Shown in pieces: positions 1 through 64,000 of a stretch of 64,000 bases of DNA. Position 1 is the first letter of the stretch, and each line of letters opens with the position of its first letter. The stretch comes from Sandarakinorhabdus glacialis. Lineage in GTDB: Bacteria > Pseudomonadota > Alphaproteobacteria > Sphingomonadales > Sphingomonadaceae. The stretch lies in assembly GCF_014643455.1 (NCBI RefSeq), contig NZ_BMJM01000005.1:62001-126000 (forward strand). The letters run 5' to 3'. The position numbers were made by a program, and so were the translations under genes. The notes beneath the pieces were generated by a model, which did no database searches, was not told the DNA's origin, and worked only from the letters and a program-made list of their open reading frames with translations.

Positions 1-422
1 CCGCCGCCGAATTCCGCGCCGACGGCTTCTTCAGCACCGGCGACCTGGCGACAATCGACAGCGGCGGCATCGTCCGCATTGTGGGGCGCGAAAAAGACAT
101 GATCATCTGCGGCGGGCTGAACGTCTATCCCAAGGAAATCGAGGAGCTGATCGACGCCATGCCCGGCGTCGCCGAAGCCGCCGTCATCGGCTTGCCCCAC
201 CCCGATTTCGGCGAGGCCGTCTGCGCCGTTGTCCGCCTCGATCCGGCCGAACCACGACCCACGCCCGCCACGATCATCACCGCGCTCAAGCTGGACCTCG
301 CCGGCTTCAAGGTTCCAAAAGCCATCTTCATCGTCGACGAACTGCCCCGCAATGCCATGGCCAAGGTCCAGAAGGCAGCCCTGCGTGCCCGATACGCGAA
401 CCATTTCGAAAGCTCTCAATAG
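1..422 (+). CDS. Malonyl-CoA/acyl-CoA synthetase, C-terminal part (partial)
   Basis: This is the 3' end of a class I adenylate-forming enzyme. The reading frame is open from base 3, so the gene starts outside the window and about 139 residues are visible. STGDLA is followed by the hinge motif GREKDMIICGG and the C-terminal lid, which ends in PRNAMAKVQK carrying the expected catalytic lysine. The combination of PRN and KVQK is typical of malonyl-CoA synthetase (MatB), which makes malonyl-CoA from malonate, CoA and ATP. Other short-chain acyl-CoA ligases look similar, so family is sure and substrate is not. The stop is TAG at 420-422. Confidence 0.8.
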   Translation, partial: AAEFRADGFFSTGDLATIDSGGIVRIVGREKDMIICGGLNVYPKEIEELIDAMPGVAEAAVIGLPHPDFGEAVCAVVRLDPAEPRPTPATIITALKLDLAGFKVPKAIFIVDELPRNAMAKVQKAALRARYANHFESSQ

Positions 423-655
423 CCCGTCATCGACGATGGCCGCAGACGCCTCCGAACCGAGCATTCCGAAAAACCGGCAGTAGCCCTTCGGGCAATCACA
501 ATTCGACCCGTCCGTTCTTAGATCCTGACAGGCCGTTGCTGTTCCTGCGGTCACACCTTATGCAGCGCCCAATGGGGCTAATGCTGCGTTGACAGCCAGC
601 CCTCGCACTTGCGATGTGCATGCCGGTATACAGCGGCTCCAAGGGCGACGACGCA
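423..655 (+). other. Intergenic region upstream of modA
   Basis: No gene is supported here. A TTGACA hexamer at 589-594 could be a -35 element, but the matching -10 (CGATGT at 612-617) is poor. No ModE or MopB type molybdate box with paired AT-rich half-sites was recognised. Confidence 0.4.
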
Positions 656-1450
656 ATGCTCAAGATCATTGCCCGACTGATGTTGGCGCTGGCGCTGCTG
701 ACCGGTTCGCTCGTCCATGCCCAGACCGCGCCCAATATCGCCGTCGCTTCCGACCTGCGTCTCGCTTTCAGCGACGTCGCCGCGGCCTTCACTCGTGACA
801 CAGGCCTGGCCGTCAGGCCTACCTTCGGGTCGTCAGGCAATTTTTTCCGACAGTTGCAACAAGGCGCGCCATTCGAGTTATTCCTCTCCGCCGACGAATC
901 CTACGTGCTGGATCTTGCCAAGACCGGCAAGACGGACGGTGACGGCACCCTCTACGCCATCGGCCGCCTGGCAATCGTCGCCCCGCACGGCTCGCCGCTA
1001 CGCCTCGACGGCAAGCTCGCCGGTTTGCGTGCTGCCATCCGCGCCGGTCAGATCCGCCGCTTTGCCATCGCCAACCCGGAACACGCGCCCTATGGCCAGC
1101 GCGCCGAGGAAGTCCTCCGCGGCGCCGGCCTCTGGCAGCCGCTCGCCGGTCGGCTGGTCCTTGGCGAGAATGTCTCGCAGGCGCTCCAGTTCGCAACATC
1201 GGGCGGCGCGCAAGGCGGCATCATCGCCTACTCGCTCGTCCTCGATCCCGCGTTCGCCCACCGCGCCAACTATGCCCTCATCCCGGCGTCGGCGCACGCG
1301 CCGCTGCGCCAGCGCATGGTGCTGATGCAGGGTGCCGGCGCCACCGCGCAGCGGTTCTATGCCTATCTCCAGGCGCCGCCGGCCCGCCGCATCCTGGCCC
1401 GCCACGGCTTCGCGCTTCCCAGCCCCGCGCTCCTGAAGGCGAAGACCTGA
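656..1450 (+). CDS. modA: Molybdate ABC transporter substrate-binding protein ModA
   Basis: This 264-residue periplasmic protein captures molybdate for import. ATG at 656 was chosen because it is followed directly by a clean signal peptide (MLKIIARLMLALALLTGS, cut near VHAQ). A longer in-frame start at 614 would bury it. The mature protein begins NIAVASDL and contains the SSGNFF and LSAD stretches typical of ModA/WtpA oxyanion-binding proteins. The stop overlaps the modB start (TGATG), so the genes are translationally coupled. Tungstate is also a possible ligand. Confidence 0.9.
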   Translation: MLKIIARLMLALALLTGSLVHAQTAPNIAVASDLRLAFSDVAAAFTRDTGLAVRPTFGSSGNFFRQLQQGAPFELFLSADESYVLDLAKTGKTDGDGTLYAIGRLAIVAPHGSPLRLDGKLAGLRAAIRAGQIRRFAIANPEHAPYGQRAEEVLRGAGLWQPLAGRLVLGENVSQALQFATSGGAQGGIIAYSLVLDPAFAHRANYALIPASAHAPLRQRMVLMQGAGATAQRFYAYLQAPPARRILARHGFALPSPALLKAKT

Positions 1451-2115
1451 TGGACTGGCAGGCGCTGCGCCTGTCGCTGCTGCTCGCCGTCCTGACGACG
1501 ATCATCCTCGTACCGGTCGCCGTGCTCGCCGGCCGCTGGTTGTCAGGTGCGCGCTTTCGCGGCCGCGCGCTGGTCGAGGCCGCCATCGTGCTGCCGCTGC
1601 TGTTACCGCCGACGGTCATCGGCTTCTACCTGCTCGTCGCGATGGGCCCAGGCTCGCCGATCGGCCGCATTGCAACGATCTTCTTCGGCGACACGTTGGT
1701 GTTCAGCTTCAAGGGCATCCTGATTGCATCGATCCTCGTCAACATCCCGTTCGCGGTACAGCCCGCCCAGCGCGCCTTCGACGGCATCGGCAAGGATCTC
1801 CGCGACGCCGCCGCCACTTGCGGCCACTCGGTGTGGCGAACATTCTGGCGGATCGAGTTGCCGCTGGCCTGGCCCGGCATCGTCACCGGCGCCGTCTTTA
1901 CCTTCGCCCACACGCTCGGCGAATTCGGTGTCGTGCTGATGGTCGGCGGCTCGATCCCGGGTGAGACCCGTACAATAGCCTTGTCGATTTACGATCGTGT
2001 CCAGGCCTTCGACAACGCCTCCGCGGGGCGTATGGCCGGGCTGCTGATGGCGATCTCGCTGGCGGCCGTTGCCATCGGCTTCTTCCTTGCCGGCCGGCGC
2101 AACGCCCGTGGCTGA
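1450..2115 (+). CDS. modB: Molybdate ABC transporter permease ModB
   Basis: This 221-residue inner-membrane permease has about five hydrophobic segments. The binding-protein-dependent transport signature lies around the DLRDAAATCGHS stretch, the EAA loop that contacts ModC. VLPLLLPPTVIGFYLL near the N-terminus is characteristic of ModB. It overlaps modA by one base and modC by eight, giving a compact modABC operon. It forms the channel through which molybdate released by ModA crosses the inner membrane. Confidence 0.93.
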   Translation: MDWQALRLSLLLAVLTTIILVPVAVLAGRWLSGARFRGRALVEAAIVLPLLLPPTVIGFYLLVAMGPGSPIGRIATIFFGDTLVFSFKGILIASILVNIPFAVQPAQRAFDGIGKDLRDAAATCGHSVWRTFWRIELPLAWPGIVTGAVFTFAHTLGEFGVVLMVGGSIPGETRTIALSIYDRVQAFDNASAGRMAGLLMAISLAAVAIGFFLAGRRNARG

Positions 2116-2833
2116 GGGCCTTTCCCTCCGCCTGTCCCAGACCGGCCCGATCCCGCTCGACGTCGATATCACCCTGCCTGTGGGCCAGACGCTTGCCCTG
2201 GTCGGCCCCTCGGGTGCCGGCAAGACCACCATCCTGCGCGCCATTGCCGGGCTCTACCGTCCCCGTAGCGGCCACATCGTCGTCAACGGCCAGACCTGGC
2301 TGGACGCCACCACAAATCTCGCCCCCCAACACCGGCGTGTCGGCTTCGTCTTCCAATCCTATGGCCTGTTCCCCCACCTCACCGCCGCCGGCAATATCCG
2401 CGAAGCCATGCTCGAACGTCCCGCGTCCGAGCGCGCCGGTCGCGCCGACGACCTGCTAGCACAAGTCCAGCTCGCCGGCCTCGGCGGCCGTTATCCAGCG
2501 CAATTGTCGGGCGGCCAGCAGCAACGCGTCGCCCTTGCCCGCGCGCTCGCCCGCGATCCGGCCATCCTGCTCCTCGATGAGCCCTTTTCCGCCGTGGATC
2601 ATCCGGTCCGCCGCGCTCTCCACGCCATCATCGCCGAGATCCGCGGCGCATCGCCGCTCCCGATCGTCTTCGTCTCGCACGACGTCGAGGACGCCGTCCG
2701 CAGCGCCGACCAGCTCTGTTTCCTGAGCAAAGGTCGCAGCCTCGAAAGCGGCCCGCCCCGAACGTTGCTCGACGATCCAAACACGCAGCTGTCACGATGG
2801 ATGAACGGGAACGCTTCTGCCGAATCGGATTGA
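2108..2833 (+). CDS. modC: Molybdate ABC transporter ATPase ModC
   Basis: This 241-residue ATPase powers molybdate import. Walker A is GPSGAGKT (residues 33-40), the ABC signature is LSGGQQQRVALARAL and Walker B is ILLLDEP. A GTG start at 2108 was chosen because it overlaps the modB end by eight bases; the in-frame start at 2069 lies well inside modB. At 241 residues it lacks the C-terminal TOBE/MOP molybdate-binding domain of the roughly 350-residue E. coli ModC. It is therefore a short-form ATPase without that regulatory domain. Confidence 0.9.
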   Translation: MAEGLSLRLSQTGPIPLDVDITLPVGQTLALVGPSGAGKTTILRAIAGLYRPRSGHIVVNGQTWLDATTNLAPQHRRVGFVFQSYGLFPHLTAAGNIREAMLERPASERAGRADDLLAQVQLAGLGGRYPAQLSGGQQQRVALARALARDPAILLLDEPFSAVDHPVRRALHAIIAEIRGASPLPIVFVSHDVEDAVRSADQLCFLSKGRSLESGPPRTLLDDPNTQLSRWMNGNASAESD

Positions 2834-2863
2834 TCCGCGCTAATCAGCCCAATCGGGTCCGAA

Positions 2864-3277
2864 TCAGCTCTGTTTGACCATCACGAAGCTGGCGACAATG
2901 CTGGCGGGCATCGGCAGGTAATCGAGAATCGCCGCTTTCGAGGTTGGTACAGTAATGGTCGCCATCACGTCGTCACCGGGTTTGCCGTCCACCATCGTAA
3001 AGACGTAGCTCGCAGCCGGCACCCACTTCGGCAGCGACAGGCGTGCGGCGGCCCCGGCCTGGGCCTTGGTCATCGTACCAACCGATATGGAACGTGTCGT
3101 AGCCCGGGCTGCGCCGATCATGGCGTTGTAAGTATGAAACAAAAACGAAAATTGCAGAACGCCGACCGCGACAAATGTCAGGAACGGTATGAGCAATGCC
3201 AGCTCGACAGCCGCATTACCGCGTCGATCCCGCCGAAGGGGCATCATGGGCCCGAACTGAGTTGCCAACCGTTTCAT
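2864..3277 (-). CDS. tadE: TadE-family pseudopilin/assembly protein
   Basis: This 137-residue protein carries the TadE/TadG signature near its N-terminus, RRGNAAVELALLIPF, which starts a single hydrophobic helix. TadE-type proteins are minor pseudopilins of the tight-adherence secretion system. ATG at 3277 was chosen because a GGGGGCG ribosome-binding site precedes it; an upstream in-frame start at 3337 has none. It is the only pilus gene on the minus strand and is transcribed away from flp. No second TadE/F/G gene is present in the window. Confidence 0.8.
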   Translation of the reverse strand: MKRLATQFGPMMPLRRDRRGNAAVELALLIPFLTFVAVGVLQFSFLFHTYNAMIGAARATTRSISVGTMTKAQAGAAARLSLPKWVPAASYVFTMVDGKPGDDVMATITVPTSKAAILDYLPMPASIVASFVMVKQS

Positions 3278-3490
3278 TACGCCCCCATTACCACGGACCG
3301 ATGATTTGCGACACCTGCGTATTAACGAATTTGACAATATTGATCGAAAAAAAGCCGGGGTTCACAATAGCCGAAACGGTTATATATTCAAATTGTTCTG
3401 AACGATTTCAGAGCGATGGTAGCTTTACCGGAGATGAACGGTCTGGCATGTCTTGCTGACGAATGTAAGACGAGATGTTAGAAATGGGCG

Positions 3491-3505
3491 GTAAACCGCT
3501 TTTAA
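3491..3505 (+). promoter_or_regulatory. Possible CtrA-binding site upstream of flp
   Basis: GTAA-N7-TTAA matches the CtrA consensus TTAA-N7-TTAA at seven of eight positions. It lies 176 bases upstream of the pilin start. CtrA activates pilA in Caulobacter, so the placement is sensible, but one short degenerate match can occur by chance. Confidence 0.3.
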
Positions 3506-3612
3506 TGTTGTATCTTTTCTAATTCACGTTTATTCAGGTCTCAGGGTCCGAAGTTCCGGGGGGAGCGACCTTAACCTTGCAATCCCCAGGACATTCGGTT
3601 TCCCGTCCAGAT

Positions 3613-3657
3613 CGGTTTGAGTCGTCAAACCGCTCCGGACAGCTCGGGCTTTGGCCC
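3613..3657 (+). promoter_or_regulatory. Two stem-loops in the flp mRNA leader
   Basis: CGGTTTGA (3613-3620) and TCAAACCG (3625-3632) form a perfect 8-bp stem with loop GTCG. A second stem, GGGC/GCCC with loop TTTG, follows at 3646-3657. No T-run follows either, so these are more likely leader structures affecting the stability of an abundant pilin mRNA than terminators. Confidence 0.5.
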
Positions 3658-3680
3658 ATGTTAACAGAGGGAAGAACGAA

Positions 3681-3854
3681 ATGATTAACGCAATTCGCAA
3701 TCTCAAGACGAGCAAGAGCGGCGCCTCGGCAGCAGAATATGCTCTGATCATCGCACTTGTCGGTCTCGCTATCGTTGTTGGCGCTGGCGCACTTGGTACT
3801 GCAATCAACACGAACTTCAACGATGCCGCTGGCGTAGTTGGTACAAACCCATAA
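3681..3854 (+). CDS. flp1: Flp-type IVb pilin, first copy
   Basis: This 57-residue major pilin precursor has a short basic leader (MINAIRNLKTSKSG) and then the Flp motif ASAAEYALIIAL. That gives the G-A cleavage site, the conserved Glu-Tyr pair and the start of the hydrophobic assembly helix. The prepilin peptidase CpaA (13956-14474) should cut after the glycine. ATG at 3681 is preceded by a GAGGGAAG ribosome-binding site; an in-frame upstream start at 3651 has none. A strong terminator follows directly, so pilin can be made in excess over the assembly machinery. Confidence 0.92.
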   Translation: MINAIRNLKTSKSGASAAEYALIIALVGLAIVVGAGALGTAINTNFNDAAGVVGTNP

Positions 3855-3864
3855 AGTTTGAGTG

Positions 3865-3903
3865 GGGCCTGCCGTCTTTGACGTGCAGGCCCTTCTTTTT
3901 TTA
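3865..3903 (+). terminator. Rho-independent terminator after flp1
   Basis: GGGCCTGC (3865-3872) pairs perfectly with GCAGGCCC (3885-3892) across a 12-base loop and runs into TTCTTTTTTT. It separates the first pilin from the second pilin and the cpa genes, which would explain high relative expression of flp1. Confidence 0.93.
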
Positions 3904-3942
3904 TTGCTTTGTTCAGGCAACGAATCGATGGGGGCGTCGAGC

Positions 3943-4110
3943 ATGACAAAAGATCTCGATCGCCTTGGGCGATGCGCGAGCGGCGCCTCATCTGCCGAAT
4001 ATGCCTTGATCCTGGGCCTGCTGATGATCGCAATCATCGGCGGCGGAACGGCACTTGGAACCGCCGTAAACTTCCAACTCGACAATGTGTCGCAAGTGCT
4101 GACGCCGTGA
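3943..4110 (+). CDS. flp2: Flp-type IVb pilin, second copy
   Basis: This 55-residue second pilin-like precursor has leader MTKDLDRLGRCASG and mature start ASSAEYALILGL, with the same Glu-Tyr pair and hydrophobic helix as flp1. ATG at 3943 has GGGGGCG upstream at good spacing; ATG at 3928 is an alternative adding five residues. The two pilins share the GTALGTAVN-like segment but differ in the tail. It may be a minor pilin or a differentially expressed variant. It follows the flp1 terminator, so it depends on read-through or its own promoter. Confidence 0.85.
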   Translation: MTKDLDRLGRCASGASSAEYALILGLLMIAIIGGGTALGTAVNFQLDNVSQVLTP

Positions 4111-4212
4111 GCCGGAAAACGGTGCCGACCAACCGCCCCGTTCTGTCGCTTGGGCGAAGTGAACGTCAGTTCGTTGCAAATTTACCACATCTGTTGCAAT
4201 TCTGAGATATGG

Positions 4213-4243
4213 TCATTGTGGTAATGTTGATTACCAACAATGA
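4213..4243. promoter_or_regulatory. Long imperfect palindrome upstream of cpaB
   Basis: TCATTGTGGTAAT (4213-4225) is inverted as ATTACCAACAATGA (4230-4243) with one bulged base and a 4-base centre. It lies in the 289-bp gap between flp2 and cpaB, about 160 bases before the cpaB start. There is no T-run, so it looks like an operator or mRNA structure rather than a terminator. The rest of the gap shows no gene. Confidence 0.5.
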
Positions 4244-4399
4244 TCTTCAGGCCTCGGAAAATTCAGCCGTAAGTTAAATTGGCAACGGATCCGGGCGAGG
4301 GGAGAGGTGGGGCAATGCGTCTCTTTCGTAGTGGGTCGCTTTTACCTGGTGTTGCCCATCGGCAGCCCGGGTACGGCCGGAATTTGAAGGGAGCACCTC

Positions 4400-5284
4400 A
4401 TGCGTAGATCCTCGATCCTCATGCTGGTCACTGCCATGGTGCTCGGCCTGTTCGCGGTTTTCATCGCCCGTTTCTTCGTGGGACCGTCTGGCGCGAAGAC
4501 CACGCCCGAAACGCAGACCGTCGCCGCCGTCGTTGCCGCCCAGCCCTTCGCATTCGGCGAGAAAATCACCGCCGACAAGCTCAAGATCGTCCGTTGGCCG
4601 GCGGCTGGCATCCCGGCCGGCACGTTCCAGCGTATCGCCGACGCTGTTGGCAGCGACGAACGCGTCGCCATGCGCTCGATCGACACCAACGAACTCGTCA
4701 CCGTCAATGGCGTCTCCGGCAAGGAAAGCCGGATGAGCGCCTCGCAGCTGCTCGGCCCGACGATGCGCGCCGCTTCGATCCCGATCACCGAATCCTCAGC
4801 CGCCGGCGGCTTTGTCGCCCCGGGTGACCGCGTCGACGTCTATGTCACCCGCGATCCCGGCGACGAGCAATATCCCTATTCCGATCTCATCGTGCAGAAT
4901 GTCCGTGTCCTTGCGGTGGGTCAGGACAGCAACGTGGCCAAGGACAAGCCCGAAATCGTCAAGACCGCGACCATCGAGGTTTCGCCGCTGCAGGCACAAA
5001 AGCTCGCCCTGGCGGCAACAGTCGGCACCCTGTCGCTCTCGCTGCGCAATATCCTCGACGAAAGCCAGGTCCGCCTCGAGACGGCGCAGTTGCTCGATCT
5101 CAACGACGGCACCGTGACGCGCATTCTCAGCAAGCCCAAGCGCAGCGCCGACGCGCCGCAACAGGTTGCAGCGGCGGCCCCTGCCGGCGGACCACGACCG
5201 ACAGACGGCAGGCCCACCGGACCGTCGGTCGAGGTCTTTCATGGCAACAAGCCGTCGTACCATTCCATTCCTTCGGGGTCATGA
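4400..5284 (+). CDS. cpaB: Flp pilus assembly protein CpaB/RcpC
   Basis: This 294-residue periplasmic protein is anchored by one N-terminal membrane segment (about residues 5-25). A SAF-type domain follows (around KITADKLKIVRWPAAGIPAGTF) and then the RcpC/CpaB conserved region, including APGDRVDVYVT. It assists the secretin in building the outer-membrane pilus channel. An AGGGAG ribosome-binding site precedes ATG 4400. The stop overlaps the cpaC start as ATGA. The C-terminal 50 residues are Pro/Ala-rich and probably disordered. Confidence 0.9.
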   Translation: MRRSSILMLVTAMVLGLFAVFIARFFVGPSGAKTTPETQTVAAVVAAQPFAFGEKITADKLKIVRWPAAGIPAGTFQRIADAVGSDERVAMRSIDTNELVTVNGVSGKESRMSASQLLGPTMRAASIPITESSAAGGFVAPGDRVDVYVTRDPGDEQYPYSDLIVQNVRVLAVGQDSNVAKDKPEIVKTATIEVSPLQAQKLALAATVGTLSLSLRNILDESQVRLETAQLLDLNDGTVTRILSKPKRSADAPQQVAAAAPAGGPRPTDGRPTGPSVEVFHGNKPSYHSIPSGS

Positions 5285-6759
5285 TCGCTATGCACATGTT
5301 CTTCGACAAGATGCCCCCGTCGCAGGCCCAGCCGCCAGCCGGTCCGCCATCCCACACGATTGCCGGCGCAGTGGCGCTGATCCAGCGCTGGGGCGTCCTT
5401 GTCGCCGCCGCCGTGTTCGCCATCGTCGCCATGTCCAGCGCCGGGCCGGCCGATGCCCAGACGGTTGCCGGCTACACTGACGCCCGCACTGGCGCCGTCC
5501 TCAACGTTGCCGTCAACAAATCCACCACGCTTCGCGTCGACCGGGCGCTCGGCAAGGCCGCGGTCGCCAACCCCGATATCGCCGACGTGCTGCCGGTTTC
5601 GATGTCGTCGGTCTACGTCATGGGCCGCGCCATCGGTTCGACCAATGTCAGCCTGTTCGACAAGAAGGGCGGATTGATCGCGGTCGTCGACGTTGTCGTC
5701 ACACCGGATTCGCAAGGGCTCAAGCGCAAGCTGGCCGAACTCATGCCGACGGAACCCGTCGGCGTCAGCGTCTCGAACGATTCGCTCGTGCTGGGCGGCA
5801 CCGTCAGCAGTGCCGGCGCTGCCGACCGGGTTGCGACGATTGCCGAAACCTATGCGCCCAAGAAAGTCATCAACATGATGTCGGTCGGCTCGGCGCAGCA
5901 GGTTCTGCTCGAGGTCCGCTTCTCCGAAATGCAGCGCGGTACCGTCAAGCAGCTCGGCATCAACAATATCAGTTACAGTGGCATCGGCTCGAGCGGTTTT
6001 GCAGCGGTGACTTCGCCCGACCGCGAAAACAATCCGTTCCAGTTCGGCATCAACATCCCGGGCGCCGGCAATCTGACGATCCAGCTCGATGCGCTCGAAC
6101 GCCAGGGCATCATTCGTACGCTGGCACAGCCCAATCTCGTGGCGCTGTCGGGCGAAACCGCGAGCTTCCTCGCCGGCGGCGAGTTTCCTGTTCCGACCGG
6201 CGTCACCCAGAACGGCCAGGTCTCGATCGAGTTCAAGCAATTCGGCGTCAGCCTCGCTTTCACCCCGACGGTCCTCGAGGACGGCTTGATCAACCTGCTG
6301 GTTGCACCCGAAGTCAGCGCGCTCGACCCCGACGCCGGCATCAGCCTCAACGGTATCGTGGTGCCCGGCCTCAAGACCCGGCGCGCCCGCACCATGGTCG
6401 AGCTGCGCGATGGCCAGTCCTTCGCGCTCGCCGGGCTGATCCAGTCCGACTTCGCCAATACCGTCCGCGCCATACCGCTGCTCGGCCGCATCCCGATCAT
6501 CGGCGCGCTGTTCCGCTCGACATCTTACAATCGTAACGAAACCGAGCTGGTCATCGTCGTCACGCCGCGGATCGTTCGCCCGGCCGGCGTGGGCGTCAAG
6601 CTCGCCCTGCCGACCGATCGCATCAACGAGCCGAGCGACGTCGAGATGTTCCTGCTCGGCCGCACCGAACGCCGGACGCCGATGACCCCGGCATCGACAC
6701 CGCCCGCGGCCATCAGACCAGGCGGCGTCGACGGTGAACTTGGCCATATCGTGAGGTGA
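5281..6759 (+). CDS. cpaC: Tad pilus outer-membrane secretin CpaC/RcpA
   Basis: This 492-residue secretin forms the outer-membrane pore of the Flp pilus. An unusually long, polar N-terminus (about 35 residues) precedes a hydrophobic signal segment ending near ADAQTVAGY. Then come the pilus N-terminal domain (LRVDRALGKAAVANPDIADVLP), a BON-like repeat and the secretin domain (SFLAGGEFPVP to VPLLGRIPIIGALF-like core). Internal ATGs at 5290 and 5296 would shorten the leader slightly. The ATGA overlap with cpaB favours 5281. Confidence 0.93.
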   Translation: MIAMHMFFDKMPPSQAQPPAGPPSHTIAGAVALIQRWGVLVAAAVFAIVAMSSAGPADAQTVAGYTDARTGAVLNVAVNKSTTLRVDRALGKAAVANPDIADVLPVSMSSVYVMGRAIGSTNVSLFDKKGGLIAVVDVVVTPDSQGLKRKLAELMPTEPVGVSVSNDSLVLGGTVSSAGAADRVATIAETYAPKKVINMMSVGSAQQVLLEVRFSEMQRGTVKQLGINNISYSGIGSSGFAAVTSPDRENNPFQFGINIPGAGNLTIQLDALERQGIIRTLAQPNLVALSGETASFLAGGEFPVPTGVTQNGQVSIEFKQFGVSLAFTPTVLEDGLINLLVAPEVSALDPDAGISLNGIVVPGLKTRRARTMVELRDGQSFALAGLIQSDFANTVRAIPLLGRIPIIGALFRSTSYNRNETELVIVVTPRIVRPAGVGVKLALPTDRINEPSDVEMFLLGRTERRTPMTPASTPPAAIRPGGVDGELGHIVR

Positions 6760-6761
6760 TC

Positions 6762-7064
6762 ATGAACAATTCGAACCTTCTGCTGCTCGTGCTGGCGTCG
6801 GCTTTGCCCGCCCCGGTCATGGCAGGGACCGATCCGCAGTTTGGCATCACGGTCAGCAATAATATCGCGATCCAGGCTGTCGACATGAACCCGCAATATG
6901 CCGGGGTGTCGATGGCCGGGGGCAACGGCCAGCGCAGCGTCGATGCACATCGCCGGTATCTTTCGGGCAACGTCAAAACCTTGATGAAGGTCGATGGCAA
7001 GGCCGAGGTCGGCGGCCAGGGCGGCGGTCAGGAAGTGCAGACGCTCCAGCCGCAGGGCAAATAA
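6762..7064 (+). CDS. Small secreted protein at the cpaD position (possible minimal CpaD)
   Basis: This 100-residue protein has a signal peptide (MNNSNLLLLVLASALPAPVMAG) and no further membrane segment. A GAGGTGA ribosome-binding site precedes ATG 6762. It sits exactly where cpaD normally lies, between cpaC and cpaE. The stretch FGITVSNNIAIQAVDMNP resembles, from memory, the FGCA..N.A.M..NP segment in the C-terminal half of CpaD. The family is normally about 200 residues with a lipid-anchored N-terminus. If related, this is a half-length CpaD without the lipobox and without the internal cysteine. The C-terminus is Gly/Gln-rich. Confidence 0.5.
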   Translation: MNNSNLLLLVLASALPAPVMAGTDPQFGITVSNNIAIQAVDMNPQYAGVSMAGGNGQRSVDAHRRYLSGNVKTLMKVDGKAEVGGQGGGQEVQTLQPQGK

Positions 7065-7120
7065 CGCAATCCAATCGGCCGCACGCCGTCAATACAGGAC
7101 GGCCAAAGGGGACAAAGACA

Positions 7121-8335
7121 TTGCTCGGGCGGACGGTAATATCAGCGGCGGAAACGGCGGGCCCGACACAGGCCTCGGGCAACATCCTGCGCGCCACCAT
7201 CGTCCTCGATTCAGCGACGGCGGCACTGCTCGATTCCAGTCGGCTCGGCCTGACCGATATCGACGTCCGCGTTCATACCGGCACCCTAGCTACCTTCGCC
7301 GCCAACGGCCCGCTGGTCCGTTCGACTGATGTCCTCGTCGCCCAGATCGACCCTGAAAATCCTCGCGATTTCGAGGAATTCGAACGCTTCGTCCGCGAGC
7401 ACAAGGACCGCCTGCCGGTCGTCGCCGCGGTTCGCGACCTGTCGGTGCCGATGACCCGCCGCGTGCTGCGCTCAGCCGCGGTCGACGTCCTCGCCATTCC
7501 GTTTTCGCTCGACGAACTCCACCAGGTTATCGAAACCGCCCGCCACCACATCGTCGTCAGTCGCCCGCAAGTGCGTGGCCGCAGCGGCCGCGTCGTCTCC
7601 TTCCTCGGCGCCCTCGGCGGCGTCGGCACCACCGCCATCGCGTGCCAGGCCGGCATGATCTGGTCCGAAAAACAGAGCGTCTGCCTGATCGATCTCGACC
7701 TGCAGTTCGGCAACGCGGCGCTCTATCTCAACCTCAAGCCGCAACTCAGTCTCGCCGAGCTAATTGATGCCGACGACCGTCTCGACGAGGAGTTCCTTCG
7801 CTCGATCGGCGAAAAGCACGCCTCCGGCCTCACCGTCATCGCCAGCCCGCCCGATGTCATGCCGCTCGATGCCGTTAACCCCGAATTCGTCGACCGGCTG
7901 CTCGATCTGGCGGTCCAATGCTTCGATATCGTTCTTGTCGACCTGCCGGGGGCCTGGATCGGCTGGTCGCTCAGCGCGCTGCAGAAATCGGATGCGATCT
8001 GTCTTATCACCGGGCTCTCGGTTCCCGGCGTCCACCAGGCGCGGCGGCAGCTCGAGGTGCTCGATGCCAATGGCCTCGGCGAGCGCGTCCGCATCGTCCT
8101 CAACCGTGTCGTCAATCCGATGTTCGGCCGCGCCGACCTCACGGAAACGGAAACCGTCTTGCGCCGCAAGGTCAATTTCCCCATCGCCAATGATTATCCA
8201 ACGGTCAGCGCGGCGATCGACGAAGGCCGGACGCTCGGCTCGATCAAGATGAAGTCGCGCATCGAAAAGGATGTCCGCGCCATGGTCGCCAATCTCAACG
8301 TCTCGATGAACGCCGAAGTGGCGGCTCCGCAATGA
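7121..8335 (+). CDS. cpaE: Pilus localisation ATPase-like protein CpaE/TadZ
   Basis: This 404-residue protein has an N-terminal receiver-like domain (about residues 20-145) fused to a ParA/MinD-like domain. TadZ/CpaE proteins place the Tad machinery at the cell pole. The P-loop region reads GALGGVGTT (163-171): the usual signature lysine is replaced by Leu165 and the second lysine by Thr, so classical ATP hydrolysis is doubtful. Walker B-like CLIDLDLQFG follows. The start is a TTG at 7121 with AAGGGGA eight bases upstream; no in-frame ATG lies near. The stop overlaps the cpaF start as ATGA. Confidence 0.9.
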   Translation: MLGRTVISAAETAGPTQASGNILRATIVLDSATAALLDSSRLGLTDIDVRVHTGTLATFAANGPLVRSTDVLVAQIDPENPRDFEEFERFVREHKDRLPVVAAVRDLSVPMTRRVLRSAAVDVLAIPFSLDELHQVIETARHHIVVSRPQVRGRSGRVVSFLGALGGVGTTAIACQAGMIWSEKQSVCLIDLDLQFGNAALYLNLKPQLSLAELIDADDRLDEEFLRSIGEKHASGLTVIASPPDVMPLDAVNPEFVDRLLDLAVQCFDIVLVDLPGAWIGWSLSALQKSDAICLITGLSVPGVHQARRQLEVLDANGLGERVRIVLNRVVNPMFGRADLTETETVLRRKVNFPIANDYPTVSAAIDEGRTLGSIKMKSRIEKDVRAMVANLNVSMNAEVAAPQ

Positions 8336-9762
8336 TCTGGCCAACCCGCAAGTCCGGTGGCACCGCGACGCTGCCCCAGCCGACATCGACACCAGCGCCG
8401 ACATCGACACAAACGCCGGCGCCGGCTGCCGAACCGGCGCCCGTGAAGGTTGCAGCGTCGGCGTTGCCCGACACCAAGAAGCTTAATCAATACACCGACC
8501 TCAAGGTCGCGATGCACCAAAAGCTGATCGAGCGCATCAATTTGTCGGCCTTGGAAACCATGACCCGCGAGCAGGTCGGCCGCGACATCGGCGACATCGT
8601 CTCGGAGATGCTCAAGGAGATTAACCACGCGCTCAACCTGACCGAGCGTCGGCAGCTGGTCGAAGACATTCTCGACGAGCTTCTTGGCTTGGGGCCACTC
8701 GAGCCGCTGCTCAAGGATCCGACGATCTCCGATATCATGGTCAATTCGGCGAGCATGGTCTTCATCGAGCGCAACGGCCGTATCGAGCAGGTCGGCACGC
8801 GCTTCGCCAACGATGCCCATCTGCTGCGCATCATCGGCAAGATCGTCAGCAACGTCGGCCGCCGTGTCGATGAAAGCTCTCCCATGGTCGATGCCCGGCT
8901 TCCGGACGGCAGCCGCGTCAACGCCATCATCCCGCCGCTGGCGCTCGACGGCCCGTGCATCTCGATCCGGAAATTCTCCAAGACTCCGATCGATCTCGAC
9001 AAGCTGGTCGGCTACGGCTCGATGCCCGCCGAAACCGCGCAGGTCCTGCGCGGCATCGTCGCCAGCCGCCGCAACGTGCTCATCGCCGGCGGTACCGGAT
9101 CGGGCAAGACGACGATGCTCAACGCCATGTCGGCATCGATCGAGGAGCATGAACGCGTCGTCACCATCGAGGATTCGGCCGAGCTTCAGCTGCAGCAAGC
9201 GCATGTCGTCCGCCTCGAAACCCGCCCGGCCAACGTCGAGGGCCGCGGCGAAGTCAACCAGCGCGATCTCGTCAAGAATGCCCTGCGTATGCGCCCGGAT
9301 CGCATCATCCTTGGCGAAATCCGTTCGGGCGAAGCCTTCGACATGCTCCAGGCAATGAACACTGGCCATGACGGCTCGATGACGACCGTCCACGCCAATA
9401 CGCCGCGCGATGCGCTTAGCCGCGTCGAGCAGATGATCGGCATGTCGGGCATCGACATCTCGCCCAAGTCGGCGCGCGCCCAGATCGCCTCGGCCATCCA
9501 TGTCGTGCTCCAGCTCGAACGGCTCAGCGATGGTAGCCGCCGGCTGACCTCGGTCGCCGAAGTGACCGGCATGGAGGGCGAGGTCGTCCTGATGCAGGAA
9601 ATCTTCAAGTTCGTCCGCGAAGGTGTCGACGAGAACGGCAAGGTCCTCGGCGAAATGCGCGCCATGGGCGTGCGACCGAAATTCATGGAAATCCTCAACG
9701 CGCGCGGCATCCATCTCCCTGCCAGCCTGTTCGATCCGTATCGGAAGAACACCGGCGGATGA
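8332..9762 (+). CDS. cpaF: Tad secretion ATPase CpaF/TadA
   Basis: This 476-residue GSPII/E-type ATPase drives Flp pilus extension and probably retraction. Walker A is GGTGSGKT (253-260), followed by an Asp box and a Walker B-like region (LRMRPDRIILGEIRSGE) and the His box TGHDGSMTTVHA. The N-terminal 60 residues are rich in Thr/Pro and probably flexible. It overlaps cpaE and tadB by ATGA junctions, so cpaE-cpaF-tadB are translationally coupled. All catalytic motifs appear intact. Confidence 0.95.
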   Translation: MIWPTRKSGGTATLPQPTSTPAPTSTQTPAPAAEPAPVKVAASALPDTKKLNQYTDLKVAMHQKLIERINLSALETMTREQVGRDIGDIVSEMLKEINHALNLTERRQLVEDILDELLGLGPLEPLLKDPTISDIMVNSASMVFIERNGRIEQVGTRFANDAHLLRIIGKIVSNVGRRVDESSPMVDARLPDGSRVNAIIPPLALDGPCISIRKFSKTPIDLDKLVGYGSMPAETAQVLRGIVASRRNVLIAGGTGSGKTTMLNAMSASIEEHERVVTIEDSAELQLQQAHVVRLETRPANVEGRGEVNQRDLVKNALRMRPDRIILGEIRSGEAFDMLQAMNTGHDGSMTTVHANTPRDALSRVEQMIGMSGIDISPKSARAQIASAIHVVLQLERLSDGSRRLTSVAEVTGMEGEVVLMQEIFKFVREGVDENGKVLGEMRAMGVRPKFMEILNARGIHLPASLFDPYRKNTGG

Positions 9763-10754
9763 GCGCCTATTTCGATCCCCAGCTGATCTTCCTGTGCATC
9801 GTCTTCCTGGCGACCGTGCTGATGATCGAGGGCGCCTTCATCTACTGGCGCGACGTGCGCGGCCCGCAGGCGCGAGTCAGCAAGCGCATGCAATTGATCG
9901 CTTCGGGTGCCACGAATGCCGAGATCATGGCGTCACTCCGCCGCGAAACGTCGAACGCATCCAAGTCAGTGTTGCCCGCGGCCATTGCCTTCCTCGAGAC
10001 CCGGCTGACCCAGGCCGGCATGCGCATCAAGGCCGGCCGCGTGCTGACGCTGATGATGACGGTAACCATCGTCGTCGGCGTCATGTTCCCGATCATGGGC
10101 GGCATCACCGGGCAAATCCGCAGCTTCACCGGCTATATGCTCATCGTCGCCTTTGCCGGCATCATCGGCATCGTTTTTCCCATGATGTTCATCAATGCCC
10201 GTGCCACCAAGCGGATCAAGCTGTTCGAAGCCCAATTTCCAATCGCCCTCGACGTCTTCGTTCGTGGCCTGCGCGCCGGTTATCCGGTCAGCAGCGCGCT
10301 CGAACTCCTGGTCAACGAGGCCCACGACCCGATTGCATCGGAATTCGGGCTCGTCGTTGCCGAGATGAATTATGGCTATAATCTGCGTGACGCCCTCGCC
10401 AATCTGGCACAGCGTGTACAGACGCAGGACATCCAGATGTTCGTCGTCTCGGTCGCCATCCAGTCGGAAACCGGCGGCAGTCTCGCCGAAATCCTCGAGG
10501 GTCTGTCCAAGGTCATCCGCGATCGCGCAGGCATGGTCCTGAAGGTTCGTGCGCTGGCCAGCGAAGGCAAGATGACCGGCACCATGCTCAGCGTGCTGCC
10601 GCTGCTGGCGTTCGTCGGCAACTTCGTGCTGACCCCCAGCTTCTACCTCAGCGTCGTCGACGACCCTTGGTTTCTGCCGCTCGTGGTCGGCACGATGACG
10701 CTTTACGGCACAGGCATCCTGATCATGCGCAAGATCATCGCGATCAAGGTCTAG
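9759..10754 (+). CDS. tadB: Tad inner-membrane platform protein TadB
   Basis: This 331-residue polytopic protein has an N-terminal membrane helix, a helix pair around residues 85-135, a T2SSF domain (GLRAGYPVSSALELL and SETGGSLAEILEGLS) and a C-terminal helix pair. TadB and TadC form the inner-membrane platform that couples CpaF to pilin extraction. It overlaps cpaF by four bases, and tadC begins six bases after its stop. Confidence 0.93.
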   Translation: MSAYFDPQLIFLCIVFLATVLMIEGAFIYWRDVRGPQARVSKRMQLIASGATNAEIMASLRRETSNASKSVLPAAIAFLETRLTQAGMRIKAGRVLTLMMTVTIVVGVMFPIMGGITGQIRSFTGYMLIVAFAGIIGIVFPMMFINARATKRIKLFEAQFPIALDVFVRGLRAGYPVSSALELLVNEAHDPIASEFGLVVAEMNYGYNLRDALANLAQRVQTQDIQMFVVSVAIQSETGGSLAEILEGLSKVIRDRAGMVLKVRALASEGKMTGTMLSVLPLLAFVGNFVLTPSFYLSVVDDPWFLPLVVGTMTLYGTGILIMRKIIAIKV

Positions 10755-10760
10755 GGCACC

Positions 10761-11738
10761 ATGACCGATTCCGCCCTCAACATGGTCGTCATGGTGATCG
10801 TCTTCGCAGCGGTGGCGCTCGCGGTCATGGCGATCGCGCCGATATTCAGTCGCCGCATGGACCTCGGCACCCGGCTGTCGACGTCGGCACCGGTCAAGGT
10901 CAAGGGCGGCAACACCGGCGAGCCCGGCCTGCGCACCGACCAGACCGGATCGCTCTGGGCGCGGCTGATCCATGAAGTCGAACGCCGCGGCCTGTCCCTC
11001 ACCGATACCCAGGGCGACGTCCTCACCGAAAAACTCATGCTCGCCGGCTATGACCAGCCATGGGCGGCGCGCGCTTTCGTCCTGGCGCGCACGTCCCTCA
11101 CGATCATCCTGCCGCTTCTGGCGTTGATCGTGATGACGATCCTGAGCTGGTGGCCGACCCCGGCCAAGCTCTACGCCGTCGTCGGCGGATCGGCCGTGCT
11201 CGGGCTCTATCTGCCAAACCTAATCGTCAATTCGCGCGCCGATCGCCGCCGCGCCGAAATTCTCAACGGCTTCCCCGATACGCTCGACTTGATGCTGGTC
11301 TGCGTCGAAGCCGGGCTTGGCATCGATGCAGCGTTCAGCCGGGTCGGCACCGAGATCGTCCAGTCGCACCCGCTGCTGGCCCGCCTGTTCGCCACCGTGT
11401 CGCTCGAGTTGCGCGCCGGCCGCTCACGCGAAATGGCGCTGCGCACGCTGGCCCGCCGCACCGCCATCCCCGAAATCCGCGCCTTCACGACGCTGATCAT
11501 CCAGTCCGACAAGCTCGGCGCCAGCATCGGCACGGCGCTGAAGATCTATGCAGCCGAAATGCGCGAGGCCCGCAAGATGCGCGCCGAGGAAAAGGCCCAT
11601 CGTATCCCGGTGCTGCTCTCGGTGCCGCTTGTCGGCTTCCTGCTCCCGTGCATCCTGATGGTGATGCTCATCCCGCCCCTTATCAACATGAAAAACGTCT
11701 CACGATCCGGCGCAGCGGAGACTCGCAGTGGCAAGTAA
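10761..11738 (+). CDS. tadC: Tad inner-membrane platform protein TadC
   Basis: This 325-residue partner of TadB has an N-terminal helix, a helix pair around residues 110-155, a T2SSF domain (DTLDLMLVCVEAGLGIDAAF) and a hydrophobic C-terminal segment (VPLVGFLLPCILMVMLIPPL). It starts six bases after tadB, and its last 11 bases overlap the start of the TPR gene downstream. It is a standard-length TadC with nothing unusual. Confidence 0.93.
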   Translation: MTDSALNMVVMVIVFAAVALAVMAIAPIFSRRMDLGTRLSTSAPVKVKGGNTGEPGLRTDQTGSLWARLIHEVERRGLSLTDTQGDVLTEKLMLAGYDQPWAARAFVLARTSLTIILPLLALIVMTILSWWPTPAKLYAVVGGSAVLGLYLPNLIVNSRADRRRAEILNGFPDTLDLMLVCVEAGLGIDAAFSRVGTEIVQSHPLLARLFATVSLELRAGRSREMALRTLARRTAIPEIRAFTTLIIQSDKLGASIGTALKIYAAEMREARKMRAEEKAHRIPVLLSVPLVGFLLPCILMVMLIPPLINMKNVSRSGAAETRSGK

Positions 11739-12984
11739 CAATGTTCGCTCGACTGTCGCCAGCGCCGCATTGAAGGGCGCCGCCGTCGGTATCGCGCTCA
11801 TCGAGGCAGCGTCGCTCCAGGCGCGCCCCGCGGTTCCCGAGAATGTCCGCACCAACGCGCTGAACACGCCAGTGCCGACGGGCGACGCTTACCAAACGGG
11901 GCGCGGCCTGCTCAGCGTCGGCGACGTTACCAGCGCCATGGCCGCCTTCCGACAGGCGCTTGTCGATACCCCGCAATCGATCGACGTGCTCAATGCCCTC
12001 GGCGTCTGCTATGATCGTCTTGGCCGCTATGATCTCAGCCGCACCTACTACGACACTGCGCTGGCGATCGAACCGAACGCGCCGCTGGTCCTCAACAACC
12101 TCGGCTATTCGCTGTATCTGCAGGGACAATATCAGGCCGCAATCCCGGTCCTCCAGTCGGGCACCAATTCGCCCGACCCTGCCATCGCCGCCGCCAGCCG
12201 CCGCGTTCTTGCGCTCGTCGCCGCCCGGATGCGTGACAGCGCCGCCCGCGCGAGCCATCTCGAAGCCCTCGCCGACATCGGTGCCGCAACCGACCCCGGC
12301 ACACCCGGGACTCGCAGCGCCCGCATCGAAACCGCCGCCAACGGCGAACAGCGGCTGGTCATCGGCGGCCCGGCCCCCGATCGTCGCCTCGTTGCCAGCC
12401 TCGGCGATGACGCCGCCCTCGTTATCGTCGCCAAGCCCTGGACGGCTCGCGACGACCGCGCGCTGGCCGACCACCAAGCCGCCGAAGACCGTGCCGACGC
12501 CGCTGCCGGCGCCCAGGATCTCGCGGCGCTCGCAGCCCCCGCAGCCCCGGTCCTCGCCAGCCTGTCGCTTGAAAGCGCTGCAGCCCAACCGGCGGCCGGC
12601 CGCGTCGTCGTGGCGCCTCGCGCCAGTCTCCTCGCCCGGGCCGAAGCCGGTCTGGCACCCGCCGCGCGCATCCCGGCAAAAACGCGTGAACGCGCTGCCT
12701 CGGCGCAGGTAGGCGGTCATGCCGAAGCACTCGCCGCTGCCGACACCGTCGACATCCCCGCCTGGCTGCTGTCCTCGCGCCGCATCGCCAAGGCGGCCAT
12801 CACTGCCGGGACCGTTTCCGGGCAAGACCCGGTCAACGTGGTAGGCGCCTTTGACAGCGACGATAACTTTCTCAACGCCTTCGCTGCCCGTATGCGCAGC
12901 GCTGTCATCACGGACGACTCCGCACAGAAAGACGCCGCTCTCGCCCGCCTCCATGCCCTCGTCGCGCGCGTCCGATCGGCATGA
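11728..12984 (+). CDS. tadD: TadD-like tetratricopeptide protein with long C-terminal extension
   Basis: This 418-residue protein has a weak signal-like N-terminus. TPR repeats occupy about residues 55-150 (for example DVLNALGVCYDRLGRYDLSR, then NNLGYSLYLQGQYQAAIPVL). A C-terminal half of some 260 residues is rich in Ala, Arg and Asp with no recognised domain. TadD proteins are lipoprotein or periplasmic TPR factors needed for secretin or pilus assembly. The start is a GTG at 11728 with GGAG upstream, overlapping tadC by 11 bases. No lipobox is seen. Confidence 0.75.
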   Translation: MASNNVRSTVASAALKGAAVGIALIEAASLQARPAVPENVRTNALNTPVPTGDAYQTGRGLLSVGDVTSAMAAFRQALVDTPQSIDVLNALGVCYDRLGRYDLSRTYYDTALAIEPNAPLVLNNLGYSLYLQGQYQAAIPVLQSGTNSPDPAIAAASRRVLALVAARMRDSAARASHLEALADIGAATDPGTPGTRSARIETAANGEQRLVIGGPAPDRRLVASLGDDAALVIVAKPWTARDDRALADHQAAEDRADAAAGAQDLAALAAPAAPVLASLSLESAAAQPAAGRVVVAPRASLLARAEAGLAPAARIPAKTRERAASAQVGGHAEALAAADTVDIPAWLLSSRRIAKAAITAGTVSGQDPVNVVGAFDSDDNFLNAFAARMRSAVITDDSAQKDAALARLHALVARVRSA

Positions 12985-12997
12985 TATTTTGCCCCGC

Positions 12998-13954
12998 ATG
13001 ACACCGCGCCCCGGGGCCGCTTCCCGCGGCGCCCTGCGCTTCTGCCGCGCTGCGCTTCTCATCACATTCCTGGCCGCGCCGCTCACCGCGCAAGCGCCGC
13101 CTGCCGGGCAAATGGCCGCGCCAGCCACAGCAACCACCGCCCCTCCCGCCATCCTCGCGCTCGTCGACAATGCGATCCGCGAAGGACGCTTCGACGCCGC
13201 CGGCACGCTCATCGCGCGCAGCCGCATCGATGGCGACAGCCCGCAATTGCAACTCCGCACCGCCGAGCTGTTTCTCGCCACCGGCGACCTCGCCGCCGCT
13301 GCCATTGCCTTCGGCGACTTGCTGTCCCTGCCCGGTGTTGCCGCCGCGGCGGGACAGGGTCTCGGCCTCGTCCGGCTGCGCCAGTTCGACCTGCCCGCCG
13401 CCATCACCGCCCTCGATGCCGCCCTCGCCCTCGATCCCGATCTGGCCCGCGCCTGGACCGCGCGCGGTGTCGCCGCCGATCGCGGGCGCGACTGGCCCGC
13501 CGCCGACGCCGCCTACGCCCGCGCCGTCGCTCTCGATCCGGGCTCGGCAACCATCCTCACCAACCGCGGTTATTCGCTGATGCTGCGCGAGCGTTTCGCC
13601 GATGCCGAGGTCGACCTGGCCCGTGCCGTCGCCCTCGATCCGGCGCTCAAGACCGCTGCCACCAATCTCCGCTTCGCGCGCGCCATGCAGGGCCGCTACC
13701 GCGACGCCTTCCTCGGCTCGACCCGGGGCGGCCTGGCAGCCGATCTGAACACCGTCGGTTTCGCCGCCATGGCCCGCCAGGATTATGCGACCGCCGAAAC
13801 CTATTTCAATCGCGCCCTGGCGCTCAACAGCCGCTTCGACCGCACCGCCTGGGCCAATCTGGAATATCTGAAGTCGCAAACCGCCCCCAGAACGGGCGTA
13901 TTGCCAGCCGCCGAGTCCGGTGAAAGCAACCGCCGCATGCAGGTTGCTCGCTGA
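12998..13954 (+). CDS. Periplasmic TPR protein of the tad locus
   Basis: This 318-residue protein has a signal peptide (ALRFCRAALLITFLAAPLTAQ) and several tetratricopeptide repeats (AITALDAALALDPDLARAW, YARAVALDPGSATILTNRGY and others). ATG at 12998 was chosen because it leads into the signal peptide; the longer in-frame start at 12851 lies inside the preceding gene. Position and fold suggest a second TadD-type assembly factor. The stop is followed one base later by the cpaA start. Confidence 0.75.
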   Translation: MTPRPGAASRGALRFCRAALLITFLAAPLTAQAPPAGQMAAPATATTAPPAILALVDNAIREGRFDAAGTLIARSRIDGDSPQLQLRTAELFLATGDLAAAAIAFGDLLSLPGVAAAAGQGLGLVRLRQFDLPAAITALDAALALDPDLARAWTARGVAADRGRDWPAADAAYARAVALDPGSATILTNRGYSLMLRERFADAEVDLARAVALDPALKTAATNLRFARAMQGRYRDAFLGSTRGGLAADLNTVGFAAMARQDYATAETYFNRALALNSRFDRTAWANLEYLKSQTAPRTGVLPAAESGESNRRMQVAR

Positions 13955-13955
13955 G

Positions 13956-14474
13956 ATGACTCCCGCCGAAGTCATCACCATCACCGCCGCCGTCATCGCG
14001 CTCGGCTGTGTCCTTGCCGCCGCCATCGCCGACATCCGCCGCTTCGAAATCCCCGATGGCCTGTCGATCGCCCTCGTCGCCACCGCAATCGTCTACGGTC
14101 TTGCCACCCCCGGCTTTGTCTGGTGGTCGCACATTGCGGCACCGCTCGGCTTCTTCGCCTTGGGGCTGTTCGTCTTCAGCCGCGGCTGGATGGGCGGCGG
14201 CGATATCAAGCTGATGACCGGCATCGCCGCCTGGACCGGCCTTGAGGGCCTGCTCGCGCAATTCGTCGCCACCGCGCTCGCCGGCGGCATCCTTGCCCTT
14301 GCTCTCATCGTCGCGCGCCGGGTCCTCGCCAGCCCCGCCCTCGCCAGCCGCGCCTTTGCCAGCCGCCGGGCCGGCATGCCCCGCGTCTTCCAGTCCGACG
14401 CGCCGCTGCCTTATGCCATCGCCATCGCTGCCGGCACCTTCTGGTGGGCAGCCAAAGCCTGGCCCATCGCCTAG
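13956..14474 (+). CDS. cpaA: Type IV prepilin peptidase CpaA/TadV
   Basis: This 172-residue A24-family inner-membrane aspartic protease cuts and matures the Flp pilins and TadE. Both catalytic aspartates are visible: Asp26 in AIADIRR and Asp83 in the GGGDIKL motif. It has four to five membrane segments and no N-methylation domain, as usual for the short TadV/CpaA type. ATG 13956 follows the previous stop by one base. It lies at the 3' end of the locus rather than next to the pilin gene as in Caulobacter. Its stop codon overlaps the stop of the converging gene at a CTAG. Confidence 0.93.
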   Translation: MTPAEVITITAAVIALGCVLAAAIADIRRFEIPDGLSIALVATAIVYGLATPGFVWWSHIAAPLGFFALGLFVFSRGWMGGGDIKLMTGIAAWTGLEGLLAQFVATALAGGILALALIVARRVLASPALASRAFASRRAGMPRVFQSDAPLPYAIAIAAGTFWWAAKAWPIA

Positions 14475-16609
14475 TTGGCTCGCTGCGGCGGCAAGCGTTC
14501 GCTCGCATCCGCCAGCGCCACATAGATTTTGCCAAGGTCCGACGACAGCATTGCCGCCGCCATCGTCTCGCCATCCCGGCTGTCGATCAGCCGCTGCACC
14601 AGCCCCTCGAACATCGTGCAGTAATGCGCCGATTCGGTACGAAACGCGTCGTCTTGCCGGAACAACCGGCCGATCTGCCGTGCCCTTTCGCGGTCGAGCT
14701 GCGGCGCCACCGCCCGCGCGAACACCGTCCGGTCGCCGCCCAGGTAAGTGCCCCAATCGGCATCGCTGACCCGTATCGACAGCAGCTCCGCCAGGTCCAC
14801 CACCGAGCTGTTGAGCGCATCCATCACGCGCGCCGACCGCGTCGCGAGCGATTCCCGATCCTTGATGGTGAATTGCATATCGATTTCGCCGACCCGCGTC
14901 TCGACCATCGATACCGTCTCGACCAGCGACAGCATATGCCCCGCCATCCGCGCCGCCGCGGCCTGGCTGGCGCCCGCCGCCCGCGCCGTCGCCGTCTCGA
15001 TCGCGGCAATCTGCGACCGCACCGGTGCGCCGAATGCCGCCTCGGCCTGCGCGCTCGTCGCTGTCTCGAGCGACCCCACCGCCTCCGCGATCACAATTGC
15101 CAGACGCTGCCGCAGCTCCGCCGCCGCCGCTTCGCCGGCACGCGAGATTCGCTCGACTTCGGCGCCGAGTCCGGCCGCGACCTCCCGTGCCGCCGCGGCG
15201 CTGCTCGCCTCGATGCCCGCCAGCACCGTTTGCGCCGCCTCGAAATGCCCCGCCAGCGCATCCGCCAGCCGCTCGACTTCGGCGCGCTCGGCCTGCAGTT
15301 TTGCCGCCGCGCCGTCGACCAGCGCCGATCCCTCGCTCACCGACTCGCCGAGCGCGCCGACCGCCGCCAACATGCCGGCAGCGTCACCCTGAAGATCCGC
15401 CATCGCCGTACTTGTCGCCGCCAACCGCCCGGCCAGCTCGGCCTGCACCCCGGCGACCACCAATGCCAGCGTCCCCGCCTGCGTCTCGAGTCCATCCACC
15501 GCCGCCGCCGAAGCCGCCAGCGGCGCCGCCAATCCGGTGACGCCATCCTGCACGGCCGCCAACTGCGTGCCCAGGTCGCCCAGGGTCGCGCTTCCCGCCG
15601 TCCCCAGCGCCGCCAGCCGCGCCTCGACATCGCCGACATGCGCTGCCAGCGTCTCCTGCAGCCGCGCGCTGCCCGCCTCGTGCGCCTCGTACCGCGCCTG
15701 CAGGCTTTCCGATGTCCGCAACAACAGCTCGAGCCGCTGGTTGAACAGCCGCGCGCCATCGTCGCCGAGTATCGCGAGATAACTGCCGGCGCCGTTCACC
15801 GCGCCCTGCATCGCCGTCAGCTGGTCGGTCACCCGCTCGCGGATGCCATCGACCGCTGCCGTCGTCCGTTCCAGTACCCCGTCGACTGCCGCATCGAGCG
15901 CATAGGCGCGCTTCGACAGCGCCGCCGTATTGCGCGTCGACGCCTCGTCGATCCGCGCCAGCAGCGCCGCCATGTTGGCAATCGCCGTATCGGCCTGGAT
16001 CGCGGCGTCCTGGTTGCGCGCCTGCACTGCCGCCAGCATCGTCTCGACGGCCCGCATCTGCATCGCGCTGTCGCTGCCGACGCTGCGCAGCACCGCGTCG
16101 ACCGTGCCGATCGTGTCCGCCAGCGCCGGCAACCGCGCCGAAAAATCATCGGCGATCGCCTGCGTCACTGCCCCCGCCTGCGTCACCCGCTGCGTCGAGG
16201 CCTCCAGCGCCTCGGCACTCCGCCCCAGTTCGGCCAGCCCCGGCAACGCCCCGCCGGCGCTCGTCGTCAATCGCGCGACGCTGCCCGCGCTATGCGCCAG
16301 GATCGTATCGACTTCGCGCAATTGCGTCTCGAGCGCCGATAACTGCCAGACCGCATCGGCCAGCCGCGTCTCGACCCCGGCCAGTTCCAGCCCGCGTCCG
16401 GCGGCCGGCAACAGCCCCGCCACCAGCAATCCAAGCCCAAACGGCGGCAACACCGCCAGCACCAGCCGCACGAAATCGGCCGTGCCAGGCTGCGGCACTC
16501 GCACCGTAAAATCGAAGATCGCTGCCGCCAGCCACGCCGCCGCCACTCCGAGCAACGCCAGCAGCGGCCAGCGTCGTTCGAATCGAACCGATAATGCCAA
16601 TGACTCCAA
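14471..16609 (-). CDS. Large membrane-anchored coiled-coil protein, function unknown
   Basis: This 712-residue protein is not assigned to a family. Two hydrophobic segments (about residues 15-32 and 45-68) anchor it. The following ~550 residues are Ala-rich heptad-like helices (repeated ETQ, VDGLE, AAVQ, ARLAA patterns). That layout recalls methyl-accepting proteins or myosin-like scaffolds without a recognisable HAMP or signalling hairpin. The last ~120 residues are more globular (YLGGDRTVFARAVAPQLD, LFRQDDAFR). The start is a TTG at 16609 after a GGGGGGCGG stretch. It converges on cpaA with the two stop codons sharing CTAG. Confidence 0.75.
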   Translation of the reverse strand: MESLALSVRFERRWPLLALLGVAAAWLAAAIFDFTVRVPQPGTADFVRLVLAVLPPFGLGLLVAGLLPAAGRGLELAGVETRLADAVWQLSALETQLREVDTILAHSAGSVARLTTSAGGALPGLAELGRSAEALEASTQRVTQAGAVTQAIADDFSARLPALADTIGTVDAVLRSVGSDSAMQMRAVETMLAAVQARNQDAAIQADTAIANMAALLARIDEASTRNTAALSKRAYALDAAVDGVLERTTAAVDGIRERVTDQLTAMQGAVNGAGSYLAILGDDGARLFNQRLELLLRTSESLQARYEAHEAGSARLQETLAAHVGDVEARLAALGTAGSATLGDLGTQLAAVQDGVTGLAAPLAASAAAVDGLETQAGTLALVVAGVQAELAGRLAATSTAMADLQGDAAGMLAAVGALGESVSEGSALVDGAAAKLQAERAEVERLADALAGHFEAAQTVLAGIEASSAAAAREVAAGLGAEVERISRAGEAAAAELRQRLAIVIAEAVGSLETATSAQAEAAFGAPVRSQIAAIETATARAAGASQAAAARMAGHMLSLVETVSMVETRVGEIDMQFTIKDRESLATRSARVMDALNSSVVDLAELLSIRVSDADWGTYLGGDRTVFARAVAPQLDRERARQIGRLFRQDDAFRTESAHYCTMFEGLVQRLIDSRDGETMAAAMLSSDLGKIYVALADASERLPPQRAN

Positions 16610-16808
16610 CGCGCCGCCCCCCGGATGCAGGATGCCCTTCTAGGCCGGATTGCACTGCAACTGAACAGCCGATTTGGCCTTGATGGTGCCGACATTCGTT
16701 TCGTCAGTCATCGTCCCGCTGCGCCATCCGCCGCTCGCCCGATAGTGCAGCGCAGCACGCCTCCAGATCACTCCAACCTGTGGCCATATGGCAACACTTG
16801 TTACGCGC

Positions 16809-16833
16809 CTGTCATCTTTCACCGAACCGTCAC
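16809..16833 (+). promoter_or_regulatory. Candidate PHO box upstream of TonB receptor-phytase operon
   Basis: CTTTCAC (16816-16822), a 4-base spacer CGAA and CCGTCAC (16827-16833) form two direct 7-mers. Each has one mismatch to the PhoB half-site CTGTCAC/T. A perfect CTGTCAT abuts them at 16809-16815. The site lies about 90 bases before the receptor start. The remainder of the 310-bp gap 16610-16919 holds no convincing gene. Confidence 0.5.
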
Positions 16834-16919
16834 GACCGCGCAGTCTTCCGGTCACAAACCGCCCCTAGCTCCGGCTGCAACGGCGCGGTTCATCGCGGCC
16901 AAAGGGCAACGTTTCCACC

Positions 16920-19736
16920 ATGATCGATTTCGATAACCGCTCCGCGCCGGCTGCCTTTCGTTCGATCGCGCGGGCGTCGCTGCTCGCCGGCATCTGCATG
17001 GCCGCGATCGCCAGCACCGCCGCCGCCGCCCGGATCATCACCGCCGCTGCAACCGCCGAGGCCGCCGCCGACTCAGCCGCCGAATCCGCCGAAAACGAGA
17101 TCATCGTCACCGGCTCGCGCCCGATCGCCGAATCCGAAGCCGCCGCGCTCATCATTCAACGCAATTCGGATTCGCTGGTCAGCGTCCTCGCCGCCGATTC
17201 CATCGGTCGCCTGCCCGACCAGAATATCGCCCAGGCAATCAGCCGTCTGCCCGGCGTCAGCGTTCAACGCGACCAGGGCCAGGCCCGCTACGTCAACCTC
17301 CGCGGCGCGCCGCTCAACTGGACCACATTGTCGTTCGACGGCATCTTCGTCGTCTCGCCCGAGGGCCGCGACGCCCGTTTCGATTCGATCCCGTCGGCCA
17401 TCGCCAGCCAGGTCATCGTCCAAAAGGCCGTCACCCCCGATCTCAACGGCGAAACCATCGCCGGCAACGTCAACATCGTCACTCGCTCGCCCTTCGATTA
17501 CAAGGGCTTCCACATCGCCACCAAGCTCGGCGCCGGCTATGTCGAACTCGGCGGCGGCACCGAAGTCGAAGGCTCGCTGGTCGTCTCGAACCGCTGGAAC
17601 ACCGGCATCGGCGAAATCGGTGTGCTGCTCTCGGGCAGCTATTATCGCCGCAACATGGTCACCGACAATTTCGAGATCGACTGGGAAACCGTCAGCCGCG
17701 ACCTGCGACCCGCCGTCGCCGGCGAGGAAACCCCGCGCGTCTGGGCCCGCGAGATCGAGAACAAATACTACCGCCTGACCCGCAAGAACTATTCCGCCAC
17801 CGGCCGTCTCGAATGGCGCCCCGACAGCGACAACAAGGTCTTCATCAGCTCGATCTACACCATCTTCGCCGACGACGAGCTGCGCGACAATTACCGCGTC
17901 GACGCCGACGACCAGCAGTCCCGCGTCCCCAACAGCACCGCGCCATGCCCCGCCGGCGCCGACGCGCCCGCACCTTTCACCACCGGTTACGCCGATGTCT
18001 GTACCGGCAATACGCCGCTCACCGGCACCATCTACGGCGTCGATTTCGACGCGCGGTTCCGCGCCACCAAATACCGCCAGTCGGTGTTCACCAACACCGT
18101 CGGCGGCGACCATGTCCTCGGCGACTGGACGGTCAAATGGCGCGGCAATTATACCCGGTCGCAGGACGACCGCAGCCTGCCGTACCTCCACACCTATCAA
18201 AGCCCGGGCTTCGGCAGCAACGGCGTCGGGGCCGTCGACCGGCCCACCGTCCAGTATGATTTAACCGACAAGAACAATTCGCACATCAGCCTGTTCCGCA
18301 CCCTGCGCTCGCCGACCGGCGTCCTCTCGCGCGGCGCCGGCCTTTCGGATTACCAGAGCTTTCCCAACGGCATCACCTCGGCGACCGCGCTCGACGCCCT
18401 CGATGTCACCGACGCCTATACCGCCAAGGTCGAGGCGCAGTGGAACACCAGCCTGTTCGGCGACACGGTCCTCCGCTTCGGCGGCCAATTCGACCAGCGC
18501 ACCAAGGAAGCCAATGAAAGGCTGCTGACCGCCCAGGGCAGCAGCCTCAACACGGCACTGACGGCGCAGGGTATCCCGCTCAACCTGTCCGGCATCCTCG
18601 GCACCGACCCGTTCAAGGGCAAGATCGCGCCAGGCTATATGATGACGCATTTCTCGGATGCGAAGGCCCAGGCCATCGTCCGCGTCGCCGGCTCGCTCGG
18701 CACCTTCGTCCCGCAGAACCAGAATTTCTACAATGTCCGCGAGAAAATCTGGTCGGGATTTGCGATGGGCACGACACGCTTCGACTGGGGCAACATCGTC
18801 TATGGCGCCCGCGTCGAAAACATCACCAACACCGGCACCGCCTTCGCCATCATCGGCAGCGCCCAGCAGCTGGTGACGATCGAAAATTCCAAGACGCTGG
18901 TGTTCCCCAGCGCCCATATCAACTGGAACGCCCGCGAGGACATGAAGGTGCGGCTGTCGTTCAACACCGGCGCCGCCCGCCCCGACTATACCGTCAGCCG
19001 CCCCAATTTGACCGTCAACGACGCCGACGAATCAATCTCCGGCGGTAACCCGCTGGCACTGCCCGAACGCGCCAAGGGCGTCGATCTCTACTGGGAATGG
19101 TACGTCCTGCCGCGCGGCTTCGTCTCGCTCGGGGTCTTCTACAAGGACGTGACCGACGTGCTGTTCCAGGACACCACGGTCTTCGGCCTCGACATCCTTA
19201 ACACCGCCGCTTTCCCCAACCGCGTGCAATATGATTTCACCACGACGGTCAACGGTGGCGACGGCTATATCGCCGGCGTCGAAGGCGCGGTGCAGTTCCA
19301 GCTCGACTCGTTCCTCGACAGTGACAGCTGGATCGGCGGCTTCGGCATCCAGGCCAACGCCACCTACACCCAGTCCGAAGCCACCACCCCCGACGGCCGC
19401 AAGATCCAGTTCCCCGGCACCTCGGAATGGACCTATAACGTCGGGCCATATTACGAGAAATACGGCTTCTCGGCGCGCCTCAGCTATCAAAAGCGCACCG
19501 ACTGGCTGTCCGAAATCGGCACCCCGGCCGATACCGGCGGCGACATCTTCTGGGCCGCCGACGACGAGCTCGACATCTCGGCCCGCTACGCCATCACCAG
19601 CAATTTCGAGGTCTATGTCGACGCCTCGAACCTCCTCAACGGCCCCGGCCGCCGCTACGCCGGCATCAGCCAGCGCACGATCGAGCACGAAACCTTCGGC
19701 CCCCGCGTCCAGGCCGGCATCCGCCTGACCTACTAA
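16920..19736 (+). CDS. TonB-dependent receptor, Caulobacter type, paired with phytase
   Basis: This 938-residue outer-membrane receptor has an N-terminal signal region, then the TonB-box area (NEIIVTGSRPIAESE). The plug follows (ADSIGRLPDQNIAQAISRLPGVSV, VNLRGAP, SIPSAIASQVIVQKAVTPDLNGETIAGNVNIVTR), then a long beta-barrel ending in the aromatic FGPRVQAGIRLTY. The LPDQNIAEA-type plug places it in the TonB-dependent receptor class common in Caulobacter and sphingomonads. It is followed by a phytase gene, so uptake of inositol phosphates is a reasonable inference. A candidate PHO box lies upstream. Confidence 0.92.
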   Translation: MIDFDNRSAPAAFRSIARASLLAGICMAAIASTAAAARIITAAATAEAAADSAAESAENEIIVTGSRPIAESEAAALIIQRNSDSLVSVLAADSIGRLPDQNIAQAISRLPGVSVQRDQGQARYVNLRGAPLNWTTLSFDGIFVVSPEGRDARFDSIPSAIASQVIVQKAVTPDLNGETIAGNVNIVTRSPFDYKGFHIATKLGAGYVELGGGTEVEGSLVVSNRWNTGIGEIGVLLSGSYYRRNMVTDNFEIDWETVSRDLRPAVAGEETPRVWAREIENKYYRLTRKNYSATGRLEWRPDSDNKVFISSIYTIFADDELRDNYRVDADDQQSRVPNSTAPCPAGADAPAPFTTGYADVCTGNTPLTGTIYGVDFDARFRATKYRQSVFTNTVGGDHVLGDWTVKWRGNYTRSQDDRSLPYLHTYQSPGFGSNGVGAVDRPTVQYDLTDKNNSHISLFRTLRSPTGVLSRGAGLSDYQSFPNGITSATALDALDVTDAYTAKVEAQWNTSLFGDTVLRFGGQFDQRTKEANERLLTAQGSSLNTALTAQGIPLNLSGILGTDPFKGKIAPGYMMTHFSDAKAQAIVRVAGSLGTFVPQNQNFYNVREKIWSGFAMGTTRFDWGNIVYGARVENITNTGTAFAIIGSAQQLVTIENSKTLVFPSAHINWNAREDMKVRLSFNTGAARPDYTVSRPNLTVNDADESISGGNPLALPERAKGVDLYWEWYVLPRGFVSLGVFYKDVTDVLFQDTTVFGLDILNTAAFPNRVQYDFTTTVNGGDGYIAGVEGAVQFQLDSFLDSDSWIGGFGIQANATYTQSEATTPDGRKIQFPGTSEWTYNVGPYYEKYGFSARLSYQKRTDWLSEIGTPADTGGDIFWAADDELDISARYAITSNFEVYVDASNLLNGPGRRYAGISQRTIEHETFGPRVQAGIRLTY

Positions 19737-19743
19737 GCCTCGT

Positions 19744-19808
19744 CACCTCTCCCCTCGCGGGAGAGGTCGAGAGACGCGGCCCTTGCCGCGGCCCGGGTGA
19801 GGGGGTCC
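19744..19808 (+). repeat. Family A palindromic repeat, copy 1
   Basis: This 65-bp element reads, on the + strand, a CCTCTCCCC...GGGAGAGG hairpin, then GAGAGACGCGG, then CCGCGGCCCGGGTGAGGG. Seven more copies occur in the window (25467, 40146, 47825, 49644, 50300, 51300, 63966). It lies between the receptor and phytase genes. Confidence 0.85.
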
Positions 19809-19837
19809 TATCTCATGCAGTGCCACAGGAACTCCCC

Positions 19838-20887
19838 ATGACCCGCCTCCCCCTCCTCGCCCTCCTCCTCCTCACCGCCTGCGCCGCCAGCGAAGAACCC
19901 GCCCCCGCGCCCTCCACCCTCGCCACCGCCACCGTAACCGCCTCAGCCGAAACCATCGCCGTCGCCACCAAAAATGCCGACGCCGCCGACGACCCCGCCA
20001 TCTGGCGCAACCCCGCCGACCCCGCCGCCAGCCTCATCATCGGCACCGACAAGAAAGCCGGCCTCTACGTCTACGGGCTCGACGGCAAAATCCGCGATTT
20101 CAACAACGCCGGCCGCGTCAACAACGTCGACCTCGCCACTTACAACGGCCGCGTCATCGTCGCCGCCAGCGATCGCGCCGACAACGCCAACGCCCATATC
20201 GCGCTCTTCAGCCTCGACACCGCCACGGCCAAGCTGACCCCGCTCGGCCGCGTCCCCGCCGGCGCCGGCGAGGCCTATGGCATCTGCCTCTACCAGCAGG
20301 TCACCCCGACGGGCACCGATCTCTACGCCTTTGTTGTCCTCAAGGACGGCACCATCAACCAGGTCGCCCTTGACCTCAGCGCCGCTGCCCCCACCGGCAA
20401 GATCGTCCGCACCATGAAGCTGCCCTCGCAATCCGAAGGCTGCGTCGTCGATGCCCGCACCAGCCGGCTCTACGTCGCCGAGGAAGACGCCGGCCTGTGG
20501 CGCTTCGAAGCCCGCCCGGATGGCATCACCGCCCCCATCCGGATCGCCGCCGCCGACGGCAAGCAAATCGTCGCGGATGCAGAAGGTCTGGCCATCGCCG
20601 CCGAAGGCCCGAACAACGACGGCTATCTCGTCGTCTCGAGCCAGGGCGACAACGCCTACGCCGTCTACAAACTCTCCGACGACAGCTACGCCGGCCGCTT
20701 CCGCATAGCCGCCGGCACATTCGGCGCCACCGAGGAAACCGACGGGATCGAGATCGCGACCGGCGATTTCGGCGCAAAATACCCCGCCGGCATCATGGTC
20801 GCCCAAGACGGCCAGAACGCCCCCAACGCCCAGAATTTCAAACTCGCCAGCTGGGCCGACATCAAGAAGGCGCTGAATCTCCTTTAA
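19838..20887 (+). CDS. Beta-propeller phytase, lipoprotein
   Basis: This 349-residue secreted lipoprotein has a signal sequence ending in LLLLTAC with the lipidated cysteine at residue 15. The mature part matches the six-bladed beta-propeller phytase family: DDPAIWRNPADPAAS near the start, GTDKKAGLYVYGLDGK, EGCVVD and YVAEEDAGLWRF. Such enzymes are calcium-dependent and release phosphate from phytate. ATG 19838 was chosen because the ribosome-binding site AGGA precedes it. The adjacent TonB receptor and phytase form a well-known genomic pairing. Confidence 0.9.
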   Translation: MTRLPLLALLLLTACAASEEPAPAPSTLATATVTASAETIAVATKNADAADDPAIWRNPADPAASLIIGTDKKAGLYVYGLDGKIRDFNNAGRVNNVDLATYNGRVIVAASDRADNANAHIALFSLDTATAKLTPLGRVPAGAGEAYGICLYQQVTPTGTDLYAFVVLKDGTINQVALDLSAAAPTGKIVRTMKLPSQSEGCVVDARTSRLYVAEEDAGLWRFEARPDGITAPIRIAAADGKQIVADAEGLAIAAEGPNNDGYLVVSSQGDNAYAVYKLSDDSYAGRFRIAAGTFGATEETDGIEIATGDFGAKYPAGIMVAQDGQNAPNAQNFKLASWADIKKALNLL

Positions 20888-20889
20888 GG

Positions 20890-21978
20890 CTATCGCCGCC
20901 AGGTAATCAGCGACGTCGCCGCATAATTCCAGACCGCGGAAATCAGCACGCCCGCCACGCCCGCCACCCACCAGCGATACTGGTGCGCGGCGATAAAGCC
21001 GGCAACGCCGACATTGGCAGCAACGCCGACGCTGCACGCCGCATAAAAACTCAGCAGCCCGGTCGCGATGCCCCAACCCTTCAACCGGCGGTCGCGATAG
21101 GTCAGCTTGTTGTTGAGCCAGAAATTGACCGTCATCGCGGTCATCGTCGCGATCCCCTGCGACCATCCGAACGGCAGGCCGAACCCCTTCAGCGCCAGCG
21201 CCAGCACGAACATGTGGAGGAACACCCCCAGTCCGCCGATCAGCGAGAACGACAGGAACCGCACTGGCACCCAACCGCCGACCGCCTTGTCGAGCAGCAA
21301 TATGGCAAAATCCCACATCGCTCCCGAATCGAGCTTCGACTCGCCCGCCTCGCGGCTGCGGAACTGATACGGCAATTCGGCAAAGCGCAGCGGCACCGGC
21401 GACGACACGAACAGGTCGAGCAGCAGCTTGAAGCCCAGCGCCGACAGGTTGCGCACCGCCGCCATGAACGCATCGCGGCGGATCATGAAAAACCCGCTCA
21501 TCGGGTCGTTCAGCGCCGCCGACATCACCGACCGGCTCAGCCGCGTCGCCAACCGGCTCATCGACGCCCGCTCCGCCTGCCAGTCGCCGGTGCCACCCCC
21601 CGACACATAACGGCTGCCGACGACGATATCGAGGTCGCCGCCCTGCAGTTTCGCCAGCATGACCGGCAACAGCGTCTCGTCATGCTGCAAGTCGCCATCG
21701 ATCACCGCGATAAACGGCGCCGCCGAAGCCAGCGCCCCTTCGATGCACGCCGACGCCAGCCCCCGCCGCCCGATACGCTGGATACCGCGCACCCGCGGGT
21801 CATGGGCGGCAATGCCGCGCACCACGTCGATCGTCCCATCGCTGGAATCATCGTCGACGAAAATCACCTCGAACGCGACGCCCACCAGCGCCGCCTCGAG
21901 CAACGCGGTAAGCCTGGCAATATTGGCCGCTTCGTTGAATGTCGGCACAATAACGACAAGCATCGGCGCGCCCAGCAT
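20890..21978 (-). CDS. Glycosyltransferase family 2 protein fused to GtrA-like membrane domain
   Basis: This protein has about 362 residues. The N-terminal GT2 domain (VVIVPTFNEAANI, VDDDSSDGT, VIDGDLQHDE with the DxD-like metal site) resembles dolichyl/polyprenyl-phosphate mannose synthase. It is followed by a GtrA-type domain with about four membrane helices (around FLSFSLIGGLGVFLHMF to VWNYAATSLITWRR). Such fusions make lipid-linked sugars for cell-surface glycosylation. ATG 21978 was chosen because GGAGGA lies 12 bases upstream; ATG 21990 and 21963 are alternatives. It is divergent from the membrane protein gene at 22133. Confidence 0.87.
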   Translation of the reverse strand: MLGAPMLVVIVPTFNEAANIARLTALLEAALVGVAFEVIFVDDDSSDGTIDVVRGIAAHDPRVRGIQRIGRRGLASACIEGALASAAPFIAVIDGDLQHDETLLPVMLAKLQGGDLDIVVGSRYVSGGGTGDWQAERASMSRLATRLSRSVMSAALNDPMSGFFMIRRDAFMAAVRNLSALGFKLLLDLFVSSPVPLRFAELPYQFRSREAGESKLDSGAMWDFAILLLDKAVGGWVPVRFLSFSLIGGLGVFLHMFVLALALKGFGLPFGWSQGIATMTAMTVNFWLNNKLTYRDRRLKGWGIATGLLSFYAACSVGVAANVGVAGFIAAHQYRWWVAGVAGVLISAVWNYAATSLITWRR

Positions 21979-22132
21979 TGCTGCCGCCATTCCTCCCGAT
22001 GCTTCCCCCGCCCTCGTGGGTCTTCCTGCGGCGGCATTCCAGGCATTGCAAGCACCCCCCGGACAACCCCCGGATTTTCGCCCGCGATTGTCTCCTTGCG
22101 GCAACGCCGGCTTGCAGCCACAACCCCGTCTC

Positions 22133-23566
22133 ATGCTCACCGAACCCACAGCCGTTTCGGCGAAGCCGGCGCTGCTCCCCACGGCAATCCTGGCCCTCAC
22201 CGTCTTCATGCTGCTGGCAGTGGCACCGCAGATCTACAACGACGGCGACACCGGCTGGCACATCGTCGCCGGCCGCTGGATCGTCACCCATCTCAGCGTG
22301 CCCGCGACCGACCCATTCTCCTATACCTATGCCGGAAAACCCTGGCTGGCGCACGAATGGCTTGCCGAAATCCTGATGGCAGGCGCGCATGCCGCCGGCG
22401 GCTGGGCCGGCCTGTCGCTCCTCACCGCCGCGGCAATCGCCGGCCTCATCTTCGTCATCGGCGCGGAAATCGGTCGCTGGCTACGCCCCATTCCGACCTT
22501 GGCCACGCTCATCCTCGTCGTCATCGCCCTCATCCCGTTCATCCTGGCGCGCCCGCACGTCCTTGCCTGGCCGCTGCTGGCGATCTGGACGATCATACTC
22601 ATCCGCGCCCGCGAGGCCGATCGCCCGCCGGCACTCGTCGCCGCCCTCATCATGCTCGTCTGGGCAAATCTCCACGCCAGCTTTCTCTACGGCCTCGTGC
22701 TCGCCGGCGCCTTCGGGCTCGAGGCGCTCGTCACCGGCCCCGATCGCCGCCGCGTCTTCCTCGGCTGGCTCGGTTTCGGTGCCGCCGCCCTCGCGGCCAC
22801 GCTGGTCACACCCTATGGTCTCGATGGCCTGTTGTTCCCGTTGCAGGTCAGCAGCATGAAGGCCATTCCCACCATCATCGAATGGCGCCCGACCATCGTC
22901 GCCAACGAGTCCGGGTTCCAGCTTTTCCTCCTCGCCGCGATCTTCACCTGCCTGTACCGCGGCGTCCGCGTGCCACTGTTCCGCCTCGTCATCGTCATCG
23001 CGACACTCTATCTCGCCTTTTCGGCGGTCCGCCACCAGGCCATCCTCGCCATCGTCGGCGCTCTCATACTCGCCAAGCCACTGGCCGCGACGTTCCCGCC
23101 CCTCACCGAAACAGCCCTGCCGCGCCGCGCCAGGACGATCGCGGCGACGCTGGCGGCGCTGCTGCTGGTCTTCATCGCCGTTCGCCTCGCCATTCCCACA
23201 GCGCAACCGGACAATGCCTCCAACCCCAGCGCCATGATCGCCAGCCTGCCCGCTGCCCTGCGGCACCAGCCCGTCCTCAACGACTATGGCTTCGGCGGCG
23301 CGCTCGTCTTCGCCGGCGTCCGCCCCTATATGGACGGCCGCATCGACATGTACGGCGATGATTTCGCCTTCGAGCATGGCCGCATGATCCACGGCGACAT
23401 CGCCGCTTTCGATCGCATCGCAGCCCGCCGCGGCATCACCTGGACCATCCTCAACCCAACGACGCCGCTGGTCGCAGTCCTCGACGCCCATCCCGGCTGG
23501 CACCGCCTCGCCAGTGACCGCTGGTCGGTCGTCCATGTCAGGCAGGGGTCAGCATCGCCGCCCTGA
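22133..23566 (+). CDS. Polytopic membrane protein, possible GT39/ArnT-like glycosyltransferase
   Basis: This 477-residue protein has about ten hydrophobic segments. A conserved N-terminal periplasmic-loop pattern (NDGDTGWHIVAGRWI, TDPFSYTYAGKPWLAHEWL) is of the kind seen in membrane glycosyltransferases acting on polyprenyl-linked sugars. The C-terminal part includes YMDGRIDMYGDDF. It lies head to head with the GT2-GtrA gene, and the two could act in one surface-glycan pathway. The exact reaction is unknown. ATG 22133 gives a start just before the first helix. Confidence 0.7.
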   Translation: MLTEPTAVSAKPALLPTAILALTVFMLLAVAPQIYNDGDTGWHIVAGRWIVTHLSVPATDPFSYTYAGKPWLAHEWLAEILMAGAHAAGGWAGLSLLTAAAIAGLIFVIGAEIGRWLRPIPTLATLILVVIALIPFILARPHVLAWPLLAIWTIILIRAREADRPPALVAALIMLVWANLHASFLYGLVLAGAFGLEALVTGPDRRRVFLGWLGFGAAALAATLVTPYGLDGLLFPLQVSSMKAIPTIIEWRPTIVANESGFQLFLLAAIFTCLYRGVRVPLFRLVIVIATLYLAFSAVRHQAILAIVGALILAKPLAATFPPLTETALPRRARTIAATLAALLLVFIAVRLAIPTAQPDNASNPSAMIASLPAALRHQPVLNDYGFGGALVFAGVRPYMDGRIDMYGDDFAFEHGRMIHGDIAAFDRIAARRGITWTILNPTTPLVAVLDAHPGWHRLASDRWSVVHVRQGSASPP

Positions 23567-23645
23567 CCTGCACTGCTGCGCATCCCACGGTTGAGCCGGC
23601 CGCCTCCCCCGTGCTAGCGACATCCGCTCGTTCCAAAGGAAGCCC

Positions 23646-23933
23646 ATGTCCGTCGACGCCGCCACGGTGCGAAAGATCGCCCGCCTTGCTCGCATCGGTA
23701 TCGACGATGCCGAAGTCGCGCCGCTTGCCGTCGAACTTTCCGCCATCCTCGGCTGGATCGAGCAGCTCGGCGAAGTCGACACCACCGGCATCGCCCCGAT
23801 GACCGCGGTCATCCCCAATCACCTCGCCTGGCGCACCGATGCCATCACCGACGGCGACATCCAGGCAAAAGTCCTCGCCAACGCCCCCGACGCAACCAGC
23901 GGCTTTTTCGCCGTGCCAAAGGTGATCGAATGA
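23646..23933 (+). CDS. gatC: Glu/Asp-tRNA amidotransferase subunit C
   Basis: This 95-residue subunit stabilises GatA in the GatCAB complex, which converts misacylated Glu-tRNA(Gln) or Asp-tRNA(Asn) to the amide form. The family pattern is visible: [12 protein letters not shown] at the start, [12 protein letters not shown] in the middle and R.D.. near the C-terminus. An AAAGGAAG ribosome-binding site precedes ATG 23646. gatA follows 64 bases later across a palindromic repeat; gatB is not in the window. Confidence 0.95.
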
Positions 23934-23951
23934 GCGCCGCCGGCAGAAATT

Positions 23952-23985
23952 CGATCATCCCGGACTTGATCCGGGATCCAGAATC
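23952..23985 (+). repeat. Family B palindromic repeat between gatC and gatA
   Basis: ATCCCGGA and TCCGGGAT flank a CTTGA core. This is the reverse-complement orientation of the four family B copies at 33560, 35588, 40006 and 52604. It sits inside the gatC-gatA operon. Confidence 0.8.
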
Positions 23986-23997
23986 AAAGGTCCTTTA

Positions 23998-25464
23998 ATG
24001 AGCGCCCTTACCGATCTTACCATCGCCGGCATGAAGGCCGGCCTCGCCGCGCGCGAATTCTCCGCTTCGGAACTCACCGCCGCGCATTTGACTGCGATGG
24101 AAACCGCCCGCCATCTCAACGCTTTCATCCTCGAAACGCCCGAAATTGCCCAAAATCAGGCCGCCGCCGCCGATATTGCCCTCGCCAATGGCTCCGCCGG
24201 CCCGCTGGCGGGTATTCCATTGGGCATAAAAGACCTGTTTTGCACCCAGGGCGTCCAGACCACCGCCGGCTCGAAAATCCTCGAGGGCTTCATCCCCCAG
24301 TATGAATCGACCGTCTCCGGCAAGCTGCTCGGCGCCGGCGCCGTCATGCTCGGCAAGCTCAACCTCGACGAGTTCGCCATGGGTTCCTCCAACGAAACCA
24401 GCGCCTATGGCCGCGTCCTGTCGCCGTGGAAAGCCCGCAATTCCAACGCCGATCTCGTTCCTGGCGGCTCGTCCGGCGGCTCGGCCTCGGCTGTCTCCGC
24501 GCGCCTCGTCGCCGGCGCCACTGGCACCGATACCGGCGGCTCGATCCGCCAGCCCGCTGCGTTCGTGGGTATTTCCGGCATCAAGCCGACCTATGGCCGC
24601 TGCTCGCGCTGGGGCGTTGTCGCTTTCGCCTCATCGCTCGACCAGCCCGGCCCGATGGCGCGCACCGTCGAGGATTGCGCCCTGCTGCTGACCACGATGT
24701 GCGGCTATGACGCGAAAGACTCGACCTCGCTGAATGTTCCCGTCCCCGATTTCGCCGCGCTGCTCACCGGCGACCTGCGCGGCAAGCGTGTCGGCGTGCC
24801 CCGCGAATATCGCCTCGACGGCATGGATGAAACCATCGCAAAGCTTTGGGAACAGGGCCTTTCCTGGTTGAAGGACGCCGGCGCCGAAATCGTCGAGGTC
24901 TCGCTCCCGCACACGAAATACGCGCTGCCGGCCTATTACATCATCGCCCCCGCGGAGGCTTCGTCGAACCTCGCCCGCTATGACGGCGTCCGCTACGGGC
25001 TGCGCGTCACGCCCCCCGGCGCCAACCTCGCCGACATGTACGCCGCCACCCGCGCTGCGGGCTTCGGCCCCGAGGTCAAGCGCCGCATCATGATCGGCAC
25101 CTATGTCCTCTCGGCCGGCTATTACGACGCCTATTACACCCAGGCGCAGAAGGTCCGCGCGCTCATCGCACGCGATTTCGACCGCGCCTGGGCCCATTGC
25201 GACCTGCTGCTGACCCCCACCGCCCCCAGCGCCGCCTTCGAATTCGGCGCCAAGGCCGATCCGCTGGAGATGTACCTCAACGACGTCTTCACCGTCCCCT
25301 CGTCACTTGCCGGCCTGCCCGCCATGTCGGTCCCCGCCGGCCTCTCCCCCGAAGGGCTGCCACTAGGCCTCCATATCATCGGCAAGCCCCTCGACGAACC
25401 AACAGTCCTCAACGCCGGCCTGGCAATCGAACGCGCCGCCAACTTCACCGCCAAGCCGCAATAA
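23998..25464 (+). CDS. gatA: Glu/Asp-tRNA amidotransferase subunit A
   Basis: This 488-residue amidase-signature enzyme releases ammonia from glutamine for transamidation of Glu-tRNA(Gln) or Asp-tRNA(Asn). The Ser-cisSer-Lys triad is visible: Lys78 in GIPLGIKDL, Ser158 in VPGGSSGGS and Ser182 in [11 protein letters not shown]. The length is normal for GatA. ATG 23998 follows a weak purine-rich site. Its presence implies that this organism makes at least one amide aminoacyl-tRNA indirectly, consistent with the GltX type at 35798-37117. Confidence 0.96.
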
Positions 25465-25466
25465 CT

Positions 25467-25535
25467 CTTGTCCTCCCCCTCAAGGGGGGAGGCGAGAGAC
25501 GCGTCCTTACGCGGCCCGGGTGGGGGTGGTCCCCC
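25467..25535 (+). repeat. Family A palindromic repeat, copy 2
   Basis: It begins three bases after gatA: a CCTCCCCCT...GGGGAGG hairpin, GCGAGAGACGCG, then GCGGCCCGGGTGGGGG. Same orientation as the copy at 19744 and opposite to all six copies right of 40 kb. It could act as a processing or termination structure for gatA mRNA. Confidence 0.85.
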
Positions 25536-25820
25536 GCCGAGACAGAGCCCATCAGAAGACCAAAACCGGCCACTGTCCGTTCAGCGACCGCTATCAACAA
25601 TTTCCCAGAACTGACCAAGGCCCACCGCCCGACCCTTGACACAATTAACCAAACAGGTTACAATACGAACTCAGTCAGGCATCATTGCAAAAACCGCGAT
25701 CGGAAAATCCACAATACTCCCCAAACCGGACCTAATTCGCGTCCAGGTGAACTTCTACGGTTCAACCCCCTCTAATCACATCCAAATTCCCAAAACCCAC
25801 CATGACCAAAAAACATTCGC
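25536..25820. other. Gene-free, AT-richer stretch between gatA and hmgA
   Basis: No gene is supported here. The stretch is clearly richer in A and T than its neighbours and contains a strong orphan promoter on the + strand (25636-25664). A 7-bp stem with one bulge (GGTGAAC/GTTCAACC, about 25756-25779) has no T-run. A 45-codon reading frame from 25802 runs into the hmgA antisense strand without a ribosome-binding site and is not called. Confidence 0.6.
25636..25664 (+). promoter_or_regulatory. Strong sigma-70 promoter with operator-like palindrome in the spacer
   Basis: The -35 is TTGACA (25636-25641), the spacer is exactly 17 bases and the -10 is TACAAT (25659-25664). The inverted repeat TAACC-AAACA-GGTTA (25646-25660) fills the spacer and would place a repressor over the promoter. 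Transcription would start near 25671 and run rightward toward, and antisense to, the 3' end of hmgA. No start codon with a ribosome-binding site follows, so a small RNA is the natural product. Confidence 0.65.
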
Positions 25821-27101
25821 CTATCCAGGCAACCGAGCCGTCCCAAACCCAGCCCAAGCCGCATCGTAATCACCCTGCAACGTCGGCGTCGAAACCCCCC
25901 ATTCCGTCGGCACCAGCGGCAACCGGCTCTCGAACATGAATGCCATCGTCCCGTCGATCTTGTGCGGCGCCAGCGTCGCCGCCGTCGCCCCGGCATGGCT
26001 TGCCGCATCGGGACCATGCGCCGTCATCATATTGTGCAGGGACGCCCCACCCGGCACGAACCCACCCGCCTTCGCGTCATAAGCTCCGCGTATCAACCCC
26101 ATGAATTCACTCATGATATTGCGATGAAACCATGGCGGCCGGAAGGTATCCTCGGCAACCATCCACCGCGGCGGAAAGATCACGAAGTCGCAATTCGCCG
26201 TCCCCGGCGTGTCGCTCGGACTGGTCAGGACGGTGAAGATCGACGGGTCAGGATGGTCGAAACTGATGCTCCCGATCGTGTTGAACCGCGCCAGGTCGTA
26301 CCGCACCGGCACCAAATTCCCATGCCACGCGACCACGTCGAACGGGCTGTGCGGCAGCTCATGCTGCCACAGCCGTCCGGCAAATTTATGGACCACCCGC
26401 ACCGGCGAATCGCGATCCTCGAACGCCGCCTCGGGCGTCTCGAAATCACGCCCATTGGCGAGCCCGTTGCTCCCGATCGGCCCCAATTCAGGCAGCCGGA
26501 ACAGCGTCCCGTAATTCTCGCAGACATAACCCGAAGCCAGCCGATCGGGCAGCGCTACCGAAAACCGCAAGCCCCTGGGAATGATGGCAATCTGCCCCGG
26601 CGCCACGTCGAGCAGCCCCATCTCGGTCCGGATCGCCAGCCGCCCTGCCTGTGGCACGATGAGCAGCTCGCCATCGGCATTAGCAAAGACCTTGTCGACC
26701 ATATCGGCATTGGCGGCATAGCCGTGCGCCGCCATCCCGCTGCCCGCCAACGGATCGCCGTTACCGGCATAAGTCACCAGCCCATCAACAAAATCCGTCG
26801 CCTCGGCTGCCGCCGGCAACGGGTCCCAGCGCAAGCGATTGGGGCTCAGGCGCGCCGCATCGAACGGCCCCGTGCGCAGCAGCGGCGAGCCGTCATGCGG
26901 CACGAACGGCGGATGCCCGGCGGTCGGCCGCAGCCGGTAAAGCCACGACCGCCGGTTCTCGCCCCGCGGTGCGGTAAACGCCGTCCCGCTCAGCTGTTCG
27001 GCATAAAGCCCGAACGCCGGCCGCTGCGGCGAATTGCGCCCCACCGGCAACGCGCCGGGAACGGCCTCGCTACTGAAATGATTGCCGAATCCGGTTAGCA
27101 C
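25821..27101 (-). CDS. hmgA: Homogentisate 1,2-dioxygenase
   Basis: This 426-residue non-haem iron enzyme opens the homogentisate ring to maleylacetoacetate in tyrosine and phenylalanine breakdown. The iron ligands are visible: His326 in RPPWFHRN, Glu332 in MSEFMG and His362 in TAHGPD. The N-terminal [16 protein letters not shown] is diagnostic. The start is a GTG at 27101, three bases after the hppD stop, with only a weak ribosome-binding site, so translation is probably coupled to hppD. No fumarylacetoacetase or isomerase gene is in the window. Confidence 0.96.
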
Positions 27102-27104
27102 CGA

Positions 27105-28175
27105 TCAAGCCGGAATGACGCCGCGACGCACCTGGTCGAGCTCAAGCGACTCGAACAACGCCTTGAAATTGCCCTCGCCGAAACCGTCATTGCCCTTGCG
27201 CTGGATGATCTCGAAGAAGATCGGCCCGACCATGTTCTCGGTGAAGATCTGGAGCAGGATGCCGCCGCCGGTCTCGGGCGCGCCGTCGATCAGGATCCGC
27301 CGCTTGCGCATCTCGGCGACGTCATGGCCATGCCCCGGCAGACGCTTGTCGATCAGGTCGAAATAGGTCTCGATCGTGTCCTGGAAGCGCACGCCATTGG
27401 CGCGCAGCATGTCGACCGTGGCAAAGATGTCGTCGGTCGCCAGCGCGATATGCTGGATACCTTCGCCCTTGTATTCCCTCAGGAATTCCTCGATCTGGCT
27501 ATGCTCGTCCTGGCTCTCGTTGAGCGGAATCCGGATCTTGTCGTCGGGCGCCGTCATCGCCTTGGAAAACAGCCCGGTCGACTGGCCCTCGATGTCGAAA
27601 TAGCGGATCTGGCGGAAGTTGAAGATCCGCTCGTAGAAGTCCGCCCAATGGCTCATCCGGCCACGGTTCACATTGTGGGTCAAATGGTCGAGCGTATGCA
27701 GCCCGGTGCTGTTGTCGTTCGGAGTGGCACCGGCAACCGGCCTGAAATCAACGTCATAGATCTCATGCTCGCCCGATTTATCGACAAGGTACAGGTTCGA
27801 ACCGCCGATGCCTTCGATCGCCGGGATGTTGAGTTCCATCGGCCCGACCGGCCCATGCACCGGCACCGCGCCGCGCCTGACCGCCTCGGCAAACGCCATG
27901 TTGGCATCATGGACATGGAACGCCATCGCATTCGCTGACGGCCCATGGGCATTGCGGAAGGCCGCGGCCTGTCCCTCGGTCTCCATGTTGAGCAGGAAGT
28001 TGATCGCCCCCTGCGCATACCGCCGGACGTTCTTCGAACGGTGGGTGCCGACGTGGGTAAACCCCATGGCGACAAACAGCCCGGCCAATGCTTCGGGCTC
28101 GGGACTGGTAAACTCGACGAATTCAAAGCCATCGAGGCCAAGGTCGTTCGGCTTGGGCGCGCTATTGTCGGTCAT
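27105..28175 (-). CDS. hppD: 4-Hydroxyphenylpyruvate dioxygenase
   Basis: This 356-residue non-haem iron enzyme converts 4-hydroxyphenylpyruvate to homogentisate, the substrate of the next gene product HmgA. The iron ligands are His164 (LDHLTHNV), His242 (IQHIALA) and Glu322 (IFFEIIQRK). Both vicinal-oxygen-chelate halves and the closing C-terminal helix are present. GGGAG precedes ATG 28175. A palindrome in the 38-bp gap to the MarR gene may control it. Confidence 0.96.
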   Translation of the reverse strand: MTDNSAPKPNDLGLDGFEFVEFTSPEPEALAGLFVAMGFTHVGTHRSKNVRRYAQGAINFLLNMETEGQAAAFRNAHGPSANAMAFHVHDANMAFAEAVRRGAVPVHGPVGPMELNIPAIEGIGGSNLYLVDKSGEHEIYDVDFRPVAGATPNDNSTGLHTLDHLTHNVNRGRMSHWADFYERIFNFRQIRYFDIEGQSTGLFSKAMTAPDDKIRIPLNESQDEHSQIEEFLREYKGEGIQHIALATDDIFATVDMLRANGVRFQDTIETYFDLIDKRLPGHGHDVAEMRKRRILIDGAPETGGGILLQIFTENMVGPIFFEIIQRKGNDGFGEGNFKALFESLELDQVRRGVIPA

Positions 28176-28203
28176 CGTCGACTCCCCATCGATTACAGGG
28201 ATA

Positions 28204-28217
28204 GTAACGGATGTTAC
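28204..28217. promoter_or_regulatory. Palindrome between marR and hppD, possible operator
   Basis: GTAAC-GGAT-GTTAC is a perfect inverted repeat with 5-bp arms. It overlaps the TAA stop of the MarR gene and lies about 30 bases upstream of the hppD start. A regulator gene next to a short palindrome in front of the probable target is the usual MarR arrangement. Confidence 0.4.
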
Positions 28218-28657
28218 GGCAGTTCACAAGCTGCGCGAAGCTTCGCCAGCGCCCCGCGCAGTGTATCGATCTCGGCCCCGGACAGTGCCGCAAGCAACCT
28301 TGCCTCGACCCCAAGTGCTTGCGGCGCCACGATATCATGGATCCGGCGGCCCTCGGCCGTCGCCGACAGCCGCAGCGTTCGGCGGTCGCCAGTGTCGCGG
28401 TCGCGATCGACCAACCGCCGGGTCGTCAACCCTGCAACGGCACGGCTGATCGTCATCTTGTCCATGCCGGTCGCCTCGCCCAGGTCGACCTGAGTCGGCG
28501 ATCCGGCGGCGCTGACGGCGGCAAGTACCCGCCACTCCGCCGCGGTCAGTCCGAACCGGCTTTCATACCCCGTCCCGGTTGCCACCGCCCGCGACACGGC
28601 GTTGGAGGCGACCGAAAGCTGATAGGGCAGGAAGTCGGCAAGCCGAAATCGACTCAT
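28214..28657 (-). CDS. MarR-family transcriptional regulator
   Basis: This 147-residue winged-helix repressor has the DNA-binding part LTAAEWRVLAAVSAAG, TQVDLGEATGMDKMTISRAVAGL and RRLVDRDRDTGDRRTLRLSATAEG, including the wing D.GDRR. ATG 28657 overlaps the hydrolase stop as ATGA; a longer start at 28678 lies inside the hydrolase gene. It lies directly upstream of hppD-hmgA on the same strand, so control of homogentisate catabolism by an aromatic ligand is likely but inferred. Confidence 0.92.
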   Translation of the reverse strand: MSRFRLADFLPYQLSVASNAVSRAVATGTGYESRFGLTAAEWRVLAAVSAAGSPTQVDLGEATGMDKMTISRAVAGLTTRRLVDRDRDTGDRRTLRLSATAEGRRIHDIVAPQALGVEARLLAALSGAEIDTLRGALAKLRAACELP

Positions 28658-29577
28658 GCAAGCCGCGTGCGCAGCCACGTACAGCCCTGTACTAGGGCAG
28701 CCGCTGCGCCGGGAACCATATCCGCCAGCGACAGGAAGCCGTGGATCATGCCCGGATGCCGCGCCACGGACACCGGCACACCCGCCGCGGCCAAGCGGAC
28801 GGCATAGGCCTCGCCCTCGTCGCGCAGCACGTCGTACTGCGCGGTCTGCACCAGCGCCGGCGCGAGCCCCGTCAGGTCAGTTGCGAGCATCGGTATGGCG
28901 TCGGGGCCGGGCGCCGCGGTCCCGGCGTAATTGCTCCAGTACCAAGCCATCGCAGCAGTGCTCAGCCCGTAACGGTCATTGTCGCTGTAGCTATGATATT
29001 GCTGCGGATCCGGCAGGTCGATGACTGGGTAGATCAGATACTGGCCTGCCAATGGCGGGTCGCCGCCGTCGCGGGCACGGCGTGCCAGGACGGCAGCAAG
29101 ATTGCCCCCGGCGCTGTCACCGGCAACGACGATGCGACTGGTGTCGAGGCCATGCGCGCCGCCCTCGGCCCGCAGCCAGTCGAGCGCGGCCGAACAATCG
29201 TCGATCGCCGCCGGGAACGGATGCTCGGGCGCAAGGCGATAGTCGACCATCAGGACGGCGGCGCCGCTGCCTCGCGCCAGGGCGGCGGCAAGCGGTTGGT
29301 GGGTATCGAGATCGCAAACCACCCAGCCGCCGCCATGGAGGAACAGCACGACCGGGTGCGGGCCGGGAGTGTCGGGGCGGAGCAGCCGCAATGCGATCGG
29401 ACCGCCAAGCCCGGGACAGGACAGTTCGGTGACGTCGGCAAACGGTGGTGCGGCGGTCAGCAAGGGCGCAACGCGGAGGTTCATCGCCTCGCGCGCCTGC
29501 TCGGGTGTCAGCGTGTCATAGTCGGGGTCGGGGCCTCCAATGGCGAGGATCTGGGCGATAACGGGATCAAGTGTCAT
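28654..29577 (-). CDS. Alpha/beta hydrolase of the hormone-sensitive-lipase family
   Basis: This 307-residue esterase has the oxyanion-hole motif HGGG (81-84), the nucleophile elbow GDSAGG with Ser155, an Asp near YDVLRDEGEAY and the catalytic His in MIHGF. The family hydrolyses short-chain esters, and the substrate is unknown. It is translationally coupled (ATGA) to the MarR gene downstream and lies 40 bases after ribH. It may open a hydrolase-marR-hppD-hmgA unit. Confidence 0.9.
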   Translation of the reverse strand: MTLDPVIAQILAIGGPDPDYDTLTPEQAREAMNLRVAPLLTAAPPFADVTELSCPGLGGPIALRLLRPDTPGPHPVVLFLHGGGWVVCDLDTHQPLAAALARGSGAAVLMVDYRLAPEHPFPAAIDDCSAALDWLRAEGGAHGLDTSRIVVAGDSAGGNLAAVLARRARDGGDPPLAGQYLIYPVIDLPDPQQYHSYSDNDRYGLSTAAMAWYWSNYAGTAAPGPDAIPMLATDLTGLAPALVQTAQYDVLRDEGEAYAVRLAAAGVPVSVARHPGMIHGFLSLADMVPGAAAALVQGCTWLRTRLA

Positions 29578-29617
29578 CAGCCCAGAATAGAGCCACGGGA
29601 CGGGCTCGCAACCCGAA

Positions 29618-30037
29618 TCAGCCGAATTTGGCTTTGATGGCGATCATTGCCAGTACGGCCTTGGCTGCTTCGCCGCCCTTGTCCTTTTCGGATTGGCGGG
29701 CGCGGGCCCAGGCCTGGGCTTCATTTTCGACAGTCAGGATGCCGTTGCCGATGGCGAGGCCGTCGAGGGTCAAGGCCATGATTGCGCGGGCGGATTCACC
29801 GGCGACCACTTCGAAATGATAGGTCTCGCCGCGGATGACGCAGCCGAGCGCGACATAGCCGTCATAGTTGCCGCTGGCGTCGGCGAAGGCGATCGCGGCG
29901 GGGATTTCGAGAGCGCCGGGTACGGTCAGCACGTCGTGCGTGGCGCCGGCCGCAGAGAGCGCGGCGCGGGCACCTTCGATCTGGGCGTCGGCGATCGCGC
30001 CATAGAAACGGGCTTCGACAATGAGGATATTGGTCAT
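29618..30037 (-). CDS. ribH: 6,7-Dimethyl-8-ribityllumazine synthase
   Basis: This 139-residue enzyme joins the RibB product 3,4-dihydroxybutanone phosphate to the pyrimidine intermediate to make lumazine. Family marks are ILIVEARFY at the start, [24 protein letters not shown] and [13 protein letters not shown] 30037 is preferred. A TTG at 30055 overlaps the ribBX stop (TTGA) and would add six residues through coupling. It is the last gene of the riboflavin operon. Confidence 0.95.
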
Positions 30038-30051
30038 GTGACTGGATGCTT

Positions 30052-31338
30052 TCAAACGGCGAGAGGATGCGGCGCGATGGCGCGCTCGCCGACCACGTTA
30101 AGGCCATAGCCCTGGATGCCGACGATGTTGCGGTGGTGATTTGTCAGCAATATCATGTCGCTAACGCCGAGGTCGCTGAGAATCTGCGCGCCGATGCCAT
30201 AGTCGCGGAGCTGAAATGGCTGGCCTTCGCCCTTGGCCCGCATCTGGACCGAGACGGCGGTCGGCGAGCTGTCGCGGATGATGACGATGACGCCGGCGCC
30301 CTCCTCGCCTATAGCGTCCATGGCGCGGGTCAGTTGCCCGGCGCGATCGTTGGCTTCCTGGAAAAGGTCGGCGAACATCGACTGGGTGTGGACGCGGACA
30401 AGGGTCGGCTTGGCGGGGTCGACACGGCCTTTCTGCAGGACGATGTGTTCGCCGTATTCCGCCGTGTTGGCGTAGGTCTTGGCGATCCATTTGCCGCCGT
30501 GCCAGCTGTCGATTTCGGTCTCGGCGATAAGCTTGACGAGCCGGTCATGAGCGTGGCGATAAGCGATCAGGTCCTGGATGGTGCCAATTTTCAGTCCGTG
30601 CTTACGGGCAAAAACAATGAGTTCTGGCAGGCGGGCCATCTCGCCGTCGTCGTTCATGATTTCGCAGATGACGCCCGACGGGTTGAGGCCGGCAAGCCGC
30701 GAGACGTCGACCGAGGCTTCGGTATGTCCGGCGCGAACGAGCACGCCGCCGTCGCGGGCGACGAGGGGGAAGACGTGGCCGGGGGAGACGATATGCTCGG
30801 CGCCCTTGGAGGCGTCGACGGCGACGGCGATGGTGCGAGCGCGGTCGGCGGCGGAGATTCCGGTGGTGACGCCGTCGCGGGCTTCGATCGAGACGGTGAA
30901 GGCGGTGCTATGGCGGGTGCCGTTATGCTGCGCCATCAACGGCAGGTTGAGCTGCTTTACCCTTTCCGACGAGAGGGTTAGGCAGATCAGGCCGCGGCCG
31001 TGGCGGGCCATGAAATTGATCGCGTCTGGGGTTGCCATCTGGGCGGGGATGACGAGGTCGCCTTCGTTCTCGCGGTCCTCGTCGTCGACGAGGATGAACA
31101 TGCGGCCGTTCTTGGCTTCGTTGATGATTTCCTCGACGCTGGCGAGGGCGGGGCCGGTGTTGCGGCCGTGGAGATAATTCTCCAGCTTTTTCAACGTATC
31201 GCTGGTGGGGTTCCAGTCGTTTTCGTCGAGGCTGCGCAGCGAATTGGCGTGGAGGCCGGCGGCGCGGGCGAGGCCGGATCGGGTCTCGTGACCGTCGCTG
31301 ACGAGGTTGCGAATCTGTTCGATCAGGGCCGTGCTCAT
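30052..31338 (-). CDS. ribBX: RibBX: HTH + 3,4-dihydroxy-2-butanone-4-phosphate synthase + degenerate RibA-like domain
   Basis: This 428-residue protein has three parts. Residues 1-58 look like a helix-turn-helix ([21 protein letters not shown]). Residues 65-265 are RibB with the acidic active site ([13 protein letters not shown]) and HTEASVDL-like region. The last ~160 residues align with GTP cyclohydrolase II, but the zinc cysteines are absent: the C-x-D and CDCG motifs are replaced by [11 protein letters not shown] and NDRAG. Only RibB activity is expected. RibBX forms with a dead RibA domain are known; the N-terminal HTH is the unusual part. Confidence 0.9.
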
Positions 31339-31393
31339 GTTCGGAGCCTCACATTGCGGTGTGAGGAAAAGATGGAACGATCACACTGTACTG

Positions 31394-31996
31394 TCAAGCC
31401 ATCACTTGTTTCATACGAGCGAGGTAGCGCGCGAGCACGTCGATCTCGATATTGAGCTGATCGCCGGATTTCAGAGTGTCGAATGTCGTCGAAATGGCTG
31501 TGTGGGGGATGATGTTGATCGTAAAGATTGCACCTATCTGGTTATCAGTTACGGTGTTCACTGTCAATGAAACGCCGTCGAGGCAGATGCTGCCCTTGGC
31601 GGCGATATAGGGGGCCATGTCATTGGCGACCTGGATAGCGATGCGGGTGGAATCGCCTTCGGGTTCGACGCTGACGACAGTACCGACGGCGTCGACATGG
31701 CCGGTGACGATGTGGCCGCCGAGTTCGTCGCCGACCTTGAGGGCGCGTTCGAGGTTGAGGCAGCGGCCGGCGGTCCATTGACCGGCAGCCGTGCAGCTTT
31801 GGGTCTCGGCGCTGACATCGACGCTGAATTCGCCAGGGGCCTTGGCGACCGCGGTCAGGCAGACGCCCGAGCAGGAGACCGACGCGCCGATGGCGAGGTC
31901 GGTGGTGTCGTAGCCGGTGGCGATGACGATGCGCAGGTCGCCGCGCTGCTCCACGGACTTGATGTGGCCGATGTCGGTGATGATGCCGGTGAACAT
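31394..31996 (-). CDS. ribE: Riboflavin synthase alpha chain
   Basis: This 200-residue enzyme dismutates two lumazine molecules to riboflavin. It has the duplicated lumazine-binding fold: MFTGIITDIG at the start, SVSCSGVCLTAV in the first half and ICLDGVSLTVN in the second, with GGHIVTGHVD between. It starts 10 bases after ribD ends and is followed 55 bases later by ribBX. Confidence 0.96.
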   Translation of the reverse strand: MFTGIITDIGHIKSVEQRGDLRIVIATGYDTTDLAIGASVSCSGVCLTAVAKAPGEFSVDVSAETQSCTAAGQWTAGRCLNLERALKVGDELGGHIVTGHVDAVGTVVSVEPEGDSTRIAIQVANDMAPYIAAKGSICLDGVSLTVNTVTDNQIGAIFTINIIPHTAISTTFDTLKSGDQLNIEIDVLARYLARMKQVMA

Positions 31997-32005
31997 GGAT
32001 TGCCC

Positions 32006-32980
32006 CTAGCGGATGCGGTGGTAGGTCTCAAGCCGATCGGTGCCGAGTGCGATGACGGCGGCAGGGGCCCAGCGGCCGTGGGCGTCGGCGAGATTGGCAA
32101 GGCCGATCGCGGCGAGCGCGGGACGCCCGCCGACGAGGATGGGGGCGCGGTAAAGCAAGAGCCGGTCGACAAGATCGGCAGCGACAAGGCTGGAGGCCAA
32201 GGCGGCACCGCCTTCGGCGAGCACCGTGTCGGCGTCGGTGACGGCGGCGAGTGCCTGGAGATCGCGCAGGTGCCGCAAGCCGTCCGGGGCGGGTGTGCTG
32301 CTCATCACGGCGATGATGGGCGCGCGGTCCTCGAGCCCTTCGAGGCGGACGTCGAGCCTGGGACTGTCGGCGTCGAGGGTGCCGCGGCCGACAAGGATCA
32401 TGTCGGCGCGGGCACGTTCGAGATGGGCATGGGCGCGGGCGCGATCGCCGGTGATCCACTTGCTTTCGCCGGACGTCATGGCAACCGAGCCGTCGAGCGA
32501 GACGGCAAGCTTGAGCGTTATGTGCGGTCGCCGGCGGCGCTGGCGGCTGAAGAAGCCGGCCATGATGGCTTCGGCCTCAGGGCAACGCACACCGGTGACG
32601 AGCGATATGCCGGCGGCGGCGAGCTTGGCCAGGCCCTTGCCGTTGGTACGTGTATCGGGATCGCCGGCGGCGACGACGACACGGGCGATACCGGCGGTGA
32701 TGAGGCTGGCGGCGCAGGCCGGGCCGCGCGAACTGTCATGGGCGCAGGGTTCAAGGGTCACATAGGCCGTTGCGCCGCGAGCATCCTGGTCTGCTTGAGC
32801 AAGCGCCATGGCTTCGGCATGGGGCCGGCCGCCGGGCTGGGTCCAGCCGCGGCCGATGACCCGACCATCGCGGACGATGACGCAGCCTACCGGCGGGTTG
32901 GGACCGGTGCGGCCGACACCGCGCTGCGACAGGGCCAGCGTGGCACCCATCCAGCGCGCATCGTCGGCGGCGGTTGTCAT
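32006..32980 (-). CDS. ribD: Bifunctional riboflavin deaminase/reductase
   Basis: This 324-residue enzyme catalyses two middle steps of riboflavin synthesis. The N-terminal deaminase domain has zinc ligands in HAEA (His54, with Glu56 catalytic), EPCAH (Cys79) and GPAC (Cys89). The C-terminal reductase domain includes HITLKLAVSLDG and ILVGRGTLDADSP. It heads the rib genes proper, following a small membrane-protein gene by seven bases. No FMN riboswitch was recognised upstream. Confidence 0.95.
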   Translation of the reverse strand: MTTAADDARWMGATLALSQRGVGRTGPNPPVGCVIVRDGRVIGRGWTQPGGRPHAEAMALAQADQDARGATAYVTLEPCAHDSSRGPACAASLITAGIARVVVAAGDPDTRTNGKGLAKLAAAGISLVTGVRCPEAEAIMAGFFSRQRRRRPHITLKLAVSLDGSVAMTSGESKWITGDRARAHAHLERARADMILVGRGTLDADSPRLDVRLEGLEDRAPIIAVMSSTPAPDGLRHLRDLQALAAVTDADTVLAEGGAALASSLVAADLVDRLLLYRAPILVGGRPALAAIGLANLADAHGRWAPAAVIALGTDRLETYHRIR

Positions 32981-32987
32981 GTCGTTG

Positions 32988-33428
32988 TCAAAGTACCGGT
33001 GGTTCGGTGGGAACGCTGTCGGCGGTCGCCCTGCCGGTCGGGATCGTCACCAGCGGTGCGGCAGCGCGGGCCGCCGCGCTGACATAGGGAACTTCCTTTT
33101 GCGCGCCGCCGCGTTCGACATAGGCGTCGTACTGCGCCTGGGCCTTGGTGCGCGCTTCGCCAGAGAGCGTGGCGATGTATTTGCGCGCGTCGCCGAGCAT
33201 CTGCTGGTGGACGGCGGTGGTTGCCGCGGTGTCGGCGATCGTGTCGGCGCGGCTGCGGTCGCCGCTCCAGTTCTGCATGAAGACCAGCTTGGGATCGGGC
33301 TTGGAATAGCCCGAGCGCGATTCGAGCAGGAAGCCGGTCATCACGATCGTCGTCAGCAGCAGCGAGGCACCGCCGACGAGGAGGCGGTGACGGCGGACTT
33401 CGGCCTTGGACGGGTTGAGGTACGACAT
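32988..33428 (-). CDS. Conserved-looking single-pass membrane protein upstream of ribD
   Basis: This 146-residue protein of unknown function has a basic N-terminus (LNPSKAEVRRHRL), one membrane helix (about residues 17-37) and a soluble part with KLVFMQNWSGDRSRADTIAD. ATG 33428 has a good AGGAG site; the longer in-frame start at 33566 runs through a repeat element and is rejected. It probably shares the transcript of the riboflavin operon, its stop lying seven bases before ribD. Confidence 0.75.
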   Translation of the reverse strand: MSYLNPSKAEVRRHRLLVGGASLLLTTIVMTGFLLESRSGYSKPDPKLVFMQNWSGDRSRADTIADTAATTAVHQQMLGDARKYIATLSGEARTKAQAQYDAYVERGGAQKEVPYVSAAARAAAPLVTIPTGRATADSVPTEPPVL

Positions 33429-33522
33429 TGCGAAACTCCTGCGGGATGCGTCAACATAAGGGCGGGGCTCGCTGGATGCCAGTGGCGCGGTCGTGCGCCG
33501 CGTGGGGGGAAGGTTCGTGGTG

Positions 33523-33597
33523 CTGTCATCCCGGGTTGGGGAGCGGTGGCTGCTCGGCAGAAGCAACTGGGTCCCGGGTCAAGCCCGGGATGACAGG
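33523..33597. repeat. Family B repeats, head to head
   Basis: A full copy at 33560-33597 (AAGCAACTGGGTCCCGGGT, then CAAGCCCGGGATGACAG) is faced by a half copy. CTGTCATCCCGGG (33523-33535) is the exact reverse complement of CCCGGGATGACAG (33584-33596), a perfect 13-bp inverted repeat. Confidence 0.85.
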
Positions 33598-33607
33598 TTG
33601 GGAAGGT

Positions 33608-33745
33608 TCAGGCGTCTGCTAGGCGAAAGTTAATGGTGATGTCGCGGTTGGCCTCGATGGCAGTGCCGTTGTCGAGGGCGGGGTGAAGCGCCAGTTGCGC
33701 AGCGCATGGGCGAGGGCGGCAGCGTCGAGGCGCGGTGAGCGGCAT
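33608..33745 (-). pseudogene. Remnant of a TonB C-terminal domain, truncated and frameshifted
   Basis: Read leftward, one frame gives RLDAAALAHALRNWRFTP. A second frame continues with ALDNGTAIEANRDITINFRL and ends at a TGA. Joined, these look like the end of an energy-transducer TonB domain (LRNWRFTPALDNG..I..N..I.FRL). A single missing G near 33678 explains the frame change. Nothing TonB-like is visible before 33745, so only about 42 residues remain. It abuts the start of the acyl-CoA synthetase gene. Confidence 0.6.
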
Positions 33746-33848
33746 GACGAATCCTTTGGGCAACGTATTTGCGGCTGATGGGAGTGACAGCTTGCCTGTC
33801 GCCGGCTGGGCTGTATCGGTTGGCGGAAGCAAGTTGTTGGGGAGTGAC

Positions 33849-35561
33849 ATGCATTACGCTGAGCTGGCGAAGGCGCGGGCCGAATTGACCGGGCCGGGCG
33901 GCGCCTTCGAGATCGAAGTGGCCGAGGTGATGGGACATCATATCCGCACTTACAAGAACGCGCTGCCAAGCGTGCGCGAGCTGTGGCTGATGACGAGGCA
34001 ATTCGCCGACCGGCCCTATCTTGTGTATGGCAACGAGCGGATCAGCTATGCGCAGGCGCATGAAGCGGTGGACGCGGTAGCGGCGTGGTTGGCGGCGCAG
34101 GGTGTCGTCGCGGGCGACCGGGTGGCGGTGGCGATGCGCAACTATCCCGAATGGATGCTGATCTACTGGGCGTGTGTTTCGTCCGGTATTGCTGTCGTCG
34201 GCATGAATGCCTGGTGGATGACCGAAGAGATGGCCTATGCGCTGGCGGACTCGGCGCCGAAGATCCTGTTCCTCGATGCCGAGCGCCTGGCCCGGGTGAA
34301 CGACCGCCCGGCGATGGCGGAAGGCATAATGCTGGTAACGGTGCGCGTCGATAGCGCCGTGGTGCCGGCTGGTGCGGCCCAGGTCACGCCATGGTCCGAA
34401 GTTGTCGCGCGTGGTGGTTCGATGCCGGATGTCATGGTCGATCCCGATGCCGATGCGTGTATTTTCTATACGTCCGGGACGACCGGCAATCCCAAGGGCG
34501 CGCAACTGACGCATCGCGGTTGCATCTCGAATTTGTTCAGCATGATGTATGCCGGTGCCTCGTCGGCACTGGCGACGCAAAGGGCGACGGGGGTCGAGCC
34601 GCCCGCCGCACCGGCGATTCCGGTGACGCTGATCGCCACCCCGCTGTTCCATGTCACCGCCAACAACTGCGGCGCGTATGTCACCACCGCGGCCGGCGGC
34701 ACGCTGGTTCTGACGTATCGCTGGGACGCCGGCGAAGCGCTGCGATTGATCGCGCGCGAGAAGGTGACTTCTATGAGCGGCGTGCCGGTGATGGCGCGCG
34801 AACTGATCAGCCATCCTGAATTCGAGACGACCGATACATCGAGCCTGGTGTCGCTGGGCGGCGGCGGCGCGCAGGTGCCGCCCGACCTCGTGCTGAAGAT
34901 CGAGCGGCAGGTGGCAACGGCGCGGCCGGGCACGGGTTACGGCATGACCGAGACGTGCGGGATCATCACCTCCATCGGCGGGGATTTCTTTGTCGATCGG
35001 CCCGACAGCTGTGGGCCGGCGATGCCGTGTCTTGAAGCCAAGTGTGTCGACGACGATGGCGATACCGTGCCGCTGGGACAGGTCGGCGAGCTTTGGGTCA
35101 AGGGTTCGGCGGTCATCAAGGGCTATATCAACCGGCCCGAGGCGACGGCGGCCTCGATCACCGACGGCTGGCTGCACACCGGCGATATCGCGCGGATGGA
35201 TGGCGACGGCTTCATCTATATCGTCGATCGCAAGAAGGACATGGTGCTGCGCGGCGGCGAGAATGTCTATTGCGCCGAAGTCGAGGCGACGGTGTACCGC
35301 CTTGAAGGCATTGCCGAATGTTGCGTGTTCGGGGTGCCCGACGAGCGACTAGGCGAGGAAGTCGGCGTGGCCGTGGTGCTCAAGCCGGGCGTGAGCCTGA
35401 GCGAGGCGGAACTGACGGCGCATTGTGCGGGGTTGATGGCGAAGTACAAGGTGCCGCGGTATGTGTGGTTCATGGACGAGGCGTTGCCGCGCAATGCGAG
35501 TGGCAAGTTCCTGAAGCGGGAGTTGCGGGATCGGTTGAGCCCGGAGGTGGCGGCCGCCTGA
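33849..35561 (+). CDS. Acyl-CoA synthetase, AMP-dependent (class I adenylate-forming)
   Basis: This 570-residue ligase activates a carboxylic acid as acyl-AMP and then acyl-CoA. The P-loop is FYTSGTTGNPKGAQLTHRG, followed by GYGMTETCG, HTGDIARMDGDGFIYIVDRKKDM and the C-terminal lysine motif PRNASGKFLKRELR. All core motifs are intact. ATG 33849 was chosen because GGGGAG precedes it at ideal spacing. In-frame starts at 33735/33744 would read through the neighbouring TonB remnant. The substrate, probably a fatty or aromatic acid, cannot be told. Confidence 0.92.
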   Translation: MHYAELAKARAELTGPGGAFEIEVAEVMGHHIRTYKNALPSVRELWLMTRQFADRPYLVYGNERISYAQAHEAVDAVAAWLAAQGVVAGDRVAVAMRNYPEWMLIYWACVSSGIAVVGMNAWWMTEEMAYALADSAPKILFLDAERLARVNDRPAMAEGIMLVTVRVDSAVVPAGAAQVTPWSEVVARGGSMPDVMVDPDADACIFYTSGTTGNPKGAQLTHRGCISNLFSMMYAGASSALATQRATGVEPPAAPAIPVTLIATPLFHVTANNCGAYVTTAAGGTLVLTYRWDAGEALRLIAREKVTSMSGVPVMARELISHPEFETTDTSSLVSLGGGGAQVPPDLVLKIERQVATARPGTGYGMTETCGIITSIGGDFFVDRPDSCGPAMPCLEAKCVDDDGDTVPLGQVGELWVKGSAVIKGYINRPEATAASITDGWLHTGDIARMDGDGFIYIVDRKKDMVLRGGENVYCAEVEATVYRLEGIAECCVFGVPDERLGEEVGVAVVLKPGVSLSEAELTAHCAGLMAKYKVPRYVWFMDEALPRNASGKFLKRELRDRLSPEVAAA

Positions 35562-35587
35562 GGGTCTGGACCGGGATGGTGCCGCAG

Positions 35588-35627
35588 AGAAGCAACTGGG
35601 TCCCGGGTCAAGCCCGGGATGACAGGT
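35588..35627 (-). repeat. Family B palindromic repeat
   Basis: AAGCAACTGGGTCCCGGGT and CAAGCCCGGGATGACAGG form a CCCGGG hairpin in the 236-bp gap between the converging acyl-CoA synthetase and gltX genes. It may serve as a two-way terminator. The remainder of the gap shows nothing else. Confidence 0.85.
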
Positions 35628-35797
35628 TGAGGGGGGGCCGTCACATTGCTGGCAGACGGGCGATTTCGGGTGATTCCGGGTCTGTCGTCGGCGAGTTGGC
35701 GGCTGTTCGGCGGTACTTTCGCGGCCGGTTGCGGGGCAGTTTGCGCCTCGGGACTGGTGTCGGCGGGTATTCGGACGGAAATCACACGTGGATGTGA

Positions 35798-37117
35798 TCA
35801 GATTTCCAGGCGTTTGAGCGCGGCGGTGCGGCCGATCAGGGGGAGGAGGGCTGCCATTTCGGGGCCCTGGTCGCGGCCGGTGAGGGCGTGGCGGAGCGGG
35901 TGGAAAAGCCCGCGGCCCTTGCGGCCGGTGTCGGATTTGAGGACGGTGATCCAGCGCGACCAGATGTCGTCGCCCCATTCGAGAGCGTGGAGCGCCGCGC
36001 CGGCGGCGGCGATGAAGTCGCGGTCCTCGGGCGGGATCTCGGCGACGATCGGCCCGGTGACGACGCCCTGCCAGTCGGCCGCATCGGCGGCGGTGGCGAG
36101 GTTGGCGCGGATGGCGAGCCAGACGGGCTCGGTGACGCCGGGGATGCGATCGGCGACGGCGGCATAGGGGAGATTGTGGAGGGTGCGGGCGCTGAGGGCG
36201 GCGAGGTCCTCGGGGTCGAAGCGGGCGGGGGCGCGGCCGAAGGTCGACAGGTCGAAGCCGGGGAGGAGATCGGGCAGCGCGGCGACGGGTTCGACCGGCA
36301 ACGAGGTGCCGAGGCGGGCGAGGAGCGCGGCGATGGCCTGGGGCTCGATGCCCATTTCGCGCCATTGGGCGACGCCTTCGGAGCCGATGCGTTTCGACAG
36401 GGCAGCGTCGGCGCCGGTGAGCAGGGCGAGATGGGCGAAGGCGGGGACGCGGGCGCCAAGGGCTTCGAACATCTGGATCTGGACGGCGGAATTGGTGACA
36501 TGGTCCTCGCCGCGGACGATGTTGGTGATGCCGAGATCGATGTCGTCGACGACCGACGGCAGCATGTAGAGCCAGGTGCCGTCGGCGCGGCGGACGACCG
36601 GGTCGGACAGCGCGGCGGGATCGAAATGGCAGTCGCCGCGGACGCCGTCGAGCCAGCGGATTGGCGCCGATGTGTCGAGGCGGAAGCGCCAATGGGGGGT
36701 GGTGCCCGCACCGGCGTGGGCGGCGTGGTCGGCGTCCGTCAGCGCCAGCGCGGCGCGGTCGTAGACGGGGGGGAGCCCGCGCTGCTGCTGGACCTTGCGC
36801 TTGAGATCGAGTTCGGAAGGGGTTTCATAGGCGCGGTAGACGCGGCCGGTCGTTGCCAGATGGTCGAGCGCGGCCTGGTAGAGCGGGAAGCGGTGCGACT
36901 GGCGGAACTCGGCGTCGGGGGCGAGGCCGAGCCAGGCGAGATCGGCGCGGATCGATTCGGCGGAGGCTTCGGTGGAGCGGGCGAGATCGGTATCGTCGAG
37001 GCGCAGGATGAAGCGGCCGCCGGCCTTGCGGGCGAGCAGCCAGTTGACCAGCGCGGTGCGGATATTGCCGGCATGGAGGGTGCCAGTGGGGGAGGGGGCG
37101 AAACGGGTGGTGGTCAT
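35798..37117 (-). CDS. gltX: Glutamyl-tRNA synthetase
   Basis: This 439-residue class I synthetase has the HIGH motif as HAGN (15-18) in APSPTGTLHAGNIRTAL and the KMSKS motif as LSKRIG (240-245). RLDDTD and YMLPSVVDDIDLGITNIVRGEDHVTN mark the catalytic core. These variants are typical of the alphaproteobacterial GltX form. Many relatives carry two GltX proteins, and one may favour tRNA(Gln), whose glutamate GatCAB then amidates. A Zn-binding cysteine cluster is absent. ATG 37117 starts the conserved region directly. Confidence 0.95.
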   Translation of the reverse strand: MTTTRFAPSPTGTLHAGNIRTALVNWLLARKAGGRFILRLDDTDLARSTEASAESIRADLAWLGLAPDAEFRQSHRFPLYQAALDHLATTGRVYRAYETPSELDLKRKVQQQRGLPPVYDRAALALTDADHAAHAGAGTTPHWRFRLDTSAPIRWLDGVRGDCHFDPAALSDPVVRRADGTWLYMLPSVVDDIDLGITNIVRGEDHVTNSAVQIQMFEALGARVPAFAHLALLTGADAALSKRIGSEGVAQWREMGIEPQAIAALLARLGTSLPVEPVAALPDLLPGFDLSTFGRAPARFDPEDLAALSARTLHNLPYAAVADRIPGVTEPVWLAIRANLATAADAADWQGVVTGPIVAEIPPEDRDFIAAAGAALHALEWGDDIWSRWITVLKSDTGRKGRGLFHPLRHALTGRDQGPEMAALLPLIGRTAALKRLEI

Positions 37118-37186
37118 TGGGTTGGTCTAGGGGTGAATCGGGTTGGCGGGAAGGGCGGGCTTTTGTCTGGTGGGGCGGGAGATGGG

Positions 37187-37204
37187 CCCCGGCCTTCGCC
37201 GGGG
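37187..37204. repeat. Short GC-rich palindrome between gltX and upstream gene
   Basis: CCCCGGC-CTTC-GCCGGGG is followed by TGACGGCAAGAGAG, which is repeated imperfectly several times between 37205 and 37270. This is a common type of genomic palindrome. The 168-bp gap holds no gene. Confidence 0.6.
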
Positions 37205-37285
37205 TGACGGCAAGAGAGGGGGGGTGGCGGGAGAGAGGGGGTGACGGCAAGAGAGAGTGTGACGGGAGAAGGGGGGCCGGCCTGA

Positions 37286-38215
37286 TCAGGGGAGGGCGGG
37301 GCAGGTGAGTTCGAGGGTGAGGGGGGCGCGGCGCCAGGTGACCTGGGCGCAGGTGGACAGGCGATCGTTGCCGATGGCGAGCTTTGCCCATTGGCGCTGG
37401 GCGTCGAAGCGGGCGGTGGCGACGAGCTCGTCGTCGGGCAGGGTTTCGGTGGGGATACGGGTGCGGCCGCTCCAGTCGAAGATGCGGGCGGGGACGCTGT
37501 TGAGGCGGAAGCCGGCGATGTCGACGGGGGTGTCGAAGGTGACGTTGCGGACCGGGCGCGAGACGCCGTGCGCAATGGGGGCGTGGCGGATGGGGCCGGA
37601 GAGGTGGCCGCCGCCGGTTTCGGCGAGGAAGGCGGCGGCGGCGGCCGTGGCGATGGTTTCGGCAGCCATGGGGGCGATGATGACGTCGATTTGGCGCTTG
37701 CCGATTTGGGTGGCGGTGACGAGGCCGCGGTCGGGAGTGAAATCGAGGGGCAGGATGGTGACGGCGTCGGTGACGGTAATGGGGCGGCGGGTGAGGCGGA
37801 CCTCGTCATGGGGGAGGAGCATGGGATTGATGCTACCGTCGGCGTCGGGGATATAGTCGCGGTTGCCGTACGCCAGGGTGACGAGGACGGGGCGGCCGGC
37901 GATGTCGAGGATGGCGGTGGTGGTGTCCTCGGACACGCTGATCTTGCCGATGAGGACGCGCATGCGGCCGCGCTCGGGGGGGCGGCCGGCGACGAGGCGG
38001 GCGGGGTTGGCGAGATCGAGGCGGCGGGCGGCGCTGGCGTTGAGGGCGACCTGCTGGGTGGTGGCGGGGTCGATGCGCAGGGTGAGGGGAAGGCCGGCGA
38101 GGGTGGCGGTTATTATTGGGGACGAGAGGGGGAGGGTTAGGGGCGGGAGGGCTGGGAGTGGGGGTGGAGGTTTTGCGGCGGTTAGCAGGGCGAGGAGAGG
38201 GATTGCGGTAAGCAC
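37286..38215 (-). CDS. Secreted protein, possibly degenerate retropepsin-like aspartic protease
   Basis: This protein has about 309 residues and starts at a GTG (38215) that leads into a hydrophobic signal segment (LTAIPLLALLTAA). GGGAGGGG lies about 10 bases upstream. A proline-rich linker follows. LTLRIDPATTQQVALN, then AARRLDL, recalls the start of a retropepsin-like domain, but the catalytic DTGA is replaced by DPAT, so activity is unlikely or the resemblance is accidental. A second half contains ADGSINPMLLP and DVIIAPMAAET. Function unknown. An upstream in-frame ATG at 38284 lies inside nadE. Confidence 0.6.
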   Translation of the reverse strand: MLTAIPLLALLTAAKPPPPLPALPPLTLPLSSPIITATLAGLPLTLRIDPATTQQVALNASAARRLDLANPARLVAGRPPERGRMRVLIGKISVSEDTTTAILDIAGRPVLVTLAYGNRDYIPDADGSINPMLLPHDEVRLTRRPITVTDAVTILPLDFTPDRGLVTATQIGKRQIDVIIAPMAAETIATAAAAAFLAETGGGHLSGPIRHAPIAHGVSRPVRNVTFDTPVDIAGFRLNSVPARIFDWSGRTRIPTETLPDDELVATARFDAQRQWAKLAIGNDRLSTCAQVTWRRAPLTLELTCPALP

Positions 38216-38254
38216 CCACCCACGACCCCTCCCTTGAAGAAGGGAGGGGGGAAG
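38216..38254. repeat. CCCTCCCTT...AAGGGAGGG hairpin
   Basis: A near-perfect stem (CCCCTCCCTT / AAGGGAGGGG) with a short GAAG loop sits between the end of nadE and the next gene on the minus strand. It resembles the hairpin part of the family A repeats but lacks the GAGAGACGCG core. Confidence 0.6.
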
Positions 38255-38264
38255 CGAAGTAAGG

Positions 38265-39923
38265 CTATGCTGTTCTGAACGCATTTGTGATGGGGTAGCG
38301 GCGGTCGCGGCCGAAGTTTCGTTTGCCGATCTTGACGCCGGGAGGGGCCTGGCGGCGCTTGTATTCGGCGATGTAAAGCAGGCGCTCGATGCGGGTTACC
38401 ATGGCCGGGTCGAGCCCTTGCGCGATCAGGTCGGAGGCGGAATGCTCGTTTTCGACGAGGGCCATCAGGATGCGGTCGAGGATGTCGTAGGGCGGCAGGC
38501 TGTCGGCGTCTTTCTGGTTGTCGCGCAGCTCGGCGGTGGGGGGTTTGTCGATGACGCGCTGGGGCATGACCGGGCCTTTGGGACCGATCGACAGGCGGGG
38601 GTGGTTGCGGTTGCGCCATTCGCAGAGCTTGAAGACGGTGGTCTTGTAGACGTCCTTGAGGACCGAGAAGCCGCCGGCCATGTCGCCGTAGATGGTGGCG
38701 TAGCCGACGCTCATCTCGGACTTGTTGCCGGTGGTGAGGAGCATGGGGCCGAACTTGTTGCTGAGCGCCATCAGCGACAGGCCGCGGATCCGGGACTGGA
38801 TGTTTTCCTCGGTGGTGTCCGGGGCCTTGCCGGCGAACAGCGGCGCCAGCATGTCGGTGAAGGCGGCCATCGCGGGCTGGATGCCGACGGTGTCGAGGCG
38901 GACGCCCAATAGCCGGGCGCATTCGGCGGCGTCCTCGAGGCTGTCGGCGCTGGTGTAGGGCGACGGCATCATCACGCACCAGACGCGATCGGCGCCGAGC
39001 GCGTCGACGGCGACGGCAGCGGAGAGGGCGGAATCGATGCCGCCCGACAGGCCGAGGATGACGCCGGGAAAGCGGTTGCGGTTGACGTAGTCGCGCAGGC
39101 CCAGGAGCATGGCGTGGTAAATGTCGGCGGGGTCCTCGTCCTGCGCCGCCAGGGACCCCTGTTCGCAGGCCCAGTTGTGGTTGAAGCCGTGGCGGGTCCA
39201 GTTGGTGATGGCGATCTGCTCGTCCCAGTCGGGCATCTGCAGGGCGAGGGTGCGATCGGCATTGAGGACGAAACTGGCGCCGTCGAACACGAGCTCGTCC
39301 TGGCCGCCGACGCGGTTGAGATAGACGAGGGGAAGCCCGGTTTCGGTGACGCGGGCGACGGCGAGGCCGAGGCGGCGGTCGTCCTTGCCGACTTCGTAGG
39401 GCGAGCCGTTGGGGACGATAAGCAGCTCGGCACCGGTTTCGGCTAGGCATTCGGTGACGTCGGCGCTCCACATGTCCTCGCAGACGGGGACGCCAATGCG
39501 GGTGCCGCGGAAGGCGAGTGGGCCGGGGAGCGGGCCGGCGGAGAAGACGCGCTTTTCGTCGAAAGTGCCGTAGTTGGGCAGGTCGTGCTTGCGCGTGATG
39601 CCGGCGATCTTGCCGGCGTCGAGGAGGAACATGGCGTTGTGGAGTTTGCCATTTTCGGCGAGCGGCGCGCCGACGAGGAGGGCGGGGCCGCCATCGGCAG
39701 TGGCGGCGGCGAGCTGTTCGATGTGGTGCGCGGCGGCGGCGACAAGGGCGGGTTTAAGGACGAGATCCTCGGGCGGGTAGCCGATGACGCTGAGTTCCGG
39801 GGTGACGATGAGGTCGGCGGCGGGGGCCTGGGCGCGGGCGGCGAGAATGGCGGCGGCGTTGGCGCCGAGGTCGCCGACCGAGGCGTTGAGCTGGGCGAGA
39901 GCGATGGCGAGCGTCGTGGACAT
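38265..39923 (-). CDS. nadE: Glutamine-dependent NAD+ synthetase
   Basis: This 552-residue two-domain enzyme makes NAD+ from deamido-NAD+, ATP and glutamine. The N-terminal nitrilase-type glutaminase has the Glu43-Lys112-Cys148 triad (VTPELSVIGYP, RKHDLPNYG, GVPVCEDMW). The C-terminal synthetase has the pyrophosphate loop SGGIDS (293-298) and TGNKSEMSVGYATIYGDM. The end shows the usual PPG.KI.....RDRRYPI pattern. It is complete and standard. Confidence 0.96.
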   Translation of the reverse strand: MSTTLAIALAQLNASVGDLGANAAAILAARAQAPAADLIVTPELSVIGYPPEDLVLKPALVAAAAHHIEQLAAATADGGPALLVGAPLAENGKLHNAMFLLDAGKIAGITRKHDLPNYGTFDEKRVFSAGPLPGPLAFRGTRIGVPVCEDMWSADVTECLAETGAELLIVPNGSPYEVGKDDRRLGLAVARVTETGLPLVYLNRVGGQDELVFDGASFVLNADRTLALQMPDWDEQIAITNWTRHGFNHNWACEQGSLAAQDEDPADIYHAMLLGLRDYVNRNRFPGVILGLSGGIDSALSAAVAVDALGADRVWCVMMPSPYTSADSLEDAAECARLLGVRLDTVGIQPAMAAFTDMLAPLFAGKAPDTTEENIQSRIRGLSLMALSNKFGPMLLTTGNKSEMSVGYATIYGDMAGGFSVLKDVYKTTVFKLCEWRNRNHPRLSIGPKGPVMPQRVIDKPPTAELRDNQKDADSLPPYDILDRILMALVENEHSASDLIAQGLDPAMVTRIERLLYIAEYKRRQAPPGVKIGKRNFGRDRRYPITNAFRTA

Positions 39924-40005
39924 TGTGTGGGTTTAGGAGGGGAGGGCGCGCGGGGCAATGCGCGGGGTTGATCTGGGTGGTTGGGGTGATGCCCTGCCCC
40001 GTAGC

Positions 40006-40042
40006 GAAGCAACTGGGTCCCCGGTCAAGCCCGGGATGACAG
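40006..40042 (-). repeat. Family B palindromic repeat
   Basis: AAGCAACTGGGTCCCCGGT and CAAGCCCGGGATGACAG, one base changed in the stem relative to the other copies. It lies in the 285-bp gene-free gap 39924-40208 between nadE and the amidohydrolase gene. Confidence 0.8.
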
Positions 40043-40087
40043 CTAGGGGCGGGTGCTCTTGTCGGGTCGCGCGGGGTGGCGGCGCGG

Positions 40088-40118
40088 CTGGATGCCAGCC
40101 TCCGCTGGCATGACAGGG
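40088..40118. repeat. Palindrome GCCAGC/GCTGGC
   Basis: CTGGATGCCAGC and GCTGGCATGACAGG enclose a CTCC loop. This is a third palindrome type, in the same gap as family A and B copies, so three repeat types are stacked in under 200 bp. Confidence 0.6.
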
Positions 40119-40145
40119 GGAAGACGGTGCTTTTGCGGAGAGATG

Positions 40146-40206
40146 GTGCCCCTCACCCGGGCCGCGAAGGCGCGTCTCTCGACCTCTCCCGCGACGAGAG
40201 AGGTGA
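40146..40206 (-). repeat. Family A palindromic repeat, copy 3
   Basis: CCCTCACCCGGGCCGCGAAG, then GCGCGTCTCTCGACCTCTCC, then GAGAGAGG: the reverse orientation of the copies at 19744 and 25467. It ends three bases before the amidohydrolase stop codon and so lies just downstream of that gene. Confidence 0.85.
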
Positions 40207-40208
40207 TT

Positions 40209-41801
40209 TCAGGGTTTGGCTTTTTCGGCGGCGACTTGGGCGGCGACCGAGGCGAGGAGGGCGGGGGCGTCGAAGACGATGCCGTCTTTTATGGTCCAGC
40301 GGACGCCGCCGACTTTTTCGCTGCGGTTGGTCTTTTCGTTGAGGCGGGTGAAGCCGGTGCCGTAGAGGGTTTTCAAATTCTGCAGCGGGTTTTCGGGGAC
40401 GATGACGAGGTCGGCGAGCATGCCGGCGCGGATCAGGCCGAATTCGGGGTCCTTGCCTGTCGGGTCATTGAGCGTGCGGGCGCCGTTGATGGTGGCGGAC
40501 TGGATCACCTCCAGTGGCGAGAAGCCGGCTTCCTGGAGGAGCTCGAGTTCTAGGATATAGTTGAAGCCCCAGCTTTGATAGATAAAGCCGGGGTCGGAAC
40601 CGGCGGTGACGCGGCCGCCCATGTTCTTGTAATCGTTCACCAGCCGCATGTAGCGGCCGTAGAAATTGCGCCAGGTGACTTCGTGCGCGGTGGTCCAGTC
40701 GTAGAAATAGCTGCCGTGGTTGTCGCGGTTCGATTCGTAGAAGTTCGCCAGCGACGGCAGCGTGTAGGTGGCGTGCCAATCGGCGTTTTTGGCGCGCATC
40801 AGGTCGCGGCTGGCGCTGTAGATGTTGAAGGTCGGGTCGAAGACGACGCCGGTGGCTTTCTGGGCTTCGAGATAGGCGATCCATTCGGGGCCGCCGGGTT
40901 CGTGGATCTGGTTCCAGATTTCGGCGATGCCGCCGAAGCGTTTTTGCTCGTCGTTGAAGTTGTAGTCGGGCGGCGTGTCCTGGGTGCGGCGGTCCTTGAG
41001 CAGCGATTCGAAATGGCCATAAAAGTGCGTGATGGTGCCGAGGCCGGCGGCGGCGGCATCGCGGGCGTTGAATTCGGCGATGTTGGGCTGGGCGAGGTGG
41101 GCGACGGTGCCGAGGCCGAGCTTTTTGGCTTCGTCGATGGCGGCGCGGTCGATCTCGGGGGTCTCGTCGCCGCGGTTGAAGAATTTTATGCCGTCGATGC
41201 CGGATTTCGCCGCCCAGCGGACCCATTCGCGGGCTTTCTGGGGGGATTGGACTTTGGCGTTTCCGTCTTTTGGGGTCCAGCCGCTGCCGAGGGTCTGGTA
41301 GACGTAGATGCGCGGGGCGGTGATTTCGCCGGCTGCACTGCGGCGCTTGTCGTCGAGGGCGCGGGCGGCGTCGTTGCCGAACAGCGGGACGCCGCGGATG
41401 GTGGTGACGCCGTGGGCGAGCCAGAGGCGGTAGGGATAGCTCGGGTCGGGCGCCTTGGAGTCGTCGCCGCTGTGGCCGTGCATGTCGACGAAGCCGGGCA
41501 TGACGTACATGCCGGTGGCGTCGATTTCGCGAGTGGCGCCCGTGGGTTGGCGGTCCTTGGCCATGGGGAGCCCGGGGGTGCCTGCGCTGCGAATCTCGGC
41601 GATGCGGTTGCCGCGGATGACAATGTCGGCGGGGCCGTAGGGGGGGCCACCGTTGCCGGTGATGATGGTGACGCCGCGGATTACCAAGGTGGCGTAGGGC
41701 CCTTGGGCTTCGGGGCCGCGGGGCGGGGTCGGGAGCATGGCGGCAGTTGCGGGCATGGATGCGGCCAGAATGGCTGCGATTGCTAAGTTGCGGAATCGCA
41801 T
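40209..41801 (-). CDS. Secreted amidohydrolase-superfamily protein
   Basis: This 530-residue protein has a signal peptide (NLAIAAILAASMPATAA). The amidohydrolase fold shows the metal motif as DMHGH (107-110), a further metal histidine in GLGTVAHLAQ, and the TAGSDPGF motif with the catalytic Asp. The N- and C-terminal beta-sandwich is visible (LVIRGVTIITGNGG, LADLVIVPENPLQNL). Relatives include imidazolonepropionase-like and prolidase-like enzymes; the substrate is unknown. ATG 41801 was chosen over 41882 because it starts the signal peptide and clears the divergent plsY start. Confidence 0.85.
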   Translation of the reverse strand: MRFRNLAIAAILAASMPATAAMLPTPPRGPEAQGPYATLVIRGVTIITGNGGPPYGPADIVIRGNRIAEIRSAGTPGLPMAKDRQPTGATREIDATGMYVMPGFVDMHGHSGDDSKAPDPSYPYRLWLAHGVTTIRGVPLFGNDAARALDDKRRSAAGEITAPRIYVYQTLGSGWTPKDGNAKVQSPQKAREWVRWAAKSGIDGIKFFNRGDETPEIDRAAIDEAKKLGLGTVAHLAQPNIAEFNARDAAAAGLGTITHFYGHFESLLKDRRTQDTPPDYNFNDEQKRFGGIAEIWNQIHEPGGPEWIAYLEAQKATGVVFDPTFNIYSASRDLMRAKNADWHATYTLPSLANFYESNRDNHGSYFYDWTTAHEVTWRNFYGRYMRLVNDYKNMGGRVTAGSDPGFIYQSWGFNYILELELLQEAGFSPLEVIQSATINGARTLNDPTGKDPEFGLIRAGMLADLVIVPENPLQNLKTLYGTGFTRLNEKTNRSEKVGGVRWTIKDGIVFDAPALLASVAAQVAAEKAKP

Positions 41802-41880
41802 GTGCGTATAGTCCCCCGGTCGTTCGCGGCGAGCATAGGGGGCTTGTGCGGGGGTTTCAAACGCCGCTACCGTTGCGGGC

Positions 41881-42465
41881 ATGGGGACAAATTCGATTTT
41901 GTGGATGCTGGCGGGTTATCTGCTCGGCAGCATACCGTTCGGGCTGTTGCTGACGCGAATGGTTGGGGTCGACATCCGCCAGGTCGGATCGGGCAATATC
42001 GGCACGACCAATGTGCTGCGAACGGGGAACAAGGGACTGGCGGCGGCGACGCTGCTGCTCGATGCGGGCAAGGGGGCGGCGGCGGTGCTGCTGGCGCGGT
42101 ATTTCGGCGGACTCGAGGCGGGTATGCTGGCCGGGGTGGCGGCGTTCCTGGGGCATTGCTATCCGGTCTGGCTGAAATTTCGCGGGGGCAAGGGGGTGGC
42201 GACGCTGCTTGGGGTGACGCTGGCTGCGGTGCCTTTGGCGGGCTTGATTGCGCTGGTGGCCTGGTTGGTTGGGGCGCTGGTGACGCGTTATTCTTCGGTT
42301 GGCGGGATCTTGGCGGCAGTGGCGGCGCCGTTGGCGGCCTGGGGGTTGGGGGCGCCGCATTCGGCGATTGCGCTGGCGGTGATGTCGGTAGTGCTGGTGT
42401 GGAAACATCGGGAGAATATCGGGCGGTTGCGCAGCGGGACGGAGAGCCGGATCGGCAGTAAGTGA
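41881..42465 (+). CDS. plsY: Glycerol-3-phosphate acyltransferase PlsY
   Basis: This 194-residue membrane enzyme transfers the acyl group from acyl-phosphate to glycerol-3-phosphate, the first step of phospholipid synthesis. The three family motifs are visible: GSIPFGLLL, GSGNIGTTNVLRTGN and GHCYPVWLKFRGGKGVAT. It has about five membrane helices. It is divergent from the amidohydrolase and overlaps dprA by four bases (GTGA). Confidence 0.96.
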   Translation: MGTNSILWMLAGYLLGSIPFGLLLTRMVGVDIRQVGSGNIGTTNVLRTGNKGLAAATLLLDAGKGAAAVLLARYFGGLEAGMLAGVAAFLGHCYPVWLKFRGGKGVATLLGVTLAAVPLAGLIALVAWLVGALVTRYSSVGGILAAVAAPLAAWGLGAPHSAIALAVMSVVLVWKHRENIGRLRSGTESRIGSK

Positions 42466-43574
42466 GCATGCCCACCGACGCGGTGGCGCGGCTGCGGCTG
42501 ATACGGACGGATTCGATTGGGCCGATTACCTATCGGCAGTTGATGGCGCGGTTCGGCGACGCGGAGACGGCGCTGCGGGCGCTGCCGGACCTGGCGCGGC
42601 GCGGCGGGCGGGGGCTGGTGGTGGCAAGCGCCGATGCGGCGGAGGCTGAACTCGCGGCGCTCGATGCGATCGGGGCGGTGATGATCTTTATCGGGACACC
42701 GGCGTATCCGGCTTTGCTGGCTGGGCGTGAGTCGGCGCCGCCGGTGCTTTCGGCGCGGGGGGATGTGAGCTTGATGGAGCGGCCTGCCGTGGCGATCGTC
42801 GGGGCGCGGAACGCCAGTGCGGCCGGGGTGCGGTTTGCGCGGGCGCTGGCGAATGATCTGGCGGCGGAGGACCTTGTTGTCGTGTCCGGGCTGGCGCGCG
42901 GCATCGATGCGGCGGCGCATGTGGGCGCAATGGCGGGCGGGACGATTGCGGTCGTCGCCAGCGGGGTGGACGTGGTCTATCCGCCGGAAAATGCGGCGTT
43001 GATGGCGGAGATTGCCGAGAAGGGCTTGCTCCTGGCCGAGCAGATGCCGGGGACGGAGCCGCAGGCGCGGCATTTCCCGCGGCGGAACCGGATTATTGCC
43101 GGACTGGCGGCGGGGACAGTTGTTGTGGAGGGGGCGCCGAAATCGGGGTTGCTGATTACGGCGCGGGTGGCGGCGGAGGCCGGGCGCGAGGTGATGGCGG
43201 TGCCGGGGTCGCCGCTCGATCCGCGGGCGCAGGGGTGCAATTTGTTGATTCGCGAGGGGGCGACTTTGGTGCAGTCGGCGGCGGATGTGGTCGAGGCGCT
43301 GTCGGCGTTCGGGCAGGGGATCGGCGGGGGGTCGCAATTGGGGTTGCGGTATAAGGCGGCCGAATCGGCGGTCTGGTACGATGCGGCGGTGGCCGATGCC
43401 GGGGATGCCGAGCGGGCGGTGGTGGCGGCGCTGCTGTCGCCGACACCGGTGGCGATCGATGAGGTGGTGCGGCTTTCGGGATTGGCCGCGGCTGTGGTGG
43501 CGACGGTGTTGCTGGATCTGGAACTGGGGGGCGGATTGGTGCGGCATGCCGGGGGGCGGGTGGCGGTGGGTTGA
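42462..43574 (+). CDS. dprA: DNA-processing protein DprA
   Basis: This 370-residue Rossmann-fold protein loads RecA onto incoming single-stranded DNA during transformation. Visible parts are an N-terminal helix-hairpin region, IVGARNASAAGVRFARALA, VSGLARGIDAAAHVGAM, GVDVVYPPENAAL and FPRRNRIIAGL. A C-terminal winged-helix domain follows (PTPVAIDEVVRLSGL). The start is GTG 42462 overlapping the plsY stop; ATG 42468 is an alternative two codons later. Confidence 0.95.
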   Translation: MSMPTDAVARLRLIRTDSIGPITYRQLMARFGDAETALRALPDLARRGGRGLVVASADAAEAELAALDAIGAVMIFIGTPAYPALLAGRESAPPVLSARGDVSLMERPAVAIVGARNASAAGVRFARALANDLAAEDLVVVSGLARGIDAAAHVGAMAGGTIAVVASGVDVVYPPENAALMAEIAEKGLLLAEQMPGTEPQARHFPRRNRIIAGLAAGTVVVEGAPKSGLLITARVAAEAGREVMAVPGSPLDPRAQGCNLLIREGATLVQSAADVVEALSAFGQGIGGGSQLGLRYKAAESAVWYDAAVADAGDAERAVVAALLSPTPVAIDEVVRLSGLAAAVVATVLLDLELGGGLVRHAGGRVAVG

Positions 43575-43609
43575 TGGTGACATCCACTGCTATGTGCTAG
43601 GCTGTGCAG

Positions 43610-43834
43610 ATGGTCAGTTTATCTCTTCGAAGCGAGGACCGCTCGGATCGGCATTTTGCCGAGCTTTCGATCGTGGCGCTGACGCGCGCTGTTGAAATTG
43701 AAGCAGGGCTGTTGCCTGTCGGTGCGTCGGGCGTTGTCGTCGGCATCTATGCAGATGGCAAAGGCTATGAAGTCGAGTTCCAGAAGCCGTTTCACGCGGT
43801 CGTGACCCTGGACGTGGCCGACCTTAGCGCGTGA
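43610..43834 (+). CDS. DUF4926-like small protein
   Basis: This 74-residue protein has the pattern of DUF4926: a VALTRAVE start, a LLPVGASGVVVGIY strand and KGYEVEFQKP followed by VTLDVADL. It is probably a small SH3-like beta barrel. ATG 43610 is preferred to GTG 43604; no clear ribosome-binding site. It overlaps the DUF6883 gene by four bases, so the pair is co-translated. Such pairs occur in many genomes, and their role is not established. Confidence 0.75.
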   Translation: MVSLSLRSEDRSDRHFAELSIVALTRAVEIEAGLLPVGASGVVVGIYADGKGYEVEFQKPFHAVVTLDVADLSA

Positions 43835-44151
43835 GATTGTTGCCAGGGGCTGTGGTGCCGGACGCCAAGGTCCGCGACTATTTGTTAAATCCCGATAATC
43901 TGCAGAATGGCGGCAAGGCTGGCCTGTTTGCCTCGTTCGGTTTTGCTGCGGCGGAGTGGTCGGTGCTGGCGGCGGCGCTGAGCCGGCACGTGATCGACAA
44001 TGAAGTTGTGGCGGAGACGATCTCGGCACACGGAACCAAATATGTGGTGCGGTGCAACCTGATGTCGCCGGACGGGCGCAATCCGTGCATGACTTCGGTG
44101 TGGATAGTCGACGTCGGTGGCTCGATTTACCGGCTGGTGACGGCGTTCTAA
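43831..44151 (+). CDS. DUF6883-like protein
   Basis: This 106-residue protein resembles DUF6883. VPDAKVRDYLLNP is followed by KAGLFASFGF, W..LAAALS, GTKYVVRCNLMSPDGR and TSVWIVD. The same fold is found in some toxin-associated domains. The GTG start at 43831 overlaps the stop of the DUF4926 gene. Two tightly coupled small genes between unrelated housekeeping genes are reminiscent of toxin-antitoxin pairs, but that role is inference only. Confidence 0.75.
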   Translation: MRLLPGAVVPDAKVRDYLLNPDNLQNGGKAGLFASFGFAAAEWSVLAAALSRHVIDNEVVAETISAHGTKYVVRCNLMSPDGRNPCMTSVWIVDVGGSIYRLVTAF

Positions 44152-44264
44152 AGTGTTGCGCGCTGCTCAAAGCGACGGCGAAATATCCTCGGCACTTGCG
44201 CACCACCCTATATAGAGCGTAGGGGCCGCGCCGCTGCTGCCCCGGCTTTTGAGACAGGACCCGC

Positions 44265-46895
44265 ATGGACCTCGTGATCGTGGAATCGCCTGCCAAGGCC
44301 AAGACGATCAACAAATATTTGGGGTCGAACTATGAAGTTCTGGCGAGTTTCGGGCATATCCGCGACTTGCCGCCCAAGGATGGCTCGGTTGATCCGGACA
44401 ATGATTTTGCCATGTTGTGGGAGGTTTCGGGCGACCGGGCCAAGCAGCTGAAGGCGATCTCCGACGCCGCCAAGCGCGCCGACCATGTCATTCTGGCGAC
44501 CGATCCCGATCGTGAGGGCGAGGCGATCTCGTGGCATCTGCTCGAGTGGCTGAAGGCGAAGAAAGCGGTGCCCAAGGGCGGCGCGCAGCGGGTGACGTTC
44601 AACGAAATTACCAAGACGACGATTTTGGCGGCGATGGCGCGGCCACGCGAGATCGATCTCGATCTTGTGGATGCGTATCGGGCGCGGCGGGCGCTGGATT
44701 ATCTTGTCGGGTTCAATCTCTCGCCAGTGCTGTGGCGGAAACTGCCGGGAGCCAAGAGCGCCGGCCGGGTGCAATCGGTGGCGCTGCGGCTGATTGTCGA
44801 GCGCGAGCGCGATATCGAGGCGCATGATGCGCGGGAGTATTGGACGGTCGAAGCGGCGATGGCGGCTGGGGACCATGGCTTTCCGGCGCGGTTGAGTTTC
44901 TGGCGGGGCAAGAAGATCGATCGCTTCGATCTCGCCAATGAACAGGACGCGATGCGGGCGCGGCGCGATGTCGAGATGGGGCTGTTCAACGTCCACGCCG
45001 TCGAGACCAAGCCGGCAACGCGCAACCCTTATCCGCCGTTCACGACATCGACGTTGCAGCAGGAAGCGGCGCGCAAGCTGGGCTTTACCGCCAGCCATAC
45101 GATGCGTGTCGCGCAGGGCCTGTATGAGGAAGGGCGCATTACGTACATGCGGACCGACGGCGTGCAGATCGGCAGCGAAGCCATTGCCGCGGTGCGCGAC
45201 GTGATCGCCAAGGATTATGGGTCGGGGCCGGACGTTTTGCCCGACAAGCCGCGATTCTATGCGACCAAGGCAAAGAACGCCCAGGAAGCGCATGAGGCGA
45301 TCCGGCCGACCGAACTGACGGCGCGGCCGCAGAAGACGCCTGTGGGCGATGCCGACCGGCTGTATGCACTGGTCTGGAAGCGGACGGTCGCCAGCCAGAT
45401 GGCGAGCGCGCGGATGGAGCGGACAAGCATCGATCTGCTCGACAAGACGATGCAGACCGGGCTGCGCGCGACGGGGCAGGTGATCCTGTCGCCGGGGTTT
45501 TTGGCGGTTTATACCGAGACGAGCGAGGATATCGCGTCGGACAGCGACGACGACGAGGGCCGGCGGCTGCCGCGGTTGAAGGGCGGCGACAGCGTTGCCG
45601 TCAAGGGTGTCGAAGCCAAGCAGCATTTCACCGAGCCGCCACCGCGGTTTTCGGAAGCGTCGCTGGTCAAGCGGCTGGAAGAACTGGGGATCGGCCGGCC
45701 GTCGACCTATGCGGCGATTTTGCAGACGCTGCGCGACCGGGCTTATGTGCGGGTCGAGAAGAACCGGTTCTGGGCGGAGGAAAAAGGGCGGCTGGTGACG
45801 GCGTTCCTCGAGCGGTTTTTCGAGAAATACGTCGAATATGATTTTACGGCGGATCTCGAGACGCGGCTGGATAATGTTTCGGCGGGCGAGCTCGATTATC
45901 TGAAGGTGCTGCGCGATTTCTGGGACGATTTTTCGCCCAAGACCAAGGAGATTCTGGAGCTGAAGCCGTCGGACGTGACGGTGGCGCTTGATGAGTTTCT
46001 CGGGCCGACGCTGTTTCCGGAGAAGGCCGATGGCAGCGATCCGCGGCTGTGCCCGACGTGCGGGACGGGGCGCTTGTCGCTGAAAACCGGCAAGTTCGGG
46101 GCGTTCGTGGCGTGCTCGAATTATCCCGAGTGCCGGTATACGCGGCAGTTTGCCGGCGAGAATGGCGGGCAGGAAAGCACTGGGCCGATCGTGCTGGGTG
46201 ACGATCCGGAGACCGGCGAGCCGATCTCGCTGCGGTCGGGGCGGTTCGGGGCGTATGTCCAGCGCGGTGATGGCGAGAAGCCGCCGCGGGCGTCGATTCC
46301 CAAGGATGCGCCGGTGACGGGGCCTGACGATCTGGAGCTGGCGCTGCGGTTGCTGGCGCTGCCGCGGACGGTGGGGGCGCATCCGGAGACGGGTGAGCCG
46401 ATCACCGCGAGCATCGGGCGCTATGGGCCGTACCTGGCGCATTCGGGGAAATATGCGCGGCTGACGTCGACGGCGGAGGTGTTCGAGACGGGTATGAACG
46501 CAGCAGTGGTCAAGCTGGCCGAGGCGGCGGCGGCGGGGCCGCGGGCGCGGGGCACGATGGCGCCGCTGCGCGAGCTTGGGCCGCATCCGGTTTCGGGCGC
46601 GGTGATGAAGCTGATGGCGGGACGGTTCGGGCAGTATATCACCGATGGCACGACCAATGCGACGGTGCCGAAGTCCGAGGATGGCATGACGATCAGCATC
46701 GAGGATGCGGGGGCGCTGATCGATGCGCGGGCGGCGATGCCGTCGAAGGGCAAGAAGCCGGTGAAGAAGGCGGCTGTGAAGAAGGCGCCGGCTGCGAAGA
46801 AGGTTGCGGCGGCGAAACCGGCGGCGGCGAAGGCGGTAGCAAAGAAGGCTCCGGCGAAGAAAGCAGCGGTGAAGAAGGTTGCGGTGAAGGAGTAA
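44265..46895 (+). CDS. topA: DNA topoisomerase I
   Basis: This 876-residue type IA topoisomerase relaxes negative supercoils. The Toprim domain has IVESPAKAKTI and DPDREGEAISWHL, and the catalytic tyrosine is Tyr294 in GRITYMRTDG. One four-cysteine zinc finger (CPTCG...CSNYPEC, about residues 596-622) and several zinc-less repeats (GRFGAYVQRG, GRYGPYLAHSG, GRFGQYITDG) follow. The last ~45 residues are a Lys/Ala/Pro low-complexity tail, a DNA-binding extension common in sphingomonads and actinobacteria. Confidence 0.97.
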   Translation: MDLVIVESPAKAKTINKYLGSNYEVLASFGHIRDLPPKDGSVDPDNDFAMLWEVSGDRAKQLKAISDAAKRADHVILATDPDREGEAISWHLLEWLKAKKAVPKGGAQRVTFNEITKTTILAAMARPREIDLDLVDAYRARRALDYLVGFNLSPVLWRKLPGAKSAGRVQSVALRLIVERERDIEAHDAREYWTVEAAMAAGDHGFPARLSFWRGKKIDRFDLANEQDAMRARRDVEMGLFNVHAVETKPATRNPYPPFTTSTLQQEAARKLGFTASHTMRVAQGLYEEGRITYMRTDGVQIGSEAIAAVRDVIAKDYGSGPDVLPDKPRFYATKAKNAQEAHEAIRPTELTARPQKTPVGDADRLYALVWKRTVASQMASARMERTSIDLLDKTMQTGLRATGQVILSPGFLAVYTETSEDIASDSDDDEGRRLPRLKGGDSVAVKGVEAKQHFTEPPPRFSEASLVKRLEELGIGRPSTYAAILQTLRDRAYVRVEKNRFWAEEKGRLVTAFLERFFEKYVEYDFTADLETRLDNVSAGELDYLKVLRDFWDDFSPKTKEILELKPSDVTVALDEFLGPTLFPEKADGSDPRLCPTCGTGRLSLKTGKFGAFVACSNYPECRYTRQFAGENGGQESTGPIVLGDDPETGEPISLRSGRFGAYVQRGDGEKPPRASIPKDAPVTGPDDLELALRLLALPRTVGAHPETGEPITASIGRYGPYLAHSGKYARLTSTAEVFETGMNAAVVKLAEAAAAGPRARGTMAPLRELGPHPVSGAVMKLMAGRFGQYITDGTTNATVPKSEDGMTISIEDAGALIDARAAMPSKGKKPVKKAAVKKAPAAKKVAAAKPAAAKAVAKKAPAKKAAVKKVAVKE

Positions 46896-46906
46896 CGGTC
46901 TTCGGC

Positions 46907-46940
46907 GTGAAGGGGCCGGCGACCCCTTCACCCTGTTGTT
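46907..46940 (+). terminator. Probable terminator after topA
   Basis: GTGAAGGGG (46907-46915) pairs perfectly with CCCCTTCAC (46923-46931) across a 7-base loop and is followed by the moderately T-rich CCTGTTGTTG. The stem is strong but the tail is weak, so efficiency is uncertain. Confidence 0.65.
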
Positions 46941-46983
46941 GCGACGGCCAAACTGAGTAGCAGAAGCGTACTGGCCCAGTGGC

Positions 46984-47537
46984 TTAGTCTTGCAAGGCCT
47001 CGACTACTTCGGTGCGCAGCTTCCAGCGCCATTGTGCATATTCTACTGTATCCGGGTCTACGTGGTTGTCGCCATCGGCCCCGGTTGCGAGTGCGAAAGT
47101 CCATGTCGGCACGCCACTGGATTTTGGGGGATTCCATTCCAGTTCCTCCGCCAGCTTGCGACCGAGAGCGCCGTACTGGCTGTTCGCGGACACATAGCTG
47201 TCGTATCCGCCTGCGGTCGCAAGTTCGGTTGCTGTCATGATGTTGTCGACTGCAAGCAGGTGCGCGTGGAGCATATCGGCCTGACTGTTCGTAATGCTGA
47301 TTGCCGCCAGCGCTGCTCGAACCTCGCGGTCGGATAGCCTTCGGCGCCGCGGGCTGCGCGCTGTTCAGTGTGGATCGCATCGAGCGCCGCTTTGGTCGCG
47401 AGAATCGCGGTTTCCTCGGTCGCGCCGGAGAGGACGACGCCCATCGCGATATTGCCTCGGAAGGCGCGCGTGTTCCATCCGCCGGAAGCCTTCATGCTGC
47501 GGATGACGTAGCGGCCGTAGATTGTCTCGTTTGCCAT
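46984..47537 (-). pseudogene. Hypothetical protein gene broken by one frameshift
   Basis: From ATG 47537 the frame reads MANETIYGRYVIRSMKASGG and continues to EGYPTA near 47340. The protein-like sequence then continues in another frame as EVRAALAAISITNSQADML and on through TATELATAGGYDSY, WTFALATGADG and WRWKLRTEVVEAL to a TAA at 46984. One missing G after the GCG of PTA would restore a protein of about 184 residues. The intact form resembles uncharacterised sphingomonad proteins. A sequencing error is possible. Confidence 0.6.
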
Positions 47538-47992
47538 GATGCCGTGCCGATCGTCATTCCCAGGTGGACGAGAGAATTCGTGCTGGGACTGCGACCGGGA
47601 GTCAATGCCAAGTTGGCGTCGGCTTGCCGCCGGGATCGAAGCGTTGCAGCTTGGGGATATCGACAATCTGGTGTGGAAACGGCTGTGGGAGGCCAAGGCG
47701 CGGTGCGGCGGCCAAAGCTTCTGGATATCGGCCCTGTGAGCGAAGTGACGCGGCGGTGTCATGCGCGGGAGTGTCCGCGCTGAGGCCTGCGCAGGTTGAT
47801 GGTTCCGAGAGACCGTGTTCGTGTTGGCGGGGGGACACCCCCACCCGGGCCGCGAAGACGCGTCTCTCGCCTCCCCCCTTGAGGGGGAGGACAAGTGTGG
47901 CGCGGCTGTTCTTTGTGCAGGCTGTATCGGCTGGCCGTGAGGACTAAGGTGGTCCGGCGACCGTGGCGAACGGCGGCGCCCTGGGAGATGTC
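47538..47992. other. Gene-poor stretch with a possible coding fragment
   Basis: No complete gene is supported here. A + strand frame ending at a TGA (47739) contains LAAGIEALQLGDIDNLVWKR and LWEAKARCGGQSFW, which reads like the end of a protein but has no start signal. It may be a decayed gene. A family A repeat fills 47825-47895. Confidence 0.35.
47825..47895 (-). repeat. Family A palindromic repeat, copy 4
   Basis: GGGGACACCCCCACCCGGGC, then CGCGAAGACGCGTCTCTCGC, then CTCCCCCCTTGAGGGGGAGG. It lies about 100 bases upstream of the GMC oxidoreductase gene. The leader TGTTGGCGGGGGGAC is shared with the copy at the right end of the window. Confidence 0.85.
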
Positions 47993-49609
47993 ATGCGCGA
48001 ATTCGATTATATCATCGTCGGGGCGGGCAGCGCCGGGTGCGTGCTTGCCAACCGGTTGACGGCGGATGGCAAAGCGACGGTGCTGCTGCTGGAGGCGGGG
48101 GGGCGGGATACCAACCCGATGATCCATATTCCAATCGGTTATGCGACGACGCTGAAAGACGCCAAGGTCAACTGGATGTACGAAACCGAGGTCGATCCGA
48201 CTTCGGGCGGGCGGGCGCATGTCTGGCCGCGCGGCAAAGTGCTGGGCGGATCATCGTCGATCAATGGCCTGTTGTATGTTCGCGGCCAGCAGGAGGATTT
48301 CAACCAATGGGCGCAGCTGGGGTGTACCGGCTGGGGCCATGCCGATGTGCTGCCGTATTTCCGCCGCGCCGAAGGCAATGAACGTTTGGGCGCCGATGAC
48401 CTGCATGGCGGCGATGGGCCGCTGAACGTCTCCGATCCGCGCGATACGCATATCATTTCCGACGCGGTGATCGAGGCCGGGGTGGAGGCTGGGCTGCCGT
48501 TCAACAACGACGTCAACGGCGCTTCGCAAGACGGCATAAGCTATTTCCAGATGACAGTCAAAAACGGCCGGCGCTGGTCGTTGGCAATGGCGTATCTGCG
48601 GCCGGCGTTGAAGCGCAGCAACCTGACGCTGGAGATCAATGCCCAGGCCGAGACGGTGGTGATGGAGGGTAAGCGCGCGACGGGCGTGCGGTATTTCCAG
48701 AACGGCCGGAGCATAGAGGCCAAGGCGCGCCGCGAGGTCATCCTGTCGGGTGGGGCGGTCAATTCGCCGCAACTGCTCGAGCTTTCGGGGATCGGCGATC
48801 CGGACGTGCTGGCGGCGGCGGGCATCCCGGTCGTTCATGCGTTGAAGGGTGTGGGCACCAATTTGCAGGATCATTACATGGTCAGCACGCAGTTCCGGTT
48901 GAAGAACTGCGTCTCGGTCAACGAGTTGAGCCGCGGCTGGCGGCTGGTGCGCGAGGTGCTTCGTTATGCGACGCAGCGCCGGGGGCTGCTGACGCTGTCA
49001 GCGGCGCATATCCAGGCCTATGTGCGGACACGGCCGGGACTGTCGGGGCCGGATGTGCAATATCACATCCTGCCGGGCACTATGGATATCGACGCCTATA
49101 CGCTGAAGGGCGAGATGTCGCTCGAGAAACTGCCGGGGTTGACCATCGCGCCGTGCCAGCTGCGCCCCGAAAGCCGCGGCACGATCCATGTTCGCAGCGC
49201 GGCGCCGCTCGACCGGCCGTCGATCCGGCCGAACTATCTTTCTGATCCAGTTGACCAGGCGACGATCGTTGCCGGGCTGCGTTGGGCCCGCTTGCTGGCG
49301 TCGCAGCCGGCGTTACGGCCATGGATGGCGGAGGAGCGCCAGCCAGGGATTGGGTGCGAAAGCGACGAGGAATTGCTGACCTATGCCCAGACGTCGGGAT
49401 CGACGCTGTATCATCCCGTCGGCACCGCGCAGATGGGCCGCGCTGATGATCCGATGACTGTCGTCGATCCGCAGTTGCGGGTGCATGGCATTGCCGGGCT
49501 GCGGGTGGTCGATGCGTCGGTGATGCCGCGGCTGGTGAGCGGCAATACCAATGCGGCGACGGTGATGATCGCCGAAAAGGCGGCGGAGATGATCCTGGCG
49601 GCGGCTTAA
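47993..49609 (+). CDS. GMC-family FAD oxidoreductase (choline/alcohol dehydrogenase-like)
   Basis: This 538-residue flavoprotein binds FAD at VGAGSAGCVLANRL (residues 9-22), with GMC signatures GKVLGGSSSINGLLYVRG and SGGAVNSPQLLELSGIG. The catalytic His-Asn region is HPVGTAQMG and SGNTNAATVMIAEKAAEMI. The family oxidises primary alcohols or choline to aldehydes; the substrate here is unknown. ATG 47993 was chosen for the GGGAG site just upstream; an in-frame start at 47963 lacks one. Confidence 0.92.
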   Translation: MREFDYIIVGAGSAGCVLANRLTADGKATVLLLEAGGRDTNPMIHIPIGYATTLKDAKVNWMYETEVDPTSGGRAHVWPRGKVLGGSSSINGLLYVRGQQEDFNQWAQLGCTGWGHADVLPYFRRAEGNERLGADDLHGGDGPLNVSDPRDTHIISDAVIEAGVEAGLPFNNDVNGASQDGISYFQMTVKNGRRWSLAMAYLRPALKRSNLTLEINAQAETVVMEGKRATGVRYFQNGRSIEAKARREVILSGGAVNSPQLLELSGIGDPDVLAAAGIPVVHALKGVGTNLQDHYMVSTQFRLKNCVSVNELSRGWRLVREVLRYATQRRGLLTLSAAHIQAYVRTRPGLSGPDVQYHILPGTMDIDAYTLKGEMSLEKLPGLTIAPCQLRPESRGTIHVRSAAPLDRPSIRPNYLSDPVDQATIVAGLRWARLLASQPALRPWMAEERQPGIGCESDEELLTYAQTSGSTLYHPVGTAQMGRADDPMTVVDPQLRVHGIAGLRVVDASVMPRLVSGNTNAATVMIAEKAAEMILAAA

Positions 49610-49643
49610 GGAATAGCCTCCGGCGGCTGGGGCCTTGGCCCCG

Positions 49644-49703
49644 GCCCCCTCTGCCGGGCCGCGAAGGCGCGGCTCTCGACCTTTCCCGCAAGGGGAGAGG
49701 TGG
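49644..49703 (-). repeat. Family A palindromic repeat, copy 5
   Basis: CCGGGCCGCGAAGGCGCGGC, then TCTCGACCTTTCCCGCAAGG, then GGAGAGG. It is preceded by a separate GGGGCC-TT-GGCCCC hairpin at 49630-49643. It fills most of the gap between the GMC and DUF1993 genes. Confidence 0.8.
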
Positions 49704-49752
49704 TGTTGCCGGGCGCGGTGGCGCAGGGTTCGATTTTTGGGGGAGATTGCCG

Positions 49753-50271
49753 GTGACTTTTTCGATTCATGCTGCTTCGGCGCCGGTGTTCATCAATGCG
49801 CTGACCAACATGCGGGCCTGGCTCGACAAGGCTGCGGCGGCGAAGCCGGAGGGGGTGTTGACCGAGGCGCGGCTGGCGCCGGACATGCTGCCGTTGACGG
49901 CGCAGTTCCAGATGGCTTCGGATAGCGCCAAGAATGCGATGGCGCGGTTGGCAGGGATCGAAGCGCCGGCGATGCCGGATACCGAGACGAGCTTTGCCGA
50001 ACTGCGTGACCGGTGTGACCGGACGATTGCGTTCGTGCGGAGTGTCGATGCGGCGGCTTTGACGGGGGCGGCGGAGCGTGAGGTAGTTTTGAAGTTTCCC
50101 AATGGTACCGGGTATCGGTTCGATGGCGCGGCTTATCTGACCGAGTTTGCGTTGCCGAACTTCTTTTTTCATGCCGTTACGGCTTATGCGATTTTGCGGG
50201 CGGCTGGGGTGGATCTGGGGAAGCCGGATTTCCTGCAGCATCTGGGGCGGCCTGAGGCGATTGCGGGTTAG
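49753..50271 (+). CDS. DUF1993-family protein
   Basis: This 172-residue protein of the DUF1993 family has a DinB-like four-helix architecture. Recognisable stretches are VFINALTNMRAWLDKAAA, LAPDMLPLTAQFQMASDSAK and the C-terminal NFFFHAVTAYAILRAAGVDLGK followed by DFL. Biochemical role unknown. GTG 49753 was chosen because GGGGGAG lies eight bases upstream; TTG 49747 is too close to it. Confidence 0.85.
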   Translation: MTFSIHAASAPVFINALTNMRAWLDKAAAAKPEGVLTEARLAPDMLPLTAQFQMASDSAKNAMARLAGIEAPAMPDTETSFAELRDRCDRTIAFVRSVDAAALTGAAEREVVLKFPNGTGYRFDGAAYLTEFALPNFFFHAVTAYAILRAAGVDLGKPDFLQHLGRPEAIAG

Positions 50272-50299
50272 GGAGCGGGCGGGCTTTTGCGGCGAAGGG

Positions 50300-50361
50300 A
50301 GACACCCCCACCTTGGCCGCGAAGGCGCGTCTCTCGCCTCCCCCTTGAGGGGGAGGACAAG
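50300..50361 (-). repeat. Family A palindromic repeat, copy 6
   Basis: GACACCCCCACCTTGGCCGC, GAAGGCGCGTCTCTCGCCTC and CCCCTTGAGGGGGAGGACAA. It lies between the ends of the converging DUF1993 and EamA genes and may terminate both. Confidence 0.85.
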
Positions 50362-50362
50362 T

Positions 50363-51238
50363 TCAGGGTTTGCGTTCGGGTAGGCGGACGAGGATGAGGG
50401 CGGCGATTACGAGGCTGGCGCCGATGATCTCGGCGGTGCCGGGGATTTCGTTGAAGCGGAATGCGCCGATGGTGGCAGCGACTGCCGGTTGCACCAGCAG
50501 GGCGAGGCCGACGACGAGGGGCTTGAGATGCCCGATGGCGAAGACGACGAGGCCCTGGCCGATGACCTGGCTGCCAAGGGCCAGCAGGACGAGGGGGGTC
50601 CAGTCCGTTGGCCAGAAGGCGTCGCCGCCGAGGATGATGGCGGCGGGGAGCAGCGCGATGGCGCCAAAGCCGGTGGCGAGGGCCAGGACCGGGAACACCG
50701 GGACGGTGCCGCGCAGGCGATCCACGACGAGCAGGTAGGCGGTGTAGAGGACGGCGGCGGCGAGGCAAAACAGGTCGCCGGCGAGGTTGCGCGCGCTGAG
50801 ATCGGCGCTGCGGCCGACGAGAAGCATGGTGCCGGCGAGGGCGAAAAGGATGGCGACAAGGGCTTTTTTGCCGGGTTTCTGGCCGAGCACGACGAAGCCC
50901 CAGAGCGGTAGCAGGAAGCTGGCGGCGTTGGAGAGCAGGCTGGCGTTGGCCAGCGTCGTGCGGACGATGCCGTAGTGCCAGAGGGCGAGATCGGCGGCGA
51001 AGAAGACGCCGGCGAGGGCGGCGAGCCAGAGGATGCGGGGGCTGAGGGTGCCCTTGGGCATGGCGGGGCCGACGAAGCGGGCGAGGAGGGCGAGGGGGAT
51101 GATGGCCAGGCTCATGCGCCAGAACGCCGAGGATATGGGGGCGACATCGGCGAGGCGGACGAGCCAGGGGCCGAAGGCGAGGGCGACGCTGCCGAGGATC
51201 ATCGCGGGGAAGGCGAGGCGGTTTGGGGCTGTGGGCAT
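50363..51238 (-). CDS. EamA/DMT-family transporter
   Basis: This 291-residue protein has about ten membrane helices arranged as two EamA repeats (VRLADVAPISSAFWRMSLA in the first, VIGQGLVVFAIGHLKPLVVG in the second). The family exports amino acids or other metabolites; the substrate is unknown. It starts at ATG 51238 and is isolated between repeat elements. Confidence 0.88.
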   Translation of the reverse strand: MPTAPNRLAFPAMILGSVALAFGPWLVRLADVAPISSAFWRMSLAIIPLALLARFVGPAMPKGTLSPRILWLAALAGVFFAADLALWHYGIVRTTLANASLLSNAASFLLPLWGFVVLGQKPGKKALVAILFALAGTMLLVGRSADLSARNLAGDLFCLAAAVLYTAYLLVVDRLRGTVPVFPVLALATGFGAIALLPAAIILGGDAFWPTDWTPLVLLALGSQVIGQGLVVFAIGHLKPLVVGLALLVQPAVAATIGAFRFNEIPGTAEIIGASLVIAALILVRLPERKP

Positions 51239-51299
51239 GATGGGGGGTTAGGCGGGTTGGGGTGATTGGGGAAGGTTTTAGCAGGGAGGAGCGGGATTA

Positions 51300-51355
51300 C
51301 CCTCACCCGCCGCGCCTGAGGGGCGCGAGTCGCCTCTCCCTAAGAGGGAGAGGGG
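51300..51355 (-). repeat. Family A-like palindromic repeat, copy 7 (divergent)
   Basis: CCCTCACCCGCCGCGCCTGA, then GGGGCGCGAGTCGCCTCTCC, then CTAAGAGGGAGAGG. The core is changed (GCGAGTCGCCTCTCC rather than GCGTCTCTCG), but the plan and orientation match. It sits just downstream of ccmB. Confidence 0.7.
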
Positions 51356-51362
51356 AAGTGCG

Positions 51363-51989
51363 CTATTCCTGGCGCATGGCGGCGGCGGCGGCGAAGGGGG
51401 CGAGGGCGAGGGTGACGAGGCTGGCGGCGGCGAGTAGCTTGAGCGCGCCGGGGGCGGCGGCGCCGACGCCGAAGATGAGGATGGGGAGGGCGAGGGGAAG
51501 GATGATGAGGCCGGCGAGGGCGCCGCCACCGCGCAGGCCCGCGGTGAGTGCGGCGGCAACGACGGCGAGGGCAGCGAGGGCGGGGGTGCCGAGCAGGAGG
51601 GCGAGGGCGAGGCGCCAGCCGGTGGCGGCGTCCATGCCGGTGAGGACGGCGGCGATGGGAAGGGCGGCGAGCAGGGGCAGGGCGAAGCCGAGCCAATGGG
51701 CGAGGATGCGGGCGGCGGCGACGAGCTCCATGGGGATGTCGCGGGCGGCGAGCTGGTCGAGGGTGCCGTCCTCGAGATCGGGAGCGATGAGGGTTTCGAC
51801 CGGCAGCAGCGCGGCGAGGAGGGCGGCGACCCAGATTATGCCGGGGGCAATGCGGGCGAGGAGGCGGGCGTCGGGGCCGACGGCGAAGGGGAAGAGCGCG
51901 GCGACGAGGATGAAGAATAGCACGGGCATCCATAGCGCCGGCGAGCGGGCGATGAGGGCGAGGTCGCGGCGAACGAGGGTGAGAAACAT
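51363..51989 (-). CDS. ccmB: Haem exporter protein CcmB
   Basis: This 208-residue membrane protein has six hydrophobic segments. The family stretch is VRRDLALIARSPALWMPVLFF at the start, followed by the loop APDLEDGTLDQLAARDIPME. With CcmA it works in cytochrome c maturation system I, releasing holo-CcmE. ATG 51989 overlaps the ccmA stop as ATGA. Downstream lies a repeat and an unrelated gene, so ccmC and the rest of the pathway are elsewhere. Confidence 0.93.
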   Translation of the reverse strand: MFLTLVRRDLALIARSPALWMPVLFFILVAALFPFAVGPDARLLARIAPGIIWVAALLAALLPVETLIAPDLEDGTLDQLAARDIPMELVAAARILAHWLGFALPLLAALPIAAVLTGMDAATGWRLALALLLGTPALAALAVVAAALTAGLRGGGALAGLIILPLALPILIFGVGAAAPGALKLLAAASLVTLALAPFAAAAAMRQE

Positions 51990-52564
51990 CAGCCGAGCCT
52001 GAGGCGCTGGGGATCGGCGAGGCCGATGTCGCCATGGACGGCGGCGACGATCATGCCGCCGGCGGCGCGGTGGGTGGCCATGGCGGCGGCGAGGCGTGCG
52101 GTGGAGGCGGTGTCGAGGCCGGCAGTGGGTTCGTCGAGGAGCCAGAGCGGCGCGCTGCTGGCGATGACGCGGGCGAGGCCGGCGCGGCGGCGTTGGCCCG
52201 AGGACAGGTGCTTGCAGGGAATGTCGGCGAGGGCGGCGACGTTCATTGCGGCCATGGCGGTGGGGAGGGCGGCAGTGGTGCCGTCTAGGCGGGCCCAGTG
52301 GGTGAGTTCGGCGAGGAGGGTCATGCGGGGTTTGAGGGCGGTTTCGTGGCCGAGGAAGCCGCGGGGATTGCCCCCGTGGATGGTGCCCGAGGTGGGGCGG
52401 AGGAGGCCGGCGAGCAGGCGGAGGAGGCTCGATTTGCCGCTGCCATTGGGGCCTTCGAGGTGGAGGGCTTCGCCTCGATTGACGGTGAAAGACAGGTTTT
52501 CGAACAGCAGGCGGTTGCCGCGCTGGCAGGCGAGATTGGTGACGATCAGGGGTTCGGGGGACAC
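51989..52564 (-). CDS. ccmA: Haem exporter ATP-binding protein CcmA
   Basis: This 191-residue ABC ATPase has Walker A GPNGSGKS, signature LSSGQRRRAGLARV, Walker B LWLLDEP and H-loop AVHGD. CACQRG-like NLACQRGNRLLFENLSF at the start is typical of CcmA. It forms a complex with CcmB and acts with CcmC-E in cytochrome c assembly. The start is a GTG at 52564 without a clear ribosome-binding site. It is coupled to ccmB. Confidence 0.93.
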   Translation of the reverse strand: MSPEPLIVTNLACQRGNRLLFENLSFTVNRGEALHLEGPNGSGKSSLLRLLAGLLRPTSGTIHGGNPRGFLGHETALKPRMTLLAELTHWARLDGTTAALPTAMAAMNVAALADIPCKHLSSGQRRRAGLARVIASSAPLWLLDEPTAGLDTASTARLAAAMATHRAAGGMIVAAVHGDIGLADPQRLRLG

Positions 52565-52603
52565 GCGGGCACGCTAGCGGGCGGCGGCGGTGTGGCAAGG
52601 GGA

Positions 52604-52641
52604 CAAAACAGCTGGGTCCCGGGTCGAGCCCGGGATGACAT
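52604..52641 (-). repeat. Family B palindromic repeat
   Basis: GCTGGGTCCCGGGT and CGAGCCCGGGATGACA form the CCCGGG hairpin. It lies in the divergent gap between ccmA and yciB, an exception to the usual 3'-end placement. Confidence 0.8.
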
Positions 52642-52700
52642 TGGTTTTGGAGAGGCGGTCTGCGGTTTCGGAAGTTGTGGAAAGTCACTATGGGGGGCGC

Positions 52701-53294
52701 ATGAGTGATCTTGATCCGCAAACTGTGACCCGTCCGGCCATGCCGGCATTGCTCAAGCTGGCGATCGATTTCGGGCCGTTGCTGGTGTTTTTTGCGGCCA
52801 ACAAATTCGGTGGTGTGTTCACTGCAACCGCGGCGTTCATGGTGGCGGTGCTGGTGGCGATGAGCGTTTCCTGGTGGAAGGTGCGTCACATTCCGGTGAT
52901 GCTGCTGTTTACCGGCGCGGTCGTCCTGGTGTTCGGCGGGCTGACATTGTGGCTGCGGGACGAGACCTTCATCAAGCTCAAGCCGTCGCTGATCTATGCG
53001 ATGTTTGCCGGGATATTGTTGCTGGGGCTGGCGCGGGGGCGGTCCTATCTCAAGCTGGTGCTGGGCGAGGCGCTGCCGCCGATGAGCGATGCCGGCTGGA
53101 CGAAATTGACGCGGAACTGGGCGTTGTTCTTCCTGGTGTTGCTGGCGGCGAACGAGGTGGCGCGGCAGATTCTGACGACTGACCAATGGGTGAATTTCAA
53201 GGTCTGGGGCGTGACGGGGGCGACGTTCGTGTTCGCGATGCTGCAGGCACCGTTGCTGCAGCGCTATGGGGTCAAGCCTGAGGCCGAAGGCTGA
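52701..53294 (+). CDS. yciB: Inner-membrane septation protein A (YciB)
   Basis: This 197-residue integral membrane protein has five to six helices. The family pattern is LKLAIDFGPLLVFFAANKFG at the start, KPSLIYAMFAG in the middle and W..LTRNWALFFLVLLAANEV near the end. It is linked to cell-envelope integrity and septation. ATG 52701 has a GGGGGG site; the longer in-frame start at 52590 runs through a repeat. Its last 23 bases overlap the end of the converging pspF gene. Confidence 0.93.
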   Translation: MSDLDPQTVTRPAMPALLKLAIDFGPLLVFFAANKFGGVFTATAAFMVAVLVAMSVSWWKVRHIPVMLLFTGAVVLVFGGLTLWLRDETFIKLKPSLIYAMFAGILLLGLARGRSYLKLVLGEALPPMSDAGWTKLTRNWALFFLVLLAANEVARQILTTDQWVNFKVWGVTGATFVFAMLQAPLLQRYGVKPEAEG

Positions 53295-54342
53295 CACTGG
53301 ACGCCTCGGTCTGACCCTGATCGAGCATGTTGTGGCGCTTGAGGGCATGGCGGAGCTGGTCATAGCTGAGCGCCAGCGCGGCGGCGGTGCGGCGTTGATT
53401 GTGGCGACAGCGTTCGAGCGCGCCGAGCAGGATTTCGCGTTCATGGGCGAGCACAGCGGCGCGGAAGTCGCTGCAGTCGGGTAGCGGAGCGGGGGCTGAG
53501 CGCGCGATTTCGGTAGTGGCGGGCGCGGCGCTGATGGCGCGTTGGCCGCCGGGTAGCGGGACCGGGCGCCATGGCGATTCGAACGGGTCGAGGATGATGC
53601 GGCCGATGGGGCTGTCGGGATCGCCCCAGCGATAGAGCGAGCGTTCGACGACGTTTTTCAACTCGCGGACATTGCCGGGCCAAGCGTAGTGATCGAGCGT
53701 GGTTTGCGCGGCGGCGGTGAAGCCGGGGAAGCGCGACCAGCCGAGCTCGGCGGCCATGCGGCGGGCGAAGTGCGAGGATAAAGCCTCGATGTCCTCGGCG
53801 CGTTCGCGAAGTGGCGGCAGGGTGACGACCTCGAAAGACAGGCGATCGAGGAGATCGGCGCGGAAACGCCCGCGTTCGACGAGGGTGGGGAGATCCTCGT
53901 TGGTGGCGCCGACGAGGCGGACGTCGACATGGATGGCGCGGTTCGAGCCGATGCGGGTGAGCTCGCCATATTCGACGACGCGGAGCAGGCGTTCCTGCGC
54001 GGCGGGGGCGAGGGTGGCGATCTCGTCGAGGAAGAGCGTGCCGCCGTCGGCGTCCTCGAACCGGCCGGCGCGGGCCCGCTGGGCGCCGGTGAAGGCGCCG
54101 GCTTCATAGCCGAAGAGTTCGGCGTCGATGAGGTTTTCGGGGAGCGCGGCGCAGTTGAGTGAAACCAGCGGCCCGCCCCAGCGCGACGACAGGCGGTGGA
54201 GGCGCTCGGCGATCAACTCCTTGCCGGTGCCGCGCTCGCCGATGATCAGTACCGGACGGTTGAGCGGCGCCGCGGCGGAGGCGCGCTCGACGGCATCGAG
54301 AAAGATCGAGGATGAGCCGATAAGGGCGGCAGGCTTTTGCAT
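53272..54342 (-). CDS. pspF: PspF-type sigma-54 activator
   Basis: This 356-residue bacterial enhancer-binding protein lacks a receiver domain, as PspF does. The AAA+ domain has Walker A GERGTGKE (35-42), the sigma-54 contact loop GAFTGA (82-87) and Walker B GGTLFLDEIA. A C-terminal Fis-type HTH follows (QRRTAAALALSYDQLRHAL). It is divergent from the psp operon, whose sigma-54 promoter it should activate. PspA normally binds and inhibits it until envelope stress. Its 3' end overlaps yciB by 23 bases. Confidence 0.95.
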   Translation of the reverse strand: MQKPAALIGSSSIFLDAVERASAAAPLNRPVLIIGERGTGKELIAERLHRLSSRWGGPLVSLNCAALPENLIDAELFGYEAGAFTGAQRARAGRFEDADGGTLFLDEIATLAPAAQERLLRVVEYGELTRIGSNRAIHVDVRLVGATNEDLPTLVERGRFRADLLDRLSFEVVTLPPLRERAEDIEALSSHFARRMAAELGWSRFPGFTAAAQTTLDHYAWPGNVRELKNVVERSLYRWGDPDSPIGRIILDPFESPWRPVPLPGGQRAISAAPATTEIARSAPAPLPDCSDFRAAVLAHEREILLGALERCRHNQRRTAAALALSYDQLRHALKRHNMLDQGQTEASSVSLRPQA

Positions 54343-54355
54343 GACCGCATGTTAG

Positions 54356-54367
54356 TGGGATTTCCCA
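54356..54367. promoter_or_regulatory. Inverted repeat, candidate PspF enhancer site
   Basis: TGGGA-TT-TCCCA lies 14 bases upstream of the pspF start and about 93 bases upstream of the -24 element of the psp promoter. That is the distance expected for a sigma-54 activator site. The surrounding 54356-54415 is AT-rich and could bend. Confidence 0.45.
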
Positions 54368-54451
54368 AATTTCAGCAATAGATCATACGGAATAAATACC
54401 AAGCCTCTATTTGATGGCCATGATTCCAGTGACTTACGAAACCCGGGGCAC

Positions 54452-54468
54452 TTGGCACGGGACCTGCA
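54452..54468 (+). promoter_or_regulatory. Sigma-54 promoter of the psp operon
   Basis: TTGGCAC-GGGACC-TGCA fits the -24/-12 consensus TGGCAC-N5-TTGCA, with GG at 54454-54455 and GC at 54466-54467 exactly ten bases apart. Transcription should start near 54478. It lies upstream of the small-peptide gene at 54525 and in front of all psp genes. Confidence 0.92.
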
Positions 54469-54524
54469 AAGGATCCTGCATGAGCACCGGCGACGCGCCG
54501 GTCACGCCAGACAGGAGATGTACG

Positions 54525-54692
54525 ATGAGCAATTTTTTCAACAACAGCGACACCATGCGCAGCCTGGTCGGCATTTTTGCAGCCGTCGTCATGGGCGGGA
54601 CCTTCATCGTTGCGGCGGCTGGACCGGCGTTTGCGGCCGATACCGGTTCGCAGGTGAAAGTTTCCGCTGAATCGAATATCGTCCGTGGCTAA
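54525..54692 (+). CDS. Small exported or membrane peptide, first gene of the psp operon
   Basis: This 55-residue protein has a hydrophobic stretch SLVGIFAAVVMGGTFIVAAA ending in AGPAFAADTGS, a good signal-peptidase site. About 18 residues would remain after cleavage (TGSQVKVSAESNIVRG). ATG 54525 has AGGAGA nine bases upstream. It is the first product of the sigma-54-driven operon. Function unknown: a periplasmic signal peptide or stress sensor are options. If uncleaved, it would be a single-pass membrane peptide. Confidence 0.75.
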   Translation: MSNFFNNSDTMRSLVGIFAAVVMGGTFIVAAAGPAFAADTGSQVKVSAESNIVRG

Positions 54693-54807
54693 TAACCTTG
54701 TGACGATCGCCGGAGGGTCGAGGGCCAGGATACAATCTCTGCCCCACCCCTCGCCCTCCGGCACCCTCGATACGAACCGGCTGATTTCGAACTGGAGCAT
54801 CAATACC

Positions 54808-55482
54808 ATGGGTATCTTTTCTCGGACCCGCGATATCATCGCTGCCAATGTGACCGACCTTCTCGATCGCGCCGAAGATCCGGCGAAGATGATCCGCATG
54901 ATCATCATGGAGATGGAGGAAACGCTGGTCGAAGTCCGGGCATCGGCGGCGCGCACGATCGCCGACCAGAAGGAAATGCGCCGCGCCATCATCCGCGCCG
55001 AGGCTGCGCAGTCGAGCTGGGCCGAAAAGGCCGAGCTGGCGCTGAGCAAGGGCCGCGAGGACCTGGCCAAGGCGGCGCTGGTCGAGAAGGGCAAGGCGAA
55101 GAGTTTTGCCGAGCAGATGTCGGGTGAAGTCGCCGCGCTCGACCAGGGCCTGGCGCTCAACGAGGCCGATATCCACAAGCTGGAAGGCAAGCTTCGCGAG
55201 GCACGGACCCGGCAGAACGTCATTCTCAACCGGATCGAAAGCGCGACGCAGCGCTCGCGGATGATCGAGATGACCAAGGGCCCCCGTGTCGACGAGGCGT
55301 TTGCGCGCTTCGAGGTGATGGAGCGCCGCGCCGATCTCGCCGAGGGACGTGCGGATGCGCTGTCGCTGGGCGGGCCGACGCGGACCTTGTCCGACGAGTT
55401 CGCCGACCTGACCGCCGACGACGAAGTTTCGGCCGAGCTGGCGGCGATGAAGGCGCGTTTGTCGCCTAAATCGGAGGGTTGA
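54808..55482 (+). CDS. pspA: Phage shock protein A
   Basis: This 224-residue PspA/IM30 protein is almost entirely coiled coil. It begins with the amphipathic helix MGIFSRTRDIIAANVTDLLD, and DPAKMIRMIIMEMEETLVEV is the typical family stretch. It binds stressed membranes as oligomers and holds PspF inactive when unstressed. ATG 54808 was chosen over upstream in-frame starts because the conserved family start MGIFSR begins here. pspB follows four bases after its stop. Confidence 0.96.
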   Translation: MGIFSRTRDIIAANVTDLLDRAEDPAKMIRMIIMEMEETLVEVRASAARTIADQKEMRRAIIRAEAAQSSWAEKAELALSKGREDLAKAALVEKGKAKSFAEQMSGEVAALDQGLALNEADIHKLEGKLREARTRQNVILNRIESATQRSRMIEMTKGPRVDEAFARFEVMERRADLAEGRADALSLGGPTRTLSDEFADLTADDEVSAELAAMKARLSPKSEG

Positions 55483-55486
55483 GATC

Positions 55487-55750
55487 ATGGAAAACGTCAT
55501 GGTCCCAATCGCCGTCGTCGGGATGCTGTTCATCGGGCTGCCGTGGATGATCCTGCACTATCTGACCCGGTGGAAGTCGGGCCGGGGCATCAGCCAGCAG
55601 GACGAAGCGCTGCTCGACGATCTGCACGAGATGGCGCGGCGGCTCGATAGCCGGCTCGATTCGATCGAACGGATCATCGCTGCCGACGATCCGCAGTGGA
55701 AGGACGGGCGCATTCCCGACCTGTCGACGCAAAAACACCAGCTTCGCTGA
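55487..55750 (+). CDS. pspB: Phage shock protein B
   Basis: This 87-residue protein has one N-terminal membrane helix (VVGMLFIGLPWMILHYLTRW) and a cytoplasmic coiled coil ending in LDSRLDSIERIIAADDPQWK. That matches the E. coli PspB ending around L.SIL.A..P.W. With PspC it senses envelope stress and draws PspA from PspF. A GGAGGGTTGAG site precedes ATG 55487. A palindrome GCTTCGCT-G-AGCGAAGC (55741-55757) spans its stop codon. Confidence 0.93.
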   Translation: MENVMVPIAVVGMLFIGLPWMILHYLTRWKSGRGISQQDEALLDDLHEMARRLDSRLDSIERIIAADDPQWKDGRIPDLSTQKHQLR

Positions 55751-55791
55751 GCGAAGCAGACACAGGCTGCAAAGCAGAAGGATTGACGACG

Positions 55792-55995
55792 ATGTTGACG
55801 ATCAATGGCCCGTTCGGGCTCGACAAGACCAATGGCCGCATCATGGGCGTCTGCTCGGGGATCGCCGATTATACCGGGATCGAAGCGATATGGGTGCGGC
55901 TGGCTTTTGTGGTCGGCACGCTGCTCGGAGCGGGATCGCTGTTGCTGGTCTATCTCGCAATCGGGCTCATCGCCGACCGCAAACGCGTCCTCTAG
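55792..55995 (+). CDS. pspC: Phage shock protein C, short form
   Basis: This 67-residue protein consists of the PspC core only: LDKTNGRIMGVCSGIADYTG followed by one long hydrophobic region (RLAFVVGTLLGAGSLLLVYLAIGL). It lacks the cytoplasmic tail of E. coli PspC. ATG 55792 fits; an in-frame start at 55696 lies inside pspB. It is followed by a longer paralogue, so the two may form a mixed sensor. Confidence 0.92.
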   Translation: MLTINGPFGLDKTNGRIMGVCSGIADYTGIEAIWVRLAFVVGTLLGAGSLLLVYLAIGLIADRKRVL

Positions 55996-56022
55996 CCCGC
56001 ATCGCAAAAGGGGAGATCTGAG

Positions 56023-56403
56023 ATGAGCGTTCGCCGCACCCGCTTTTACCTCGACAAGCGCAACAAGCGTCTGATGGGGGTTTGTTCGGGCATTGCCGAT
56101 TATTTCGGCTGGGACGCCACCTGGGTTCGCGTCGGTGCCATCGCGCTGACAGTCTTCGGGGTTGGTTTCCTGCCGATCATCTATGTCGCAATGGGCCTGA
56201 TCGCAGATCCCAAGCCCGGCATGCTGTATAACGAGAGCGCCGAGGACCAGCGTTTCTGGAAAAATGTGCGGGTGGCGCCGCAGCGCACGGTGCGCGACGT
56301 CAACGCCTCGTTCCGCGAGTCGGACCGCCGGTTGCGCGATATCGAAGCCTATGTGACGTCTTCCAACAGCCGCCTCGCGAATCAGATCGAAGAGCTGCGC
56401 TGA
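56023..56403 (+). CDS. pspC2: Phage shock protein C, long form with C-terminal tail
   Basis: This 126-residue protein has the PspC core (LDKRNKRLMGVCSGIADYFGW, then a hydrophobic segment). A tail ends in RRLRDIEAYVTSSNSRLANQ then IEEL. That tail matches the end of E. coli PspC (RLREMERYVTS...). Similar endings recur in the six small proteins downstream. AGGGGAGA precedes ATG 56023. The stop codon is part of a 21-bp direct repeat. Confidence 0.93.
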   Translation: MSVRRTRFYLDKRNKRLMGVCSGIADYFGWDATWVRVGAIALTVFGVGFLPIIYVAMGLIADPKPGMLYNESAEDQRFWKNVRVAPQRTVRDVNASFRESDRRLRDIEAYVTSSNSRLANQIEELR

Positions 56404-56433
56404 GGCGCGGGCCAGATCGAAGAGCTGCGCTGA
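56383..56433 (+). repeat. 21-bp direct repeat including the pspC2 stop codon
   Basis: CAGATCGAAGAGCTGCGCTG plus A occurs at 56383-56403, encoding the last residues and stop of pspC2, and again exactly at 56413-56433 in the intergenic gap, with a 30-base period. It is a recent local duplication. Confidence 0.9.
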
Positions 56434-56457
56434 TGCGTTAAATCAAGGGGAACGACA

Positions 56458-56745
56458 ATGGACCTCGGTGGACCGACTTTCGTTCTGCTGATCATCGCGA
56501 TGAGCTTCATCGCCTGGATCATCACCACCGCCATCCGCGCCAGGCATGGCTATCCCGTTTCAAACGAATGGGGCGGCATGGTCGGCAAGGCGGACGACGG
56601 GATGAAGCGCCAGAACGAGATACTCGAGAACGAAAACGCGCTGCTGCGCGGCAAGGTTGGCCGGCTCGAGGAGCGGATGGCGGTGCTGGAACGCATCGCG
56701 ACCGACGCGCCGTCGCGGCTTTCGGCGCAAATCGACAAGCTTTAG
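56458..56745 (+). CDS. Psp-array protein 1: small membrane-anchored coiled coil
   Basis: This 95-residue protein has an N-terminal membrane helix (FVLLIIAMSFIAWIITTAI). Then comes RARHGYPVSNEWGG and a coiled coil ending VLERIATDAPSRLSAQIDKL. The WIITT..R..GYP...WG segment and the tail are both shared with array protein 4, so the two are close paralogues. A GGGG site precedes ATG 56458. Probably a PspB/PspC-like cytoplasm-facing adaptor; function unproven. Confidence 0.85.
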   Translation: MDLGGPTFVLLIIAMSFIAWIITTAIRARHGYPVSNEWGGMVGKADDGMKRQNEILENENALLRGKVGRLEERMAVLERIATDAPSRLSAQIDKL

Positions 56746-56759
56746 GGGGAGATCTTATC

Positions 56760-57059
56760 ATGGACGACAATGTTCGATATTTGATCCCGATATTCGGCAC
56801 GTTGATCCCCATCGTCGCGATCGTCGGCGCCTTTGCCACCGCGATCTTCAAGCGCTGGGCCAATCTGAAGGAAAAGCAGCTTTCGGTGACAGCGCATGCT
56901 TCGGCCGAGCAGGCGGCGCAATATGCCGCCAAGATCGCCACGCTGGAGGAGCGCGTCGCCGTTCTCAATCGCATCGTCACCGATCGCAACGAGGGGCTGA
57001 CGGCGCAGATCGAAGGTTTGCGCGACGCGCCGGCGGTGCCCGGCACCACCCAGAACTGA
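56760..57059 (+). CDS. Psp-array protein 2: small membrane-anchored coiled coil
   Basis: This 99-residue protein has membrane helix LIPIFGTLIPIVAIVGAFAT, then FKRWANLKEKQL and a coiled coil with EQAAQYAAKI. It ends LNRIVTDRNEGLTAQIEGL. Array protein 3 shares nearly all of this, so the pair comes from a local duplication. ATG 56760 follows a GGGGGAGA site. It begins 14 bases after the previous stop. Confidence 0.85.
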   Translation: MDDNVRYLIPIFGTLIPIVAIVGAFATAIFKRWANLKEKQLSVTAHASAEQAAQYAAKIATLEERVAVLNRIVTDRNEGLTAQIEGLRDAPAVPGTTQN

Positions 57060-57069
57060 AGGAATTACC

Positions 57070-57348
57070 ATGTTGCTCGACGCATCCGACCTGTTTCCGT
57101 TCGTCGTGCTGGCGATCGTGCTGGCGGCGATCCTGGGCAGCGTTGCCAAGCGCTGGATGAAGCTGAAGGAAAAGCAGCTCGAACTTGCAGCGACCGTCGC
57201 GGGTGAGCAGGCGGCGCAATATGCCACCAAGATCGAACGGCTCGAAAGCCATGTCGCGACGTTGAACCGCATCGTTACCGACCGCAACGAAGGCTTGGCG
57301 GTGCAGATCGAGACACTGCGTGACGGGCCGGCAACCAAGCTGAACTGA
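57070..57348 (+). CDS. Psp-array protein 3: small membrane-anchored coiled coil
   Basis: This 92-residue paralogue of array protein 2 has membrane helix LFPFVVLAIVLAAILGSVA, then KRWMKLKEKQLELAA and EQAAQYATKIERLESHVATL. It ends NRIVTDRNEGLAVQIETL. A GGAA site precedes ATG 57070; the gap to the previous gene is 10 bases. Same likely role as its neighbours. Confidence 0.85.
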   Translation: MLLDASDLFPFVVLAIVLAAILGSVAKRWMKLKEKQLELAATVAGEQAAQYATKIERLESHVATLNRIVTDRNEGLAVQIETLRDGPATKLN

Positions 57349-57358
57349 GGAATTTGTC

Positions 57359-57682
57359 ATGGCCCTGGACCCGAGTTATTTCCCGGCGGTTGCGCCGATC
57401 ATGGTCAGCGCGGTGCTTATCGGCACGGTTGGCTGGGTGGTTACGACCTGGCTGCGGATCAAGAACGGTTATCCACTCGAGAGCAGTTGGGGCAAGCCAC
57501 TGCTGCCGGCCGTCAGCAGCGAGGCGATGGAGCGGGTCAAATTGCTGACCCAGGAGAATGCCCGGCTGAGCGCCGAGATCGGCAGCGTCAAGGACCGGCT
57601 GCAGGTGCTCGAACGCATCGCCACCGATCCGGCCAAGCGGCTTTCGGCCGAGATCGACGACTTGGGCAAGGCACTGAATTAA
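57359..57682 (+). CDS. Psp-array protein 4: small membrane-anchored coiled coil
   Basis: This 107-residue protein has membrane helix IMVSAVLIGTVGWVVTTWLR, then IKNGYPLESSWGK and a coiled coil ending RLQVLERIATDPAKRLSAEI followed by DDL. It is the closest match to array protein 1, although proteins 2 and 3 lie between them. The tail aligns without gaps with that of the long PspC. AGGA precedes ATG 57359. Confidence 0.85.
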   Translation: MALDPSYFPAVAPIMVSAVLIGTVGWVVTTWLRIKNGYPLESSWGKPLLPAVSSEAMERVKLLTQENARLSAEIGSVKDRLQVLERIATDPAKRLSAEIDDLGKALN

Positions 57683-57719
57683 GCCGTTTGCCTGCAACCC
57701 CTTACCTGCGAGAGACCCG

Positions 57720-57977
57720 ATGAACCCGTTTGAAATGGTCGTCCTGATCATCCTGATCGTAACTATCGGCCGGGTGCTGGGCGGGCGATTTGGCAAGCGG
57801 GGCGGACGTGCGCAGGCCCTGTTCGATACCGGCGGCGACGGTGTGAGCGTTGCCGAAGCGGCGCGGTTGAAGGCCGAGGTGACGCGTTTGAACGAGCGCA
57901 TCCAGGTGCTCGAGCGACTGGCGACCGACCCGGCCAAGCGGCTGTCGGACGAGATCGAATCCTTGAAGAACAAATAA
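57720..57977 (+). CDS. Psp-array protein 5: small membrane-anchored coiled coil
   Basis: This 85-residue protein has membrane helix MVVLIILIVTIGRVLGG, a basic GRFGKRGGRAQ segment and a coiled coil ending RIQVLERLATDPAKRLSDEI then ESL. The tail is nearly identical to that of array protein 4, but the N-terminal half differs. A 37-bp gap precedes it, the largest within the array. The ribosome-binding site is weak (AGAGA). Confidence 0.83.
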   Translation: MNPFEMVVLIILIVTIGRVLGGRFGKRGGRAQALFDTGGDGVSVAEAARLKAEVTRLNERIQVLERLATDPAKRLSDEIESLKNK

Positions 57978-58001
57978 CGCTCGGAATTGGGAGGACTGAA
58001 C

Positions 58002-58244
58002 ATGCCACCGTTGGAATCTCTCATGGTCATCAGCACCGCCGGCCTGATGGGGCTGGGCCTGATCGGCGGCTTTGCGACCTGGGCCTGGGGCGGCTGGTTG
58101 CGATTGCGGGCGCGCGAGATCGAGCAGCATGGCGGCTATTCGGGCGTCAGTGATTTGCCGGCGATCGGGCAGCGGATCGATCTTGCCGACCTGAAGGAGC
58201 GGATTCGCAAACTGGAGGCGATTGCCTCGGGCGTCGATTTTTGA
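58002..58244 (+). CDS. Psp-array protein 6: small membrane-anchored coiled coil
   Basis: This 80-residue protein has membrane helix VISTAGLMGLGLIGGFATWA, then WGGWLRLRAREIEQHGGY. A short coiled coil ends DLKERIRKLEAIASGVDF. The LKERI..LE.IA pattern matches the start of the shared tail, which then stops early, so this is a truncated or divergent member. A GGGAGGA site precedes ATG 58002. It is the last array gene, 39 bases before sufE. Confidence 0.8.
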   Translation: MPPLESLMVISTAGLMGLGLIGGFATWAWGGWLRLRAREIEQHGGYSGVSDLPAIGQRIDLADLKERIRKLEAIASGVDF

Positions 58245-58283
58245 CGGGTTGACCCTGCGGGCGGTGCGCCGCAAACGGGCGCG

Positions 58284-58694
58284 ATGAGCATCGCGACTTT
58301 TGACGATGTCGAGGCCGAATTCGAAGCGCTCGACGATTGGGACGACCGGTACCGGTTGTTGATCGACCTGGGGCGCGGATTGCCCGAGATGCCGGCGGCG
58401 CTGAAGACCGAGGCGTCGCGGGTGCGCGGATGTGCGAGCCAGGTGTGGCTGCACCCCAGCCTTGCCGGCGGACGCTTGCATTTTGCCGCCGACAGCGACG
58501 CGGCGATCGTCAAGGGGCTGGTCGCGCTGGTGCTCATGCTGGCCGATGGGCGGGCGCCGGCGGCGATCGATACCGGCGAAATCCGGACGCGGCTCGAGGG
58601 GTTGGGCCTGTCGAAGCATTTGTCGTCGAACCGCACGCAGGGGCTGGCTTCGATGGTGGCGCGGATCGGCGAACTGGCGCGGGTCTCGACATGA
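58284..58694 (+). CDS. sufE: SufE-family sulphur acceptor
   Basis: This 136-residue protein takes persulphide sulphur from a SufS-type cysteine desulphurase for Fe-S assembly. The active Cys50 lies in RVRGCASQVWL, and DDRYRLLIDLGRGLPEMP is a family start. No other suf gene is nearby. ATG 58284 fits the family; the stop overlaps the thioesterase start as ATGA. Confidence 0.93.
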   Translation: MSIATFDDVEAEFEALDDWDDRYRLLIDLGRGLPEMPAALKTEASRVRGCASQVWLHPSLAGGRLHFAADSDAAIVKGLVALVLMLADGRAPAAIDTGEIRTRLEGLGLSKHLSSNRTQGLASMVARIGELARVST

Positions 58695-59173
58695 GCGATC
58701 TGCCGCCCAGCGACTTGCCGAGGCCCGTGCTCGACCTGGCGGCGCGGCAGCGGCGGTTCGTGCAGCGCTTCCTCGACGGGGTGCCGCATCTCAATTTGCT
58801 CGGCATTACGTTCGACAGCTATGGTCCGGACTGGGCCCAGTTGCAGATGCCTTACGCACCGCAACAGGTTGCCGACCCGGACTATGGCATCATCGCGTCG
58901 GGAGCGATCTTCACCCTGATGGACTCGGCGGCGGGTTTTTCGATCAACCTGGCACTCGGAGAGTTCCTGCCGATTGCGACGATCGACCTGCGGATGGACT
59001 ATTTACGCGCGCCGGCGCTGCGGGCGACGGTCTCGGGCCGGGCAACATGCTATCGGCTGACCCGGCAGATCGCCTTTGTGCGCGGCATTGCCCATGACGG
59101 CGATCCGGCCGACCCAATCGCCAACATGGCCGGGACGTTCATGCTCAACCGCCCCGAAAAGGCCGTCGCATGA
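58691..59173 (+). CDS. PaaI-family hotdog thioesterase, first copy
   Basis: This 160-residue hotdog-fold protein has G..ASGAIFTLMDSAAGFSI, with the Asp on the long helix, and ATIDLRMDYLRAP, as in PaaI thioesterases that hydrolyse acyl-CoA esters. It is coupled by ATGA to sufE upstream and to a second thioesterase downstream. Substrate unknown. Confidence 0.88.
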   Translation: MSDLPPSDLPRPVLDLAARQRRFVQRFLDGVPHLNLLGITFDSYGPDWAQLQMPYAPQQVADPDYGIIASGAIFTLMDSAAGFSINLALGEFLPIATIDLRMDYLRAPALRATVSGRATCYRLTRQIAFVRGIAHDGDPADPIANMAGTFMLNRPEKAVA

Positions 59174-59610
59174 CCAGCCTTGCCCTTGCCCGGGCGCTGC
59201 GCGACGAGCGCCATGGCCGGCTCGACATGCTGCCTTATGCCAAGGCGCTCGACCTGCGTTTCGAACAGGACGACGACGAGGTGCGGGTAGTGATGCCGTT
59301 TGCGATCGGACTCGTCGGTGCGCCGGGGCGGCTGCATGGCGGGGCGCTGGCGGGCCTGCTCGAGATTGCCGGACTGGCGGCGGTGATCATCGCGCAGCCC
59401 GATGCCGACAGGATGCCGCGGATCCGGCCGATAACGGTGACGGTCGACTTCATGCGCGAGGGAACGCCGGTGGAGACGTTCGCTGCAGGGGAGGTGACGC
59501 GGCTGGGGCGGCGCATCGTCAACGTCGCGGCGCGGGCGTGGCAGTATGAGCGGGGACGGCCGATTGCGGCAGCTAATCTGAACTTCCTGCTGGATTGGCC
59601 GGAAGCGTAG
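59170..59610 (+). CDS. PaaI-family hotdog thioesterase, second copy
   Basis: This 146-residue hotdog-fold protein has GRLHGGALAGLLEIAGLAAV, with Glu in the helix position where the first copy has Asp, and ITVTVDFMREG. The ATGA overlap with the first copy suggests the two proteins form a heteromer or act in sequence. Substrate unknown. Confidence 0.88.
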   Translation: MTSLALARALRDERHGRLDMLPYAKALDLRFEQDDDEVRVVMPFAIGLVGAPGRLHGGALAGLLEIAGLAAVIIAQPDADRMPRIRPITVTVDFMREGTPVETFAAGEVTRLGRRIVNVAARAWQYERGRPIAAANLNFLLDWPEA

Positions 59611-59619
59611 ACCGGGTGG

Positions 59620-60672
59620 CTACATTTTCAGGGGGGATTGGTAACCGGTGAGTTCGAGGTAGCCGCGGCCGCCGGGGACGGTTACGGCGCCTTCCCAATA
59701 GACCGGGCCGCCACCGCCGCGGCTGTCGAGCTCCTGGTTGTCGAATAGCGGCTTTATTCGTAATGTTAGTGGCTTGCCGCGCAGCATTACGGTTACGGTC
59801 GGGGCGACAGGGTAGCTGGCGCCGGTGGCTTTCGAGCGCCAGAGGCGACCGGGGGAGAAGCTGACGTCGCTAGGTGCGAGGGTGGTTTGCTGGCCGGTGC
59901 GAGTACGATGGGAGCCGCCGGCCCAGACGGCGGCGCCCTTTGCATCGCGGATGCGGAACAGGGTCAGCGCACTGCCGTCGTCCATGTTGAGGCCGAGCCA
60001 GTCCCAGCCGACGGCACGCGGGTTGAGATAGTTCGACGACCATTCGCGGTCGAGCCATGCCTGGCCGGTGACGGTGACCGGCGTCCCCGCACGGGTGAGT
60101 GTGCCGGCGAGTTTCAGATGGGGAAGGGTGTAGTAATAGCTTGCGTCGGCGGGGGCGGGGCCCTTCCGGCTGTAGCCGCGATCGCCCTGGAGAAGCTCGG
60201 GCTGGCTCGGCGTCAGCGTCAGCTCGAAGGCGAATTCGCTGCCGGCGATGCTGGTGCGGATGCGGCCGTCGGGGGTGCGCTTCATGCGCCAGTCGTCGAG
60301 GACGATGTCGGTGGTCCTGGCGCTGGTTTCGGCGAGGCCGAAGCCGGCGCGGGCGATGCGCTGGCTGTGTTGCAACTTGCCGAGGGCGGGGTCCGACAGC
60401 GCGGCATGGGCGAAGAGGATCTGGCCGGGAGCGAAGGCGCTGGGGTTGGCCGGGTCGGTCGGCGGGCGGGTCCTGAAGAACGTCACCTGGAAGCCGAGAT
60501 CCTTGCCTTCGGGGGTCTTGAGCCAGCCGGTGACGTACCACCATTCGGTGCGGAAAGTCGGGTGCGCGCCGTGGTCGCGGGGGAAAGCGAAGGGCTTTCC
60601 CGGGGTGACGACGGGATAGGTCGGGGCGGCGGCGGGGAGTAGGAGGGCCAGTGCGAGGAGGAGTATGCGCAT
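59620..60672 (-). CDS. AttH/CrtC-like lipocalin-type hydrolase
   Basis: This 350-residue secreted protein has a signal peptide (MRILLLALALLLPAAAP). Family marks are HPTFRTEWWYVTGWL, QAWLDREWSSNYL and WDWLGLNMDDGSALTLF, shared by AttH and carotenoid 1,2-hydratase (CrtC). Next to an ABC transporter the AttH assignment is the better one. ATG 60672 shares a base with the permease stop (TAATG). The physiological substrate is unknown. Confidence 0.85.
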   Translation of the reverse strand: MRILLLALALLLPAAAPTYPVVTPGKPFAFPRDHGAHPTFRTEWWYVTGWLKTPEGKDLGFQVTFFRTRPPTDPANPSAFAPGQILFAHAALSDPALGKLQHSQRIARAGFGLAETSARTTDIVLDDWRMKRTPDGRIRTSIAGSEFAFELTLTPSQPELLQGDRGYSRKGPAPADASYYYTLPHLKLAGTLTRAGTPVTVTGQAWLDREWSSNYLNPRAVGWDWLGLNMDDGSALTLFRIRDAKGAAVWAGGSHRTRTGQQTTLAPSDVSFSPGRLWRSKATGASYPVAPTVTVMLRGKPLTLRIKPLFDNQELDSRGGGGPVYWEGAVTVPGGRGYLELTGYQSPLKM

Positions 60673-63212
60673 TACCAGTCCTCGCGAACGGCGCGGATGG
60701 CATCGGCCGAAACGGCGCGGCGGCCGGCGAGGGCGGCGGTACCGGCGGCGGCGGCGGTGAGCGCGGCGGCGAGGCCGGCGAACAGTGGCCAGGGAATGCG
60801 GGTGTCCATCGTCCAGTGGAAAGACTGCGGGTTGACGACGTGGATGAGAACCTGGCTCATCAGGACCCCGAGCGCGAGGCCGGCGATGACGCCGATGATG
60901 CCGAGTAGCGCGCCCTCGGCGGCGAGCATCGTCATGATCTGGCCGCGGCGGACGCCGATGTGGCGGAGCATGCCGAATTCGCGGGTGCGGGCGAGGGTTT
61001 GCGCGGAGAAAGTCGCGGCGACGCCGACGAGGCCGATGACGATGGCGATCGCCTCCAGCGCATAGGTGATGGCGAAGCTGCGGTCGAAGATCGACAGCGC
61101 CACGGCGCGCATCTGGCGAGGCTCGGCGAACATCGCCTGGGCGCCGATGACCGGGCCGAGGCGTTGGCGCAGCGCGGTGATGAGTTTGGCGGGATCGGTG
61201 CCGGGGGCGGTGTCTATCGCGGCTTCGGAGCGGGTGCGGTCTCCTGTGAGCGCGGTGAAATCCCGGTCGGCGAGGGTGATGGCGCCGAATTGCCGGGCAT
61301 AGTCGCGCCAGACGCCGGCGATGAAAACCGGACGCGATTTGCCACCAAGGGGCAGGTTCATGCGGTCGCCGGGCTTGAGGTTGTAGAGCCAGACCATCGG
61401 TTCGGAGATGTAGGCGGCAACCTCGCCGGCGGGGACGGGGATAGTGCGGCCGATGAGGGGGATGCTGGCGGCGGGATCGGGTTGGCCGGTGAGGATGACG
61501 GGGGCCCGGTCGGCGGCGAGGCGGAGCGGGATCTGGCGGAGGAAGCGGATTTTCGCGACGCCGGGGGTGGCGGCGAGGCGGGCTTGGGCTGTGGGATCGA
61601 GGCCGGCGGTTTCGGCGCCCTCGATGTGGAGATAGACGTCGGACGGCAGGATCTGGACCAGCCAGTCGTCGACCGAGCCGCGAAAGCTGCTGACCATCAC
61701 CGCCATCGCGACCATGAGGCTGGTGCTGGCGACGATGCCGCAGAGCGCGACGGCAGCTTGTTGGGGCGCGCCCCACAGGCGTTTGAGGGCGAGATCGAGC
61801 GGGGCGGGCAGCGAGAGGTTCTGCAACGGCGCGAGCAGGGCGCGGGCGAGGAAGGGCATGGCGGCGACGCCGCCGGCGAGGAGCAGCGCCATCGCTGCGT
61901 AGCCGAGCAGGGGCAGTTCCGCGATCGGCGGGCCGAGTGCGGCGAGACCGCCGAGGCCGAGGAGGACGAGGCCGGGCCAGCCGGCGGGGCGATGGCGCGG
62001 GTCGGTAGTGTCGCCGGCGTTCTTGAGGGCGATGGCGGGTTTGGCGCGGGCGGCCTCGAGCGCCGGAACGAGGCTGCTGGCGATGGCGACGGCGATGCCG
62101 ATCATGGCGAAGACGAGTGCGGCGGGGGCCGAGAAATCGAGATGGACCTCGCCGCGACCGAGGAGACCGCCGCCGAGATCGCCGCCGAGCAGCGTGACGG
62201 CGAGGTCGGCGAGGCCATAGCCGATGGCGATGCCGAGGCCGGCGCCGATGAGGCCGACGATCGCGCCTTCGAGGACGATCTGGACGGTAAGCGCGCCGGG
62301 GCGCAGGCCGAGGACGCGGAGCAGCGCGAATTGCGGCCGGCGGCGGGCGACCGACAGCGATTGCGCCGAATAGACGAGAAAGCCGCCAGTGAGCAGCGCG
62401 ACCATGGCGAGCATTTCGAGGTTGACGCGATAGGCGCGGGAGAGGCTGTCGCTGCTGGCCTGGGCGTTCTCGGGGGAGACCAAGCGGGCGTCGGCGGGGA
62501 GCCGGGCGTTGATGGCGGCCATTGCGGCGGCGCGGTTCATGCCTTGGGCGAGACGGATATCGATGCGCTGGAGCTTGCCGAGTTGGGCGAAGCGCCACTG
62601 GGCGTCGGCGATATCGATGACGGCGATGGCCTGGTCGTTGCCGGTGTTGGCGAGGATACCGGCGATGGTGAAGCTGCGGCTGGTGTTGGCGGCTGTGAGG
62701 GTGATGCGGTCGCCGAGGTTCTTTTTTGCAGCGGTGAGCGCGGCGCGCGAAAGGAAGATTGCGTCCGGGTCGAAGGGGCTGCTGCGATCGGGGGGCAGGC
62801 CGATGAGGCTGGGGGTCACGGCGGCGGCGCGGAGGACATCGAGGCCGAGCAGGGTCATGGGGGCGGGGTTGGCTGTGCCGGTTGTGCTCGCACTGGCGAA
62901 GGCGACGATCTCGACGACGGGGCTGGCGGCGGCGACGCCCGGCGTGCGGGCGATGCGGGGGTAGAGGGACTCGGCGAAGCCTGCCGGGGTGGCGGCGCGG
63001 ATCTGCAGGTCGGCGGCGCCGTTGACGGTGCGGACGGCGCGATCGAAGCTGGCGAGCGCGGTCTGGTTGACGAGGTGGACGGCGAAACCGAGGGCGACGC
63101 CGACGGCGATGGCGAGGGCGCCGATGACGAGGCGGGCGGGATGGGCGCGCCACTCGCCGATGACCATCCAGCGGGCGGCGGTGGTGGGTGGGGGCTGCCA
63201 AGCTGCGGTCAT
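60672..63212 (-). CDS. ABC transporter permease, FtsX/MacB-type, double domain (AttFG-like)
   Basis: This 846-residue permease has an N-terminal helix (RLVIGALAIAVGVALGFAVH), a large periplasmic domain and a first FtsX helix set. A central second periplasmic domain and a final FtsX set (LARTREFGMLRHIGVRRGQI) follow. It is the fused form of two FtsX permeases. With the ATPase upstream and AttH downstream it matches AttEFGH-type operons that probably move lipophilic molecules or lipoproteins. It overlaps both neighbours by one to four bases. Confidence 0.9.
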   Translation of the reverse strand: MTAAWQPPPTTAARWMVIGEWRAHPARLVIGALAIAVGVALGFAVHLVNQTALASFDRAVRTVNGAADLQIRAATPAGFAESLYPRIARTPGVAAASPVVEIVAFASASTTGTANPAPMTLLGLDVLRAAAVTPSLIGLPPDRSSPFDPDAIFLSRAALTAAKKNLGDRITLTAANTSRSFTIAGILANTGNDQAIAVIDIADAQWRFAQLGKLQRIDIRLAQGMNRAAAMAAINARLPADARLVSPENAQASSDSLSRAYRVNLEMLAMVALLTGGFLVYSAQSLSVARRRPQFALLRVLGLRPGALTVQIVLEGAIVGLIGAGLGIAIGYGLADLAVTLLGGDLGGGLLGRGEVHLDFSAPAALVFAMIGIAVAIASSLVPALEAARAKPAIALKNAGDTTDPRHRPAGWPGLVLLGLGGLAALGPPIAELPLLGYAAMALLLAGGVAAMPFLARALLAPLQNLSLPAPLDLALKRLWGAPQQAAVALCGIVASTSLMVAMAVMVSSFRGSVDDWLVQILPSDVYLHIEGAETAGLDPTAQARLAATPGVAKIRFLRQIPLRLAADRAPVILTGQPDPAASIPLIGRTIPVPAGEVAAYISEPMVWLYNLKPGDRMNLPLGGKSRPVFIAGVWRDYARQFGAITLADRDFTALTGDRTRSEAAIDTAPGTDPAKLITALRQRLGPVIGAQAMFAEPRQMRAVALSIFDRSFAITYALEAIAIVIGLVGVAATFSAQTLARTREFGMLRHIGVRRGQIMTMLAAEGALLGIIGVIAGLALGVLMSQVLIHVVNPQSFHWTMDTRIPWPLFAGLAAALTAAAAGTAALAGRRAVSADAIRAVREDW

Positions 63213-63883
63213 CGGGGCGTGAGGCCGGTCGGGCCGAGGACGAGGACGCGGTCGGCGATGGCGGCGGCGCAGTCGCTGTGGGTGACGAGGACAAGGCCGG
63301 CGCTGGAGGCGCGGACTTGCGTGGTGAGCAGCGAAAGGATGCGCTCGGCGGTTTCGGGGTCGAGGTTGCCGGTGGGCTCGTCGGCGAGGATCAGCGCCGG
63401 GTCGTGGATGAGGGCGCGGGCTATGGCGATGCGCTGGAGCTCGCCGCCGGAGAGTTGTGCGGGATAGTCGCCGCCGCGGCCGGGGAGGCCGACATTGGCG
63501 AGCATGGTTATGGCGCGGGCGAGCGAGGCGGCAGTGTCGGCGCGGGCGAGGACGAGCGGGAGGGCGATGTTCTGCGCGAGGGTGAGGTGCGGCAGAATGT
63601 GGAAGGCCTGGAAGACGAAGCCGACATGGTCGCGGCGGATGATGGTGCGGGCGTCGTCCTGCCTGTCGTCGAGGGCCTGCCCGGCGATCGAGATGGTGCC
63701 GGCGTCGGCGCTGTCGAGGCCGGCGACGAGATTGAGCAGGGTGGATTTGCCGATGCCTGATTCGCCCATGATGGCGACGATCTCGCCCGGGGCGACGGTC
63801 AGGTCGAGGTTGTGGAAGAGGCGCCGGCCGCCGGGGACGGACTTGGCGAGCTGATGGACGGTGAGGGCTGGGGGGGATGTCAC
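63209..63883 (-). CDS. ABC transporter ATPase, LolD/MacB/AttE type
   Basis: This 224-residue ATPase has Walker A GESGIGKS, Q-loop VFQAFHILPHLT, signature LSGGELQRIAIARAL, Walker B LILADEPTGNLD and H-loop VTHS. The ADEPTGNLD form is the hallmark of the LolD/MacB class. The start is a GTG at 63883 without a strong ribosome-binding site. The stop overlaps the permease start (ATGA). It opens the operon ATPase-permease-AttH. Confidence 0.93.
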   Translation of the reverse strand: MTSPPALTVHQLAKSVPGGRRLFHNLDLTVAPGEIVAIMGESGIGKSTLLNLVAGLDSADAGTISIAGQALDDRQDDARTIIRRDHVGFVFQAFHILPHLTLAQNIALPLVLARADTAASLARAITMLANVGLPGRGGDYPAQLSGGELQRIAIARALIHDPALILADEPTGNLDPETAERILSLLTTQVRASSAGLVLVTHSDCAAAIADRVLVLGPTGLTPR

Positions 63884-63965
63884 TGGGGGTAACTTAGGGG
63901 GGAATGGGGTGGGGGGATATCGGGCGTGTTGGCGCGGGGGTTTAGGGACCTTTGGCTAAAGCGTG

Positions 63966-64000
63966 CTTGTGTTGGCGGGGGACCACCCCCACCCGGGCCG
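63966..64000 (-). repeat. Family A palindromic repeat, copy 8 (cut by window end)
   Basis: TGTTGGCGGGGGACCACCCC, then CACCCGGGCCG, identical in plan and orientation to the copy at 47825. It runs off the right edge. 63884-63965 shows no gene. Confidence 0.75.

Follow-up and report, generated by a model that had tools for sequence, protein, structure and literature searches.

Introduction

In the on state of the Psp response, PspA is bound by the C-terminal cytoplasmic domain of PspC (PMC5596341). In E. coli, PspC40-119 binds PspA and PspB, PspC69-119 binds PspA if PspB is present, both fragments induce psp together with PspB, and the PspC leucine zipper is required for PspA contact and for induction (PMC3068692). 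The same source considers the E. coli PspC tail possibly periplasmic and allows for two topologies (PMC3068692). A 2024 survey mentions, in one clause, 'PspB duplicates' in psp operons (accession AOL22920.1) and also reports PspC fused to a divergent PspB (PMC11237479).

Here, we analysed a 64,000-nucleotide stretch of Sandarakinorhabdus glacialis DNA (the window), in which a psp operon is extended by an array of six small genes, s1 to s6. The cases in the survey resemble this locus in that PspB copies recur in an operon and a PspB-like end is possible on PspC, but the survey passages on these cases mention no sphingomonads ('sphingo' occurs 0 times in the main text), subtypes, copy numbers or tail-only architecture (PMC11237479). 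No published description of the array was found in a literature search whose coverage took in few subscription journals. One Novosphingobium genomics paper names PspC, only in a prophage table.

A psp operon extended by six small genes

On the minus strand, pspF (53272..54342) is a divergent ORF encoding a sigma-54 enhancer-binding activator of 356 aa, and a pattern match upstream of pspA identified a plus-strand sigma-54 -24/-12 site (TGGCACGGGACCTGC, 54453..54467). On the plus strand there follow pspA (54808..55482, 224 aa; PF04012, E 7.9e-36), pspB (55487..55750, 87 aa; PF06667, E 9.4e-25; TIGR02976, 80.6 bits with a cut-off of 51.7), pspC1 (55792..55995, 67 aa; PF04024, E 2.1e-15) and pspC2 (56023..56403, 126 aa; TIGR02978, 122.7 bits with a cut-off of 104). 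PspC2 is full length with a tail; PspC1 is a PspC domain without the C-terminal tail, and its match to TIGR02978 is limited to positions 7-61 of 121 and lies below the cut-off. These Pfam and NCBIfam matches bear out the pspA, pspB and two pspC genes that a preliminary description had placed before the array. The operon start that it gave, 54525, is instead the start of a signal-peptide-like ORF of 55 aa (54525..54692, plus strand), the first gene 3' of the promoter, and pspA begins at 54808. This ORF has no Pfam match; its relatives occupy the equivalent place at 48 of 114 loci (reverse-strand control, 0), and in three longer ones a TonB C-terminal domain scored above cut-off.

The divergent pspF and the upstream site agree with the proposed location of the array in a pspF/sigma-54 psp operon. 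The site stands before the first gene and there is no internal terminator: all four terminator-like matches in 54300-58700 are on the minus strand, and none lies inside the psp unit on the plus strand. Since they are encoded downstream of the PspF/sigma-54 promoter in the psp operon, the array proteins should be co-made with PspA whenever the response is triggered. The bare sigma-54 pattern is not rare in the window (3 observed, 0.82 expected), and no strict match occurs inside the window's array; one sigma-70-like match lies within the array (56732-56761), with 0.9 expected by chance. Among 114 loci, the window counted, 110 have a divergent pspF-like ORF, and in 97 the region upstream of pspA contains a sigma-54 site that matches 9 or more of the 10 specified bases, the latter count being without its own shuffle control. 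The shuffle control was run for a shorter region and a looser threshold, which gave 70/114 loci compared with 7.6% of shuffles. A looser sigma-54-like site (at least 8 of 10 bases) was also present downstream of pspA in 37 of 114 regions.

The array itself consists of s1 (56458..56745, 95 aa; type A, an anchor with a PspC-type tail), s2 (56760..57059, 99 aa; type B, with KEKQL...EQAAQYA), s3 (57070..57348, 92 aa; type B, 57-58% identical to s2), s4 (57359..57682, 107 aa; type A), s5 (57720..57977, 85 aa; MNPFEMV type) and s6 (58002..58244, 80 aa from ATG; the last gene, without the second tail helix). An alternative TTG start at 57987 would lengthen s6 to 85 aa. All six were confirmed as tandem plus-strand ORFs of 80-107 aa separated by 10-37 bases (14, 10, 10, 37 and 24 in order). 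The single N-terminal membrane helix ascribed to each protein was likewise found, as one strongly hydrophobic 19-residue stretch in all six, with no second. Their tails are predicted to be cytoplasmic because K/R residues are in excess on the C-terminal side of the span (0-1 before it, 2-5 within 15 residues after it). The coiled coil ascribed to every protein held only in part. In a crude test that compared 3.5-residue periodicity with that of shuffled sequences, s5 passed (p 0.015) and s3 was borderline (0.055), whereas s4 (0.10), s1 and s2 (0.21 each) and s6 (0.735) failed. The motifs quoted for the sub-types are present, but s2 and s3 extend 19 and 16 residues beyond NRIVTDRNEGL, formerly taken as their end.

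Conservation and diversification of the array

The array is kept beside pspA in relatives, and the lack of conservation that would have counted against the preliminary description was not observed: at least one related gene lies downstream at 108 of 110 primary pspA loci in Sphingomonadaceae, at least two at 104 and at least three at 96 (range 0 to 8). Gene calling used a custom rule for ORFs and start sites, each gene was typed by the best of six seeds, and the counts are lower bounds at seven loci because an uncalled ORF sits in a gap there. The order A-A-B-s5-s6, or one near it, is common to the 110 primary loci. In a second set of 80 named loci, which partly overlaps the first, the array was found with PspA in view at 77 and in identical order at 39, and in the loci compared it directly follows pspC. 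Seven of 119 genomes had no PspA match and the array model was absent from all seven; the chance of such nesting is 1.4e-8, with shared ancestry left uncorrected. One scan of species genomes returned 580 matching stretches.

Where at least two sub-types had been recognised, the tree is better described by five orthologous groups, namely s1 (49 sequences, support 0.81), s4 (75 sequences, 0.82), s2/s3 (111 sequences from 86 loci, 0.91), s5 (94 sequences from 91 loci, 0.96) and s6 (99 sequences, one per locus, 0.99); these are FastTree local supports for short proteins with midpoint rooting. s2 and s3 fall together in a subclade of 20 sequences (support 0.86) and, by this tree position, the pair is a later, lineage-specific duplication. 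Median dN/dS of the small genes across 39 named loci was 0.21-0.43, indicating purifying selection on all types, and they evolve faster than PspB and PspC (0.094 and 0.095); for these genes 620-680 of 741 pairs, which are non-independent, were kept at dS 0.1-1.2. A PspA value of 0.218 came from an untrimmed start, is probably inflated and was set aside. Conservation across loci together with dN/dS ruled out chance ORFs.

Outside the family, s5 relatives occur in 24 of 33 order-mates. In 14 of 14 order-mates of family f5 and in the other-class genomes examined, the s5-like genes are not located near psp genes; a common gene context for these orphans was considered and dropped, any neighbour family being present at no more than 5 of 25 loci. 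Three order-mates of family f8 (L162, L285 and L286) have, like the window, pspF, the sigma-54 site, pspA, pspB, pspC and a short pspC, but they carry one small gene, closest to the s5 model, and no array; the models detected no s6 or further small genes in these stretches. s6 was matched in 3 genomes of a 192-genome class-wide sample, which may contain few order-mates, and all three belong to the window's family.

Relationship to PspC, PspB and known families

None of s1-s6 matched a Pfam or NCBIfam model above cut-off, nor did the relatives tested, and membership of a known family in these databases was excluded. Phage or defence genes were also rejected (no PADLOC match for s1-s6, PspB or PspA; best PHROGs E 0.0067). 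One plasmid occurrence was noted, in an 880-kb Sphingomonas plasmid record, as 'hypothetical protein'. Against solved structures, PspC2 had no match at E up to 1, the best PspB profile match was at 0.19, and the type A profile found generic coiled coils only (best 0.022).

Profile-profile comparison linked the array proteins to PspC, with E values of 7.6e-9 for type A, 1.5e-7 for s5 and 2e-5 for type B. The FtsB control gave 5.7e-4 (with type A) to 2.1e-3 against the same three profiles, and the best reversed decoy 4.5e-3. The match of type A to PspC is about five orders of magnitude better than that to FtsB and reaches the C-terminus of both proteins. The confident alignment covers the last 35-37 columns only; an 86-column alignment including the membrane helix came from a run without realignment; homology to PspC is assigned here to the tail, and any homology between the membrane spans would be tentative. 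Within this tail, s1-s5 share with PspC a helix, a T-D/S break and a short helix ending in L..EI..L, and for type A and s5 the break and the end coincide with those of PspC in the alignment. In agreement, AlphaFold2 placed helices in s4 at 5-36, 54-89 and 91-106, and predicted a C-terminal end made up of a helix, a break and a short helix for both s4 and PspC2. The PspC-homologous tail was thus found in type A and s5, more weakly in type B, and not in s6 (0.14). Unlike PspC, the array proteins are without the N-terminal domain (no PF04024 match in s1-s6) and are encoded by separate genes, up to eight. The PspC model NF007973, 119 residues long, was matched below cut-off over approximately residues 36-116 by three s5-like single proteins of order-mates (E 0.0016-0.0098).

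Like PspB, all six proteins are predicted to have one N-terminal span and a short cytoplasmic helical tail, and they are encoded in the same pspF/pspA operon. PspB ends near A-D-N-P-x-W, whereas s1-s5 go on into the second tail helix; s6 ends after the first tail helix, but the motif is absent. Type B matched PspB at E 1.1e-5, or 2.4e-7 with smaller alignments (67 columns); the PspB links exceed the FtsB background by one to two orders of magnitude only, and the comparison of PspB with PspC itself gave only 6.9e-4. The best TIGR02976 scores were 15.3 bits among s1-s6 (s3) and 31.4 bits (E 1.7e-7) among the relatives tested (type B), both below the cut-off of 51.7, and no PF06667 match was listed for s1-s6. 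Sub-threshold matches to PspB and PspC models recur among relatives, and no member tested passed a curated cut-off for either. For s6, neither PspB nor PspC gave a direct match (profile E 0.013 and 0.14, and nothing in a separate comparison), and it is connected solely via s5 and s2/s3; the characterisation of the array as PspB/PspC-tail-like holds for s1-s5, with s6 attached only indirectly.

On sequence grounds, s1-s5 are one family, with a PspB-like single-span anchor and the PspC C-terminal tail, without the PspC N-terminal domain. This architecture resembles E. coli PspC40-119, but occurs as natural separate genes and not as a laboratory fragment (PMC3068692).

Discussion

We tentatively propose, with a rough probability of 45% and a mechanism that we infer, that s1-s5 are adaptors derived from PspB and PspC that serve as PspF-induced docking subunits for PspA and reinforce the response. 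Their tails would bind PspA at the membrane while their anchors would pair with PspB/PspC, and a burst of adaptors may create many docking sites and so promote PspA assembly at the damaged membrane. Docked adaptors would keep PspA off PspF, and induction would therefore be reinforced. Each subtype has a conserved span and juxtamembrane motif peculiar to it, and the subtypes may have different partners or lipid contacts; s6 might be a capping or PspB-like subunit. The preliminary description had suggested that such an array could broaden the stress inputs or tune PspA/PspF release. An extended form of this proposal strikes us as rather unlikely: sphingomonads would have split the PspC sensing head from its PspA-binding tail, and the multiplied, co-induced tail adaptors, differing in their membrane spans, would form mixed oligomers that provide combinatorial docking and a positive-feedback latch holding PspA from PspF.

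The array proteins could conversely behave as PspB-like silencers, which we doubt. In this case they would contact PspA or the tail of PspC while the system is off, and would dampen the response or shut it down by negative feedback. Their anchor and topology are PspB-like, a type B relative reaches the PspB model, though below its cut-off, and, going by the title of a Yersinia paper, the response is reportedly silenced when the cytoplasmic domains of PspB and PspC interact. However, the second tail helix of s1-s5 is present in PspC and absent from PspB, type A and s5 are nearer PspC than PspB by profile E, and a comparable E. coli fragment induces (PMC3068692). It is somewhat improbable that the genes encode effectors only, as membrane-stabilising small proteins co-induced by PspF and standing outside PspA/PspF signalling. 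The E. coli psp genes do include the accessories PspD and PspG, and the higher dN/dS of the small genes than of PspB and PspC, the copy number of 0 to 8 and the s5 relatives away from psp genes would suit such a role; the tail common to PspC and the stable operon place right after pspC speak against it.

Neutral duplication of psp genes, yielding copies of little function, would account for the variable copy number and for the lineage-specific s2/s3 duplication, yet it is hardly credible given orthologous clades over many loci, the order identical in 39 of the 80 named loci and purifying selection on all types. The likeness to PspC might also be a generic coiled-coil resemblance among unrelated membrane proteins using the same promoter, since no curated model was passed, the FtsB control reached 5.7e-4 with type A, PspB itself reached only 6.9e-4 with PspC, and the structural matches of type A are generic coiled coils. 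This is very improbable in view of the roughly five orders separating PspC from FtsB in the type A comparison, with alignment to both C-termini, the coinciding T-D/S break and L..EI..L end, and the recurrent sub-threshold PspB/PspC model matches in relatives.

Alongside PspA docking as our preferred reading, s1-s5 form a separate-gene, tail-only PspC-like set. The literature searched gave no account of the array; one survey mentions 'PspB duplicates' in a clause (PMC11237479). As presented in the Psp papers cited here, signal passing from PspC to PspA rests on enterobacterial fragments and mutants. Natural tail-only PspC-like genes in an ordered array offer a clean system for what the tail alone does, for possible latching of the response and for the reasons behind the retention of several versions. 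In a large bacterial group, a number of genes in each genome that had no annotation thereby gain a name.

Organisation of the psp operon

The six small genes s1–s6 (56458–58244, plus strand) follow, on the same strand, a 55-residue ORF, pspA, pspB, a tail-less pspC (67 residues) and a full-length pspC (126 residues). The pspF gene (53272–54342, minus strand) is divergent from this operon, and a sequence match to a sigma-54 −24/−12 site lies 5′ of the operon at 54453–54467 (plus strand). The sizes and gaps that the preliminary description had given for the small genes agree with the ORF coordinates. No terminator-like hairpin was found on the plus strand within 54300–58700; a single sigma-70-like match lies inside the array (56732–56761), with 0.9 expected by chance. 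By sequence prediction, all six proteins have a single N-terminal span with positive charges C-terminal to it, and hence their tails should be cytoplasmic, like the PspB tail.

Conservation across the family

A profile built from s4, s1 and s5 (the array model) matched 107 of 119 Sphingomonadaceae genomes, and PspA was matched in 112. All seven genomes lacking PspA also lacked an array-model match, a nesting with a chance probability of 1.4e-8 when shared ancestry is ignored. Five genomes had PspA and no array-model match, and in one of these (G092) the locus was interrupted by a contig end. PspA was found in 113 of 114 fetched stretches, giving 114 loci with the window; exclusion of four (one cut by a contig end and three second psp loci) left 110 primary loci. 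These carry no small genes in 2 cases, one in 4, two in 8, three in 17, four in 33, five in 29, six in 10, seven in 6 and eight in 1, with s6 present in 97, PspB in 109 and PspC in all 110. Intergenic gaps are short (median 24 bases, n = 458; 417 are ≤60 bases) and 123 are overlaps of −1 or −4, which suggests that the array genes are translationally coupled. A divergent pspF-like gene was present at 110 of the 114 loci, and 97 had a sigma-54 site matching nine or all 10 of the specified bases.

A separate scan of named genomes, which partially overlaps the 110-locus set, also showed the array beside pspA: among the best 80 of 580 relatives, 77 loci had PspA in view. The order PspA-PspB-PspC-A-A-B-s5-s6, where A denotes the s1/s4 type and B the s2/s3 type (KEKQL...EQAAQYA), was identical in 39 of these 80, many from Sphingopyxis. 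Across the 39, median dN/dS was 0.094 for PspB and 0.095 for PspC. Of the small genes, the two of type A had medians of 0.235 and 0.236, type B 0.43, s5 0.334 and s6 0.206. All small-gene types are retained by selection, under looser constraint than PspB and PspC.

Two loci from 2.1 Mb genomes of one genus retain pspF-pspA-pspB-pspC, with no small gene found by the models in L123 (G104) and one in L139 (G020). An array gene at 60% identity also occurs in a record titled Arthrobacter sp. TPD3018 (L263), amid records from sphingomonads; probably either the title is mistaken or the contig is contamination.

Proteins s1–s5 carry a PspC-like tail

None of the curated family models names s1–s6 or the relatives tested. 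The nearest were sub-threshold PspB and PspC matches; the best, from a type B relative, scored 31.4 bits where the cut-off is 51.7. Profile–profile comparison united s1–s5 as one family (type A/type B, E = 2e-21; type A/s5, 1.9e-22) and linked them to PspC (type A, 7.6e-9; s5, 1.5e-7; type B more weakly, 2e-5), with type B also matching PspB (1.1e-5). Smaller alignments gave 3.3e-7 for type A/PspC and 2.4e-7 for type B/PspB. As controls, reversed profiles reached at best 4.5e-3, and FtsB, a genuine one-span coiled-coil family, gave 5.7e-4 with type A, 2.1e-3 with type B, 1.3e-3 with s5 and 0.02 with s6. Judged against the FtsB background, the profile links to PspC are four to five orders better for type A and s5 and two for type B, and those to PspB one to two orders better. 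The s6 profile matched s5 (5.4e-7) and type B (2.3e-6) and was not tied to PspB (0.013) or PspC (0.14); smaller alignments likewise gave no s6/PspB match.

The alignment with PspC is confident over its final 35–37 columns; it reached across the span only in a run without realignment. This common segment is the terminal part of PspC, in which R-L/V is followed by E, next by T-D or T-S, and lastly by L-x-x-E/Q-I-x-x-L. Single-chain, low-confidence AlphaFold2 models, used for secondary structure only, place in the s4 tail a helix at 54–89, a break and a short helix at 91–106 (pLDDT 78, pTM 0.35), and in the tail of PspC2, the second PspC, a helix at 86–114, a break and a short helix at 116–125 (pLDDT 65, pTM 0.30).

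History of the array

In a tree of 452 small proteins from family loci, s6 (support 0.99; 99 sequences, each from a different locus), s5 (94 sequences, 91 loci, 0.96), s4 (75 sequences, 0.82), s1 (49 sequences, 0.81) and s2/s3 (111 sequences, 86 loci, 0.91) formed five clades. From this protein tree, at least five array members were probably present early in the family, and the s2/s3 doubling would have come later, in the window's lineage.

Among order-mates from other families, 24 of the 33 tested had one or two s5-like genes. In three loci of one other family (f8) such a gene ends the psp operon, after pspA, pspB, pspC and a short pspC; in another (f5) it was distant from pspB or on a different contig in 14 of 14 genomes tested. 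Within the class, s5-like genes occurred in 10 of 289 genomes, five of them Sphingomonadaceae, and s6 matched 3 of 192 genomes of a class-wide sample, all from that family. In the phylum, 49 of 348 genomes had s5-like genes, including another class, probably Gammaproteobacteria, with one or two per genome. The simplest reading is that an older psp operon held a single s5-like gene, which multiplied in Sphingomonadaceae.

The wider s5-like proteins of the order and the other class (∼70–90 residues, mostly one or two per genome; L156–L163, L271–L290) are mostly encoded apart from psp genes, with no neighbour widely in common; L271 and L272 each have two side by side.

Variant loci and a separate PspC head

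A tail-less short PspC gene, at 55792–55995 (plus strand) in the window, adjoins a full-length pspC in 5 of 110 primary loci, window included, and likewise in three loci of another family (L162, L285, L286). Two PspC genes were present in 17 of the 80 named loci (best 80 of 580 relatives). With the s genes, the short PspC means that PspC head and PspC tail each occur as their own gene.

At the second psp loci, L083 (G049), L145 (G073) and L146 (G070), the models found neither pspB nor an adjacent pspF. Two contain pspA-pspC-s6 and one pspA-pspC, and L145 and L146 retain a strong sigma-54 site; s6 can accompany pspA-pspC without the rest of the array.

Relatives of the signal-peptide-like 55-residue ORF (54525–54692, plus strand), which lies between the sigma-54 site and pspA, occur at 48 of 114 loci. 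Five of 14 listed relatives are longer (L063, L061, L051, L044, L053), and in all three longer ones tested a TonB C-terminal domain scored above the Pfam cut-off. The window's ORF looks like a signal peptide remaining without its TonB domain.

A new variant within the Psp system

Our literature search found no account of the array, its subtypes or the tail-only form, and we therefore call it a new variant within the Psp system. Excerpts from the survey by Popp and colleagues make no mention of arrays of this kind (PMC9239133). In excerpts from Ravi and colleagues, PspB duplicates are noted in some operons, and PspC may be fused with divergent PspB (PMC11237479).

For E. coli, the available text of PMC3068692 reports that PspC residues 40–119 (span and tail) bind PspA and PspB, that the tail alone (69–119) binds PspA when PspB is present, and that each fragment induces psp when co-made with PspB. 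The PspC leucine zipper is required for PspA contact and induction, and two tail topologies are discussed (PMC3068692). In Yersinia, on-state PspA is described as bound by the PspC C-terminal cytoplasmic domain, with PspF released (PMC5596341). The architecture of s1–s5 is comparable to that of the E. coli span-and-tail fragment. Because of this likeness, and because the genes lie downstream of a PspF-type promoter from which the array would be expressed, the economical reading is that s1–s5 are inducible docking subunits for PspA, whose binding would exert positive feedback on the psp response.
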